64,000 bases of DNA, from NCBI GenBank assembly GCA_943736015.1, contig OX031060.1, forward strand, positions 22,955,231-23,019,230, written 5' to 3'. Of this stretch, positions 1 through 64,000 are shown one piece after another. The notes beneath the pieces were generated by a model, which was not told the origin of the DNA, made no database searches, and saw nothing but the letters and a program-made list of their open reading frames with translations. Each line of letters opens with the position of its first letter. Position 1 is the first letter of the stretch. Both the position numbers and the translations under genes were made by a program. The DNA comes from Tridacna crocea. Taxonomy: Eukaryota > Mollusca > Bivalvia > Cardiida > Cardiidae.

Positions 1-121
1 GAACACTTAAGAAAGCTGGTACATTTTTCGTCCATTTAATACTCATGAATAGAAGCCGGGCAGCAGCCTCACAAATTGCTTCCGGGTTACTAAAATAGGA
101 CTGGATCAGTTCGTGTGGATA
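1..121 (-). CDS. NR2E1: NR2E1 exon 6, 5' part (start of ligand-binding domain); cut by window edge
   Basis: Acceptor ttttccttacag|TAT starts phase 0 directly after the exon 5 Lys codon. 40 codons plus 1 nt are in the window: [18 protein letters not shown], then [18 protein letters not shown], the helix 3 region carrying the nuclear-receptor ligand-domain signature (F..W.K..P.F). The Cys and Glu just before AARLLF agree with TLX (C-E-S-A-A-R-L-L-F as recalled). The exon continues left of base 1, where the remaining ligand-domain helices and AF-2 must lie. Confidence 0.94.
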
Positions 122-3100
122 CTGTAAGGAAAAGAGACAATGTTAAGTTTCATACTGTAAATTTCTATTAAAATATGAAAAGTTTATTATGTTTGTTAAA
201 TTGAAAGTAGATCTAATTAGAGAACTGTACTAAATTAAGAAAATTTATTGGGCGGAGGATAATGTAAGGAAAAGAGAATATTATATTTCGTTTGTCTATT
301 TTTAGAAATGTTATGAGTTAAGAAATGACGTAATTTAACCTGGTGGGAATTATTTTCCCGTCACAGTGAATATTTTCCTCCTGCCGAAAATCTGGAACTA
401 CTTTTTACTGTCACTAGTTTTAAAAGTGGCATTCGTTGACAGAATAATCAGAGGAAATATAATATATAGTTTATTTCATCAGCTTGTGGTTAATATGGGG
501 AAATATTTGCCTCAAAAGAGAAAGGTCGGCGAAAATAACTCCAACCTTACGGCACTCGTTATTTTCGCATACCTTTCCCTTTTTAGGCAAATATTTCCCC
601 ATATTAACCACAAGCTGATGAAATAAACTCTATTTACTGTCACTTTTATTCCAGAATGCTAAAAAGGAATTATCAGTCCATGTGGATACTGTAAAGCGCA
701 CAACAGCGACTACAGCCAGTCTCATACAGTAGATTTTATGTGAATAAGACGGGATACAAAACAGAATGGAGAATGTATTCATTTTCATGCAGAGGCCTGA
801 TAAAACATATACTAGTACTTGTTATGCATTTCTTTTTTAAATAAACATTTCGAAATTACGAAATGTCATTTCGTACCTACGAAGTAATCAATTCGATTCG
901 TTGTCCAAAATATTGATTTCGTAATTGCGAAATAATGTTTCGTATTTATGAATAAAATTTGAGATATACATATTTGTAGAATTTCACTCCTGTTAAGGAC
1001 TTGTTAGAAATTTCAGTAACCTAGACCACAGGTACCTGACATGTCTGGTGTCATACAACCCTTCTATATGTCATACAACCCCTCTATATAGAGGGACATG
1101 TCAGGCACCTATGATCCAGACAATTAGAATCGTTGTTCACTGATATCTGTTTACAAAAACACACTACAAGCCATTAGTTTGTCTTTGTTTAGAACAAGAA
1201 GTTGGCCAGAATAGCTACCAAATTGACGAATCATATAAAAATTGGTTTCATTTTCAAGCGAAAGACCAGAAATGTGATTGGCTTAACCAATCAAATAGCT
1301 TATCATAGAATTAACGTTTAGAACTGAATATATATGTGTAGAATGGCGCGTGAGTGAATTCCTATTTACCTTTGGTGTTGGTTGACAAATTATTCCAGGT
1401 GAAGTTGGTGATGTTGGAGTCAAAGGGGATGCTACAGGGGTCAGAGGGGACGAGGGTGGGTCAACAGCACTAACGGTTACTCCATCATTCAATCGTTCAA
1501 ATGTATAAAACCCGGGAATGTATGGCGCCGGGAATGGCGCGGTGCCGTACAGGGAATTTAGCTCGCTAGTCTCTTTCAGGTACATTGCGACTTGGCGCCG
1601 GATGGTCGAGTTTCTGGGTCCTCGCTCGTGTTGTACCGCTGAAATGAGAAATGTGACCATACATATCGTTCAAATGCTGATTAAATTCAATGGACACAGT
1701 GATGCCTTTAGTAAAAAGAGTACGCCAAGTGTATATCGAGATCAGGGTGAGCTTCCGAGCAGTCTGATCTTAGTCTAGCCTCTTCGATACTAAATCAATG
1801 GCGATTTTAAGCACCTATGTGCAGATTTTAAATACAAAAGGGTGAATCCTAAATAATGCTTAATACTTCTGCTGTTACAGTGCAGTTAAACCTTTACCAC
1901 GCAAAGGTTGACGACCTTAGTAAAGAAGGATTTTGAAAACAGCGTTGGAAAGGGAGAAAACTGGTAACCAGCATTTTCTCCTTTTCCCACACTATTTTCT
2001 GACCTCATAGAGAAAAATTCAACCACATTAGCCACATTTAATTTGATGTCTGCAAAAGTCTAAAATTCTTTCGGTTGAGGTTTTAATAAAGAAAAAAATC
2101 TGTCCAACTTTTCCTATTCTATTAAATTTTCAAAAGATTACCGGAATTATGATAAAAATGAAATTGTCATGAATTTGACTTTTCTGACGATCGTAACAAG
2201 GTAATATCTTCACACTAGTCAAAATTGACGAGTAAATTATCAGCTCGTTTCGCTTTTTATTCTTCTTTCTATGATTTGATGTTCAAATTTCAATAGAGAC
2301 GTTAATATGTGTAATTTACAGAACGAAATTGCATACAATCATGTAATTTATTATAACTTGACTTCGTGATTTTTTCGTTTCCGTACTTTTTTTTCCTTTG
2401 ATGGTAATTTGTGTATTTGGTGAAATGAAACAGTCTGATTTGAAATCTTTTTAGAAGTGGACGAAAGAAACCTTTGAAAATATTTTTTGGGAATGGGAGA
2501 AAATGCTACTTTCAATTCAATACTTTTTTTTCCAACTTTCCAAAGGCATATTTCAGTATTTTAGTAACATTTAATAAATTTGTCGACTTCAAATACTTTG
2601 AATTATCTAGAACTTTTTTCTCGCCAGCTAAACAGGTAATTGCAGAAAAGCCGTGCTCTGGGAAAAGATGGATTAATGCATCTGCGAAAAGTATCGGCCA
2701 AGGTCAGCCTGCGCAGTCCGCGCAGGCTGACCTTGGCCGAAACTTTTCGCTATTGGTCAGTTTTCTGTTTGTCCAAGGACCAATCTACCTCATTATTATG
2801 TCGGTTATTGAAAAAAAGTTGCTTATATGGACCCATAATTATGTGATGATCTGGTTCAGTACCGTGTTTAACGGATATTTATTAATTAAGTATTAGATAT
2901 ATAGAAATTATACATGGAAACCGGTCCACGCGATACTAGTCACATTTATTATTTCGTATGGTTTACAGGTTGTGACCCCGGCGTAATACGGCTTGACCTC
3001 CGATCAATACAGTTGACCTTGTATCAATATTGATGACCCGCGACCAATACAGAAATCCTTGAATGTGATTGGTCAAAACTTCAGTTGCGTGAGCATCTGC

Positions 3101-6100
3101 GCTTACTTTTGACCAATCACGTTCAAGGATTTCTGTATTGGTCGCGGGTCATCAATATTGATACGAGGTCAGCTGTATTGATCGGAGGTCAAGTCGTATT
3201 AACCCATTACCACACAGGAGAATAATTTAGACTGGTCCAAATTGAAAGCATTTGCAGACGACAAAATAAAGGTGACTGAAAATTGAAATTTGTTCTGGGA
3301 AGGGTAGAACACACTAGGGGAAAAAGAGAAAATGCTGGTTACCAGCATTTTCTCCTTTTATCACAGGGTTTTCATAAGGCTTCTATCTCAGGGGCGTCAA
3401 AAGTAGGGATTGCGTGGTAATGGGTTAAGCCGGGGGCACGATCTAGTAAACTCTATTTTCACTTCTCTTAGGTTGTCATATTGATTCTGGGCCTACAGAT
3501 AATTCATAAAAATGTCATTGATCAAGTGATTTCGTATTGGCCAAGTTACAGGTCCTCGGCCTCGGGCCAATACGGCTAACCGCGGACCCGTAACTAGGCC
3601 AATACGAAATTAGTTGAGTAATAATATTATAGTATTAACCTCACTTTTGTTAGAGCGTGGCTCAGAGACTCTCGCTTTATAGGGTAAATACGTACGCTCA
3701 GTTTTATAAAGAGAAAAAAATTGAGTAACACTTTCACCCTTTTGGAAACCATTCATTTTTTTTTAAAATTTAATCCCAGAGGTAAAGGATTTTTAAAAAA
3801 AACATTGTGGCAGAAGGATAAAATGCTGATTTCCTTTCTCAACAATGTTTTCTACCCTCTCAAAGACAATTTTGAGTTTTTGATTAACATCTGATATGCC
3901 TTTCACAAATGCTGTCAGTCATTATCTATTAACGTATACCAAACGACAATATTTTGGGCTTGTCCAAATCGAAAGCATATGAAGACGACAAAATAAAAGT
4001 CACGGACTGAAAATTTGAAATTTGCTTTGTGAAAGGTAGAAAACATTGTGGGAAAAGGAGAAAATGCTGGTGTACCAGCATTTTCTCCTTTTGCCACAAT
4101 GTTTTCCAAAGGCTTCTTTCTCAGGGTCGTCAGAGGCTTAATTGTGTTGTCTGCAAATGCTTCCAATTTGATTACCAGCATTTTCTCCTTTTGCCACAAC
4201 GTTTTCTAAATGCTTCTTTTCCAGGGTCGTCAAAAATAGGAATTGTGTGGTAATGGCTTAAAGTTTGCTTATTTACTTGTCGATTCATAGTAGAGTATGA
4301 AGCTGAAAGGGTACTAAATGAGTGTCCAAATTAAGGAGAAAGGTGTACATTCAAAGAATGCCTTATTAAAGGTCTCTAAAAGAAGGGGGACGAAATGAGT
4401 TGGGTACGAGTAAACATCCTATTAAACACTCTACAATAGGGGATCCAGCGATACTTAAATATAACTTTTATATCAATTCTAACGGGGCACAATGATATGC
4501 ACTTGACTCTCCGAGCTACATAAAGAGATCCAAAGAAAAATGACTTTAATGGAAGTTGGACGCCCATAAATATTATACAGTACCCCAACAGAGCGCGTAA
4601 ACTTTTTACCAAAAGACAAAAAATGTCCTTATTCAAAGCTTAACCAGACCACAGTTAAAATGTGACTTAAACAATGGAATTTTCTGGCAAACTTTACAAA
4701 AGATTGTGAGAAAAGGAGAAGATGCTGATAACCACCTTTTTTTCCCATTTCTCGCGATGTTTTTTTTTTTATGATTGGTTACATGTAAGAAATACTAGAA
4801 AGCACAACTTACCATCTTTGTTCATTCCAGCTTCGAGACACTTCTTTAGACGACAGGCTCGGCACTGGTTTCTGTGAGTTTTGTCCACGGGACACATGGT
4901 CTGTCCCCGAGACTTACATATATACTGTCTGTTTCTTCGGATAGATCTCTGTAATACATATGGATGGATGAATGGATGGATGGAAGTTTGGTTGGGTTAT
5001 CGGCATTTTTTCCTTTTCTCACATACATTTGTACTTTTATAAATCAAGATCAAACTACAATCTTCTCCGGGCCCTTAAAAGTATCAAGAACTTTCAATGA
5101 AGGTTAAAAGTGAAATGATCAAATAGATATAGGTGGGCAAACAGTTGCAGTAAAGAACCATCGACTCACTTATTACCTTGTACAATAAGTATAGGCCACA
5201 TTTGGCAACTTAAAACGACTATGTGAAAGAAAACTTTTGAATTCACGGTGGGAATAGGAACTGACTTTATCATGGAAAAAAAAAAGAGTTGCTCCTATGA
5301 GCAATTGGTAGTTTTATTCACAATATCTTGACCGGTATTCAGTGATTTGCGTCGACTTCCTGTTACAAGCGGTTGTGTTCAATGCTGAAAATTTGTTCGA
5401 GCGGTATACAATCAAAAGAGAGAGATAAAATATGATAATAGTTACCTTGAAGAATCCTGCACACCTGAAATGAAAATCGAATATAAAAAAGATCAGTACA
5501 TGTTTCGTTACGTCGTCATCATCATCATCATCATTTTTGACGCCCCTGAGAAAGAAGCCTGTAGAAAACGTTGTGGGAAAAGGAGAAAATGCTGGTAACC
5601 AGCATTTTCTCCTTTTCCCACAATGTTTTCTACCCTTCATAAAACAAATTTCAAATTTTCAGCCACTTTTATTTTGTCGTCTGTAAATGCTTTCGATTTG
5701 GACAAGCCTAAAATATTGTTGCTTGGTAATGAATTAATTAATCACATTTCGATTCAAACTCAGCCTTTTTCAGTACCAAACGACATAATGTTAGACTGGA
5801 TTTGCAGTTGACAAATAAATTGTTCCTCAAAATATGGACTTTGTATCAACCAGAGTAGAAAGCTGCTGACCATGTTTGTAAACAATGTGACAAATTTATT
5901 CCTATGGAACAATTTCTGTTTGTGCCACAAAGACTTCGCATAATAGGCTATTCGTCTTTGAAACTTTATTTTTTTCATTATGAACTTGAAAATCCATATT
6001 CTACAATCGCGTTTACAAACTGCTTCAAATTATCTAGATATATGGCGAGCAAAACGCGAAAACAGACCTTCGGACATTTGCGTAAAGTGTCGTTTCGGAT

Positions 6101-9100
6101 CAGTCTGCGCAGCTGGCGCAGGCTGATCCGAAACTACACTTTCCATTTGTAGATATTATTTAAATCTTTAGCAAGTCTACCGAAGCACAAAATCTAATAT
6201 AGCCGTAAAGTGGCGTCTCGGATAAGCGTGTGTGCGGACTGCGCAGGCTGATCCGAGGCGACACTTTACGCAAATGTCCGAATGCCCCTTTTCGCATGTT
6301 GTAAATCATATACATGCAGTAGATAATGTATTTATGTACTTTAAAACCTGAGTTTCAAATTTCTATCAAAATCTTTCTAACTATCTATTTCAGTTGGCAA
6401 ACAGTTCGTACATTTATTTTTTAACATGGTTTATCACTTATGACTGAAGTTTTCATCGACAAATAGACAGATGTACCACGCTACAGTACAGTACCACGCT
6501 ACAAAATGTAAGAATTTAGACCCAATTTGGACAAAAATTGAAAATGATTTCAAATGACAAACTGACTGTGGTTTAAATGATTGGTGTTGTCTCTTAAAGG
6601 TTAGAAAACATTGTGGAGAAAGAAGAAAACGCTGATGCCCAGCATTTTTTCCTTTTCAAACAACATTTTATAAGGTTTTCTTTCTCATGGTCGTTTATAC
6701 TCGTTATTGCATTGTAAAGAGTTTAATATGCGTACCCAAGGTTAAAAAATGAAAGTAACTGCTTGATAAACAACAATAAAAGCAAAAACAACAAATCTCT
6801 ACGCATTTTCTGTTGCAATCCCATTTACATGTATATCTAAAAAAGAAATCCTAAATCCACAAGAGTTGTTTACCAATCAGAAGATGGAAGCTCAGATATT
6901 GAATTTATCACTAGGTAGCATTTGACATCACATACGATTGGATGCTGAGTGCTGTTGAATACTTATGGCGAACGTTACTTATTGGTTATCTCTCTCTACC
7001 AAAGTATCCTGCCTTTCCGCGACTCTCAGTGTAAAGCTTTTAAAAACGCCTTTGGAAAAGGAGAAAGTCCTGTTAAACAGCATATGCTCTTTTTCCAGCG
7101 ATGGTTTTTATCCTTTCAATGACAAATTGTCGTTGGTAAAGGGAGAAATGCTAATTACGAGCATTTTTTTCCCATGATGATTTCAAATGCCCTCTGCCTT
7201 AAGTTAGAGAATACACGAGATTTTACGATAGAGAGATTAAAATGAGTAAAGGAACTTACCCGTCACAAGCATAAATGCCGTAATGTTTGCCGGAAGAATG
7301 GTCTTGACAGACTTTACATGGTATATCCATCAAAATCCGACCTGAAAGTAGAATAACGATTTCATTATGTCAAAACTCTACATAAAAGTAAAAGTAAAGT
7401 GCTAATATGTCGAAATCTGAATAATATCAATGTGCAAGTATATATCAAAATCCGACATGTTATATAGGTGTCATCATGTCGAAAATCCGACATGATATGT
7501 ATGTGTCATTATGTCGAAAATCCGACATGATATATGTTTTAGAATGTCATAAAGTAATTACACATGATAAACAATGTGTTACTGTGTCGGAAATCCAACA
7601 TGATGGGAATATTTGAATATGTTGAAAATCTGTTACGCTGCAACTTGTCGATAATCCGACAATCAATGTAGTAATAAGCTAAAATATGACACGTTTTTAA
7701 TTTGTTATATCAAAATCCAATATGATGTTAATGTGTTACTTTATCAATGTGCTATACGAGCTCACGTCAAAATCTGAGATAATATCAGACTACTTATTAC
7801 GTCTAAATCCGACATGATTTTGATATGTTATTATACCAAACTCTCACGTCATATTGGTGCGTTATTATGTCAAAATTTAAATAAAATTCAAAGATAAGGC
7901 GATAAAGTAAAGTACTATTTTGTTTTCGTATACTTTGCATAACATGAATCGTAAATATCTCGTCTAATTTTCTATGGGTATACGCAATTTGATGCTCGAA
8001 CAAATGACAAAATATTAGACTAGACAAATTCGACAAGATGGAATTTAATGTAAGGTGGTCCAAGTGACGAAATGTGTCTTTGGTAGGGTAGGAACAGTGT
8101 GGTAATCATTCACCAATCTGAATTCTAGTTCTAATAGTAGTGGAAGAACAGGCTTTGACGCTTCTATTTCTGCCAAAGACAATTGGGTCCAGGAATATAT
8201 AAAAAGAAGAGTTAAAAATAGCCAATCAACTGGCAAAGACAGTTTGTCTCATTTATTTGTAGGACTCGCGTCGAAAAAAGAGATTTGACTCGGTTAGTGC
8301 CTCAAGCCGATTTTATTTAATACGGTCTGTCTGTCCACGCGTTCCTTTGCTTTCTTAAATCAGTAATTAAAGCAGCACCCTGCCAAAGCCACTGGCTGCT
8401 TTCCCGTCTCCGCATAAACAAATTCGAGACCATCTAGGGTATCTTTGTGCAAAGACTTTGGTGAATCCTTGGCAAAAGTTTTAACTCATTACCAAATGAC
8501 AAAATTTTAGGCTTGCCCAAATCGAGAGCATTTGCAGACAACAAAATAAAACAAGACTAAAAAAAAAAACTTTATCTTTGAAAGTGTCAAAAACATTGTT
8601 GGAAAAGGAGAAAATGCTGGTAACCAGCATTTTCTCCCTTTCCCACAATGTTTTCTAAAGGCTTCTTATTCAGGGTCGTAAAAAATAGGGATCGTGTGGT
8701 AATTGGTTAAATCTGAGCTAGGGCTGGGAGTAAAAATCCGTAGATTACCGGTTCTGCGCTTTACCACCAACCTAAAGGGCCTTGGGTACCCAGAACTTGG
8801 ATGTCAACAAGTACCGATTTTGTTGACCACCGCTATGTGTCAAACCTGTTTATTAACCGTATTGTTAGATCAGATCAAAGTCGGGATTGTCCACCTCAGG
8901 TGTCCAGCAGAGAATGGTCAAATGATAAAATAGCCACAAGATTTTGTTTACGTAATAATTTGAACGACATCCCCTAAGTCGAAAATCTTAATCCGTGCTA
9001 ATTTGAATGAATAACTCCGCTCTTCCTAAAAGGCGACAACAACGATGACGAAAACCCGACAAAAATTTAACCCTAACCCGTGTCAGAATTTTTACCTCTT

Positions 9101-10460
9101 GACGCAAAGTTGCAGCAGCATGCATTTAAAAACATGTTATAAAATATTAAAATTAACAAAATCTCAGGTTTGATAAACGTATACATGCAATAACAAGTAT
9201 GAAAAAAGCAAAAAAAATCGAGATTTCTCCTTGTAGTAACCGCGTTTTCAAGTTATGTGTTGCCAAAAAAAAAAAATGTCAGTCTGGAGGATGCAATGTA
9301 TTAACCCTTTATCAAATAATCCCTGGTTTTTACGGCCCTGACATGGAAACCCTTTGAAAACATTGTGGGAAAAGGAGAAAATGCTGGTAACCAGCATTTT
9401 CTCCTTTTCCCACAATGTTTTCTACCCTGTTGGAAACAGATTTCAATTTTTGAGTTACATTTATTTTGTCGTCTGCAAATGCTTTCAATTTGGACCAGTG
9501 TGAAATTTTGTCGTTTGAAAAAGATTAAATCCGAGATAATGATAGCCTTTAAAAGATTGTTATTGCGTAAGTTTATCTTGTTCTGTTGATGGGATGAACA
9601 TTTCTTTTACCGATTAAAATAACGAGGACTTTTTTTTGTCAAAATAGAATCAGTGTATTTACTACCCAGCGGTCACATCAAAACAGCATTGAAATAGCTT
9701 TTTACAGCGATACTTATCAAGATGTAATAGGTTATGCAAGATTAAAGGGACCTATTAGTAGTGTACTCTATTGATAGTGACTGTTATACAACTCTTTTTC
9801 CGAAAAGACAGAAAAGACAAAAAATTCGAATCCTCTAAATTGAAAGCATCTGGAGACAACAGATTCGAAATTGAAAACAAAGTGAGCCATCATGCAAAAA
9901 AGGGACTGTCTGGGAATTCTGTACATTAATTAGATGGAAACAGATCAACGATAGCGCAAGTCAGTTTATGTTGATAATGCAAAAATGATTGTATAACAAG
10001 GTACAATGACCACGTTTCATACAGAAAATGTCATTAAAGCGAAAAGTGTCAAACCTGGTCAGCCTGCTCAATTCGCGCAGTCTGACCAGGGTTGACATTT
10101 TTCGCAGTTCCAAGAAAGTCCCTTTATGCGTGATGGGTCACAAATAATTTGAAGTTTTCTACTGTGGTAGAAAAAGGAAAAAGTCCTTGTTACAAGAATG
10201 TTTTTCTTTTTCCCGCACTGTTTTCTAAAGGTTATCTTCAAAGAAGAAATTAACCAAGAGATTGTTTGTTAGAGTGAAAACCAGTTTCTGTTTGTTGCTT
10301 GGGTCATACCGCCTTCGTTCTTTTTCCAAGTAATACATGTTTGTCTAACTGCAAACATTTAAATCACTTAAATGCACTCAAGTCTGCTAGAAACTATATA
10401 ATATAAGTATTTGAGAAAGTAAAGGTAAAAGGAAAAGAAAAATCTGGAAATGTTTAGGAT

Positions 10461-10496
<36 letters not shown>

Positions 10497-13400
10497 TATT
10501 CAAAGTTTACTGGCTGAGAGAGAGAGAGAGAGAGAGAGATTTTCAAAGTTTATTGGCTTTCAGAGACGATAAAGCTAAAGTGTCATCAGAAACATCTATT
10601 TTCTTTTTAAGTCGAACCCGCAAATCTTTGAGACAGTATAATATCGGCGTTACTTACAGTCACACGCGCAAGCATACGTTACTTGCGTCGGATCTTTTAA
10701 ATTCTTTGTTGCCTGACACTTTCAAGTCACTACCGCATGTATAGTTACGACCCTAATGAACAAGTACACGCTCTTTTGCACAGCGTTTCTTTTCCTTTCC
10801 AAGGCAAACCTTATTCATTGAACTATTACAAATTGTCGTCCGGAATTGAACTCGAGGTGTTTAAGTCTTAAGTTATTTTTTCTGATAAGATTAATATGTT
10901 CAGCCGACAGCAGGACGAAAATTCTGTGAGGATTTTATTAACTTTAACAACTTATAGCAAACGGTCGCAACAAAACACAATGTCAAATAAATAATTCATA
11001 ATCGCAAGCCATTGTCTTTGGAATAATTTCCTATAACATCCGGTAACTTCCCTGATAACGATAGACTTTGCATTAGTTCATTAGAGTTATTGCCCTTTAA
11101 AACCTCACCGGAAGTCACGTGCCCTTCATTGGTCTTTTATGAAATCACCTGTCTGAGTAGTTTATTTGCAATAAAACCAATGACAAATTATTCCTTTATC
11201 GATGAGGAATGAAGTCGTTTTATTATTCAGTGTTTAAAGATTGGTCTGACTACAACATTTACCGACTGTGGCAAAGCTAATTCCCATTACCAAACGACTG
11301 GTCCAAATTGAAAGCATTTGCAGACGATAATATAAAAGTGACTGAAAATTTGAAATTTGTTTTCGTGAATGGTAGAAAACATTGCGGGAAAAGGAGAAAA
11401 TGCTGGGTAGCCAGCATTTTCTCCTTTTCCTGCAATGTTTTCTAAAGGCTTCTTTCTCAGGGGCGTCAAAAGTAGGGATTGTGTGGCAATGGGTTAAGGT
11501 CTCGATCCCAATCAAAATTGACATACATTTTATTTGTTATAATAAAAAGTGGTAACTTGACATTTTTAACAAACTTCTTTAACTGCATGTTCAACTAACA
11601 GTTTTCAGAGAGCATCGGAACTTTTTTTTTTATTCTTTTCTTTACTTTATAAGTTTCTTTGTAGTTTTGCCATATATCGCAAAGCAATTTTTCGTACAGA
11701 TAAATTTGCCTTAAACTAGATTACTTTAACTGAAATTTCAACAGATATGAATGAAATAATTTAAGCAGTGAAGTTCCAGGCTAAACTCGGAACCAATCAA
11801 AAAGAGAACAAGATTCCGGAAGTCGTGTAGTATTTCCTTCTGACGTTATCCTGGCAGCCATTCTGATTTATCGGGCAATAAGGAAAAACGGCACTAACTT
11901 ACAGTAGCGGTTTGTGCTTAATTAAAGTGAAAACATATCTCTGTAGTCCTATTAACCGACAGGTGAAAACATAAAACAATTTGCTTTAATTTCCTCCCGA
12001 AGAGACTAAAAGGTTGAGCAGAAATATCGTGCTTCAATAATGAATGTTTGAAAATCGATGTCTCAGATGGACCAGTCTCCGACTGCTTCCCGCAGTCTGA
12101 GATTTGTCCTGAGTTGTAAGACACTTAGTTTGATAAACAAGCGCCTGGAGTACTTGATCTACCGGAAGAACTTCGGGACTGGAAAGTCGTTACACGGAAG
12201 CAAACAGCCAATACAAACTTGTAGATTACACAAACTGCGTCTGTTTAATCATTTACCAAGCTACCCTCTGTTTTTCATTACTCATTTGGAAAAGGACCGT
12301 TAACAAAACTTAGAAAACAGAGAAAAACGCTTATATCAAACTTTTCTCTTTTTTTCTCAATACGCGTTTTTTTTTTTACATTCAAGATATTTACCATTAA
12401 TTTCGCCAAACCAACGTCAACAAATGCTTGTACAATCTGTACCAAAGTTTGACCCCGGGTAAAGAGTAAACCCATTACCACACAATCTTTACTTTAGAAA
12501 ACATTGTGGGAAAAGGAGAAATGCTGGTAACCAGCATTTTCTTCTTTTCCCTACATGTTTTCTACCATTCACAAAACAAATCTCAAATTTTCAGTCACTT
12601 TTATTTTGTCGTCTGCAAATACTTTCAATTTGGACCTGTATATAATTTTGTCGTTTGGTAAAGAGTGAAAGATTATCTACCTAATACACTTAAAGACTAC
12701 CCTTGGACACGTCAAAACCTAATTTTGTCGCTTGTCGTTGCCTTATTGTGTGATCACGGGTTGCATTTTCATTTCCTCTCTTTAACTTTGAACTTTATTG
12801 GTATGTATTAAAGGGGCATTTAAACAGATTTCGTTTTGCCAGTGTTTTAAGAAAAATCTCAACAACGACTGCTGGTTTTTATTTCAATGCAGGAGTGTTT
12901 TATGATTTAAACTTAAATAGAAGAACATACGAAAAAATACGAGAAATTACAGACTATTTTTACATTAAAAATTCTAGAGCGTTAGTAACGGTAAAGCCAA
13001 ATATAGATACAAGCCATGCTCTGATAAAAGGGGGATAACAGCATCTCCGTGATCCATGAAACCATACGGTTTTATGGATCTATGAAAAATATGAGGTACT
13101 TTAAGCTGCAGAAAACTAACTACTTGCAAAATATATGATCCGTTTTTCACTGAGCATGGTTCATTAGTTGGTTGGTTGTATTGGGGTTGAACGCCACTTT
13201 AACAGCTATGGTCATATCATGGCGGTCAGTGACGCACATGGGTTTCCTGGCTATCTCATACCAGTACTAACACTACTTTCTTTCCAAAGCCACCGACTAC
13301 TTTTCTCACTTGCTTCAGGAGAAGTGAGAGGCGAAAATATGCCAGAAAGAAAGTTTGCCTCAACCTCGAACTCACAACCACCAGTTTATGAGTCCGACAC

Positions 13401-15230
13401 GCTCACCACTGAGCCATCCGAGCGGCCTGAGCATGATACACATATTTTTCAACACTACAAAATATAGGCAGGCCTGATAGCTCAGTTGCCAAAATTAATA
13501 TGGTTTTCAAGGTTGAGTTCCAATGGAGGCAACTGTTTGACCCATTACCAAACGACACAATTTTAGATTGGTCCAAATAGAAAGCATAGCCAGTATTTTC
13601 TCTTTTCCCCACAATGTTTTCTACCCTGCGGGAAACAAATTTCAATTTTTGAATTACGTTCATTTTGTCGTCTGCCTTTGCTTTCAAACTGGAACAATCT
13701 AAAATTTTCTCGTTTGGTAAAGAGTTAAATGAAGACTATAGGACAAAAATCTTTCTTAGCTTCAGTAGACAGAATGAAAAACATCGAAAGAGGTTGGGTT
13801 TTAAAAATTTGGCACCGAAAGAGTGGAGGAAACATCCTTTAATATGAGAGAAAAGGAAAGCTGTTAAACCTTGACAGTGTGTAGAAGTGCTCAGCTGTGT
13901 AAACTTAGAACGTTGAACATCCCTGTGAAAGAAGCCTTTTGAAAACATTGTGGGAAAAGGAGAAAATGCTGGTAACCAGCATTTTCTCCTTTTCCCACAA
14001 TGTTTTCTACCCTTCCCAAAACGAATTTCGATCTTTAGTCACATTTATTTTGTCGTCTGCAAATGGCTTTCAATTTGGACCAGTATAAAATTTTCTCGTG
14101 TGGTAAAGAGTTAATGTGAGGGAAAAGGAAAGCTCTTAAACCTTTTCCTACAATGTTTAATCCCTTATCACACAATCCCGACTTTAAACACCCCTGTGAA
14201 AGACGCCTTTTGAAAACATTGTGGGAAAAAGAGAAAATGCTGAACCTTTCTTCCCTCCCTAAAACGAATTTCAATCTTTAGTCACATTTTTTTTGTCGTA
14301 TGCAAATGCTTTCAATTTTGGACCATTGTAAAATTTTGTCGTTTGGTAAAGAGTTAAAAACTGGTGACTGTGTGGTCAGGGTTAAACGGGTGTAAAAAAA
14401 AAACTTAGAGAGAGACCCGTCTCAACAATTTGCTGATCTTGCCAATCGGTATCAGAGCAGACCTCCAAACTGGCCAATAGCGTTTTAACCCTTTTCCTGC
14501 CAAATAAATGAAATGAAACTTTCAAACCGATAGTAAAAAGCATAAATTTTGCTATTTTAACCCTTTCCCAAACAGTCCCTGGTTTTTACGACACTGGGAT
14601 AGACGCCTTTTGAAAACATTGTGGGAAAAGGAGAAAATGCTTGTAACCAACATTTTCTCCTTTTCCCACAATGTTTTCTACCCTTCTGGAAAAAAAATTC
14701 AGTTTTTGAGTTTTGCTTATTTTGTTGTCTGCAAAGGCTTTCAATTTGAACCAGTCTAAAAAATTTTCGTTTGGTAAAGGGTTAAAGGTATTTTAAGAAA
14801 AAACATTATGGTGGAAAAGGTGTCCTCATTTGACAGCGTAGATCAAAAATCAGACTGCACGTTCTGTGCAGTCTGATCTTGATCTGCACTGTCCGCAAGA
14901 AGGTCAGTGAGTCTCGTTTGGCAGCCTAAGGGTTAGAAGTTAAGCTCAGTGTACAAACTGTGGGTCAATAAAAAGATACTGGATTAATTTTGAAGTACTT
15001 TTTCAAGGAAGCGGTTTATGTAAAATTAACAGAATAAAGCTTAAAAAGACAGGTTTAAGTCGGTTGTCTTGTTAATTTAGTTTGTTTCCGTGATGTCATT
15101 TTATAAACCCTCAACCTGCCAAATAGAAAATGAAATTTTAAAGATTTTTTTTTAAAGAATAAGAAATATTGCAAATTACAAGTTTTTCTTTTATTTTGTT
15201 TATTAATTCATACTTATATTTTTTTTGAAA

Positions 15231-15262
<32 letters not shown>

Positions 15263-16810
15263 AAAGAAAAAATCTCGTTATCGGGTAGTGTATATCAAAG
15301 ATCAGACAGCACGTTTTGTGCAGGCGGATCTTTATCCACACTGGCCGCGCTTAGTAACCTAAGAATTAGAACTAGTTCTTGGGACGGTACTCTATGGCCT
15401 CCGACCTTTCTCTCTGAGTCATGGCCCTCGGTCCCTGCCCCAACCCCCGTAAAGATTTCTTAGTTAATATTCCTAATACTAGTAAATTAAATGGTAAGCT
15501 TCAATCAGAAATGTAACCTTTAACCCATTACCACGCAATCCCTACTTTTGACGACCCTGAGAAAGAAGCCTTTAGAAATCATTGTGGAAAAAGGAGAAAA
15601 TGCTAGTAACCAGCATTTTCTCCTTTTCCCACAATATTTTCTGCCCTTCACAAAACAAATTTCAAATTTTCAGTCTCTTTTATTCTGTCGTCTGCAAATG
15701 CTTTCGATTCGGACAAACCCGAAGTTGTGTTTTTTAGCAATTTAAGGCTTTTTATGAAGCAATAGACTGGATACAAAATTTATTGCTAAAGCAGACGATT
15801 TGCTTTTCTAGTAATGTTACTCTTATTGCAAAGATTCCACAAATCTCTACTTTTAACACCCTGTGAAAGAAGCCTTTTGAAAATATTGTGGGAAAAGAAG
15901 AAAATGCTGGTAACAAGTATTTTCCTAAACCAAATTTCAAGTCTTTAGTTACATTCATTTTGTCGTCTGCAAGTACATGCTTTCAATTTGGAACAGTCTA
16001 AAATTTTGGCGTTTGATAAAGAGTTAAAAAGCCGGGCACCAGAACATGCAAGTAAAAGTAATTAAAGTGCTTGAATTATGTTTTAAATCTTCGCTATCTC
16101 TCCCACTACGCTATGGGAGGACGCTTTAAATTTTCAGACAAGCTTTAAATTGACTTTGTGGCGGGGATTAATCTTAAACCACTTGCCGTTTGTTGCGTAA
16201 GTATTTAATTTTACCCTTCATACCATGTCAGTTTTATAAGATCAAACGTTGATCAGGTGGAAACGTAAGGGATGTTGCTCTTTAACTTTCCTCCACACCC
16301 AGTTCTGGAGAGACAAAACTTGAGCGAGAACAATGATTCCTCAAGCAAGAAATCTAGCAAGCAAGAAATTTTGAAAACAAGTCAGTAGGTAACCACGAAA
16401 TTCATCAAGCAAGCAAACAAGCAGGCAAGCAACCAAGAAAGCAAGCAAGCGATCAAGAAAGAACGCAAGCAAGAAAGAAAGAATGAAAGAAAGCAAGCAG
16501 GTCATCAAGAAAGAATGCAAGCAAGAATGAAAGCAAGCAAGTCAGCAAGAATGAAAGCAAGCAAGAATGAAAGAAAGCAAGCAAGCGATCAAGAAAGAAT
16601 GCAAGCAAGAATGAAAGAAAGCAAGCAAGCAAGAATGAAAGCAAGCCAGCAAGCGATCAAGAAAGAATGCAAGCAAGAATGAAAGAAAGCAAGCAAGCAA
16701 GAATGAAAGAAAGCAAGCAATCGATCAAGAAAGAATGCAAGCAAGAATGAAAGAAAGCAAGCAAGCAAGAATGAAAGCAAGCAAACAAGAGTGAAAGAAA
16801 GCGAGCAAGC

Positions 16811-16842
<32 letters not shown>

Positions 16843-19800
16843 ACTATAACCTGTATCAAGATATCGTCCATTATTCTTTAGAATTTTCAAGATATGCTAA
16901 TTGCGTCATTGCAGAAGACAAAAGATTAACCCTTTACCGCACAATGCCACCTTTCAACAACCATAAGAAAGAAGACGGTAAAAAAAAACATTGCGGGAAA
17001 AGGAGAAAATGTTGGTAACCAGCATTTTCTCCTTTTCCCACAATATTTGTTTTACCCTATAAAAGAAAAATTGCACCATTTGAGCCACACTGAAATTGCA
17101 ATCTTGAAATTCTTTCCATTTGGACAAGGCCACAGTTTTGTCATCTAGTAAAGGGTTAAAGCAGAAATTCAAGTGATACCGAAGTACACGTATTACTTCC
17201 CTGAAGGGCTAAGCCAGTTTTTTTGTCTCTCTATCGGTATCTCGCTGACGTAAAGGATCACAATGACAGAGACAGTAAATGAAACCGGACTCTAAGTAAC
17301 GCATAACAAGTGTTAAAATAAATAACATGCTCCCCTCTCGTCCCCTGTCTAAATTGTTCTAACTGTACACTTTGCACTGACTTTATTAAGAAATCCCACG
17401 ACGGTTTAACGAGTGCGTGCAGACAACGTATTTGAGTGCCCGCGACAGTACTGTAACCAACCATCTTAAGCACAAATAATAGTGTAGCTCTTAAAGGGAG
17501 GTAATTAGATATTCCCTTTTTTCAAAACTTTAAATAGCAATATTCAATGTTTCGCATTTTCCAAAATTACTGGAATAGAGCAGTGGACAGCGTAGATGAG
17601 AGATCAGACGGCACATTTTGTCCCCAAAAACCTCGGGTGTCGCCTGTAGTAAGGAACACAGTCACATGCTGTCTTGTGTGGAATATACAAGTTGGCTTTT
17701 TTTAAAAAGGAAGCCAGGAGAGGTCAGCATCAATGTCTTCAAATAGTTTATTGGATTTCAATTTCAATATATTTTGGTACATGTAAACAAACGAGTAAAA
17801 AAGCCGCCTCGTAGAAATCTCATATGCTTTACTTGACGGTAATTTGACCATCGTGTCGCTTTTTCAAGTTGCATGTCATTTCGCTTTATTTAGAAAACCA
17901 TGACGAAACAGACTGTGTATCAGAACAACAACGCTAGAAGAAAAAGAATTAAGACAGCAAATTCTGTGGCAGACTGCCTTTTAACTCATTACCAATCGAC
18001 AATATTTTAGGCTTGTCCAAATCGAGAGCTTTTGCAGACGACAATATAAAATTGACTGAAAATTTGAAATTTGTTTTGTGAAGGGTAGAAAACGTTGTGG
18101 GAAAAGGAGAAAATGCTGGTTACCAGCATTTTCTCCTTTTTCCACAAGTTTCTCTAAAGGCCTCTCTTTTAGGGGCGTCAAAAGTAGGGATTGTGTGGTA
18201 ATGGTTTTAACTCACCACTGTTGGAGAGGTGAGTGATGCGTCGCCATCTATAATGCTTTCCAGTCTGTGCAATACTCAAAAACGTGTTTCAGATATGGCT
18301 TGCAACAGCCGAAAAGGCGGATTGAACATTGGCGTAAAGTTCCGCCTCGGACAACCTTCGCAGTCTGCGCAGACTAATCCGAGACGGCACTTTAAGGGTA
18401 CATTATATTTTGTGCTACACTAGACTTGCGCAAAACAGGACATTACATAAAAGCAGAAAGTGTCGTTTCGGATTATCCTGCGCGGCCGTATTGCAGGCCA
18501 TTAACCGTTCACCCTATATGCCATTTCTAATTGATCCTAAATAACAGCCAGGAAGAAGCCGTTTCTTATGTGTATATGACACCTTTTGATAGCTTAGAAA
18601 ACATTGTGTGAAAAGGTGAAATTGCTCGTTACGAGCAATTTCACCTTTTGCCACAATGTTTTCCAAAGGCTCCTACAAACAATGCGTAGAAATGAGTATC
18701 TGCGGAGTAAAGGGTTCATATTTCATTATACATCTACGTATAAGACTCTGACTAAAACATTTTTTTCTGTAAATATCTCACCTGAAATCGAAGACGCGAC
18801 ATTTGATTGGGCGAGACAGGTATCTCAGCCAATCAAATTGCTAGTGTTAGCAATTAGAACAACAGAATTTTGAAACTCTTTCAGAATAAGGTCTCTGGAT
18901 ATGTTTTGTCTTGTTGACGCGTGACCATGCATATTGGACGAGGAACTATCAATGTAACGAGGGACTATCAATGTAACGAGGGACTATCCATGTGACGAGG
19001 AACTATCAATGTAACCAGGTATCAATGTAACGAGGGATTATCAATGTAACGAGGAACTATCAATGTAACCAGGTATCAATGTAACGAGGGATTATCAATG
19101 TAACGAGGAACTATCCATGTAACGAGGGACTATCAATGTAACGAGGGACTATCAATGTAACGAGGGACTATCCATGTAACGAGGGACTATCAATGTAAGG
19201 AAAGTATTCAGAGGTAGAGTCCTTTCACTACACAGACAAAATTTTTGATCGATCTTGTTTGAAAGCATTGGTGGCGGAATAGTTGGATAACTTTGTCTCA
19301 AATGCTTGGGTCTGTCTCTCTCTACCTATAAATGACAGGTTAAGTGCATGTAGATACATTTTAGTCGGCTTTAATACGTCAAGACCAATGCATTACTCAT
19401 GCTTGATGAGAAAATTTGATTTCTTACGGTAGAAAATATCTTAGGGAGAAAAAAAAAGTCATCAACAGACCTCTCCCTCTCTTTACCATCATCATTATGA
19501 TCAGGACGATGATGATGATGATGATGATCATCATCATCATCATCATCTTGTCATCATTGCCAACACTGTCTTATTGTCTTCTCAAAACACATTGACTGTT
19601 TCATTGAGACATTTAACAATCTGCATCGCTAGGATTTGTAGACGTTTATTTGGCGGATATGGTTTGACGCATGCGACGGTTTCCCGGTTACATAAACACT
19701 TGAACCGCCGCAGACAATCGTTTAATCGGACAAACTTAAATAACTTTCACAAATAAATATAATAACAAAGCACAGACAAACTATGATAAAACGCCGAACA

Positions 19801-22800
19801 CTTCATAAGTAGGGACTTAAGGAAAATTCGCATTTCCGTCTACTTGTATTTTCAATGCGATTTTTTTGACGTAATACTGCTGTTTGCAATACGACCTGCA
19901 ACAAGCGAAAAGAGGCGTTCGGACATTTGCGTAAAGTGTCGTCTCGGATCAGCCTGCGCAGTCCGCGCAGGCTGATCTGAGACGACACTTTCCGTTCTTA
20001 TGCAATTTTCACTTTCGCGCATGTCTACTGAAGTACAAAATCGAATGTTGTCGTAAAGTGCAGTCACGGATTTGTCTGCGCGAACTGCACACAATAATCC
20101 GCGACGACATTTGAAAGTAAATGTCCGATTTTTCTCGTGTTGGAGGCCATAGTAGTTACGGAGAACAACGTACTTATCTCTGTTCCTCTCTTTATATATA
20201 TATATAAAAAAATAATCCAAGATTGAAAGAATTAATGATTGGTGTAACTGATTTTGATATCTGATAAAGTTGAAGTAGTCTACTTTATTAACTAGAAACC
20301 TACGGAAACCAATTTACAGCAGATGAAGGTTAAAGGGGCAATTGTGACTAGATTTTGATTCGCATTTTTTTATGATTCTGTATTTAAATTTACTTGCCAA
20401 AATAAATCTACCATCTAAATCAAAATATAGAAAGAAAAGGCATATAGGTACCGGGGGGATTTACGGATTTTCTGTACTTTCACTTTAAATTCCAGCTGCA
20501 GTTTGTAACGGTGTAACTATTATCGCATACCTTGGCCGAAACATTTTGCTGTCGTTCAATTTCTGGATTTGCAAGGACCAATCTAACTCATGATCCAAAT
20601 TAGCAGTTTGACAAAATGGTATATTGTTGGCGAAACAGTATAGTTACTAGCACTAACACATGTGCCTTGCTTGGAGCCGACTTTCCATGGCTTGAAAATG
20701 TTTTTATATATCAACTTGACAACCCTGAAAATTCTTGAAAAATTCTTGAAAATTCGCATTTCCGTCTACTTGTATTTTCAATGCGAATTTTATGACGTAA
20801 TACTGCTGTTTGCAATACGACCTCAAACAAGCGAAAAGAGGCGTTCGGACAAAAGAAAACATCTAAAAGAAAGGGTATGGAGACATAGATATAACTATTT
20901 CGAATATTGTCGGTTTACTTTAAAAACATCGTAACTACAGCTTGTTTCAAGCTGTAGTTACGAGGTTTTTGAAGTAAACCAACGATATACGTCTTTCGAA
21001 ATATTTGACAAAGAATCGGACAGCTCAATTCCAGAAATCGGCAGTTGAAGATTCAAGAACTACAAATGCAGTCCGATCCTGAATCTACACCGCCCGTTAG
21101 CCAGCAATAACTGGTAGTTTTACATTCAAGTTTTGTAGACCGTATATACATCTTTTCTTCCCCTTGACTTTGTAACGTCCGTATTAAAATAAAATACCAG
21201 TCAAATCTCCTCAACTTGATAACTGTAACACCGTCTACTTTACGTAAACCTCTGTGCAAACATCCACGCTACTTATTAGTCTTACACGTTTCAATAAAAT
21301 TATTGTGGACAGAATTAAATACCATACTTTATCATTATTTTTTTCTTCTGCCGAATCGACTTCAGTTTACACTTAACATCTTAAAGACAGTTTAACTCAT
21401 TACCAAACGACAATAATTCAAGCTTGACCAAATCGAAAGCATTTGCAGACGACATAATAAAAGTGACTGAAAATTTGAAATTTGCTTTGTGAAGGGTAGA
21501 AAACATTGTGGAAAAGGAGAAAATGCTGGTAACCAATTACCAGCATTTTCTCCCTTTCCCACAAAGTTTTCTAAAGGCTTCTTTCTCAGGGGCGTCAAAA
21601 GTAGGGATTGTGTGGTGATGGTGTTAAGCTGTTTCTGCGGAAATTGTAGGTCAAGATCAGACTGGAACGAACGTGAACTCAGATCAAGCATCTACTTTGT
21701 CCCGTTTTTTTTTTTGCGTGCGTACTACTATTGCTTGTACAGTCTAGGGCCTGAAAGGACATTATAAGTATCCTTTAGGATATTTTCCATTTACAGGAAT
21801 GTCCCTTTTAACTCATTACCACACGACAATATGTAAAATTTGTTTTGTGAAGGGTAGAAAACATTGTGGGAAAAGGAGAAAATGCTGGTTACCAGCATTT
21901 TCTCCTTTTCCCACAATGTTTTCCAAAGGCTTCTTTCTTGGGGGCGTCAAAAGTAGGGATTGTGTGGTAATGGGTTAAGATCTTAACTTGCCGGTTTGAG
22001 CTACCCCTTCTTCTCTAACGGCCACACATGGTTTCGGACTGAACATATTTAAACCCTTTCCCAAACAAGCCCTTGATTTTACGTGTCTGCAGTACACGTC
22101 TTTTGAAAACACTGTGGGAAAAGGAGAAATTGCTCGTTACAAGCAATTTCTCCTTTTTCCACAGTGTTTTCTACCCATTTGGAGAACTTTCTGCCATTTT
22201 TATCAAATCTGAAATTGTCGCCTGCAAACTCTTTCAGTTTTGAAGAGTCTAAAATTTGTCGTTTGGGAAAGGCTTAAATTGATATCGTTACAAGAGAAAA
22301 TCACACTGTTCCTTCAGTGCAGTTGTGCAGTTAACCTTCCCCCCCCCCCCCCACCCCACCCCCACCCCCACCGCCCTCCCGTTACCTCATGCACGAGAAG
22401 AAACCGCTTTGCTTTTCTCTGCAATAATTTCTAACCTTTGGCTTCATCAGCAAGACTTTGATTCTGATTTCAACCTGAATAATCAATTCTCCTTTGCACA
22501 CCTCTTATATAGTTAATAACCCGCTTTTCCGCAAAATTTTCGCAACCCCAACATAGAAACTTTCTGGGGAAAAAATAATAATGTGGGGTGGAAAAAAATG
22601 TCGGCAATTAGCATTGTCTCGTTTTCCAACTATGTTTTCATCACTTACCATTATTTTAAGTCACATCTGGTTTGTCGCGAGCAAATGCTTGAACCCATTA
22701 CCACACAATCCCTTCTTTTGACGACCCTGAGAAAAAAAGCATTTAAAAAACTTTGCGGGAAAAGGAGAAAATGCGGGTTACCAGCATTTTCTCCTTTTCC

Positions 22801-25800
22801 CACAATGTTTTCTACGCTTCACAAAACAAATTTCAATTTCAATCACTTTTATTTTGTCGTCTGCAAATGTTTTCGATTTGGACAAGCTTAACCCTTTACT
22901 CCATAGATACTCATTTCTACGCATTGCTTGTAGGAACCTTTGGAAAACATTGTGGCAAAAGGTGAAATTGCTCGTGACGAGCAATTTCACCTTTTGTCAC
23001 AATGTTTTCTACACTATCAAAAGGTGTCATAAAAACATAAGAAACGGCTTCACCCTTGCTGTTATTTAGGGTCAATTAGAGATACCATAGAAATGCCTGA
23101 TGGGGTAAAGGGTTAAAATATTGTCGTTTGGTAATGATTGAAAGGGTGAACGAGGCTCAAACCGATTTTCTAACACTGAATGCTGACAGAAAAATGAAAA
23201 AATACACAGAAACTATAGACTGTTTATAACAATAGCAAAAATGTATGAAAATGCATCTTATTTTTTGATCGGACGGTCACAAGACGAACCGGAAAAAAAC
23301 ATTTGTCTGGGAGAAAGTTGACAGTGGTTTATTTAGTTCTTAAGTGATTTTGATAAATTATCAAATTAAAGTTGTGTTATCAAATTTTGACTTTTTTTTT
23401 TCTTCCTCCGACAGAAATTGTCTTCAGTATTTAGGTGAATTGAGTTAGCTTTGGCGTCCCGAAGATGAGTGAGTGCGTCTTGCAGCAGACTGCATTTGAA
23501 AACATTGTGGTGACTGGAAAAGTTGCTCATAATGAGCAGGAATCTTTTTGCGCGATATATATCATTTGTATTTATATATCAGCCCTTAGAAATCTTTTTG
23601 AGTTTCTTCGGATTGTAGTTTTAGTAGTGTCAGCTGTCGAAAAGGTCGTACATTTCGGTGCTGAGATCATCAAATACTAGTATATTCGAATTCTAATCAT
23701 CGCAATAACAGTTGAAATTCTGGATAAAATAAATACTTTTCGGTATGGTTTGGAAATTAAGTCCTGAGCGGATGTGTGTAGATCAAAGATCAGAATGCAG
23801 GTCTCGTGCATTGTGATCTTAATCTACAATGTCCGCGCGTACAACTTAAGTCTGTCATAGCAGTAAAAGGACAAAACCCGTTTAAAATAAGTGTACAATG
23901 TATATGTAACACTAAAAGAAACCAAATCAACTTGATCCCTCACCAATCCATGAAATTTTGGACTTTACTGTATTCAGTGCATTTGCAGAAGACAAACATG
24001 TTTTAGATGTGCTTTAAATTGCTGATTTTTGACTTTGAAATAATAGAAACAATGTTGAGGAAAAAGGAGAAATTGCTGGTCAACAGCATTTTCTCCTTTT
24101 CCCACACAATGTTTTCAAAAGCCTTCTCTCCCCAGGGTCATTAAAACGATGGATTTTGAAGCAAAGGATCAAAGCTAGTTTAAGAACAAAGTTAATCACA
24201 CTTACATGGTCAGTGTCCTATGTTTTATTTTTTATTGTTATTCAACACTTTTGCTCAATAAAGTAATTCGATCTAAAGCGAGAATCACTGTGCGATTGCA
24301 GACTACGTAATTCCAAGATCAGTCGCCCAGACTGCGCTTTCTGTGCAGCCTGATTTTGATACTGTCCCATTGGTTTGTTTGTTTTTTTTTTTAATCCCAG
24401 GAGAAGAACTTTTAAACAGCTTTAGGTGGTTTTTCCTTACATCATATCAACGGTTCAAATTCTTTATTCTATTTGTACAAATGGCACGTGAAGGGTTCAG
24501 GGGACGTTGGTTCATTCGCTCGTCTCTAAAAAAAGCATCTATGGATATAACGTTCAGAGAGACGAAAGATAAAGAGATAGAGGATATTTGTTTTTTTCGG
24601 TGAAATATCAAAATTCACTTCATCGAGTTGACACCACCGGTAATATTTTCACGAGTGGCAATCTTTCAAAAAAAAAAATTCTATTTATTTCATGCTTTTC
24701 ACCCTTTCTGGGAGGAGCTTTATCAAAATCCAGCATAATTCTTGTCCGTTATTCCCCGTGGTGTACCCCTCCCGCATTACAATATTACGTCAAGCGCGAG
24801 AAATGTAAGGTAAATACATTACGTCATATTTCCATCTGGTAGTGAGGTACGTGCAATTAACCTAGGCAACAAGAACATGAAAATCGGTATTTTCACTGGT
24901 GATAACAGTGTAAGATCGAAAAATATTTTCACTGCTGTTTCTCGATATCCTACCGGAAAGCATGAAATAATGAAACCTATTCATTTGTTTCAAGTTTTTC
25001 ATAGAGTCCCATGTTTCACTGCCAAACAAAAGCTGATATTGCTAAATCTGAGTGTTTAACTTTGCTGTCCCCCTTCTTTCGTATTATTTCGTTCTCTCGC
25101 TAAAATAAAAATATCAACTTGCACTTGTACCAACATATATTCTAAATATGACTTGGGATAAATGTTGAAACAAATAGAAAAAAAATCAGTCATGAATTAC
25201 AATTTTTCTACTAGTTTTCGACAGTTATTCTAAAGTTAATCCTTTTTAAAATAATGTAATACTAAAACATACTGGATTTTTTAAAAAATCTTAACGGGCA
25301 TCAAAAACGGTGTATGAGGTAATTTGAAATGAAAAACGATTTATAAGTTACGAAAGGTCAATATAGTATAATGATCAGCTAAGCTGTATTTTTCATAGGT
25401 TTTTTTCCCCTCTCTCAATAATCAACTGCTAAAATTAGTTACCTTTTTAATAAGACGATAAAAGTTTAAACTTCCTAGAATTCAAACGATTTGTAGAATA
25501 CAAAGTAAATACCGTTCAAATGCTAGGTTTTCTCCTTTAAGAGATTGAAAACATTTTGTGAAAAGGAAAGAAAAATGCTGATCCACAATGATTCTAAAAA
25601 CTTTTTTGTCCACCGATTTCCTTTAAGCACGGGATTGTGTTGTAAAAAGTTAACTGAACTTTTTACCTTATTCGCTGTACATGTGGTGTTGAAATCTCCT
25701 TCAGAATGGAAGTCAAGTGAATTTTTAAGAAAAGAAATAAATGTAGCCGGATATTCGAAATTCGAATACATGTATTCGGTGATTCGAAATTTCGACTTCT

Positions 25801-28182
25801 AATACCTTTATTTATTTTAATATAACGCAATTTTCTGATCATAATCTCGAAATAGAATTGTAAAAGAATTGTGGGGAAATCTTTGATATTCTATAATAAT
25901 TTCATCCTACCTTTGGCTAACGATGATAATTCTCTAAACGTAGACTTTACTTAAAAAAAAAAACCCGACAATTTCTGAAATTAAGAAAAAAAAAGGATCA
26001 TTGATAATTACGAAGACTTTTTATTGTATGTTTTAACTTTACTTTACTTGCTGCACGGATGTTTTACGTTACATACGGCAATAATTCAAATTCATCACGG
26101 CGAAAACTCACCATGTTATGATCATGTATGAAGTCTTTCCTGAACGCTTTACCAAACGACAAAATTTTAGACTAGTCCAAATTGAAAGCATTTGCAGACG
26201 ACAGAGTGAAAGTGACTGAAAATTTAAAATTTGCTTTGGGAAGGAGGAAAAAATTGTAGGAAAAGGAGAAAATGCTGGTTACCAGCATTTTCTCCTTTTC
26301 CAACAATATTTTCAGAAGGCTTCTTTCTCAGGGTAATTAAAAGTCGGGATTGTTTGGTAATGGATTAAGTAGTAAATACAATGCCAGGGCTCTGCAGTAC
26401 CTTGTCCAAGGGAACTCTCACGTTATCTGCTATGCCAGGGGTAAGTAGAACCAGAATTTCCTGGTTACAAAGCCATCATCTGACTAGTAAAGACACTGAA
26501 TGTTGCCAGCGTATTTACTGCTTTCCAAAAGGAATAAAATTCGTGCGAATGTCCTTTGGAAAGACACTTTCCAGGGCTAGCCAACTATTGGTGAAACCCA
26601 GAACACATTTGGAATATTTCGTCGGTTTATTTAAAAAACCTCGTAACTGCAGCTTGTTTTCAGCTGTGTTTACAAGGTTTTTGACTTAAACTTGCGATAT
26701 GCAAGCTGTCGCCGCGTTTTGCAGTATTTCATTTTTCAAGATGAGGTTTAATACTGCTTTAAATAGTCTTCTAGTCATAGCACAAGCGTGAAAAGTTTTT
26801 TTTTTTTTCATTTTTATTTTCTTTTACTAAAGTTTTTTTTTTTCTTTCTTTGGCTTTAGATAAATTGGATTAGACTTGGACTTTTGCATCATAGGTCTAC
26901 GAAGAAAAATCAGGAAAAAGATACTATCGCATTCATTTGAAAGAGTGATACTATAGGTTTCAAAACAGTCCTTTTTTTTGCTAAATGTAGAAATTATCAT
27001 TTGAAAAAAAAATAGTAAGGTTTGGGATCCATTTGAATTCGTTAACTCCTTCACTACGGAATACATACATTGAGTTATGCTCTGTGAAAAGAGTGTTTAA
27101 TGCGTCTGCGAAAAGTATCAACCCAGGTCAGCCTGCGCAGTCCGCGAAGGCTGACCTGGGTCGAAACTTTTCGCTTTTTGCCAAAACGGTCATTTTTCTG
27201 CATATCCAAGGGCCAGTTATCACGGATGTGCATCAGACCCCCTTTTGCCAGAAAGTGGCTCTTTTAGAAAGATGTTTGACAAACCACACCCTTTTTTCTT
27301 CAGGCGCTCACTTCATCACTAATATTTTGTTTGCTTACACAAGTTATAAAGACTTGTGGCAAATATAGAGCCGTTAAAACATGCCCGTGTGCTCCTATTC
27401 ATGTTTATATACTAGGAATCATTCTTCAGTGCATTTTTTCTTACAGAGGTTTCACTTATAGCCTGATCTCCAGACCTGTCAATTTTTCCTTTAACATATT
27501 CGGACGTTACTTTGTAAAATTGACGTCATTTCTTTAATAGTGTAGCGTTATAAAAAGGACCAAGGCTAGGTCCGGCGTAATGCCCCTTCACATGAAACCG
27601 AATTTTCGAAGGCTTCTTGTAGTACACTGTTTCTGCAAAACATTTTGGCAAAAGCAACTGATGCCTATGAAGAGCTACGCACCCTTTCGTTGCAATGTTT
27701 GACAGTGTTGCTATATTAGCCATGTTTAAATTCCTGATTCAAGGCGATTTCCATTATTCTACAAAATCGTTTGGAAAGCTGTCTGTGGATTCATTAGTAA
27801 AAAAGCTTTACCCTTTCCAAAAAACGGCAATGTGAAAGAAAGCTTTTGAAAACACAATGGGGAAGTAGAAAATGCTGTTACTAGTATTTTCTCTCTTTCC
27901 CACAATGTTTTTTGTCCTCTAAAAAAAAGATTATCTCATTTTGACTACATCTGATTTGTCATCTGCTAATGCTTTCAGTTTGGACATATGTAAATTTTTT
28001 ATAGTCTGGTAAAGATTTAAAGCTTCGAAAAAAAGGGACAAATTTATAAATTAGTCTAGAAGCAAACAAGTAAAACAGTCAATCATAATAACATGAAATA
28101 ATTAGTAGCGGTAAATCAATAAAATTCCAAATATTAATATAACTTGTAATAACTTACTCGACTGTCCTGTAACTTTATTCAT
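1..28182 (-). CDS. NR2E1: Tailless/TLX orphan nuclear receptor gene, 3' end beyond window
   Basis: Spliced gene assembled from six exons (28158-28182, 7260-7341, 5446-5464, 4813-4948, 1370-1638, 1-121). All junctions are GT-AG and the phases agree, giving 217 codons plus 1 nt. The protein has a short N-terminus (residues 1-16), a two-zinc-finger DNA-binding domain (C17, C20, C34, C37; C53, C61, C71, C74), a C-terminal extension with QHERGPR, a Ser/Thr/Pro-rich hinge, and the start of the ligand-binding domain from about residue 178. Known family role: NR2E1 proteins are nuclear DNA-binding transcription factors, mostly repressors, acting in anterior/brain patterning and neural stem cells. The P-box CDGCAG and the seven-residue gap between C53 and C61 (most nuclear receptors have five) match what I recall of tailless/TLX. 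Closest alternative is another NR2E member (PNR, dsf), but QHERGPR, QPTPKYPHE and the D-box length favour NR2E1. The rest of the ligand-binding domain lies left of base 1. Confidence 0.93.
291..634 (+). repeat. H-A element copy 1: unique body with a terminal hairpin
   Basis: About 344 bp inside NR2E1 intron 5. The left ~180 bp is non-palindromic (with gtggcattcgttgac). The right part, about 470-627, is a long inverted repeat reading TTTATTTCATCAGCTTG outward on both arms. A second copy in reverse orientation at 45847-46198 shares both ends, which fixes the element's limits. Confidence 0.8.
1020..1120. repeat. Small foldback repeat in intron 5
   Basis: Imperfect inverted arms (ccacaggtacctgacatgtc near 1026-1045; gacatgtcaggcacctatga near 1095-1114) around two copies of a 20-bp tgtcatacaaccc[ct]tctata unit. 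Family unknown. Confidence 0.6.
1370..1638 (-). CDS. NR2E1: NR2E1 exon 5 (C-terminal extension and hinge)
   Basis: 269-nt exon with acceptor tttctcatttcag|CGG and donor CCAAAG|gtaaat. It completes Ala88, then encodes [19 protein letters not shown], the post-DBD extension almost identical to recalled TLX/tailless sequences. The hinge follows: aromatic and Pro patches ([13 protein letters not shown]), then a Ser/Thr/Pro-rich stretch with two SPLTP motifs, ending in CQPTPK at residue 177. The QPTPK/YPHE junction with exon 6 matches the vertebrate TLX sequence as I recall it. The SPLTP and TSP units are possible proline-directed kinase sites (inference only). Reading continues into the intron for some codons before a stop, so an open frame alone overstates the exon. 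Confidence 0.95.
1886..2086 (+). repeat. M1 TTAA hairpin MITE
   Basis: Copy in intron 4. M1 is defined here as a ~229-bp element. Plus orientation reads TTAACCCTTTACCA, a section with ttttacgacc and gaaagacgcctttt, then a 67-nt palindrome GAAAACATTGTGGG...CCCACAATGTTTTC. After that come ttattttgtcgtctgcaaat, ggaccagtctaaaattttgt and GGTAAAGGGTTAA. This copy is diverged but keeps both TTAA ends. Confidence 0.8.
2640..2800 (+). repeat. Hairpin MITE (gctctgggaaaag type), copy 1
   Basis: A strong palindrome at about 2686-2753 (cgaaaagtatcggccaaggt and its complement around tgcgcagtccgcgca), preceded by gccgtgctctgggaaaag. A related copy lies at 27075-27230. Palindromes with a tgcgcagtccgcgca core also occur in M4. 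Confidence 0.75.
2982..3199. repeat. Long foldback element
   Basis: Two arms of about 90 bp in inverted orientation (left 2982-3083, right 3100-3199), sharing gacctccgatcaatacag, tatcaatattgatgacccgc and accaatacagaaatccttga. M1 copy 3199-3428 begins exactly at its right end. Confidence 0.85.
3199..3428 (-). repeat. M1 TTAA hairpin MITE
   Basis: Full-length reverse copy with TTAA at both ends, abutting the foldback to its left. Its hairpin tip reads ggttaccagc. Confidence 0.9.
3527..3612. repeat. Foldback repeat (ggccaatacg type)
   Basis: Imperfect palindrome of about 86 bp with outer arms atttcgtattggcc / ggccaatacgaaat. It has a ccaatac word like that of the foldback at 2982-3199, but no clear alignment beyond that. 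Confidence 0.65.
3929..4261 (-). repeat. M1 MITE with internal duplication
   Basis: Reverse copy bounded by TTAA but about 100 bp too long. The hairpin-right half and adjoining end (accagcattttctccttttg to cagggtcgtca) occur twice, at about 4075-4130 and 4172-4230, separated by a piece of the cgtctgcaaatgctt region. This suggests rearrangement through the hairpin. Confidence 0.8.
4683..4770 (+). repeat. M1 hairpin fragment next to exon 4
   Basis: Only the central hairpin region remains (gattgtgagaaaaggagaag ... ttctcgcgatgttttt), 43 bp downstream of the exon 4 donor. Confidence 0.6.
4813..4948 (-). CDS. NR2E1: NR2E1 exon 4 (second zinc finger)
   Basis: 136-nt exon with acceptor tgtattacag|AGATC and donor GATG|gtaagtt. 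It encodes residues 43-87, starting [13 protein letters not shown] and ending CLEAGMNKD, plus 1 nt. Zinc ligands are C53, C61, C71 and C74. The D-box holds seven residues between C53 and C61 (KSRGQTM), a tailless/TLX hallmark, followed by [20 protein letters not shown] tandem GGAT/GAAT tetranucleotide tract lies only about 10-35 bp upstream of the acceptor, where the branch site and pyrimidine tract should be. A second AG two bases further in would shift the frame, so 4948 is the start consistent with phase 0 from exon 3. Confidence 0.97.
4958..4986. repeat. GGAT/GAAT tetranucleotide tract at exon 4 acceptor
   Basis: Tandem ggat/gaat units directly upstream (minus sense) of the exon 4 acceptor, occupying the usual branch-point/pyrimidine-tract interval. 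Confidence 0.8.
5446..5464 (-). CDS. NR2E1: NR2E1 exon 3, 19-nt microexon (P-box)
   Basis: Nineteen nucleotides, GTGTGCAGGATTCTTCAAG, with acceptor attttcatttcag and donor gtaact. The first base completes the Gly codon left by exon 2; the rest encodes C-A-G-F-F-K and ends in phase 0. This supplies C37, the last zinc ligand of finger one, and most of the P-box/recognition helix (CDGCAGFFK), which contacts DNA bases. Skipping it would shift the frame and destroy finger one. It exists because two intron positions, one before the fourth finger-one Cys and one after FFK, flank it closely. An (ATC)n tract starts 46 bp upstream of its acceptor. Confidence 0.95.
5511..5535. repeat. (ATC)n microsatellite
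   Basis: Seven or so ATC units between M1 copy 5536-5737 and the microexon; they replace the M1 left terminus. Confidence 0.85.
5536..5737 (+). repeat. M1 MITE, left end missing
   Basis: Starts inside the element at ttttgacgcccctgag, next to the ATC tract, and has a full hairpin and right end (ggtaatgaattaa). Lies in intron 2, about 70 bp from the microexon. Confidence 0.85.
6047..6304 (+). repeat. M4 double-palindrome MITE
   Basis: About 258 bp: an end with gcgaaaac, palindrome 1 around 6083-6145 (catttgcgtaaagtgtcg-type arms), a spacer with gcaagtctaccgaagcacaa, palindrome 2 around 6205-6280, then cccttttcgc. Other copies are at 19895, 47725 and 62815, with a half copy at 18298. Confidence 0.85.
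6512..6724 (-). repeat. M1 MITE, diverged
   Basis: Reverse copy with recognisable ggtcgttta / tgtaaagagtttaa end and a decayed hairpin (gatgcccagcattttttcc). Confidence 0.6.
7047..7200. repeat. M1-like remnant beside exon 2
   Basis: Decayed hairpin pieces (cctttggaaaaggagaaagt; gggagaaatgctaattacga) ending about 60 bp before the exon 2 donor. Low similarity. Confidence 0.4.
7260..7341 (-). CDS. NR2E1: NR2E1 exon 2 (first zinc finger)
   Basis: 82-nt exon with acceptor ctactttcag|GT and donor GACGG|gtaagttcc. It encodes RILMDIP then the first zinc finger, [20 protein letters not shown]. Zinc ligands visible are C17, C20 and C34; the fourth (C37) comes from exon 3. SSGKHYG is near invariant in nuclear receptors. 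Q-D-H in place of the usual G-D-R matches what I recall of Drosophila tailless (R-D-H). The exon starts with 2 nt completing the exon 1 split codon and ends with 2 nt of a Gly codon. Its 5' edge contains tcaaaatccgac, the core word of the degenerate satellite that begins just upstream (see 7350-7875). Confidence 0.96.
7350..7875 (+). repeat. Degenerate ~50-bp satellite abutting exon 2
   Basis: About ten diverged units of the form gtgtcattatgtcgaaaatccgacatg with AT-rich spacers (clear at 7419-7530, decaying toward 7875). The core tcaaaatccgac also occurs in exon 2 at 7330-7341. Confidence 0.7.
7876..8480. other. Intron 1 stretch with nothing recognised
   Basis: AT-rich sequence with no exon, RNA gene or family repeat that I can support. 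Short open frames here have no recognisable domain. Confidence 0.5.
8481..8710 (-). repeat. M1 MITE with flipped hairpin tip
   Basis: Both TTAA ends are present and the flanks are in reverse orientation, yet the hairpin tip reads ggtaaccagc, as in plus copies. The hairpin centre appears inverted relative to its arms. Confidence 0.88.
9301..9528 (+). repeat. M1 MITE with perfect 67-nt palindrome
   Basis: Good reference copy. Bases 9356-9422 form a perfect inverted repeat with 33-bp arms around a single A. Ends are TTAACCCTTTATCA and aaaagaTTAA. Confidence 0.92.
9529..10030. other. Intron 1 stretch without recognised content
   Basis: AT-rich. No exon or named repeat seen, apart from a weak M1-like ctaaattgaaagcatctgg remnant near 9835. 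Confidence 0.45.
10036..10116. repeat. Hairpin repeat related to M4
   Basis: Imperfect palindrome with arms gcgaaaagtgtcaaacctgg and ccagggttgacatttttcgc, similar in build to the M4 palindromes. Confidence 0.75.
10150..10254 (-). repeat. M1 fragment
   Basis: Decayed hairpin (tggtagaaaaaggaaaaagt ... tttttcccgcactgttttct) and part of one end. Confidence 0.5.
10462..10540. repeat. Two (AG)n tracts in a short tandem duplication
   Basis: (AG)n at about 10462-10493 and 10515-10539, each followed by ttcaaagttta[ct]tggct, so the tract and its flank were duplicated together. Confidence 0.9.
10560..11278. other. Intron 1 stretch without gene
   Basis: No exon recognised. 11085-11190 holds tttaaaacctcaccggaagt, cacgtg and two CCAAT-type words, which could be regulatory but may be old repeat (ttaaagggcaataactct on the minus strand resembles a common mollusc repeat word). 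Confidence 0.35.
11279..11497 (-). repeat. M1 MITE
   Basis: Near full-length reverse copy; right TTAA intact, left end changed to aatt. Confidence 0.88.
11498..12466. other. Intron 1 stretch without recognised content
   Basis: No supported feature. A decayed palindrome-like segment at 12310-12370 (gaaaaacgc ... tttctcaatacgcgttttt) may be an old hairpin MITE. Confidence 0.4.
12467..12669 (+). repeat. M1 MITE with short left arm
   Basis: The plus copy lacks the segment between ctacttt and tagaaaac. Hairpin and right end are present (ggtaaagagtgaa). Confidence 0.82.
12670..13162. other. Intron 1 stretch without recognised content
   Basis: No gene or family repeat supported. A short gatccatgaaaccat / atggatc inverted pair lies near 13050-13083. 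Confidence 0.4.
13163..13436 (-). repeat. tRNA-derived SINE
   Basis: On the minus strand it starts GGCCGCTCGGA with an A box TGGCTCAGTGG (13406-13416) and a B-box-like GGTTGTGAGTTCGAGG (13364-13379). A ~190-bp body follows, with a tail of caaccccaatacaaccaacc at 13163-13190. Pol III box layout and spacing fit a tRNA-derived SINE. A second, 5'-truncated copy of the same body is at 58742-58914. Confidence 0.85.
13536..13728. repeat. M1 composite with two right ends
   Basis: Left end is the reverse-complement of an M1 right end (acccattaccaaacgac); the right end is also an M1 right end (gtttggtaaagagttaa). Only half a hairpin remains between them. Best explained as rearrangement through the hairpin. 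Confidence 0.75.
13915..14114 (+). repeat. M1 MITE, left terminus lost
   Basis: Full hairpin and right end with TTAA. The preceding 80 bp (gagaaaaggaaagct...ttaaacctt) is repeated in similar form after this copy, so this block and the next look like a local tandem duplication. Confidence 0.85.
14157..14356 (+). repeat. M1 MITE lacking right half of hairpin
   Basis: Left end ttaatcccttatcacacaat, left hairpin arm to gagaaaatgctg, then a jump directly to the right arm region and TTAA end. Confidence 0.82.
14484..14934 (+). repeat. M3 hairpin MITE interrupted by M1
   Basis: Left part 14484-14556 (taacccttttcctgccaaat ... gctatttt) and right part 14786-14934. The right part has the hairpin atcagactgcacg / gtgcagtctgat and the end ggcagcctaagggtta. 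An intact M1 sits between them at TTAA. Removing it restores a layout like the M3 copy at 36985. Confidence 0.85.
14557..14785 (+). repeat. M1 MITE nested in M3
   Basis: 229 bp with TTAA at both ends, inserted in the M3 copy above. Hairpin tip slightly altered (cttgtaaccaa). Confidence 0.9.
15108..15364 (+). repeat. M3 hairpin MITE with poly-A/T insertion
   Basis: Starts aaaccctcaacctgccaaat, carries a long (T)n/(A)n low-complexity run at about 15217-15272, then the hairpin agatcagacagcacgtttt. No second M3 end is clear. Confidence 0.75.
15520..15745 (+). repeat. M1 MITE
   Basis: Full-length plus copy, TTAA at both ends. Confidence 0.9.
15826..16027 (+). repeat. M1 MITE, hairpin part deleted
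   Basis: The hairpin right arm is cut short after aacaagtattttc. Right end intact (gataaagagttaa). Confidence 0.78.
16330..16842 (+). repeat. Purine-rich minisatellite (GAAAGCAAGC type)
   Basis: About 500 bp of purine-dominated tandem sequence built from gaaagaaagcaagcaagc, gatcaagaaagaatgc and caagcaagaatgaaag in ~60-70-bp higher-order units, ending in (GAAA)n. Reading frames across it are an artefact of the repeat. Confidence 0.9.
16926..17159 (+). repeat. M1 MITE
   Basis: Full-length plus copy with TTAA ends, right flank diverged (tcatctagtaaagggttaa). Confidence 0.88.
17160..17980. other. Intron 1 stretch, mostly unassigned
   Basis: No exon recognised. A decayed M3 hairpin half (agatcagacggcaca) lies near 17604. 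Confidence 0.4.
17981..18210 (-). repeat. M1 MITE
   Basis: Full-length reverse copy with TTAA ends. Confidence 0.9.
18298..18500 (+). repeat. M4 MITE cut by an M2 insertion
   Basis: Left end ggcttgcaacagccgaaaag, first palindrome at about 18340-18395 and the start of the second (aaagtgtcgtttcggattat). It ends at ttgcaggcca exactly where M2 begins with TTAA. Confidence 0.75.
18501..18719 (+). repeat. M2 TTAA MITE (variant of M1)
   Basis: TTAA end, body with gaccctaaataacagc-like sequence (aattgatcctaaataacagc), hairpin aacattgtgtgaaaaggtga ... caatttcaccttttgccaca with tip ctcgttacgag, then caatgcgtagaaatgagtat and agtaaagggttca. Other copies at 22888 and 57185. Confidence 0.85.
18936..19198 (+). 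repeat. 19-bp minisatellite
   Basis: About 14 tandem units of actatcaatgtaacgaggg, with some shortened units (aaccaggtatcaatgtaacg). Starts and ends sharply. Confidence 0.92.
19507..19552. repeat. Palindromic GAT/ATC microsatellite
   Basis: (GAT)n runs directly into (ATC)n, giving a perfect inverted repeat of about 44 bp centred near 19529. Confidence 0.9.
19822..19924 (+). repeat. 103-bp direct repeat, copy 1
   Basis: Nearly identical to 20748-20850. It covers unique flank plus the first part of the M4 copy, so the duplication followed the M4 insertion. Confidence 0.85.
19895..20148 (+). repeat. M4 double-palindrome MITE
   Basis: Both palindromes are present: a near-perfect one at about 19930-19992 (gtaaagtgtcgtctcggatc / gatctgagacgacacttt) and a decayed one near 20045-20115. 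Ends are gacctgcaacaagcgaaaag and ctcgtgttggaggcc. Confidence 0.88.
20149..20747. other. Intron 1 stretch with one repeat fragment
   Basis: (TA)n near 20192-20205; a fragment of the gctctgggaaaag-type hairpin MITE at 20538-20590 (ccttggccgaaac ... gcaaggaccaatctaactca). Nothing else recognised. Confidence 0.45.
20748..20850 (+). repeat. 103-bp direct repeat, copy 2
   Basis: Same sequence as 19822-19924 with a few changes, including the truncated M4 start (caaacaagcgaaaagaggcg). Confidence 0.85.
20911..20983. repeat. Small hairpin repeat (gtaactacagctt type), copy 1
   Basis: Inverted arms ggtttactttaaaaacatcg / cgaggtttttgaagtaaacc around tacagcttgtttcaagctgt. Related hairpins at 26622 and 28728. 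Confidence 0.88.
21392..21627 (-). repeat. M1 MITE
   Basis: Reverse copy with TTAA ends. Hairpin tip expanded to ggtaaccaattaccagc, with both tip orientations joined around AATT. Confidence 0.9.
21808..21978 (-). repeat. M1 MITE with internal deletion
   Basis: TTAA ends and full hairpin, but about 60 bp missing between acgacaatat and gtaaaatttg in the left flank. Confidence 0.9.
22049..22277 (+). repeat. M1 MITE with variant hairpin tip
   Basis: Full length. The tip reads gaaattgctcgttacaagca, like M2, while the rest is M1, so it links the two subfamilies. Confidence 0.9.
22337..22381. repeat. C-rich homopolymer tract
   Basis: Run of C broken by single A bases, read as proline-rich in spurious frames. 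Confidence 0.9.
22689..23141 (+). repeat. M1 MITE split by M2
   Basis: Left part 22689-22887 up to gatttggacaagc and right part 23117-23141 (aatattgtcgtttggtaatg). Joined across one TTAA, they restore the usual M1 sequence. Confidence 0.92.
22888..23116 (-). repeat. M2 MITE nested in M1
   Basis: 229 bp, flanked by exact TTAA duplications at 22888-22891 and 23113-23116. Hairpin tip ctcgtgacgag. Confidence 0.93.
23142..23929. other. Intron 1 stretch with small repeat remnants
   Basis: An M1 hairpin remnant near 23500-23545 (gaaaacattgtggtgactgg) and an M3 hairpin at about 23778-23835 (agatcaaagatcagaatgca). No exon seen. Confidence 0.45.
23930..24171 (-). repeat. M1 MITE, diverged
   Basis: Reverse copy with clear hairpin (aaaaaggagaaattgctggt ... 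ttctccttttcccacacaat) and worn ends. Confidence 0.75.
24172..25462. other. Intron 1 stretch without recognised content
   Basis: About 1.3 kb, AT-rich, no exon or family repeat supported. A worn M3 half (ttctgtgcagcctgatttt) lies near 24338. Confidence 0.45.
25463..25651 (-). repeat. M1 remnant
   Basis: Decayed copy: gattgaaaacattttgtgaa and cgggattgtgttgtaaaaag are recognisable. Confidence 0.5.
26141..26368 (-). repeat. M1 MITE
   Basis: Full-length reverse copy. Right TTAA intact; left end changed to tgaa. Confidence 0.9.
26622..26694. repeat. Small hairpin repeat, copy 2
   Basis: Arms ttaaaaaacctcgtaactgc / tttacaaggtttttgactta around cagcttgttttcagctg. Same family as 20911 and 28728. Confidence 0.82.
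27075..27230 (+). repeat. Hairpin MITE (gctctgtgaaaag type), copy 2
   Basis: Starts atgctctgtgaaaagagtgt; palindrome at about 27106-27172 (gcgaaaagtatcaacccagg / cctgggtcgaaacttttcgc). Matches 2640-2800. Confidence 0.82.
27231..27805. other. Intron 1 stretch without recognised content
   Basis: No exon or family repeat supported beyond a possible worn M1 hairpin near 27635. Confidence 0.4.
27806..28020 (+). repeat. M1 MITE just inside intron 1
   Basis: Plus copy ending at TTAA 28017, 137 bp from the exon 1 donor. Hairpin partly decayed (aatgctgttactagtatttt). Confidence 0.82.
28158..28182 (-). CDS. NR2E1: NR2E1 exon 1 (initiator ATG, 8 codons + 1 nt)
   Basis: On the minus strand this reads ATG followed by codons for N K V T G Q S and a single A, then donor GTAAGTT. 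The lone A joins GT at the start of exon 2 to make Ser, giving nine residues before Arg-Ile-Leu. As I recall, vertebrate TLX also has nine residues before its R-I-L-D-I-P-C. The ATG sits in AACAACATGA, a good initiation context. No other in-frame ATG lies between it and an in-frame TGA about 20 codons upstream. Phase, donor strength, N-terminal length and the M-x-K start all agree, but the exon is only 25 coding nt and 20.8 kb from exon 2, so chance is not fully excluded. The 5' UTR extent is unknown. Confidence 0.82.
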
Positions 28183-28726
28183 GTTGTTAGACTCACAATC
28201 TGCGAAATGGCTCACATGTAAATTAAAACATAAAAGCAATCAGGCCTCCAGATGGGGCAAATGACACTGGGCCCGCTTAAAGAAATCACTTGATAAATAA
28301 ATATCTTTATTTTAATCCTCAAGCCGTTTGACACCTTTTACTGATATAAGAAAAACGTTTAAACGTAACTGCAATAGTTTTTTGATACCCGTTATTTACA
28401 TATACCCCGATGGAATTGGCCAATCAGAGCAGCAATAAGTGAAAGTGGAGTCAATAAATGACATGTAACAGAGACAGGTGTATGTCAATTTTCGCTACCT
28501 GGAGTGAACTCGACTCGTGATTGGCTAAACACTTGCTGTCGATTTCACGGGTGGTTAAAATGAGGCGTTCATAGTTGTGTCTCTGAAGAGCGTTTCGGAT
28601 GACACTGCATTATCAATAGAAGACCTGATACACAAATTAGCAGCGGCAGACCACAGTTCATATCTAGTAGTAGACTGATTTAAACAAGATCTGCTAAAAG
28701 AGGAATAGATCGTCATGTCCAATGCC
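28183..28726 (-). promoter_or_regulatory. Repeat-poor island upstream of the NR2E1 start; candidate promoter/5' UTR
   Basis: About 540 bp directly upstream of the ATG carries none of the repeat families seen elsewhere in the window. On the minus strand there are two GCCAATCA-type CCAAT boxes (plus-strand 28417-28426 and 28519-28525) and an AT-rich TATTTATTTATC stretch (near 28290-28305) that could serve as a TATA-like site. No transcription start can be placed from sequence. The island ends at a hairpin repeat at 28728. Reading it as the promoter is inference from position, lack of repeats and these motifs. Confidence 0.45.
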
Positions 28727-28727
28727 T

Positions 28728-28797
28728 CGGTTTACTTAAAAAACCTCTAACTACAGCTTGCTTCAGCTGTAGTTATGAGGTTTTTTGAAGTAAACTT
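28728..28797. repeat. Small hairpin repeat, copy 3
   Basis: Near-perfect 70-bp hairpin: ggtttacttaaaaaacctct / gaggttttttgaagtaaac around aactacagcttgcttcagct. It marks the upstream edge of the repeat-poor island before the NR2E1 start. Confidence 0.88.
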
Positions 28798-28827
28798 AGA
28801 ATTTCTCTTTTCGAAATAGTGGAAACC

Positions 28828-29160
28828 CTTTACTACATGTACCTCTATATAGAAGGCTTCTGAAAACATTGTGGAAATCAGCAATTTCTCCTTTTCCCAC
28901 AATCTTTTCAACCCTTCGGAAAACAGATTTCATTCTTCGAGTCACATTTATATCGACTTCAGCCAATGCTTTCAATATATCTTTTGCGATTATCCAATTA
29001 TGCCGCTTAAGTTGTATCAAGATGGAAAATATGTAACAGGAGCAATTATGTAACCGTTACCACACATTCCTGAGTACTAAACACCCTGGGAAAGAAAAGC
29101 TTCTTGGGCAATGGAGAAAATGCCGCATCGTAACCAACATTTTGTCACTTTATATATGGT
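28828..29160 (+). repeat. Two worn M1 pieces
   Basis: 28828-29000 keeps ccctttacta, the hairpin remnant gaaaacattgtggaaatcag and tttatatcgacttcagccaa. 29051-29160 restarts with taaccgttaccacacattcc and a decayed hairpin. Confidence 0.6.
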
Positions 29161-29265
29161 TCAACCCTTCACCAGTCGACAAAATTTTAGCCTTGTCCAA
29201 ATTGAAAGCATTTGCAGACGGCTATTTCAGTGTGGCTCAAACTGTGCGACTTTTCTATGAAAGGA
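29161..29265 (-). repeat. M1 right-end fragment
   Basis: Reads caacccttcaccagtcgaca and ttgaaagcatttgcagacgg, the M1 right end in reverse. Confidence 0.65.
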
Positions 29266-30031
29266 TAGTGCGTGATAGAAAATATCCTCTCTCTCTCTTC
29301 CTTGCGCCTGCAAAGTGTTTATATTTTTCTCTAGAACGAAACATGTACTTGCGACAAAGCAATGGACCCGTCGAATTTGAAAGCATTTGCAAACGTCAAA
29401 TTGAATGCTGCAAAAGACGGATTTTGTGGTAAAAGCACAAGGCCCATCAGAGTCGTACAACCTGATTCGTTTGGTAAGGGGTAAATTAAGAACATTAATA
29501 TTCAACAAGGAGAAATTGTAAATGTATAATCGATAGAAATAACAAATCAAACATCAAATCTATCGGTAGATTCCCACGATATCCAAAGCAGTTGTTAGAT
29601 AAGATAAATTTGTCTGTTAATATTTGACTGAATGCGGATTGGACAGCATGGTTTGTGGATTAACATTACTTTCCTGCAAATGTCGAACCAAGACAATAAA
29701 AATCAAAGCGCTGAAGGTACTGTGGCTGTTATTGTCAACTGATCTAGGTAGACACATTTTTTGTGTCAATATTTGAGGTCAACGGGATTTCTTTTGATCG
29801 CGGGGCATTTCTCCTCAAAACTTTAGGTAAGTTAGCCATCAAGCTTTGATAAAACTATGACTATTGTATAAGGGCAATCGCCAAAGAAAAAAACTTAAGT
29901 GAAACAGTGTCTGATGCTATATAAATAACCAACTAACTTGCAGTATTTTCCTCAGTCGATTGCAGAATCTAGGATGGGAAATCTGAATATATGGTCCTTA
30001 GCCCCCTCCTCCCGCTCCCCGCTGAAATTTC
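29266..30031. other. Upstream DNA without recognised content
   Basis: A short second M1-like scrap (gaatttgaaagcatttgcaa) near 29375; otherwise nothing supported. Confidence 0.4.
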
Positions 30032-30261
30032 TTAACTCATTGGACAACCGACAATATCTTAGACTTGTCCAAATCGAAAGCATTTGCAGACGGCAAAATA
30101 AAAGTGACTGAAAAATTGAAATTTGTTTAGTGGAGAGTAGAAAACATTCTGGGAAAAGGAGAAAATGCTGGATACCAACATTTTCTCCTTTCCCTACAAT
30201 GTTTACCAAAGGCTTCCTCTTCATGGTCGTCAAAAGTAGGGATTGTGTAGTAATGGGTTAA
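30032..30261 (-). repeat. M1 MITE
   Basis: Full-length reverse copy with TTAA ends. Confidence 0.9.
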
Positions 30262-31602
30262 TATAAATGTACATCCCTCATAGAAAGTCATTTCGATTTC
30301 AAACAGCCACAGACAAACTCATATCAAGCGATACTATGCCAGTGGTCCTGAAATAATGAATAAGGTTTCGTGGACATTCCTGACATATGATATAGCCAAT
30401 GTCTATAATAGTGAAATTAAGATCAGAAGAAGAATGGAGAATGCCGACTGAGACACGAAGCCATTTTTACCAGCGTTTACATAACCTGGTATATTGGCTA
30501 TTTCATACTCCAAGATCAGACATTAAAAAGGCTGAAAACTTCTGATTAAGTCAGATTTGGAATTAAGAAATACAAAACAAAAAGTTCAGAAAAGTCCCTG
30601 AATGAACATATTTTGACATGTTGAGACTGATCTTGGTCTAGCCCTCCGCAAACTAAATCTGCAATAGCGGAATAAGGATTTAACTCTTAAAAAAATTTGT
30701 TCAAGTAAAAAGTATATGAATGTGAAAATTAAAGTCTAGCTAAAAAGACGGGTTACTATTTAAATGGGTAGAAAACACCCTGGATAAAGGAGAAAATGCT
30801 CGTTCACAGCGTCGTCTTTTTTTCCGTTATTTGGTTTTTGAAGGAATTTTCTTCAAAGTCATTTTCACACACGTGGGGTATCAAAAATACCATTTATCTG
30901 CCAAGATATTTTATCATAACACAGTATCTATTTTTATGTTTTTATTCCCATTTTAAATTGAAATATCCAAAACGAAAGGATCATCCTTTTGTTTAGACAG
31001 TTAGCCTGAAATGTTAATACTCTCAATTTGGCAATGCTTTGATTTCTGTTTGCACGAGCATTTCTGTGCTCTTTTTGAAACTTACAGGTTTTGACATCTC
31101 ATTGGAGTCTTTACTTTTTTGTCTTCGCTTTAAAGCCGACATTCCGATTGTAACACATGTTTGAAAAATTAAACATCAAAATAAACAAAAATCTGCTTTA
31201 ATCTGCGCAGAGAGAATCTTTTGATAGATTTTTTTCTTCATCTTTTATTTTAAACATGTCAGTCATGTAATTTTTTCTGCAGGTTGCCATATTTGTCCTG
31301 AACTTTACCCTTTTTCTTTTTGCTTTGCTTATACATGGTGATATTTATAGTCTATATCAAATGCTACAAAGAATGAATGTAAAAATGAAATAATTCAAGT
31401 AAAAACTGGGGCGAAAAAGCACTACGACAAGATAGATAAATTGTTCATTCGGAGCAGATTTTGCTTTTGTTTCAAGTTTAGATCAGGGAAATGGGAAATC
31501 AAAATATGCTTATAACACAGGAGAGAAATCTTTTGTAAAGGATTTTAAATTTAGGGGCATGTATGGATATTAAAAAGAAGTGATAACCACCCTGTCCTGT
31601 CC
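30262..31602. other. Upstream DNA, no gene recognised
   Basis: About 1.3 kb, AT-rich. A worn M1 hairpin near 30765-30830 (tagaaaacaccctggataaa) is the only repeat recognised. Confidence 0.45.
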
Positions 31603-31774
31603 TTAACTCTTTGATAAACGAAAAATTTAGCCAGCATTTTCTCCTTTTTACCACGGCGTTTTCTACCTTCCCGACAAACAAATTACACTAGCTGAGTCAT
31701 TTTTAGTTTTTCGTCTGCAATTGGTATCAATTTTAAAAAGATCTAAAATCTTAGCATTTTCTTAAGAGCTAAGT
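31603..31774. repeat. M1 composite with two right ends
   Basis: TTAA-ctctttgataaacg at left (a reversed right end), then half a hairpin (agccagcattttctcctttt), then a normal right flank (tttcgtctgcaattggtatc). Same build as 13536-13728. Confidence 0.65.
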
Positions 31775-32069
31775 GCCAGGGAAATGACATCCCACTGTTT
31801 GCTTTATCAAATTGAAAACAAACGTAAGCCGTCATTCAGTCAAATGCCTGCAATGATTTTTATTTCAAATTACCGACTTACTTTTGTGTTGTCTGATTTT
31901 TATCTACACTACTGTAATTGCAAGTTTTACATGCTGAACAAATAAGTGACAGTCCCGGGTGAATGCTGTTCCAAATCACACCAAAAAGAAATAAGTAGAA
32001 ATGAAGGAATATAATACTCTTTTATTACCTATAATCTTCCGAAATGACGAAGTGTTTGTGAGGTGGATT

Positions 32070-32168
32070 GTCTGCTGGTCACCAATATTCTGTTATTTTT
32101 AACAAGGTTTTCCAACGCTTTTTTTTTCCAGGGGTCGTTAAAAACGGAATTGTGTGGTAAAGATTTAA
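32070..32168 (-). repeat. M1 fragment
   Basis: Hairpin right arm and left end in reverse (ggggtcgttaaaaacggaat, tgtggtaaagatttaa). Confidence 0.65.
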
Positions 32169-32197
32169 ACAGTGTCACCGCCAAATATCTATACAAG

Positions 32198-32278
32198 CGT
32201 AGCATGGCATAACATAGCACAGCATAGCATAACATAACATAACATAACATACCATAAGATAACATTGGTTAGCATAAC
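32198..32278. repeat. (CATAA)n-type tract
   Basis: Imperfect tandem 5-10-bp units of cataa/cagcatag. Confidence 0.85.
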
Positions 32279-32671
32279 GTTTTATTTTCGACTTACAGCA
32301 TACAGCTCATTGATATACAATACAAATGAATTCAATACATATGTGGAAAACAATTAGATATAGAGACACGAAGTTGTTAGATTAATCCACAAACAAATGG
32401 ATGAATAAATTTTGACAATCTGCTCATTTTTCTCTATTGTTTCAGATAGAAGTTAATTCAGATGATAGATGATCATGAAAGTGACAGTATTTCATGTCAC
32501 AGTAATAAAGCAAATGGAAGGGAAGTAAATGAGTGTAACATGCTTTACATAAATGCTTCCCTTTTTGGTTGCCTAAATCTACAAACCTACAATCCACTGC
32601 AACTCGGATATTTTTGTCCCAAAGACTTGACTAAATGAGCTAACGGGTCTATGCAGTTTGGTCTATTTTCG
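32279..32671. other. Upstream DNA without recognised content
   Basis: AT-rich, nothing supported. Confidence 0.4.
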
Positions 32672-32880
32672 TTAATTCTTTACCAAACGACAAAACTGCA
32701 GACTTGTCCAAATTGAAAGCACATGCAGACGACAAAATAAATTTGTTTTGGGAAGGGTAGAAAACATTGTGGGAAGAGGAGAAAATGCTGGTAGCCAGCA
32801 TTTTCTCCTTTTCCCACAATGTTTTCAAAAGGCTTGTTTTCAGGTGTCATAAAATAAGGGAATCTTTGGGAAAGGAATAA
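32672..32880 (-). repeat. M1 MITE
   Basis: Reverse copy, left TTAA intact, about 20 bp deleted in the flank before ttgttttggg, right end worn. Confidence 0.85.
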
Positions 32881-33218
32881 TGATGCTGGAAGGTTTATCA
32901 ATGGAACCAACTATCACACTTCAAGAATCAGTCATGACTTTACATTGATCCTTCAGCCATTGATCAGCGGTCAATCGCTATTGGCCAGAGGCTGGACATG
33001 TCACACAGCTTAGCTTGGTTGCTGTCATGTCTACAAATGTAAAATTGAATTTCGGAGAAAACTTGATACATGTCAGATAAGGCGTTCGATTACTTGATAA
33101 TTGACAAGTGACTTGATGCGTGTAATCGACGACATGATATCTTTATACATAGGTTAAATTGTTTAAAATGGATGATTGATATCTGGTCTTGTGTTTTTTA
33201 TTGTGCTGGATGGTGGTT

Positions 33219-33260
<42 letters not shown>

Positions 33261-33837
33261 CATTGTATCAAATCGAGACCATATTGTTATATCTATGGTT
33301 GTTCAAAATACGTGATAGAATCTCCTGCACCTTCTATTCCTGTTTCTTTTTTATATTCTGTTTTACGATCTTTCGCGAGAGAGAGAGAGCTTACATAAAA
33401 GTTATTAAAATCACAAATTAAAAATAATGACGGTAAAATTAAACAATGTTATTGTTATTATTTCATAAATGTTCTTACATCCTAAAATTGTCAATTATTT
33501 GCCCTGAAATTATTTATCTTCTAATTTAGCATGTATAATAAGACGAAATTGAAAGATTAAGATAATTTCGTTCAGCTATTAAATAAAAAAAGACAATTCT
33601 ATGTGATTTCACGGGCGATTAAAAATTCAATTAATCACTTAACATACGCTCTTCACAACAATATTACAGTAAATGTAGCAAATCAGAATCAGGGCTTTGA
33701 ATATTTTGATAAACTCCTGAATTCTTGCTAGATAAACACGGATTTTATTATGTCGAATTTGGGTGTAAATATTAAGTCGTTGGACCGATAGAATTCAGTG
33801 ACCTTTTCCTGATAAAGGATCCCCTTTTATGGATAAT
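32881..33837. other. Upstream DNA; (AG)n tract only
   Basis: (AG)n at 33220-33258. No gene, SINE or named MITE recognised in the rest. Confidence 0.5.
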
Positions 33838-33896
33838 TTATACCAAGATCAGACGGCACATACGTGCAGTCTGATCTTGGTCTAAATTATCCGTTC
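33838..33896. repeat. M3-type hairpin
   Basis: Arms taccaagatcagacggcaca / gtgcagtctgatcttggtc, with outer gataattta / taaattatc. Confidence 0.8.
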
Positions 33897-34198
33897 TTCT
33901 ATTGATGATTTCATTTTCACACCAGCTATTTTATGCCAATAGGTTTTCAAAACTTAACCTATCTCTACGTAGGTCAACAACGTAAATGTCACACTCTGAC
34001 GTGTACTGGTATCGCGCTTTAGACAGAACATATTAGAAAATATTACTTCTTCCCGTCGTTGCGGCTGAACACCTTGAACAAGTCTTTGGAAATATGTCCT
34101 TTTTCTTGCATCATTGAAATGATTGACCATATTATTAAGAAATTAAGAATTTTTACTTTTTCTTCAAAAACACGCGCATCTATTTTCTGCTTTGTATT

Positions 34199-34556
34199 CG
34201 TTGTCTGCGTATGTCATATTCTTCGAAGATTCGACCTGTCTTACATGACGCATCACTAGCCCCGAAAGCGGGCAGACTGTAATATTACGCTCTGTATAGT
34301 AGCAATGTTGAAATTAGCTTTTATCAATACGTTTGAGGAGAAATGAGACCTTCTTTAGCTCCAGATTTCCCTAAACTGCTGATCCTAGCTGAGTGAATTG
34401 CACGACGTAGCGTTTTATTGAATAAACCTTTATTTTAGTTTTAAATTCAAAGTAACGGTTGTCGCGTAGGAAGGTTGTTCGGTTTTGTACCCAGGATGCC
34501 CAAATTAGATAGATGGGTATAAATTTATAGAATGCCATCTAGTGGGAGATAATGCT
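34199..34556 (+). repeat. H-C dispersed repeat, copy 1
   Basis: About 358 bp including cgaagattcgacctgtctta, ccccgaaagcgggcagactg, gtacccaggatgcccaaatt and gccatctagtgggagataat. Reverse copies at 37520 and 56450 share both limits. No terminal inverted repeats or tRNA boxes evident; class unknown. Confidence 0.85.
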
Positions 34557-34924
34557 TTGTATTAAGTAATTTGAGTCAGAAATACGTCTAAAAATAGTTC
34601 GTTTTGTATCAGTTTATGGAAATATAGCATTTGTTCTAACGACCTTAGTCTTTGCTGCTATAAACGAGACCTAAGGTACTTTTGTAGTTAAAGATAGGAC
34701 TGCTCAGGAAGTGCTGTAGACCCTCAACTCCAGCCTCCCTAAAAGGCGAGGTTTTCCCTGCCAAAAGAACTGAAACAGATCACTTTCTTTTTATGAGGGA
34801 AGGCAAGCAATGGCTACAGACAATTATTTCAACAAAGTGCTGGTAAAACAAACTATTGGGAAAAAAAACATGGATAGGCCCTCTGGTCGCCGAGAAATAA
34901 ATGAAGTAATGTTGAAAATGGTGT
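34557..34924. other. Upstream DNA without recognised content
   Basis: Nothing supported. Confidence 0.4.
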
Positions 34925-35155
34925 TCAACCCTTTACCATACAATTCCTGTTTTTCAGGACCGTGAGATAGGAGCCTTTTGAAAATATTGCGGGAAAAGGA
35001 GAAAATGCTGGTAACCAGCATTTTCTCCTTTTCCCCACAATGCTTTCAACCCTGTTGGAAACAAGTTTTACTTTTTGAGTCAAGTTTAATTTGTCGTCTG
35101 CAAATGCTTTCAATTCGGAGAAGTCTAAAATTTTGTCGTTTGGTATAAGAGTTAA
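34925..35155 (+). repeat. M1 MITE
   Basis: Full-length plus copy, right TTAA intact. Confidence 0.9.
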
Positions 35156-35810
35156 CACAATAACAGACAAAACACTCGTGGCTTTGGAGTTTAACTATTG
35201 ACTGGAAGTTATGGGTTAATTCCTTCGGTAGTTGCAAGGTAAATAAAGTAAATTCGAGAGAAGCAATCACAAATGCATCAAGTCAACATAATGTATACAT
35301 TCCAAGAATGTCCATATTTCGCCGTGTCACGACTCTGTTGTTTTTATTGGCTAGTATTACCATATTTGGTGTCAGACAGGGTCACCGCCTGAGGGCCCCA
35401 TCTTCTTCTTGAGTGGTCAGGCATTTTCTTCCCAAAACTGACCACCATTGTCCGCGATGTTTTTGCAGACATTTATCAATTAAAGTGTCAGTGAAAGGAG
35501 ATAACATTTTGACCCAAGACAAACAGAAAAACAAACATGAACCGTATCTTTTAACCTATATTGCTGCATGTACAGTTATCGCTACAGATTCTCTGTTGCA
35601 ACTGTTCATATTTAAAATCCATATACCTAACAATCCTATGTTTTAACGACCCAAAGAAAGACGACTTTTGAAACACTGTTGAAAAGGGAGACTTGTATCT
35701 TCAACCGTCATTGCCGCATGTACAGTTCCAGTCTCCAAGCAGCAAACAATATCAAACGCCCAAGAAAGACGGATTTTGAAAACACTGTGGGTAGAGGGGA
35801 ATTGCATCTT
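35156..35810. other. Upstream DNA with short M1-like scraps
   Basis: Two similar pieces near 35640-35700 and 35755-35805 (cgacccaaagaaagacgact; cgcccaagaaagacggattt, each followed by gaaaacactg-like sequence) look like repeated M1 left-end fragments. Confidence 0.5.
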
Positions 35811-35980
35811 TTAACTCATTACCAAACGACAATATTTTAGGCTTGTCCAAATCGAAAGCATTTGCAGACGACAAAATGGAAGTGACTGAAAATTTAAAAT
35901 TAGTTTTGTGAAGGGTTACCAGCATTTTCTCCTTTTCCCACAATGTTTTCAACAGTAGGGATCGTGTGGTAATGGGTTAA
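35811..35980 (-). repeat. M1 MITE lacking half the hairpin
   Basis: TTAA ends present. After gtgaagggtt the left hairpin arm is missing and the sequence resumes at accagcattttctcc; the far end is also shortened. Confidence 0.85.
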
Positions 35981-36237
35981 CATACATTGGCGCATGCACA
36001 GCTACAGCTCCAGTCACCATATTGCAAAGATGATGATGGTGATGATGCTTATTATTAATATTATTATTAACAACATTATCATGACCATATTATCGTGTGT
36101 CTATAGACTGAGCATGATAATTCGGTCAGATTTTATTCAAGAATATTTATTATCATCTTATGATCTACTATTCCATTCTGATCCTACGGGTTCAGGTTCA
36201 GAAACTGCATCTACATGAACATACTCTTTTATTATAC

Positions 36238-36733
36238 TGCAAAGAAATTTCTCGTGACCTGATAAGATACCGGGAACATATACTAGTAATCATGTACCCT
36301 GGCAAAAACCACGTAAAACCAGTTTCCCTTTTGCGTGCCCCGTACACATCACTACGCGTTCAACAAAACAACAAAAAATGGCGGCGTCGATCGATCACCA
36401 GACTGCACGTTTATGCACCAAACTGCACGTTTTAGTGACGTCAGTTCCCATTGAAGTCAGTTTTCATTGAATTTGGGCAGTCAGAAGGGAATTTCTATTT
36501 CGTCAGTATACCCGATTCATGAGATTTAAAACAGGAAAATTTCGCTTAACGCGCCTTGAAAGGGTAAAATTTTGCAGTATAATAAATTCGTTGTACGGTC
36601 AGGTGGCGGGGGACTTGGAAACTTGTTCACGGCTGTGTCAAGTCATGTCGCCACCTTCGACGAGATGGCGACATGATTCATCACAGCCGTGAACAAGTTT
36701 CCAAGTCCACTACCCCCTGACCGTACAACTAAT
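36238..36733 (+). repeat. H-B element copy 1: body plus terminal hairpin
   Basis: About 496 bp. The body contains ccagtttcccttttg, aaaatggcggcg, a tgacgtca CRE-like site and cttaacgcgccttgaaaggg. The right end, 36590-36733, is a long hairpin with arms ttgtacggtcaggtggcggg / ctgaccgtacaac. Reverse copy at 44035-44520. Confidence 0.87.
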
Positions 36734-36984
36734 ACTGTAGTTTTATCGGCACTGTTTTCTGCATGTCAAAATTCCTGAAACAGAATCCCTGACGACAAGA
36801 GCAAACAAACTTATCAAACACCTAGTTAGTGTAAGATCTTTTAACTGCTGACCAGGCGGACATTTTTAGCCAGAAATTAAATTAAGATTATTTCAAGTTC
36901 AAAATAGTTTTCTTTTTTTTCTTGGGGGGAAAAAAATCTTTATTGGACAATGTAAAGCCGGGCCAATATTCACTAACCATTTTT

Positions 36985-37181
36985 AAACCATATCCTGCTA
37001 AACAGCTAAAATGGAAGTTTCAGTTCGATCGATAAAAACCCAAATATTGCTATTTCAAAGTTATGTTTTTGGGGAATAATATCTCCTTATCGGACAGTGT
37101 AGACCCAAGATCAGACTGCACGTTCTTGATCTACACTGTCCGCAACAAGTCAGCGTGTTGCGATTGGCAGCCCGAGGGTTA
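36985..37181 (+). repeat. M3 hairpin MITE
   Basis: Starts aaaccatatcctgctaaaca, has ctccttatcggacagtgtag and a shortened hairpin (atcagactgcacgttcttga), and ends ggcagcccgagggttaa. Confidence 0.85.
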
Positions 37182-37384
37182 AATTCAATAAATTTATTCT
37201 GTAATTTGAACGCCGCGCAACTTCTGATCGCCCACACCATTTGAGCCATGCTTGTGTCTCCGTGACGCATTACATCAAGTAAGTTACCAAGGAATTATGA
37301 GCCCATAAAACCCATTTTAATGAACAATCTCCAAGGTTCTAGTGTAAAATTGTCCATGGGCATGACATAAAATTTCCAAAAGCA

Positions 37385-37446
37385 AACAAGAATCGACGAG
37401 GTCAGCCTGCACGGATTGTGCAGGCTTACCTTGATCGATTCTTCTT
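37385..37446. repeat. Hairpin repeat
   Basis: Arms aagaatcgacgaggtcagcc / ccttgatcgattctt around tgcacggattgtgca. Confidence 0.75.
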
Positions 37447-37519
37447 TGAAGATGCGGTATTCACATAGCACGGCCCATTTCCGTTTTACAGAGATGGTGG
37501 ATTATTCATTCTTGATAAG

Positions 37520-37856
37520 CATTATCTCCCACTAGATGGTTTTCTATAAATACTCATCTATCTAAATTGGGCATCCTGGGTACAAAACCGAACCACTTTC
37601 CTAGGCGACAACCGTTACTTTAAATTTCAAACTTAAATAAACGTTTATTCTATAAACGCTACCTCGTGCAATTCACTCAGCTGTAATTATGGAGCTACAG
37701 CAGGTCTCATTTCTCCTAAAACGTATTAATGAAAGCTGTTTTCTACATTGCTACTTTACAGAGTGTAATATTACAGTCTGCCCGCTTTCGGGGTAGTGAT
37801 GCGTTATATGAGACAGGTCGAATCTTCGAAGAATATGACATGCGCAGACAATGTCT
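37520..37856 (-). repeat. H-C dispersed repeat, copy 2
   Basis: Reverse copy of 34199-34556, about 20 bp shorter. Confidence 0.85.
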
Positions 37857-39660
37857 TGATAAGTTATGCAACCGGAATAGGATCGCCAAATACTTCGTAT
37901 ATTGATAATAAGTGTCAAGGTTATACGCCTATATTAGTCTGATTTTCTTTTTGACATTTGAGGTTTTTGTTAAAGTGTTTATTAGCCTAAAATATTTGAA
38001 ATTCTTCAAATCTTTTGTTTAATCCTTTCCCCGGATGAACATGTCGATATCATGATTCTGTTGAAGCTTTGACCTTTAGAACAATCAATGTACCCTCATC
38101 GCTCACGATGGTTTCTCCTTTGTGTCATCCTAAAATAGAATTGTTGCAATATATTATTTTTTCTGCTTGAAAAGTATCTTTATAAGAAAGAAATAAAAAC
38201 TGACTGCTTATTTTGTTATTCTCAAGGCCCACAAAAACAAATTCGCAGCGTTCAATCTTGAAAACATTTGTCAAATAGTAGTACACCACATAAAAAAGTC
38301 TGATATAAGGATACAAGTGAAACACTGGGGTAGCGATAAAAAAATGTTCTAAAACACATTTTTCATGTGCCTCCATGTCTCCAAATGTTTGATGCAGCAA
38401 AACGCAAAAAATTGTCTATATAAAGTAATGCGTTAATAAAGCAAAACACTACCAATCCCTGACCAGGTGACCGATGGCTGGACACCCACCAAGCCTCCTG
38501 TAACTATAGATGGATGTTACGGTCAATCGTAACATAATACTCGACTTTGTGGTTTGTTACAGCTCTCTCAAAATTGTCAGATTCTTATTTTCCATCAGTG
38601 TCACATTTTCAACTTTAAAAATAATCGTGAAACTAGTATAGTATCTTTTCTAAAATTTCATCAATGACGTTCATTCCCCGTGAAACAAACGCGACTGCTA
38701 TATCACGAAGAAAACGGATTGTTTAGCAAAGCAAAGTTATTTATCCATTCAAGTATGTTCTCACCAAATTAAAGGCATAGTTCCTTCTTTTGTTCAGTAT
38801 GACATGAAAACGAAAACATACTTTATTATGACTTTTTTCGTTTCTTATAATAAATTTATATAACTGACAGCCTGTTTTTGGTCTTCCTATTCAATGTTAC
38901 GAGAGATACAATGGCTACCAGTGTAAAAAATGCAAGGCACATGATACCCCTTAGAGCCGCTAGTGCCGAAGATTTTGTCATATGGTGGAGAATTCGGTCT
39001 CTAATTAAGTTCATTTTATGTACGCATCGTGTGTGTATAGATGCACCACTTCCGGAATGTACTCTGGAAATTATAAAACTGCAGATTGGTTCAATTGATA
39101 TTCATTTTAGTCGTAAACGGTTGCCTATATTGGCGAACCCGTTCCCCTGTCTGATTGTTAGTTTTGTTACAGGAGATAGTGCAATGTAAAGGACGAAATC
39201 CATCCTAGTTTACACAGGGTTCTTTAATATGCTCAGTGCTTAGCATGAGGAATTGCTGTTAAACGTCTCAGCCGAAGGACTTTTTTTGTTACCTTAGGTG
39301 ATGGCTAACCACGGCGATCGAGCCCACACCGAGAAGTGGTCCATTATTCATGTTCTTCCTACTGAGCAGTTGCAGATGCATATACATGTAGATTAATATA
39401 CGTATCAATACCTTAATTTAATTAGCCGTTAAGAAATGAAAAAGCCATCGGATCAATTACAACGGCAACGTTTTACTCATTTGTTCAGATGGTTCTTTAT
39501 ATCTTGCGAAAGAGTAACGTAAATTTAAAAAAACAAAAAGGAGAAATTTACTAGAATATTTTTACCTGTATCAATGTCGTTAACTGTAATTCATGACGAC
39601 TTCAACACACTTTACAAGCATTTTTACAACGTTGGCTACTACAAGATTTTTAATGTATTT
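37857..39660. other. 1.8-kb repeat-poor stretch, no gene recognised
   Basis: The longest interval between recognised repeats. It holds one 103-codon plus-strand open frame (38878-39189) with no domain, signal peptide or splice context that I recognise. Possible conserved non-coding DNA upstream of NR2E1, but nothing in the sequence alone shows that. Confidence 0.4.
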
Positions 39661-40216
39661 AAGGTGGGTATTTAGGTTTTTCTTATCTCACCAAATAAAC
39701 AAATACCACTTATATCACTGAAATTCATATGAGAAAAACAATACAAGTCATCAATAATTCAGACTCATAAAATTACAAAAAAAAAATTGATGGTATTCCC
39801 ATAAAAGCTACGTAGCCTCTTAAGGTATTTTTAGATTTCGCGCCAAAAATTTAAACAAAAAAAAAAAACATTGTGGGAATGTCAAGTGACTTGCACGTGA
39901 CTAATAACGCTTAAATTCCATTAAATAACAAACATGTAATGATTATTTTCCATAATGTCTTCTTCGGACGCTATGTTTGAAGCTTCCTCTGTGTATTTCC
40001 GGTATGTAAATGAGCGAATTACACATGTAAAAAAAGAAAGTGTCTCCCGTTGGTGTCGACATAGGCCGTAGTAAATCTCTGATTTCTCCTGTTGACGGAT
40101 GGTTTTCGACTACTGGTGTTTTATGAATGCAAATTAAACGGCTTTGGGAGTATAAGGATGGTTTTTTTTTTGCATTTTTTGTAAAATTTTCTTCCTAAAT
40201 TCTGAAGGGCCACCTT
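39661..40216 (+). repeat. H-D element copy 1
   Basis: About 556 bp with short terminal inverted repeats (aaggtgg / ccacctt) and TTAA-like flanks. The interior has cgtagcctcttaaggtattt, ttcgcgccaaaaa and acggctttgggagtataagg. Reverse copy at 58919-59454. Confidence 0.85.
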
Positions 40217-40439
40217 TAATGAATAAAAAAAATCAACTACCTAGAAACCGGATTGTGACAGAAACCTGTCGAAAAGAAACGACCAAGTAACGGTTTTATT
40301 GTGCTTTTTGTCTGTTGAGAGTTATTAAGTGGTAATAAGTGATTATTATCAGAGAGAAATCAAATACTGTTAGTATGGGAGACAAAACATGTGTTTTATA
40401 CGATTGGCTTCATAGCGTTGATCCTTGATCATACAGAGA

Positions 40440-40620
40440 GGGCTTTTTGTCAAAGACCTTTTTGTTTGAAAACATCGTAAGAAAAGGGGCAAATGTTTGT
40501 GAAAAGCAATTTGTCCTGTTCCAACTTTTTTTTTTTCCATATCTATCAAAAAGTTATGACTTCATTCTTCTCAATGGTTCAGTTTTTGACTTTATTCAAG
40601 CAGATCTCGGTGCATATCTT
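40440..40620 (+). repeat. M1 remnant
   Basis: Decayed hairpin (gaaaacatcgtaagaaaagg ... aatttgtcctgttccaac). Confidence 0.5.
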
Positions 40621-40805
40621 AACCCCTAAGCTTCTTATCGCGACTGGCTGACCTTTTGCGGACAGTATAGATACAAGATCAGACTGCATAGAATGTGCAG
40701 TCTGATCTTGAATATACACTGTCCGATAGGGAGGTGTTATTCCCCAATAGCTTTGAAATAGCAATTTTCGGGTTTTTGGTATCGAATTAAATTTAATTTT
40801 TAGTG
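40619..40805 (-). repeat. M3 hairpin MITE
   Basis: Reverse copy: ttaacccctaag, hairpin atcagactgcatagaatgtg / cagtctgatcttg, then actgtccgatagggaggtgt. Confidence 0.82.
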
Positions 40806-40878
40806 AATTGTTAGGATAATGGTTAATTTACTGCAATGCTTAAACTCTGTCTCATATGCAAGAGCTGTTATATATAGG

Positions 40879-41424
40879 ATCTGACATGAGTTGGTTTTTG
40901 AGATGAAAAATTATTAAACGAGTCTGCAAAAAATGTTATTAAGCGAGCTTTTTTTGAGTTCAATAACATTTTTTCGTGGACGAGTTTAATAATGTTTTAC
41001 CTCAACAGCCAACGAGTGTCATATTCTTTTTATCACATTACTGCATAACAAGAATTATTGTCCAAAATGTGTTAAACCAGAGGCATACATGCATAATGTG
41101 TAGTGAAATTTACATGAAGCCTTTGCACTTACTTTGACAGGTACATTACGAACGAAAAATAGTTCCGAAGAAGCTTGCATATATATTGATTTTGTTTTGA
41201 GTCTACAAGTGATTAGATTAACAACTTTATCACGATTTAGATTTTTTACCACTAATTTCCACCAGAAACCTAGGTCAGTAATGTTTTAGAAATGAAGCGT
41301 ATAATTACAAAGTGTTGACCAAAATAAAGCACTATTTTCTTATCTCACACATGTGTGAGACAAGAAAATTCGTAATGGCTGTATCACATTGAAAACAAGG
41401 AGAGTTATGTGATAATTCCTCTCT
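40879..41424. repeat. H-E element copy 1: terminal hairpin plus body
   Basis: 40879-41023 is a long hairpin (arms aaaaaatgttattaagcgag / gagttcaataacatttttt, outer gacatgagttgg / ccaacgagtgtc). A ~400-bp body follows, ending at gagttatgtgataatt and holding a small tctcacacatgtgtgaga palindrome. The body recurs in reverse at 50410-51866. Confidence 0.82.
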
Positions 41425-42326
41425 ATGCTTTTGTTTTTGGTAGTATATAAAATATTTGACGAAAAACAGAGATTGTTCAAAATAGGCAAGTTTTCCATTT
41501 ATCAGATTTGTCCGCTTATTTCAATATAAATGTTTTCTTCTGATCTTCTTTGAATTGGAATATTATTTTTCAAAACATATTGTAATCGAACGCAAATTCG
41601 TTTCTAGCTGAAATGGAACTATGTAAAACGTTGAATTTAAACTATCACTTAAAGAGACAGATCTTTTGTTCCGTTGTCTGTAATTATTCTTAATAATGAA
41701 TCGCTCGCAGCCTACAGGATAAGTGACGTCAGCAGTTTTTTCCCGATCTTTGACTGGAAAGCCACTTGGATTCGGATTTCAAAGGCGGAAACCGAAACAC
41801 TAAGTATGTTTACTTGTTCATGAAGCACCATTGTGTAAAGGTGGTCTGCTCAGAAGTCTTTTTACTTATGGGTAATAAGCTAAATTGCTTAATATCATTA
41901 GTATTTACACAGTAAGGGTTTTGAATTAAATTATTGGCAATTACAGTCATAAACATAACACTCAATAAAACCATTGTCAGCAACACACGTCTGCTCCTGC
42001 CGCTGTTGCTCTTCCATATCATCATCATCATCAATAACAACAAAAACAACATCATTCTCCTCCTGTTTATCAGTATTTTTGTCACAATCGTCATCATCAT
42101 CACCATACTCAAACACATTCTCTACCTCCTCCTGCTCCTTCTCATCATCATCATCATTATCATATTCATAATCATCATACTCATCAACATATTCAGTTTC
42201 AATATCATCATCATATGCATAATATTCTTCATTATATTCATCTTCAGATGTCATCACCATAATCATATTCATAACCATCGTATCTATATTCATAATAATA
42301 CCATTTTCTTATATCCTTCATCACAT
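41425..42326. other. Upstream DNA with ATC-rich low-complexity tract
   Basis: 42010-42295 is an ATC/ATT/CTC-rich degenerate microsatellite that gives long spurious frames on both strands. The rest is unassigned. Confidence 0.6.
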
Positions 42327-42512
42327 TTAACTCTTTACCAAACGACAACATTTAAGACTCGTCCAAATTGAAAGCATTTGCAGACGACAGAATTAATGTG
42401 ACTTACATATTGAAGTCTGTTTAACCAGCGTTTTCTCCTGTTTCTACAATTTCTTTTAAAAGGCTTCCCTCTCAGGGTCTTGAAAAGCAGAGATAGTGTG
42501 GTAAAGGGTTAA
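42327..42512 (-). repeat. M1 MITE lacking half the hairpin
   Basis: TTAA ends intact. The left hairpin arm is absent between tctgtt and aaccagcgttttctcc. Confidence 0.85.
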
Positions 42513-42639
42513 CGTATTTTATTCAACAAGGTAAAGGAACAACCAGATTACAAAGTACCCGTCTCTACCTTCACAAGGGTTGTTAATCGATTCTTAGAAT
42601 CGTATTTCTCAAAGTCATTGACGTTGCTGGTAATTAAAC

Positions 42640-42862
42640 CTTCTGAGACGACCCTGCGTTTTAACGACCTAGACGGTAAAAGTCTTTTGAAAAACATTGT
42701 GGATAAAGAAAAAAAGTTTTTTCTTTCTTTTTCCATCATGTTTTTTACCTATTCATAGTTCATTTCAATCATTTTAGCGACAATTAATTTATTCGTCTGC
42801 AAATGCATAATGCATTCAAAATATAAAAAAGTCTAAAATTTTGTCGTCTGGTAAAGGATAAA
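42640..42862 (+). repeat. M1 MITE, diverged
   Basis: Plus copy with hairpin gaaaaacattgtggataaag and right flank ttgtcgtctggtaaagga. Confidence 0.78.
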
Positions 42863-43050
42863 AAAAGGACTTCCAGGGTCCGCTCTCCACGAGGAAATAA
42901 AACAAAAACCTGTCCGGGTTCCCATACATATAAAGCAGTCATGAATAACAAATACACTCTTCATACTTTGATCCACAAACAATTTTCGCAGCATTTTTTT
43001 TGTCTCTCTGTTCAGCCTCTTTCGATGAAGATTGATTTAATTTCTCCCTT

Positions 43051-43375
43051 TTACCCTTTACCAAACGACAAAATCTTAGACTCTTCCAAACTGAAAGAGT
43101 TTGCAGACGACAATTTTAACTTTCATATCAATGGCAGAAAATTATCCGAACGAGCAGGTAACACTGTGGGAAAAGGAAAACAATTGAAAACACTTGCAGA
43201 CGAGCAAATCAACATAAATCAAAACTTGCAATTTGTTTCCAGCAGGGTAGAAAACATTGTGGGAAAAGGAGAAAATGCTGGTAACCAGCATTTTCTCCCT
43301 CCTTTTCTCACAATGTTTTCTAAAGGCTTCTTTCTCAGGGTCGTCAAAAGTAGAGATTGTGTGGTCATTGGTTAA
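43051..43375 (-). repeat. M1 MITE with duplicated right flank
   Basis: About 325 bp. The gcagacga/aggtag(a)aaac section occurs twice (43085-43170 and 43187-43262), lengthening one flank by about 100 bp. Ends in TTAA at 43372. Confidence 0.82.
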
Positions 43376-43600
43376 CTCATTACCAGACGACAAAATTCTT
43401 GGCATGTCCAAATCGAAAGCATTTGCAGACGACAAAATAAAAGTGACTGAAAATTTGAAATTTGTTTTGTGAAGGGTTGAAAACATTATGGGAAAAGGAG
43501 AAAATGCTGGTTACCAGCATTTTCTCCTTTTCCCACGATGTTTTATAAAGGCTTCTTTCTGAGGGTCATCAAAAGTAGGGATTGTGTGGTAATAGATTAA
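43372..43600 (-). repeat. M1 MITE abutting the previous copy
   Basis: 229 bp, full length, sharing its left TTAA with the right TTAA of the copy before it. Confidence 0.92.
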
Positions 43601-44034
43601 ACCGTTACAGTACGAGGGTTTTCTAAATATGCTTTAGTAGCACATTTTATCATATTCAAGCCTTGTTGGCCATCCTCCCGAAATTTCTTTGGAATTTTTG
43701 GAATTTTGAACAATAGAATTTTTCCCCTCTCACTGCCAAATGTATATCAGAAACATCAGAATGCTACTGACTTAGAATTATCTTTGTGCGTAGTTCTGTT
43801 AAAAAGAATTTCAGGAAAGCGTGAATAGATGCACTTTGCAACCCGGAATTTTAAGATATTGGATAGAACAGCGATAAAAACTAACCAAACAAAGAAATAA
43901 AACACATGGGATCATAGAAAAACTTTGTAACAAGTACCCACAAATCGGTGGAATGATAAACAGACTTGACTTTTTGAAAATCAAGCAGAATCGACTTATA
44001 TCATTACTTATATAATATAAGAATATATAAGAAT
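43601..44034. other. Upstream DNA without recognised content
   Basis: Nothing supported. Short taatataagaatatataaga words precede H-B. Confidence 0.4.
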
Positions 44035-44520
44035 ATTAATTGTACGGTCAGTGGCAGGGGACTTGGAAACTTGTTCAAGGCTGTGGTTAATCATGTCGCC
44101 CCGAGAAGAAGGCGAGGTGGCGACATGATTCACCACAACCGTGAACAAGTTTCCAAGTCCCCTGCCACCTGACCGTACAATTAATATTCTTATATTGCAA
44201 AATTTTATCCTTTCAAAGCGCGTTAAGCGAAATTTTCCTCTATTATAATCTCACCAATCGAGTATGCTGACAAAACAAATTCCCTTCTGTGTGCCCCAAT
44301 TCAATGAAAACTGACGTCACTGGAAACTGATGTCAATAAAACGTGCAATTTGATGCATAAATGTGCAGTCTGGTGATCGGTCGGTGCCGCCATTTTGGAT
44401 GTCATGTTGCACGTGTAGTGATGTTTACGGGGCACTCAAAAGGGAAACTGGCTTTATGTGGTTTTTGCCAGGGTTCCCGGCATGTTAACCAATCAGATCA
44501 CGAGAAATTTCTTTGCAATA
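44035..44520 (-). repeat. H-B element copy 2
   Basis: Reverse of 36238-36733: hairpin at 44035-44182, then body with gcgcgttaagcgaaattttc, tgacgtcac, gccgccattttgga and cagggttcccgg. Confidence 0.87.
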
Positions 44521-44824
44521 TACATGTAGTATGTACCACTTGTATTGGCACCTTGAGTTGAGTGCCCTCAATAATTACATTGCTTTAGTGTTCAGCATAG
44601 TTCAAGATCAAACTGCCCAAAAAAAAAAGCAAATAAAAGAATGTGCAGTCTGATATGTTATTTACATTGTTAGCCTTGCCGAGACATTCTGAACAACAAC
44701 AAAAAATATATAGATCTATGTATAAAACGGTAATTATTTTGGTCTTGTTCCTAGTCTGAAAATGTCTGTAAGGATCATTGCGACGTTCATACGAGAGTTA
44801 TAATAAATGTAATATAATTATGAA

Positions 44825-45044
44825 TTAACCTTTATCTTGCTTAATAAAATGGAGAAATAAAACATTCAAGCCGATAGTAAAAGAGTAAAAAGACCAATTG
44901 TTACTGTTTGAATAGTATATTTAGAGTAAATATCTCTCCTTATCGGATAGTGTAGATTCAAGATCAGACTGCACGTTCTGTACAGTCTGATCTTGGATCT
45001 ACTCTGTTCGTATAGGTCATAGAGTCGAGCAAAGCAGCTTAAGA
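44825..45044 (+). repeat. M3 hairpin MITE
   Basis: Starts TTAACctttatcttgc; hairpin gattcaagatcagactgcac / gtctgatcttggatct. Directly followed by M1. Confidence 0.87.
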
Positions 45045-45045
45045 T

Positions 45046-45276
45046 TTACCCATTACCAAACGACAATATTTTGGGCTTGTCCAAGTTGAAAGCATTTGCA
45101 GACGACAAAATAAAAGTGACTGAAAATTTGAAATTTGTTTTGTGAACGGCAGAAAACGTTGTGAGAAAAGGAGAAAATGCTGGTTACCAGCATTTTCTCC
45201 TTTTCCCACAATGTTTTTATATAAAGGCTTCTTTCTCAGGGGCGTCAAAAGTAGGGATTGTGTGGTAATGATTTAA
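45046..45276 (-). repeat. M1 MITE
   Basis: Full-length reverse copy, right TTAA intact. Confidence 0.9.
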
Positions 45277-45335
45277 AACCTGTGTCGGAGGTGAAACAGA
45301 GGTGTTGATAATAACATGGTCAAAAGTTTAAATAT

Positions 45336-45558
45336 TTAACTGTCTATACTTCACCGCAACATGTTAGATTTGTCCAAATTGAAAGCACTTGCAGACGACA
45401 TACTGAATGTGGTTCAAATGGCGAGATTTGAACTCAAAATTAGTGAGAGCACTGTGTTAAAAAGATAACGATTGCTCCACTATTTTTTCTGCTTTTCCAG
45501 AATATATTTAAAAGGCATTCTTTTGCGTCAGGTTTATGACAGTTTCGCAAGAGGTTAA
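45336..45558 (-). repeat. M1 MITE, diverged
   Basis: TTAA at both ends; ttgaaagcacttgcagacga intact, hairpin decayed. Confidence 0.75.
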
Positions 45559-45699
45559 ACATTTAATCCGAAGTTAATATTTCGGAAGAGTGTATTTTTC
45601 AAGCATATCTCAAACACGGTAGTTCAAAAAGTTCGAAGGAAAACTTCCTTATGCCTTGTGCAATTTGTTGATGATACTGTATATCATAATGACCTTTTT

Positions 45700-45775
45700 G
45701 AAGACGGTGAACATCAAGATAAGACTGCACAGAACATGCAGTCTGATCTTGTGTCTACACCATCACCTTATACAG
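45700..45775. repeat. M3-type hairpin
   Basis: Arms acatcaagataagactgcac / gcagtctgatcttgtgtcta. Confidence 0.75.
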
Positions 45776-45846
45776 TATTTGTTTGTAGTTTAATCATATG
45801 TATACATAATCATCGACAAAAGGCGAGTTTTTCTGTTAGGGAGAGA

Positions 45847-46198
45847 AATAGAGTTTATTTCATCAGCTTGAGGTTAATATGGGGAAATATTTGTCGAAAA
45901 AGGGAAAGGTATGCGAAAATAACGAGTGCCGTAAGGCACGAGTTATTCTCGCGGACCTTTCCCTTTTTGAGGCATATTTCCCCATATTAACCACAAGCTG
46001 ATGAAATAAATTATATATTATGTTTCATCTGATTATTTTGTCAACGAATGCCACTATTAAAACTAGTGATCTCAAGTCAATATACCAGATTTTCGGTACG
46101 AGGAAATCATTCCCTGTGACGGGGAAATAATTCCCCCAGCTTAAATTACGTCATTTCTTTACCCATAAAATTTCTAAAAATAGACACATGAAATATGA
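45847..46198 (-). repeat. H-A element copy 2
   Basis: Reverse of 291-634. Hairpin at 45854-46012 with a more perfect centre (aacgagtgccgtaaggcacg), then the body (caacgaatgccactattaaa ... aaatagacacatg). Confidence 0.87.
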
Positions 46199-46271
46199 TA
46201 TAACCATAATCTATATTCCAGTTACATTGACCAGCTTCCGTATTTAGTCCATTACCAAACAATCGCGTGTT

Positions 46272-46640
46272 TTCACGTCCATGGCAAAAGACTTATAAAA
46301 ACCTAGCATATTAAAGACTTCACGTCCCCGGCAAAAGACTTATAAAAACCTAGTATATTAAAGACTTCACGTCCCTGGCAAAAGACTAATAAAAACACAG
46401 CATACGAACGACTTCACGTCCCTGGCAAAAGAATTGTAAAAACAGAGCATATTGAAAATTCCCGTCCCTGGCAAAAGACTTATAAAAACTGAGCATATCA
46501 AAGACTTCACGTCCCTGGCAAAAGACTTATAAAAACATAGCATATTAAAGACTTCACGTCCCCGGCAAAATACTTAAAAAAATCTAGCATATTAAAGACT
46601 TCACGTCCCTGGCAAAAGACTAATAAAAACATAGCATATT
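46272..46640 (+). repeat. 47-bp tandem array derived from M1
   Basis: Just under eight units of ttcacgtccctggcaaaaga plus cttataaaaacatagcat and attaaagac. The unit resembles the M1 left section tttttacgacccnggaaaag, so it is probably an amplified M1 segment. Confidence 0.88.
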
Positions 46641-46736
46641 TTCATTTTTCCAAACTGTTTTCTACATTTTCTGAGACAAATTCCATCAACTGGAGGCATA
46701 TTCAAATTGTTGTCTAGCAATATAATTCCAATTTGT

Positions 46737-46965
46737 CTAATCCATTACCACACAATCCCTACTTTTGGCGTCCCTGAGAAAGAAGCCTTTAGAAAACATT
46801 GTGGGAAAAGGAGAAAATGCTGGCTACCAGCATTTTATCCTTTTCCCACAATGTTTTCTACCCTTCACAAAACAATTTTCAAATTTTCAGTTACTTTTAT
46901 TTTGTCGTCTACAAATGCTTTCAATTTGGACAAACCTAAAATTTTGTCGTTTGGTAATGAGTTAA
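46737..46965 (+). repeat. M1 MITE nested in an older M1
   Basis: Full-length, little diverged; right end gagttaa, left end ctaa. Confidence 0.9.
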
Positions 46966-47442
46966 GTCTCAAATTTTATCGTCTGGTAAAGAGATAATTT
47001 GTTACCTCCTGCAGACGACTTCTTTTTCGTCTGGTAGCAGACTCCTTTTTGAAAGTAATATTACAAAATGAGAAATTGCTCGCAAAGAGCAATATCTTCC
47101 TTTGCCACAATATCTTCTTATATGTTCCTGCATCAAACCTTTATTCATATTTTACAGCAATGTTTTATTTATTCATTTTTTCTAAATATTATATGCTGCA
47201 AATTTTGTTTCAAGAGGTAAAAAGGATAATAGTGTAACTCTGAAAAAGATAACTGACTTTGAAGAAAGCTCTATATACCCGAAACATAAACATTAAATAT
47301 TCCAACAATGGAACAGTAATATTTTGACCAAACAACTTCCATTCAGGTTTGAATAAGGCATTTAGTCAAAGTCAACTCGTTAGGTCAAACTTCTTGTTAG
47401 AGGGTATAGATTAAAATAAGAAACGGGACTCATCTAATATTT

Positions 47443-47632
47443 TTTAACCAAACCGCGAGTTTTTTCTGGTCCTGGCGAACAAAGGCTTTTGAAAACATTA
47501 GAAGAAAATGATAGAGATGCTGAGAACCAGCCCTTTCCGCCATATAAATAAAATCTAATTATTAAAATCTCATCTGTAAGTGATTATAGTTTGGACAAAT
47601 CTAAAATTTTGTCGCCTACAAATAACTTAGAA
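47443..47632 (+). repeat. M1 remnant
   Basis: Recognisable at both flanks (tggtcctggcgaacaaaggc; gtttggacaaatctaaaatt), hairpin mostly gone. Confidence 0.6.
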
Positions 47633-47724
47633 ACTCGACCAATCCACAACCTCGTCAATCCATCTTTTTTTTTCCAAACGTAGGTTATGAAAAATATCCG
47701 AGTGCTGCTTTTCGTCACCCATAT

Positions 47725-47983
47725 GAGTGCAACACGCGAAAAGTGTCATTCGGACATTTGCGTGAAGTGTCGTCTCTGATCAGCGTGTGCAGCCCGCATA
47801 GGCTAATCCGAAACGACACTTTCCGATTTCATGTGATATTCTGTTTTACGCAAGTCTACTGTAGCACAAAATCTAATGTATTCGTAAAGTGCCGTCTTGG
47901 ATTAGCCTGCGCGGACTGCGCAGGCTAATCCGGGACGACACCTTACGCAAATATCCGAATGCACCTTTTCGCGGGTTGCACTC
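47725..47983 (+). repeat. M4 MITE with 19-bp terminal repeats
   Basis: Best-defined ends: GAGTGCAACACGCGAAAAG at left against the complement of CTTTTCGCGGGTTGCACTC at right. Two palindromes at about 47757-47825 and 47880-47950. Confidence 0.9.
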
Positions 47984-48240
47984 CAATTATTGACTAGTAG
48001 CAGTGTTGCTGATGTAAAAAATGTAACGATTGTTTTCAATTTAGTTGTAAGAGGTCAGAATTCATATGTACATAAAAATTGTAAAGATTTGACCTGGTAA
48101 TTGTATTTGTGCAGACGTTTAATGGGTCTAAATAAGACTGCCAAGGAAAATATTTAGATATTCCGGTCAAATTTGGAAGCGAAATAAGATTTATGTGGCG
48201 TTTAATAAAGTCACAGTACACCTGGATCTCAATTTTCTTT

Positions 48241-48478
48241 TTATAACCCTTTACAACAACAAAAAACGTTTTTACACTGGTCCAAGTTGCAGAAAGTATT
48301 TGCAGGCGAAAAATACAATGCAAATGAAATGATTATATCTGACAATAAAAGGTTGGAAAGCATTGTGAGAAACGAGAAAGTGCTGGTGTCCATTATGTTC
48401 TTCGTTTCCCGTATTGTTGTCCAAAGACGTCATTTCTTGGCCTTAGAAACGCAGGACTGTCTGAAAAAGAGTAAAACC
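48241..48478 (-). repeat. M1 remnant
   Basis: Starts accctttacaacaac; the hairpin gcattgtgagaaacgagaaa is partly preserved. Confidence 0.6.
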
Positions 48479-48488
48479 TGGCCTTCTT

Positions 48489-48706
48489 GAAACATTTACC
48501 CTGGCTTTTACGACCCAGGAGAAGAGTCCTTTTGAAAACATGGTGGGAAAAGGAGGAAATGCTGGTAACCAGCATTTTCTCCTTTTCCCACAATGTTTTC
48601 CACCCTATCCAAAACAAAGATCATCATAAGTGGTACATTTAACTTCTGTTCTGCAGACCTCCTCAGATTAGGTTTAGTCCATTTTTTTTGTTTGGGAAAG
48701 GGTTAA
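48489..48706 (+). repeat. M1 MITE
   Basis: Plus copy with clear hairpin and right TTAA (gggaaagggttaa); cgtctgcaaatgctt section shortened. Confidence 0.88.
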
Positions 48707-49389
48707 AGGCATATACAATGACATAACTGTGCGAACAGGTACCTAATCTCTGGCTCAACCAGTAGATGTATCTAACCTCTGGCTCAACCAGTGTATCGAA
48801 AGACAAAATTGTCCATAAATCTGTTATACAGATTAAGCGCAATTAAGGCTACAGTTGAAATTGTGAAGCTGATATTTGGCAACTATTTCTTGATATTACT
48901 GACACTGTAAATAAAGAGCAGAATGCGTTAAACTTGCTCCGTACTACATGCATTTACAAGTACCAAGGGCCTCTTCTTAATACAGTATTTTTACGGGTAA
49001 TTGTGTCATTTGAAAGGCAAGAATTACCATTAACAACCAATCTCTTCCTTTTACTACTAATCTATTTTTCATTTTATTCCTTTTTTGAATAAAAAACATG
49101 CTTTGTGAAAAGGCATTTTAATACATCCGCTGAAAGTTTTTACCCATGTAAGCCTGCAAGGCACTTCAGTGATCCAGTACTAGTTAAAGATTTCAGTGAA
49201 GAAGTGGAAGTGCTGTTGCTGTAAAACTGACATATTATTGAATATTGACTTAAAGTACCGGTCAAATGAATAAACAGACGTTTAACAGCACAAAAAAAAA
49301 AAACAATCAAACAGACAAATCATTTTGTTTCGTGCACATCATTCAAGTCTTGTAAATCATTCAAAAAGTTTATTTTGTCTATCAGCTAT
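48707..49389. other. Upstream DNA, mostly unassigned
   Basis: A tandem pair of ctctggctcaaccagt near 48748-48795 and a worn gctttgtgaaaag-type hairpin-MITE fragment at 49099-49165. No gene. Confidence 0.45.
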
Positions 49390-49590
49390 GGGCCTGTATT
49401 TAACAACCATTCTTAAGATCATTCTTTGTTTTATTTTCCAGATTTTTTTACGTTTGTAAGTAACACAACTTTTGATAGGCTAAACCAAATGGTTTAGCCA
49501 ATCAGAAGTTGTATTACTTACAAATTTAGATAACCTTGGAGAATGAGACTGAGAATATTCTCAAGAATGGTTGGTGCTGAATACGGGCCC
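49390..49590. repeat. 201-bp foldback MITE
   Basis: Terminal inverted repeats of about 30 bp (GGGCCTGTATTTAACAACCA / complement of tggttggtgctgaatacggg) plus an inner inverted repeat gtaagtaacacaacttttga / atcagaagttgtattacttac. Confidence 0.85.
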
Positions 49591-49783
49591 CGCATGTAAC
49601 AAGTTTATTTTACGGCTACCACGACCCTCTCTGACCTACTTACACCTTTCACAAGAAAACTTCCAGACAATGTGTTTTAAGGTGAAGTTAAGGTCAGAAA
49701 TCAACCGTATTGGGAAGCAAGGACGTCGAAGTAGAACAAATCCTGACCACGTAAGAACTTATACAAATTAAAGTATAATAATC

Positions 49784-50000
49784 TTAACCCTTTTACCATA
49801 TAATAAAATATGGACTCTTTGAAATCCGAATTGTCAAATTACATTCCATATGTTAGTCAAATTGTTTCCTATTTGTCTGGTAAAACATTGTTGGAACAGG
49901 AGAAAATGCTGAACCAGCATTTTCTCCTTTTCCCACTGTGTTTTATAAAGTTATCTACCTCAGGGGCGTTAAAACACGGGGTCGCTTGGTAAAGGGTTGA
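49784..50000 (-). repeat. M1 MITE, diverged flank
   Basis: Left TTAA; hairpin with shortened tip (aatgctgaaccagcatt); right end gggttga. Confidence 0.82.
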
Positions 50001-50102
50001 CCAATATTTGATAGCAGATTACAACAAGTCACAAATGACTTTTTCACTTTCCACGACGAAAAGAATTATTGACCTGACCAGGTTGGATTAATCCTCAGAC
50101 TA

Positions 50103-50390
50103 GTTTAACCCTTATGATACCAAAAGCGACTTAATGCCTTTTTGAAGGCAAGGAAAATCAAGATATGGCCGCACAGACCGCACAGTCTGATCTCGAATTT
50201 ACATTTTTCGATATGGTAAGACTTTTTTCCCAACAAAAATGTTTTTATGTCGAAGTTTTTGCATTTTTTATCACTAGCAGGAAATTTCGGATTTGATTAG
50301 CTGGTTGAGAATGAAACTTTAAACTGTTAGATAAATAAAATGAAAGTTTGCAGCGGGTAGTAAAAACTCAAATAATGCAGTTCTAAAGAT
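50103..50390 (-). repeat. M3 hairpin MITE, diverged
   Basis: Starts gtttaacccttatgatacca; hairpin aatcaagatatggccgcaca / cagtctgatctcgaattta; far end gcagcgggtagtaaaaactc. Confidence 0.7.
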
Positions 50391-50409
50391 TCCTTCGCCG
50401 GAAAAAAAA

Positions 50410-51866
50410 TTATCACATAACTCTCTTTGTTTTCAATGTAATACGGACATTACGAATTTTCTTGTCTCACACACGTTTGTGAAAAGAAAATAGTGCTGTA
50501 TTTTGGTCAACACTCTTGGCGAATTCCTTTCGCTACTCGGAACACTCCGAGCATGTTCTAGGTCAATGGAGTATTTCGGAACACTATGCCGTGTCTCAGA
50601 ACATGCTCTGACTGTTCTAATCTAATCGAGGTGTAGCGCACCTGCTGAACGGTTGCAAGGTGATACAAGATGGCTGAAAGACGGACAATTCTTCATGGCA
50701 AAATTTGCAATTGTCCTTTTTATGATGTGAATGCCATAAATAGGGACATAGTAGACTCGTCTCTACTCTTTCTCATCTTCGCAAACCAAGGATACTAACT
50801 CCACTAAATGTTCGTTATGTACCTTGGCCGCTCGCCTCTTTAAAAATCGAAACACCCGCTGCGCCACCTGTCGAATATCACGAGTTGCGTAACCTTTGCT
50901 GATGTTATTTCTGACAAATCAAAATGCTCGTAATAAAATTGGTTGGTTATGCATCAAATATGGCTGCGCTTTCGGATTCATCACACCAAAACAAGACGAA
51001 CAGACGCAATCATTTGGCTATGGCACCCGTCCAAATACTTCACATAATTGATCGTAAACAAAAAAAAAAAAACTCACTAAATATCGATCGTCTACTCTTT
51101 TTTGGCAAATTTCGTCACAAACACGACAACGTTCGTTTTTGATGGGCGCCGCCATATTATTGTTTTCTGTTTTGCGAAAGATTTCTTGTTACGGATGGTT
51201 TGATTGGACGCGATGGGTTTTGATCGCACCCAATGAAAAGGCGCAGCGGGAGCTTCGATTTTTAAAGAGGCGAGCGGCCAAGGGTACTACCCTAGTATCC
51301 TTGGCTTGCGAAGATGACTCTTTCTCTGCAGCTAATCATATCCTCAACTGAAACAGCTAAGGCAGTAGCTCTTGCAACAGCCATCATGCCAATGTACTTT
51401 CATTTCGATATGGTGAAAAATAATGTTCCGATCGTGCTTCATTCAGAACATACTTCCGGAACAGTGTATTGTGTTCTGAATATTCCTTTCGCACGTTCTA
51501 GAACAGCATTCCAGAATACAGAACATTGTGCCAAAAACGGGTGAAAGGAATACGCCCTCTGTAATTATATGCTTCATTCTGAAACTTTTCTGACCAAGGT
51601 TCCTAATTGAAATTTGTAGTCAAAATTCATAATCTTGATAAAGTTGTTAATTTAATCACTTGTAGACTCATAACAAAATCAATATATATGCAAGTTTCTT
51701 TGGAACTATTTTTCATTCGTAATGTACCTGTCAAAGTAAGCGCATAGGCTTCATGTAAATTTCACTACACATGATTCATGTATGCCTCTGGTTTAACACA
51801 TTTTGGACTATAATTCTTGCTATACAGTAATATGATAAAAAGAATCAGACACTCGTTGGTTTTTGC
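50410..51866. repeat. H-E element copy 2, split by H-F and lacking the hairpin
   Basis: 50410-50517 and 51557-51866 together match the reverse of 41025-41424. The copy stops at actcgttggttttt, where the terminal hairpin of copy 1 begins. Confidence 0.82.
50518..51556. repeat. H-F DNA transposon-like insertion
   Basis: 1039 bp with ~17-bp terminal inverted repeats (GGCGAATTCCTTTCGC / complement of GTGAAAGGAATACGCC), inside H-E, with CTCT on both sides as a possible 4-bp target duplication. No transposase frame. An inner pair of ~95-bp inverted arms (50768-50862, 51236-51330; cgctcgcctctttaaaaatcg) suggests another foldback nested inside. Confidence 0.78.
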
Positions 51867-52558
51867 ATTCTATTCTATTCTATTCGGGAGTTCCTGATGA
51901 TTTCTGACCGACGAATTAAATTAATCTAGCCAGTCTAAAATCATGCAATTTTCAATAATCAGTATGAACATTCAAATGCAGTCTTAACTGGGTTATAAAT
52001 ACCTGAACAGAAGTTTGTTTATCAATACAAATAGTAGATACCCACATTATTCATGTGCAATGTACATCATCATCATCATCATCATCATCATCCTCAACAT
52101 TGTCATTGTCATTATCGTCATCATTATCATCGTCATCAGCATCATGGTCATGATCATCTGCAGCAGCAGTAGCATCCCTCTCTTTTCTTAAAATGAGATC
52201 AACGTCAGAATAATATACTTTGATTAGTATGCCTTTGCAACTGTTAAACTAAAAAGGTATACATTATTTCCATTTTCCGAAACCAGATTCAAATATTTTG
52301 GCTAGATATGGCAAATAGGATTAACAAAAATATGACAAATGAATATACAGACTTAAAATTCCAAATCTAGTTCTTACAAGACGTGGTAAATAGACTAAAA
52401 GGTCGAGTCCCCGCAGAATTTATCTAGCATTTGTTGTGTTAGTGATAATACGATAGTTTGGCTTTCTGACGTGGGGCGTCCCTTTGAAGTACACCCAAAC
52501 ATTGTGTTTTGTTTCACTTATAAAGGTGAGTTAGATCCTTTGCCCAACTATCACATGG
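51867..52558. other. Upstream DNA; ATC microsatellite
   Basis: (ATC)n and related units at 52067-52150. Nothing else recognised. Confidence 0.5.
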
Positions 52559-52785
52559 TTGAACTCATTACCAAACGGCAATATTTTAGGCTTGTCCAAA
52601 TCGAAAACATTTGCAGACGACAAAATAAAGATAACTCTAAGATCGAAATTTGTTTTGTGACGGGTAGAAAACATGGGAAAAGGAGAAAATGCTTGTTACC
52701 AGCATTTTCTCCTTTTCCCACGATGTTTTATAAAGGCTTCTTTCTCAGGGTCGCCAAAAGTAGGGATTTTGTGGTAATGGGTTAA
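52559..52785 (-). repeat. M1 MITE
   Basis: Full-length reverse copy, right TTAA; left end gaac. Confidence 0.9.
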
Positions 52786-52789
52786 GGAC

Positions 52790-52948
52790 AATAGGAAATT
52801 GGCTTCTGAAAACATTTGGGGAATAGGTGAAATTACTGACCAGCATTTTCTCCTATTCCTCCAATGTTTTCTCCTTTTCTATCGATGATTTCCAACGTCG
52901 TTTCCGTTCAGGATCGTAAAGACATTGGGATATTTGATAAAGGGTTTA
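52790..52948. repeat. M1 fragment
   Basis: Hairpin with deletion (aggtgaaattactgaccagc) and worn end aaagggttta. Confidence 0.6.
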
Positions 52949-54145
52949 AAACTTTTCAACCAACTCTTCTTTTCACGTGTCCAACTGTTTTAAAAGAAAT
53001 CAAGACAACAGTTCTTTACGTTATCCGTTTGATCTAAAAATCACGTTGTATCAGTATTGTGCGATTGCGGATGAATACATGGGCGGAAAACCACGTTTCA
53101 CAGACAAATATTGCCATTAAAAAAGAACACACGGAAGATTTTATGGAGAGGTAAGGGATAGTCAACCGCTACAGGATACAACGTTCCTATCTAAAGTCAC
53201 ACTTCGGAGTCAATTATGCTAATAAACGATTCTTCAAGGTTATCGTTGTCCGGCAACCGGTATCGTCCGAAGATATGTGGAGATCTTTAACGGTAATCGG
53301 TTTTCACACACGCTGTGTGAACATTACAGCATTGGTAAAAATGTTGGAAAATGGGGTTGGACACTCGAATGTGATTTAATTGCAAAGGATTGAAAATATG
53401 CTTTAAATATTTGTCACGTTGTAATGATAATGTATTGTGCCAATCTCCGAGCAGAGTTGTCGTTCGTTACCTCACATACATCTCTGCGATGGGCTAAATG
53501 ACAAGAATCTTGTCAAACCGAGGAAAAGATAATTGTTACTGTTTAGCTGTTTCATATGTAAAATTGTAAGTTAGACAAAGGAAATATGATTCTGGATACA
53601 TTATGGGTGCGTTCAAACTGATGAATTTACCTGTATAAAATAGAACTATTTTTTTTTTTCGAGCCTCTTCAATTTTCAGAATTTTACGCCGATTTTAACA
53701 AAAATGGCTGCGCCCATGAATGATGACAACTGGTTTGACACACCGCTGGATCTAAGTTTGTACGATTAAAAATCAAGTTATCGTCCTATAAAGATATTTA
53801 GGCTTTTCAGAAAATCCCTCTTTTGTTCATTTCCTATCACTAAGTCTGATTGGTCCCATGCTGTTTGAACAGCACACGAAACAATCGATATTGGTTTTTC
53901 TTTCAACGGCGTTTGTGTAGCCATTTTGAGTTATGGTCATGTGACAAAAATATGACGTAATGACGGACTACTTTCTGAGCCCACAACAGAGGTGAATGTA
54001 ATGATCCGGAGTGCAAGAGAGTGGTATTGTGCAACAACGGACGGAAATGTATTAACAACGGACGGACGGGCGGATGGATGGATGACTGACTAGTATGTTT
54101 GGTTGCTGCAATGTTTCCAAATTGTATTTATATGCGTGCACACTC
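52949..54145. other. 1.2-kb stretch without recognised repeats or genes
   Basis: No supported feature. A gacggacggacgggcggatg short tandem lies near 54050-54085. Confidence 0.45.
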
Positions 54146-54321
54146 TTAACCCATTACCACACAATCCCTACTTTTGACGCCCCTTAGAAAGAAGCCTTTT
54201 CCCACCATGTTTTCTACCTTTCACAATACAAATTTTAAATTTTCAGTCACTTTATTTGTGTCGTCTGCAAATGCTTTCAGTTTGGACCAGTGTAAAATAT
54301 TGTCGTTTGGTAATGGGTTAA
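54146..54321 (+). repeat. M1 MITE lacking half the hairpin
   Basis: TTAA ends intact. Jumps from gaaagaagcctttt straight to cccaccatgttttctacc. Confidence 0.87.
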
Positions 54322-54534
54322 TAAACCGTAACGTTGTTTTGTCTAGTCGGATGGCTTATTCTGAAGCAGCGTAAAAGTCCAAGGGTTTCTGGTTCAAATT
54401 CCCACGTTTCCAAATACTCTTTACTGGATATTGATAATAATCGCGTCAGGATTCGTACCTCTCTAACTGCAGATCAACATTTTGGTAATGTCAAAGGAAG
54501 GCAGCCAGATGTTTGGAAATAATATTGTTTTATT

Positions 54535-56069
54535 AGCTCACCTGAGCACAACGTGCTCAAGGGGAGCTTTTAGGGTCACTGGGTGTCCGTCGTCCGTCGT
54601 GCGTCGTCCGTCGTGCATCGTGCGTCGTGCGTCGTCAACAATTCTTTAAACATCAACTCCTCCTAAACCGCTGGGCCAATTTGGACCAAACTTGGCAGGA
54701 ATGTTCCTTGGGAGGTCCTCTTTAAAAAGTGTTCACAGAATTTGATTCCGTCAAAAACTCTAGTTGCCATGGCAACGAAATGGAATTTTTTAGCAAATTC
54801 TTTAAAAATCTTCTCCTCTGAAACCGCTGGTCGGATTTTGAAATAAGTTCACAGATATGTTCCTTGGGTGACCCTTTTCAAAAATTGTTCGTGAAATTTT
54901 GATCCGTCAAAAATTGTGGCTCTGGTGAATGGGGGCTACTTGCACTATACAGAAATGAAGGAATTCTTAAAAAATCTTCTCCTCTGAAACCGCTGGTTGG
55001 ATTTTGAAATAATTTCACAGATATGTTCTTTGGGTGACCCTTTTCAAAAGTTGTTCGTGAAATTTTGATCCGTCAAAAAATGTGGCTCTGGTGAACGGGG
55101 GCTACTTGCACTATATAGAAATGAAGGAATTCTTAAAAAATCTTCTTCTCCGAAACCGCTGGTCAGATTTTGAAATAATTTCACAGAGATGTTCCTTGGG
55201 TGACCCTTTTCAAAAACTGTTCGCGAAATTTTGATCCGTCAAGAAACATGGCTCTGGTGAATGGGGGCTTCTTGCACTATTGGGAAATGAGGAAATTCTT
55301 AAAATTTTTTCTTCTCTGAAACCACTGGTCAGATTTTGAAATAATTTCTCTGGGATATTCCTTGGGTGACCCTTTTCAAAAACTGTTCACAAAATTTTAA
55401 TCCGTCAAGAAACATGGCTCTGGTGAATGGGGGCTACTTGCACTATAGGGAAATAAAGAAATTTTTAAAAATTCTTCTTCTCTGAAACGGCTGGACAGAT
55501 TTTAAAATGATTTCACAGTGATGATCCTTAGGTGACCCTTTTCAAAAACTGTTCACAAAATTTTGATCCATGAAGAAACATGGCTCTGGTGAATGGGGGC
55601 TACTTGCACTATATGGAAATGAAGAAATTCTTGAAAATTCTTTTTCTCTGAAACCCCTAGTCAGATTTTAAAATAATTTGACAGAGATGTTCCTTGGGTG
55701 ATCCTTGCTCTTGTGAATGGGAGCTACTTGCACTATATAGACATGATGATATTCTTGAAAATTCTCTTTCTCTGAAACCCCTGGTCAGATTTTAAAAGAA
55801 ATTTTCCGAAATGTTCCTTGGTTGACCCTTTTCAAAACTTGTTCGTAAATTTTGATCCATCAAGAAACATGGCTCTGGTGGATGGGGGATACTTGCTCTT
55901 ATACAGAAATGAAGAATTCTTAAGAATTCTTCTTTTTGAATCTGATGGTCAGATTTGGAAATGAATTTTACAGGTGACCTTTTGAAAATTGCTTAGCAAA
56001 ATTATAAATTTGGTTCCAATGTTTCAATACCTCCAAAAAAAAAAAAAAAAAATTAAAAAAAAAAAAAAA

Positions 56070-56103
<34 letters not shown>

Positions 56104-56143
56104 TAAAAAAAAAAAAAAAAAAAAAAATAAAAAAAAAAAAAAA

Positions 56144-56175
<32 letters not shown>

Positions 56176-56202
56176 AAAAAAAAATTAAAAAAAAAAAAAA
56201 AA

Positions 56203-56236
<34 letters not shown>

Positions 56237-56258
56237 TTAAAAAAAAAAAAAAAAAAAA

Positions 56259-56296
<38 letters not shown>

Positions 56297-56352
56297 GGCT
56301 ATGGTCATCTCAAAACTCAGGTGAGCGATCCAGGGCCATCTTGGCCCTCTTG
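54535..56352 (+). mobile_element. Helentron-associated (HINE/'pearl'-like) non-autonomous element
   Basis: Starts AGCTCACCTGAGCAC with a small hairpin, then a (CCGTCGT)n-type microsatellite (54588-54645). Next come seven to eight tandem units of about 166 bp (tggctctggtgaatgggggc recurs at 54918, 55083, 55250, 55416, 55582, 55706, 55871) and an A-rich run (56033-56292). It ends with CTCAGGTGAGC (complement of the 5' end) and the hairpin agggccatcttggccct followed by CTTGT. Asymmetric terminal repeats, core tandem repeats, microsatellite and 3' hairpin are the known layout of HINEs such as pearl. No Rep/helicase is encoded, so it would move only in trans. Confidence 0.75.
56033..56292 (+). repeat. 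A-rich run within the HINE-like element
   Basis: About 260 bp of A with scattered single T or TT. Length may be assembly-dependent. Confidence 0.9.
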
Positions 56353-56449
56353 TATATTATTACTCTGAAAAGATACCCCTTTCCTTTCGCCTGCGCATGG
56401 ATAGATACCCTATACCCGCCGCAATAATAGCTATAATTATATTGAAAAC

Positions 56450-56791
56450 GCATTATCTCCCGCTAGATGGCATTCTATAAATACTCATCTATCTAATTTA
56501 GGCATCCTGGGTACAGAACCGAACCATTTTCCTACACGACAACCGTTTTCAAACTAAAATAAACCTTTACTCAATAAAACGCTACCTCGTGCAATTCACT
56601 CAGCTATGATCAGCAGTTAGAGAAATCTGGAGCTAAAGCAGGTCTCATGTCTCCTCAAACATATTGATAAAAGCTTTTTTCTACTTTGCTACTTTATTGA
56701 GCGTAATATTACAGTCTGCCCGCTTTCGGGGCTAGTGATGCGTCATATAAGACAGTCGAATATTCGAAGAATTTGACATGCACAGACAACG
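56450..56791 (-). repeat. H-C dispersed repeat, copy 3
   Basis: Reverse copy of 34199-34556 (cattatctcccgctagatgg ... ttgacatgcacagacaac). Confidence 0.86.
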
Positions 56792-57059
56792 ATTGAAAAC
56801 GTATTTACACTCTGGAAAAACAAGGCGTGGCAGCCATGTACATGAAATCAAGGAGACTATCGATATTTTGCAATGCCAATTCCAAAGGCTTATGCTGCAT
56901 TTTTTTTTCAAAGGTAATGTCTTAATCTTTTAAGTTTAAAGACCTTTAAGATTTAATTGAGATTAAGAAAAGACTTACAAGTAATGCAATCAACAGCAAG
57001 TTAGTTGGCTTTTTGACCTCCTCAACTGTTTTTCAAACAACCTTGTATTTCACAAACCT

Positions 57060-57150
57060 AGGTAGGCGATCTTTGATAACATTGTGGGAAAAAGAGAATT
57101 GGCTGTTGACCAGCATTTTCTCCTTTTCCCATAATTTGTTGTGCACTATT
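57060..57150 (+). repeat. M1 hairpin fragment
   Basis: Hairpin only (aacattgtgggaaaaagaga ... ttctccttttcccataattt). Confidence 0.7.
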
Positions 57151-57184
57151 ACTTAAAATATAGATATGCCTTGATGTCGTTTCG

Positions 57185-57412
57185 TTAACCCTTTACCCCT
57201 TAAGGCATTTTATGGTATCTCTAATTGACCCTAAATAACAGCAAGGATGAAGCCATTTCTTATGTGTATATGACACCTTTTGATAGCATAGAAAACACTG
57301 TGACAAAAGTTGAAATTGCTAGGCACGAGCAATTTTACCTTTTGTCACAATATTTTTCAAAGGCTCCTATAAGCAATGCGTAGAAATGAGTATCTATGGA
57401 GAAAAGGATTAC
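57185..57412 (+). repeat. M2 MITE
   Basis: Left TTAA; gaccctaaataacagcaagg and tgcgtagaaatgagtatcta match the other M2 copies; right end worn (gaaaaggattac). Confidence 0.87.
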
Positions 57413-58220
57413 GACACATTTAGAACATTTTCCAGATATTACTGCATTTTGTCCCTCCTTCAAAGGACAACTAAATACTTGCTGCAGCGGTTTCAGCAGC
57501 ATTTTTCACATGGAAAATGTTTTTTTTTAGTATCAGTTAGGATAAAATGGCAGAATTCTTGAAAAATTCTCGGAAGCCAAGGCTAACAATTTACTAAGCT
57601 ACTCAACCCTTGGCGGATTGAGCTTGATTTTTACATTCACCCGATACGCTTTTTCATTGGATGCAGCCAGCTCTTACTGCAACGAATAAAATCGCTTGTA
57701 GCATTTCATCTTTGATAAAAATAGAAAAAAAGTAAACATGGAAACCCACGTGGATGTCTGCTTATAGCTTCATGTTGAATAATTGTATTCGTAAGCGGTT
57801 TGTTAAACGATATTTCACTGGTTTTCAGAAATATGATGTAAAGGAGGGGGTGGGGGGGGGGGAGTAATAACCAGTATCCAATAGAGGGCCATCGCAGGAA
57901 TCTCAAAATCTGGCACAATCAGCCAGGGTAAGATCCACGTAGTGAGCGTAACCTTGGCTCGCGAAGATGGAAAAACGGGTACTTTCTGCATTTTTTAAAC
58001 TATTATCATATTCATAATTGTGGTAGAATAGTCCTCTGACATACCGATGATTAAAAAAAAAAAAAAAAAAAAAAAAAACACCAATAAGTTTAGACCTTTA
58101 TCATCCTGTGCCAACTGCCGATACATTTTTACATATGCACCAAGTTCCAGTTCTGCAGAGCATAGCATATTTAGATTCTCTTTCTTCTAGAAGGGATTTC
58201 TATCGAAAGGTATTAGTATT
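57413..58220. other. Upstream DNA with possible foldback and low complexity
   Basis: 57575-57970 has weak outer inverted words (gaagccaaggctaac / gtaaccttggctcgcgaaga) resembling the inner arms of H-F. G-rich run at 57843-57862; poly-A at 58053-58078. Confidence 0.5.
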
Positions 58221-58447
58221 CTCCCTTTACCAAGCAATCCCTGGTTTTTACGGCCGTGAAAAGACGCCTTTTTGAAAACACCGTGGGAAAAGGAGAAAAT
58301 GCTGGTAACCAGCATTTTCTCCTTTTCCCCCAATGTTTTCTACCCTACTGGAAACAAATTTCAATTTTTGACTTGTGTTTATTTCGTCATCTGCAACTGC
58401 TTTGACTTTTGACCAGTCTAAAATTTTGTTGTTTGGGAAAGGGTTAA
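58221..58447 (+). repeat. M1 MITE
   Basis: Full-length plus copy, right TTAA; hairpin near perfect. Confidence 0.9.
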
Positions 58448-58741
58448 TGTATAATATCATAAAGCAAGTCTTGAAAGGTCACAACTTCAAGTCGATTTTT
58501 CATAACAGCTAATTCAAGTGTGAGGAAGACAAAGTAGATTTGGCAATTACTGTTAAATAACGATTAAAAGATTAATGTCATAAACTTACTAACACACCAG
58601 ATGGAAGCCATTTTAGGACAACCAACCAACCGGAAACCCCAACAATCAATATGCCTAAATGTCGAGAGTTAGAACGAACAAAAACAAATTATAAAGATGA
58701 GCAAGTACTCTAGATTTTTTTCAGCTGAAGGTAAGGCAGAC

Positions 58742-58914
58742 CGATATGAATGTTCGATACCCGGTTGCGGCTATTTCTCTCCGACGATTTTTCGCCTCTC
58801 ATCTCTGATGGAAATGGGAAAAGTAGTCAATGGCTTTGGAAAGACAGTACTGATGTGAGAAAGCCAGGAAACACACTGGTGCGCCATGATATGACCTAAG
58901 CTGTTAAAATGGTC
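58742..58914 (+). repeat. SINE copy, truncated
   Basis: Matches the 3' body of the SINE at 13163 (aaaagtagtcaatggctttgg, agccaggaaacacac, gccatgatatgacc, gctgttaaaatgg). The 5' tRNA part is worn (tgttcgatacccggttg may be the B box). Stops at the H-D copy. Confidence 0.75.
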
Positions 58915-58918
58915 TTAA

Positions 58919-59454
58919 AGGTGGCCCTTCAGATTTTGGGACGAAAATTTTACAAAAATGCAAAAAAAGCATCCTTATACTCCCAAAGCCGTTTAATTTG
59001 CTTTCATAAAACCCCAGTAGTCGAAAACTATCCGACAACACGTGAAATTAGAGATTTACTACGGCCCAGGTTGACTCCAACGGGAGACACGTTCTATTTT
59101 TAGATGAGCACTTCCCTCATGTACAAACAGGAATACACCGACGAAGTTTCAAACATAGTGTCCGAATAAGAAATTATGGAAAATGATTATTACATGTTTG
59201 TTATGTAATGAAATTCAAGCGTTATTAATCACGTGGCAGTCAATTGACATTCCCACAATGCTTTATCGATTTTTGGCGCGAAATCTAAAAATACCTTAAG
59301 AGGCTACGTAGCCTTTTAAAGGGTAAACCATTAATTTTTTTTTGTAATTTTATGAATCTTAACTATTGATGATTTGTATTATTCTTTCATATAAAGTTCA
59401 GTGATATATACATTTTTTAATTTGGTTAGATGTAAAAATTCTAAATAACCACCC
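58919..59454 (-). repeat. H-D element copy 2
   Basis: Reverse of 39661-40216, with ends aggtggcccttcag / taaataaccaccc and TTAA/TTAG flanks; inserted in the SINE tail. Confidence 0.85.
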
Positions 59455-59686
59455 TTAGCTCTTTACCAAACAATCCTTGGTTTTTACGATCCAGAGGAAG
59501 ATGCCTTCTGAAAACATTGTGAGAAAAAGAGAAAATGCAGGTAACCAGCATTTTCTCCTTTTCCCAAAATGTCTTCTACCATACTGGAAACAAATTTCAA
59601 TTTTTGAGTCACGTTTATTTTGTCGTCTGCAAGTGTTTTAAATTTTTGGCCAGTCTAAAGATTTTGTCATTTAGTAAAGAAATTGG
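59455..59686 (+). repeat. M1 MITE abutting H-D
   Basis: Plus copy starting at the H-D end (ttagctctttaccaaacaat); right end worn (catttagtaaagaaat). Confidence 0.85.
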
Positions 59687-61145
59687 ATGTCGAAATAGAT
59701 CTATACAGACTCGGTCTCTCTCTGCGGCTGAGATTACACTCCACTGTAACGAAGACAGACATATTACAGGCTACGCTAAAGAAGCGAGTAGTACACGTAG
59801 TTCTTTTTTTCATACCTCTATCAAAAAAAAAAATTCCTTAAATGAGTATTTTTTCCATAAGAACAACATAGATAAAGGATCTATTTTATTGACTAACGGT
59901 TGATTTTTCAATATGTTATTCACGGAAAAATCGTAAACAGTCAGTTTGCAAAGTATTTGACTATATGTGAGAAGACAGTTGAAACCGAAATGGATTGAAA
60001 TAGAGCGATCGAGAAAGTACTAAGGTATGTCGAAATCTGTGACTCCTTAATGGAGTAATTGACATTTTTCGGAAAAATCAAAATTTAACAAGACCTTCCA
60101 AGTAGAGGAAATCGCTTTTTTAAATAGAGTTTTGTAAAGACAGTCACTCAAATGTCAACTGTAGCCATTAATTAGGCTTCTCCGTCATTTCTCTTATAAT
60201 CCACTTGAGACCTCAGAAGTCGGCTCTTCATGCAGACTGATATGTTAGCTAACAATACCCCCATCTGACGTTGGATATCCCCCACCACCCGGATCTCAAG
60301 TTGAAGAAGTATCAGAATGAGGCTCAAGTACTGGTACCCGAAGTGCGGTCACAGCGCCACGCTGCGTCACGCTTTTGTCCCGTATTTATTTTGCTAAAAT
60401 CAAGCCGGGTTGAAGTCAAATGTTTGACGGCTGGTTGAGGGATTCTAGGACACTTGAAATGTAATTAACCCCTTTCACTGCCTCTGACAACACAAATAAC
60501 ATTTCATGGCAGTGTAAATGAAGACCACACTGCACAGAACGCGCCACCTGACGTTGTATCTTCTCTGTCCGCCATCTTACCAAACCTTTGACCAAAAAAG
60601 AAGTTCTTTTCCGGTATCGTTGTATTTATTAAACATCGAGAACGGACGAACATAGATATTTTATTGCGAAAGGGTCAACCTTTAACTTTCTGTGACATTA
60701 GTAAAGGCTGAACGAAGAAATAAGGGTTTTTTGAAAAAAAAAAAGTTTTACAAACGATCTTAATATGATCTTCAGGCTTGAACATCTTTCCGGCAAATAT
60801 ATAGCTAGTCAATAAAACTTTGAAAAATAAATCATAAATTGTTAAAAAATATATTATGTATGGAACAGGAGTGCTAGTAATGAATAATCTTTTTTGGTAA
60901 TTAATGTTAAATGTATGTGTACGTTGTATGTCTGTCATTGCCATATATACATGTTGTTTTTTTGTAAATGGCCAATGGCACATTTGTTTGCCAAATGCCT
61001 AATAAAGTTGAGTTGAGTTTACTATTTCGTAAATCGAAATGGCTCTTAATCAACATTATCATCAAAAAACATCTTTGTAGCAGACGACGTTACAAACGTC
61101 CCTTCAGAATCTGCAGAAGATGACGTATAAATACAGAAATACAAG
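59687..61145. other. Upstream DNA; possible retrotransposon tail
   Basis: Mostly unassigned. 60985-61020 reads gcctaataaagttgagttga, resembling the AATAAA plus short-tandem 3' end of some LINEs, but no reverse-transcriptase sequence lies upstream. A worn M3 hairpin lies near 60515-60565. Confidence 0.35.
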
Positions 61146-61262
61146 CGGAAACATTGTGCAAAAGGAGAAACTTGCTTGCTACGAGTAATTTCTTTTAACG
61201 TAATGTTACAAATAATAACATTCGTCTGCACACTCAAAAAGGCGTCTGCGAGAGTTAGTGTG
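61146..61262 (+). repeat. M1/M2 fragment
   Basis: Shortened hairpin (gaaacattgtgcaaaaggag, tgcttgctacgagtaattt) and tcgtctgcacactcaaaaa. Confidence 0.55.
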
Positions 61263-61491
61263 TTAACCCTTTACCAAATAATCTCCGGTTTTTTTGACCC
61301 TGAGAAAGACGCCTTTCGAAAATATTGTGGAAAAAGGAGAAAATGCTGGTAACCAGCATTTTATCCTTTTCCCACAATGTTTTCTACCCTGCCGGAAGCA
61401 AATTTCAATTTTTGAGTTACGTTTATTTTGTCAGCTGCAAGTGCTTTCGATTCAGACCAATCTAAAATTTTGTCGTTTGGGAAAGGGTTAA
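61263..61491 (+). repeat. M1 MITE
   Basis: 229 bp, TTAA at both ends. Confidence 0.92.
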
Positions 61492-61904
61492 AAGTGTAAA
61501 GTGAAGAGAGAGAAAAGCCGATTTTGACACGAATAATTAGTAGTATCGGATTTGTTTACTTTATTTGTGATACGATCAAAGTCAAAGGTATGGCAAAAAT
61601 GACAGGTTGTTAAATATCTACTGTTAATATTAGCCAAATTAATACCTTTTGTTAGGCCATAACATAAAACGTGTACTTGCTCCTTTTCTGTTAATGTTTT
61701 CCATGCTGCTAATAATGGTACTGCAAACCATAGAGCGCTAGACATTGTTTTTGTTGTTGTAGAAAGTTTAGATCAAGATCATACTAAGTTTTGCATACTG
61801 TGTAAATATAGATATTACTACACTCAAGTTGCAGTCTAATATTGGATCAAACTGTCTGGCAAAAGCACCCATTCTAATTGAAATGTTTTTGTTATTGTTT
61901 CCTG

Positions 61905-62040
61905 AATGACTGCCCCTTGACTGCTGAGCGCCACTTAATGACATTTTGCGGACAGGTAGATCCAAGATCAGGTTGCAGAGAAAGTGCAGTCTGATCTGGG
62001 ATCTACAGAGTCCGATAAGGAATTTGATATATACTGTCCG
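61905..62040 (-). repeat. M3 hairpin MITE giving rise to the array
   Basis: Hairpin gatccaagatcaggttgcag / agtctgatctgggatctac followed by the M3 end tactgtccgattggaagata, which becomes the repeat unit of the following array. Confidence 0.8.
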
Positions 62041-62760
62041 ATTGGAAGATATTTTTCCCAAAACAGTAACGCTGGGTGTTTACTGTCCGAATGGGTGATA
62101 TTTTGTCCAAAACAATAACACCAGTGAGTGTTCACTGCCCGATTGGGAGATATTTTTCCAAAAAAAAAAAACAATAAGACCAGCGTGTCTTTACTGTCCG
62201 ATTGGGACAGAACTTTGCCAAAGCAATAACAGCACTGGGTGTTTACTGTCCGATTGGGAGACATTTTTCCCAAAACAATAACACCAGTGAGTGTTCACTG
62301 CCCGATTGGGAGACATTTTTCCAAAAACAATAAGACCAGCGTGTCTTTACTGTCCGATTGGGACAGATTTTTGCCAAAACAATAACAGCACTGGGTGTTT
62401 ACTGTCCGATTGGGAGACATTTCTCCCAAAACAATAAAACCAGTGAGTGTTCACTGCCCGATTGGGAGACATTTTTCCAAAAACAATATGACCAGCGTGT
62501 CTTTACTGTCCGATTGGGACAGACTTTTGCCAAAACGATAACAGCACTGGGTGTTTACTGTCCGATTGGGAGACATTTTTCCCAAAACAATAACACCAGT
62601 GAGTGTTCACTGCCCGATTGGGAGACATTTTTCCAAAAACAATAAGACCAGCGTGTCTTTACTGTCCGATTGGGACAGATTTTTGCCAAAATAATAACAG
62701 CACTGGGTGTTTACTGTCCGATCGGGAGACATTTTTCCCAAAACAATAACACCGTGTGTT
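62033..62760 (+). repeat. 52-bp tandem array with 156-bp higher-order unit
   Basis: Fourteen units of 52 bp sharing actgtccgattggg. Three variants, ending cagcactgggtgttt, caccagtgagtgttc and gaccagcgtgtcttt, repeat in fixed order, so the period is 3 x 52 = 156 bp. Because 156 is divisible by 3, long open frames appear on both strands; they are not genes. Confidence 0.93.
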
Positions 62761-62814
62761 TATTATCAGCCTAAAAGTTTCTTTTAATTGATATAGCATG
62801 TTAAGTGTTATGTG

Positions 62815-63078
62815 GTCTGCAACATGCAAGAAAGGGCACTTGGAAATTTGCGTAAAGTGTCATCTCGGATCAGCCTGCGCAGTCCGCGCAGGCTGATCCG
62901 AGATGACACTTTACGCAAATTTGTAATTATCCGTTTCGTTCAAGTCTACCGTTAGATAAAATCGAATATAGATGCAAAGTGTCGTCTCAGATCAGTCTTC
63001 GCGAATTGCGCAGGATGATCCGAGACGACATTGAACGCAAAAGTTCAAATGCTCCTTTTTTGGCTTGTTGTAGGCCAT
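62815..63078 (+). repeat. M4 double-palindrome MITE
   Basis: Near-perfect first palindrome at 62843-62920 (tttgcgtaaagtgtcatctc / gagatgacactttacgcaaa), decayed second at about 62974-63040; ends gtctgcaacatgcaagaaa and tggcttgttgtaggc. Confidence 0.88.
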
Positions 63079-64000
63079 ATACAAGAGTCCACTTAGCGCA
63101 CTTTGTTGACTGATGTCCTCTATATTTATTACAATACGACTTTGACAATATCAAGGTGAAAATTGTGCTCCTACACCACTTCTCGAAGAAATCAATTTAA
63201 ATCATATTGTTCGTTGTTTCCTTTTGTGACGATGTTTGTTTCGGAAGGAAATGAGTTAAATGGATACAGGCGATGGCAGGGAGCAGATGTGAATTGTCGA
63301 CAGTAGGTAGATCGAATGAAACAATCAAAGTATTGAAAGTACTGACAGCCTGACAAATGTGGAATATACGGCCTTGGTAAAGATAAAACTTAGTTAGTCT
63401 ATAGATATAAGATTGAAAGAAAGTAATCCAATCCGGTAATTTAAGGTCCAATAGCGGTCAGATGGGTTTTAAAATATATTTAAACTGGTTTAAAAATGCT
63501 TTGGCCAACAGCACAACCTCAGAAATTCATAAAAATTTGCATACTTGAAAAATAGTATCATTGAGATTAAAATGCATTTTAGCACCTGTCATGTTTACTT
63601 TTGGTGGCTACCGTGCCTTTAAGCCAATTCGTGTCCAATTCGTATGATCCTGTTTGCTCCAATCTAATCTGGTAATTAGATTCGATGCGGTCCGCCCCGA
63701 TGACTTCGCTCATAGCCATTCTCTTGTCGTAATAGTAAATGCCACGAGATAAATTTTTAATTGTATAAGTAGATGAAGAACTTATAAAATTATAATTGAT
63801 GATTTGGTATATGAATATTTTCTAAAGTGCACCTTAAAATAATTTACCATGCATTGTTTTCACTTTCTTACTGGTTGGACGAAGTCGTAGCTAGACGACA
63901 CCTACAATAGCCGCGAAACACAAGGATGAAAAAAAAAGTTGCGTTGGGATAAGTAAGAATGATCCTGATTTGCATGTATATCACATGAAGAAAAAGAAAA
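63079..64000. other. Right end of window, nothing recognised
   Basis: AT-rich with short open frames only. No domain, RNA gene or listed repeat seen. Confidence 0.45.

What the first reader, a model, noticed from the sequence alone, without database searches (positions are those of the whole stretch)
5446..5464. 19-nt microexon encodes the DNA-recognition P-box of a tailless/TLX receptor
The sequence shows a 19-nt exon between good splice sites that supplies the last zinc ligand of finger one and the CAGFFK part of the recognition helix. Phases match exons 2 and 4. Skipping it shifts the frame and abolishes DNA binding, so its inclusion is a potential on/off switch for the receptor. Exons this small are missed by most gene predictors.
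Basis: partly seen in the sequence, partly recalled or inferred. Interest (0 to 1): 0.78.

Follow-up and report, generated by a model that had tools for sequence, protein, structure and literature searches.

The report
Tiny exon in tailless receptor gene
A developmental gene-control protein of an animal has the heart of its DNA-reading part encoded by an exon only 19 bases long, which looks real and is easy for gene finders to miss, but is most likely an ordinary, always-included piece and not a switch.

Summary
On the minus strand, 5446-5464 is a 19-nt exon (GTGTGCAGGATTCTTCAAG) between exon 2 (7260-7341) and exon 4 (4813-4948) of a nuclear receptor gene. Joined in frame, the exons give one complete zf-C4 domain (Pfam 6.9e-29). 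Without the 19 nt the frame shifts, a stop follows, and only the first third of the domain remains. It scores best of 380 possible 3-60-nt exons in that interval, and the scan found no other CxGFFK in the window. Chance expectation of such a coding match with splice dinucleotides is about 2e-8. The receptor meets five published diagnostics of the tailless/TLX group.

The switch interpretation is not supported. The length is not a multiple of three, the splice sites score high (rough matrices), and no UGC lies within 100 nt upstream. This fits published features of constitutive microexons better than those of regulated neuronal ones. The microexon supplies three of five P-box residues; D19 and two bases of the G20 codon come from exon 2. 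No RNA or second animal genome could be examined, so inclusion and conservation are untested. Verdict: a real, probably constitutive microexon; a new member of a known kind.

The parts
7260..7341 (-). Exon 2 (82 nt): [26 protein letters not shown] + GG of the G20 codon; three of four zinc ligands of finger one
   Evidence: acceptor tttcag, donor CGG|GTAAGT
5465..7259 (-). Intron 2 (1795 nt)
   Evidence: from exon ends
5446..5464 (-). Microexon 3 (19 nt): last base of the G20 codon, then C A G F F K; fourth zinc ligand of finger one and start of the recognition helix
   Evidence: rank 1 of 380 candidate 3-60-nt exons
4949..5445 (-). Intron 3 (497 nt)
   Evidence: from exon ends
4813..4948 (-). 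Exon 4 (136 nt): [12 protein letters not shown]...LEAGMNKD + G, second zinc finger
   Evidence: its ORF alone matches zf-C4 profile positions 27-70
1639..4812 (-). Intron 4 (3174 nt)
   Evidence: from exon ends
1370..1638 (-). Exon 5 (269 nt): [20 protein letters not shown]...QPTPK, hinge region; no Pfam match of its own
   Evidence: in frame with exon 4; (1286-1669: 0 families)
5561..5633 (-). Long hairpin (34 bp) of a repeated palindromic element in intron 2, ending 96 nt before the microexon; no role shown

Best explanation
Shown from sequence: 5446-5464 (minus) has all the marks of a 19-nt internal coding exon of a tailless/TLX-type nuclear receptor gene; with it the DNA-binding domain is complete, without it the frame breaks. 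Inferred: the exon is included in essentially all mature messages (constitutive microexon) through its high-scoring 3' splice site and fair 5' splice site. It supplies C21, A22 and G23 of the P-box plus F24 F25 K26, so finger one can fold and, with D19 from exon 2, the receptor should prefer AAGTCA half-sites like other members of the group. Skipped messages would encode a truncated fragment with an incomplete first finger and would probably be degraded.
For: Exact junctions and phases with a 168-codon open spliced frame. Best splice pair of 380 in the interval, and the only CxGFFK among five hits of a relaxed six-frame scan of the window. Pfam zf-C4 2-70/70, 6.9e-29, with the exon; 2-22/70, 30.4 bits, without; the exon 4 ORF alone matches 27-70, so the microexon fills the gap. 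Group diagnostics D19, A22, I29, K38 and a 9-residue D-box match those published for Tll/TLX (rules; tests). Constitutive features: most microexons are multiples of three in length (passage of PMC7392893) and frame-breaking ones are poor isoform makers; constitutive microexons have stronger splice sites and about 81% of microexons in the human RNA survey were constitutive (passages of PMC4317164); no TGC within 100 nt upstream, against the UGC enrichment of fly eMIC-dependent exons.
Against: No RNA, protein or second animal genome was available. The 5' splice site (GTAACT) scores only 3.85 against 7.37 for exon 2 and 5.72 for exon 4, though above exon 5 at 3.54. A CTCTCTCT tract starts at intron base 22 downstream and could bind a PTB-like regulator. 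An AG inside the exon allows an 11-nt frame-breaking form scoring nearly as well (7.96). Lack of upstream TGC is weak evidence, since exon 5 lacks it too. The number of constitutive microexons falls sharply with size (passage). 35 of 300 random pieces hold an equally good splice pair.
Confidence: 0.85

Rival explanations
1. The microexon is a regulated switch: skipping makes a non-binding fragment or an unstable message and so lowers receptor activity in some cells.
For: Skipping shifts the frame; the modelled part then has 60 codons and a stop 33 nt before the exon 4/5 junction, with a further junction after exon 5, so a degraded message is plausible; CTCTCTCT tract just downstream and a fair donor.
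Against: Length not a multiple of three; no TGC within 100 nt upstream, no GCATG within 150 nt on either side; high-scoring 3' splice site, unlike the weak ones of fly eMIC exons. No RNA evidence.
Confidence: 0.07
2. The exon is longer or uses the internal AG: alternative forms 5410-5464 or 5446-5456 are the real ones.
For: Both are possible AG...GT pairs; 5446-5456 scores 7.96 against 8.38.
Against: 5446-5456 breaks the frame; 5410-5464 has a very poor donor (pair score -2.0) and would insert 12 residues between K26 and R27.
Confidence: 0.03
3. The locus is a decayed duplicate, not an expressed gene.
For: Exon 1 and the ligand-binding domain were not found in the window.
Against: Four exons intact with consistent phases and no stop; the gene runs towards the low end of the window, beyond which the rest is expected.
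Confidence: 0.03
4. The receptor is another NR2E member (dissatisfaction, PNR/fax-1, Hr83 or NHR-236 type).
For: The groups share most of the domain (48 of 85 residues identical among the NR2E members compared in PMC2225407, passage).
Against: D-box of 9 residues against 11 (Dsf) and 8 (NR2E3); D19 against N19 of NR2E3; K38 against I38 of Hr83; CDGCAG against CDGCRG of NHR-236.
Confidence: 0.05

Closest known systems
9-nt microexon of plant AP2-domain transcription factors (PMC8831610, passages seen)
   Same: A tiny exon encodes the core of a DNA-binding domain and is missed by annotation (none annotated in rice MSU7 for AP2 genes, says the passage).
   Different: 9 nt, so skipping keeps the frame; unrelated domain and kingdom. 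Here 19 nt and frame-breaking.
9-nt microexon of plant invertases (PMC8831610, passages seen)
   Same: A tiny exon carries part of a central functional motif (D-P-N).
   Different: An enzyme; 9 nt, so skipping keeps the frame.
Extra exon between P-box and D-box in flatworm HR96b receptors (PMC8363021, passages seen)
   Same: Two introns close together inside a nuclear receptor DNA-binding domain.
   Different: There the extra exon comes with an unusual domain length and, in parasitic species, a changed zinc finger; here the zf-C4 match is of normal length.
Mammalian NR2E1 (TLX), nine exons (PMC7104222 and PMC2040186, passages seen)
   Same: Orthologous receptor group; nine exons leaves room for the same layout.
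   Different: Exon sizes in the DNA-binding domain were not in the text seen, so presence of the microexon there is undecided.
Neuronal eMIC/Srrm-dependent microexons (PMC8797185, passages seen)
   Same: Very short internal exons.
   Different: Those are regulated, in flies with UGC motifs and very weak 3' splice sites; neither is seen here.

Membership tests
Tailless/TLX group (NR2E1 subclass) | zf-C4 DNA-binding domain | tested here: met
   Pfam PF00105 6.9e-29, profile 2-70 of 70
Tailless/TLX group (NR2E1 subclass) | Asp at position 19 and Ser/Ala at position 22 | tested here: met
   D19, A22; rule from PMC2225407 passages
Tailless/TLX group (NR2E1 subclass) | Ile at position 29 and Lys at position 38 | tested here: met
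   I29, K38; rules from passages
Tailless/TLX group (NR2E1 subclass) | D-box of nine residues (vertebrate and Drosophila Tll), not 8, 11 or 12 | tested here: met
   CKSRGQTMC, 9 counting both Cys; rule. That the paper counts both Cys is my reading.
Tailless/TLX group (NR2E1 subclass) | Ligand-binding domain of TLX type | not testable with these tools
   Expected beyond the low end of the window; no ligand-binding match in eight of the nine listed minus-strand ORFs below 1283 (ORF 888-983 not given; ORFs under 30 aa and open-ended ones not listed)
Dissatisfaction (NR2E4) | D-box of eleven residues | tested here: not met
   9 residues
PNR/FAX-1 (NR2E3) | Asn-19 and D-box of eight | tested here: not met
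   D19 and 9 residues
Constitutive microexon | Internal exon of 51 nt or less with standard splice sites | tested here: met
   19 nt, AG...GT, acceptor 98th and donor 99th percentile of minus-strand AG and GT by recalled matrices
Constitutive microexon | Included in 90% or more of transcripts | not testable with these tools
   no RNA data
eMIC-dependent neuronal microexon (fly type) | UGC near a weak 3' splice site | tested here: not met
   no TGC in 100 nt upstream; acceptor at 98th percentile

The most novel reading that the evidence does not exclude
The 19-nt exon is skipped on purpose in some cells or stages, so that splicing of one tiny exon turns a neural and terminal patterning receptor off at the protein or message level.
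Probability: 0.07. Interest if true: 0.6.

Novelty: new member of a known kind. Interest (0 to 1): 0.3.

Why it matters
Gene models that miss the exon would yield a broken tailless/TLX receptor, and the protein without the exon still passes Pfam's cut-off (30.4 bits against 21.1), so the error would not be obvious. If the exon is shared across animals, its two flanking introns are an old landmark for tracing nuclear receptor genes; that is untested here.

Tried and rejected
A second P-box-like exon (mutually exclusive partner): none seen; the relaxed six-frame scan of the window gave five hits and only this one has CxGFFK. Exon 1: three ATG-to-donor candidates upstream, none convincing; the scan required a donor score of 4 or more and at most 60 codons. 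Ligand-binding domain below 1283 on the minus strand: eight of the nine ORFs of 30 aa or more listed were scanned (888-983 was not); the only hit was a weak Polo_box_4 match, E 0.13, below its cut-off. Related loci: genome contigs (11 pattern stretches, none confirmed) and viral contigs (10, none confirmed), as expected for an animal gene. PDB: 88 distinct sequences matched, best a COUP transcription factor 1 chain; no TLX chain among the 60 shown. A proline codon in human NR2E1 exon 4 (PMC2040186 Table 7, passage) fits both possible layouts and decides nothing.

Literature: ten searches. Microexon with nuclear receptor and tailless: 0 papers. Microexon with nuclear receptor, DNA-binding domain and zinc finger: 2, neither on this by title and abstract. 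The other lists were capped: 20 of 7,442, 20 of 114, 20 of 50, 4 of 4, 12 of 13, 1 of 1, 15 of 40, 10 of 13. In the passages seen, none gives the size of TLX/tailless exons in the DNA-binding domain; figures and supplements were not seen. Passages only were seen of PMC3513187, PMC8363021, PMC2040186, PMC3517510, PMC4070562, PMC4388693, PMC1847479, PMC7104222, PMC8831610, PMC7392893, PMC2225407, PMC8797185 and PMC4317164; all others only as search listings.

Full report
What is there. The window carries, on its minus strand, four consecutive coding exons of a nuclear receptor gene: exon 2 at 7260-7341 (82 nt), exon 3 at 5446-5464 (19 nt), exon 4 at 4813-4948 (136 nt) and exon 5 at 1370-1638 (269 nt). 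All eight exon ends have AG or GT. Spliced, they read 168 codons without a stop: [98 protein letters not shown].... The ligand-binding part is expected beyond base 1 of the window; eight of the nine minus-strand ORFs of 30 aa or more listed below 1283 were scanned and show no such domain.

Is the microexon real? Three lines agree. First, splice signals: of 380 AG...GT pairs that could make an exon of 3-60 nt in the 2311 nt between exons 2 and 4, this one scores highest (8.38), and it is first of the 69 that keep the frame without a stop. The matrices were approximate and recalled, and the score alone is not rare: 35 of 300 random minus-strand pieces of the same length, some of which can overlap this very exon, hold a pair at least as good. 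Second, coding content: the pair that splice score picks encodes exactly the missing CAGFFK. The expected number of C[A/S]GFFK runs in the interval at local composition is 3.7e-5, or 2.2e-8 with the AG, the split-codon G and the GT required too. A relaxed six-frame scan of the window gave five hits and only this one contains CxGFFK. Third, domain logic: the spliced protein matches zf-C4 from profile position 2 to 70 of 70 with 100.6 bits; the form without the exon matches 2-22 only, and the ORF of exon 4 alone matches 27-70.

What it encodes. Counting from the first zinc cysteine, exon 2 gives C1, C4, C18, D19 and two bases of G20; the microexon completes G20 and gives C21, A22, G23, F24, F25, K26; exon 4 starts at R27. 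So the microexon holds the fourth zinc ligand of finger one and three of the five P-box residues, not the whole P-box. Residue 22 is said to contact position 2 of the half-site, and Ser or Ala there has been proposed to allow AAGTCA in place of AGGTCA (PMC2225407, passages); D19, from exon 2, is the other specificity residue (same passages).

Which receptor. The sequence meets each published group mark that I tested: D19, A22, I29 (rules in PMC2225407), K38 (PMC3517510, passages), and a D-box of nine residues, the length given for vertebrate and Drosophila Tll against eleven for Dsf, twelve for NHR-67 and eight for NR2E3 (tests). The NHR-236 group has CDGCRG (PMC8363021, passages), not CDGCAG. 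No tree was made and the ligand-binding domain is out of reach, so the assignment rests on the DNA-binding domain.

What skipping would do. Exon 2 joined to exon 4 gives 60 codons of the modelled part and then a stop 33 nt before the exon 4/5 junction; exon 5 adds a further 269 nt before its own donor. By the usual exon-junction rule (recalled), such a message should be degraded; this is inference. Use of the internal AG (11-nt form) also breaks the frame. Retaining intron 3 would add 43 residues after K26 and stop.

Switch or constitutive? I found little that supports regulation. Microexons are mostly multiples of three in length (PMC7392893, passage); this one is not. In a human RNA survey about 81% of microexons (51 nt or less) were constitutive, and these have stronger splice sites, shorter introns and U2AF-like tracts (PMC4317164, passages). 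The acceptor here is at the 98th percentile of all AG on the minus strand and the donor at the 99th of all GT. The two flanking introns, 1795 and 497 nt, are shorter than intron 4 (3174 nt). Fly eMIC-dependent exons have very weak 3' splice sites and UGC near them (PMC8797185, passages); here no TGC lies within 100 nt upstream, although exon 5 lacks it too, and no GCATG lies within 150 nt on either side. Points the other way: the donor GTAACT scores 3.85, below exons 2 and 4 and just above exon 5; a CTCTCTCT tract starts at intron base 22 downstream; a 34-bp hairpin of a repeated element ends 96 nt upstream (the 241-nt piece folds at z -5.85); and the number of constitutive microexons falls sharply with size. 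I put the constitutive reading at 0.85 and the switch at 0.07.

Known or new. Tiny exons inside DNA-binding domains are a known kind: the 9-nt exon in the core of the plant AP2 domain, unannotated in rice MSU7, is the nearest parallel seen (PMC8831610, passages). Most flatworm HR96b receptors have an extra exon between P-box and D-box (PMC8363021, passages). Whether TLX/tailless genes elsewhere share this exon I could not learn: the mouse gene has nine exons (PMC7104222, passage) and the human gene was sequenced with nine exon assays (PMC2040186, passage), which is compatible but not proof. The listings, several of them capped (see Tried and rejected), showed no report of it; the library lacks most subscription papers, so this is weak evidence of absence.

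Limits. The genome search did not answer in eight tries. No metazoan genome or RNA collection was open to me; one scan each of bacterial/archaeal and viral contigs found no confirmed relative.

Noticed in passing
1967-61372, throughout: A palindromic element (half unit GGAAAAGGAGAAAATGCTGGT) occurs as 86 half units at up to 4 mismatches in 64 kb (41 plus, 45 minus); 64 of the 86 form 32 facing pairs, four of these pairs in introns 2 and 4 of this gene.
   Followed up: partly
5561-5633: One copy folds into a 34-bp hairpin ending 96 nt upstream of the microexon; z-score -5.85 for the 241-nt piece.
   Followed up: partly
6080-6150 and 6200-6280: A second repeated type with GTAAAGTG(T/G)CG...GCGCAGGCTGATCCGA, seen by eye; looks like another palindromic element.
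   Followed up: no
7450-7818: Scattered ATGTCGAAAATC and ATCCGACATG(AT) units (four exact ones at 7450, 7476, 7511, 7807) upstream of exon 2.
   Followed up: no
10463-10539: GA-type simple repeats, runs at 10463-10494 and 10516-10539.
   Followed up: no
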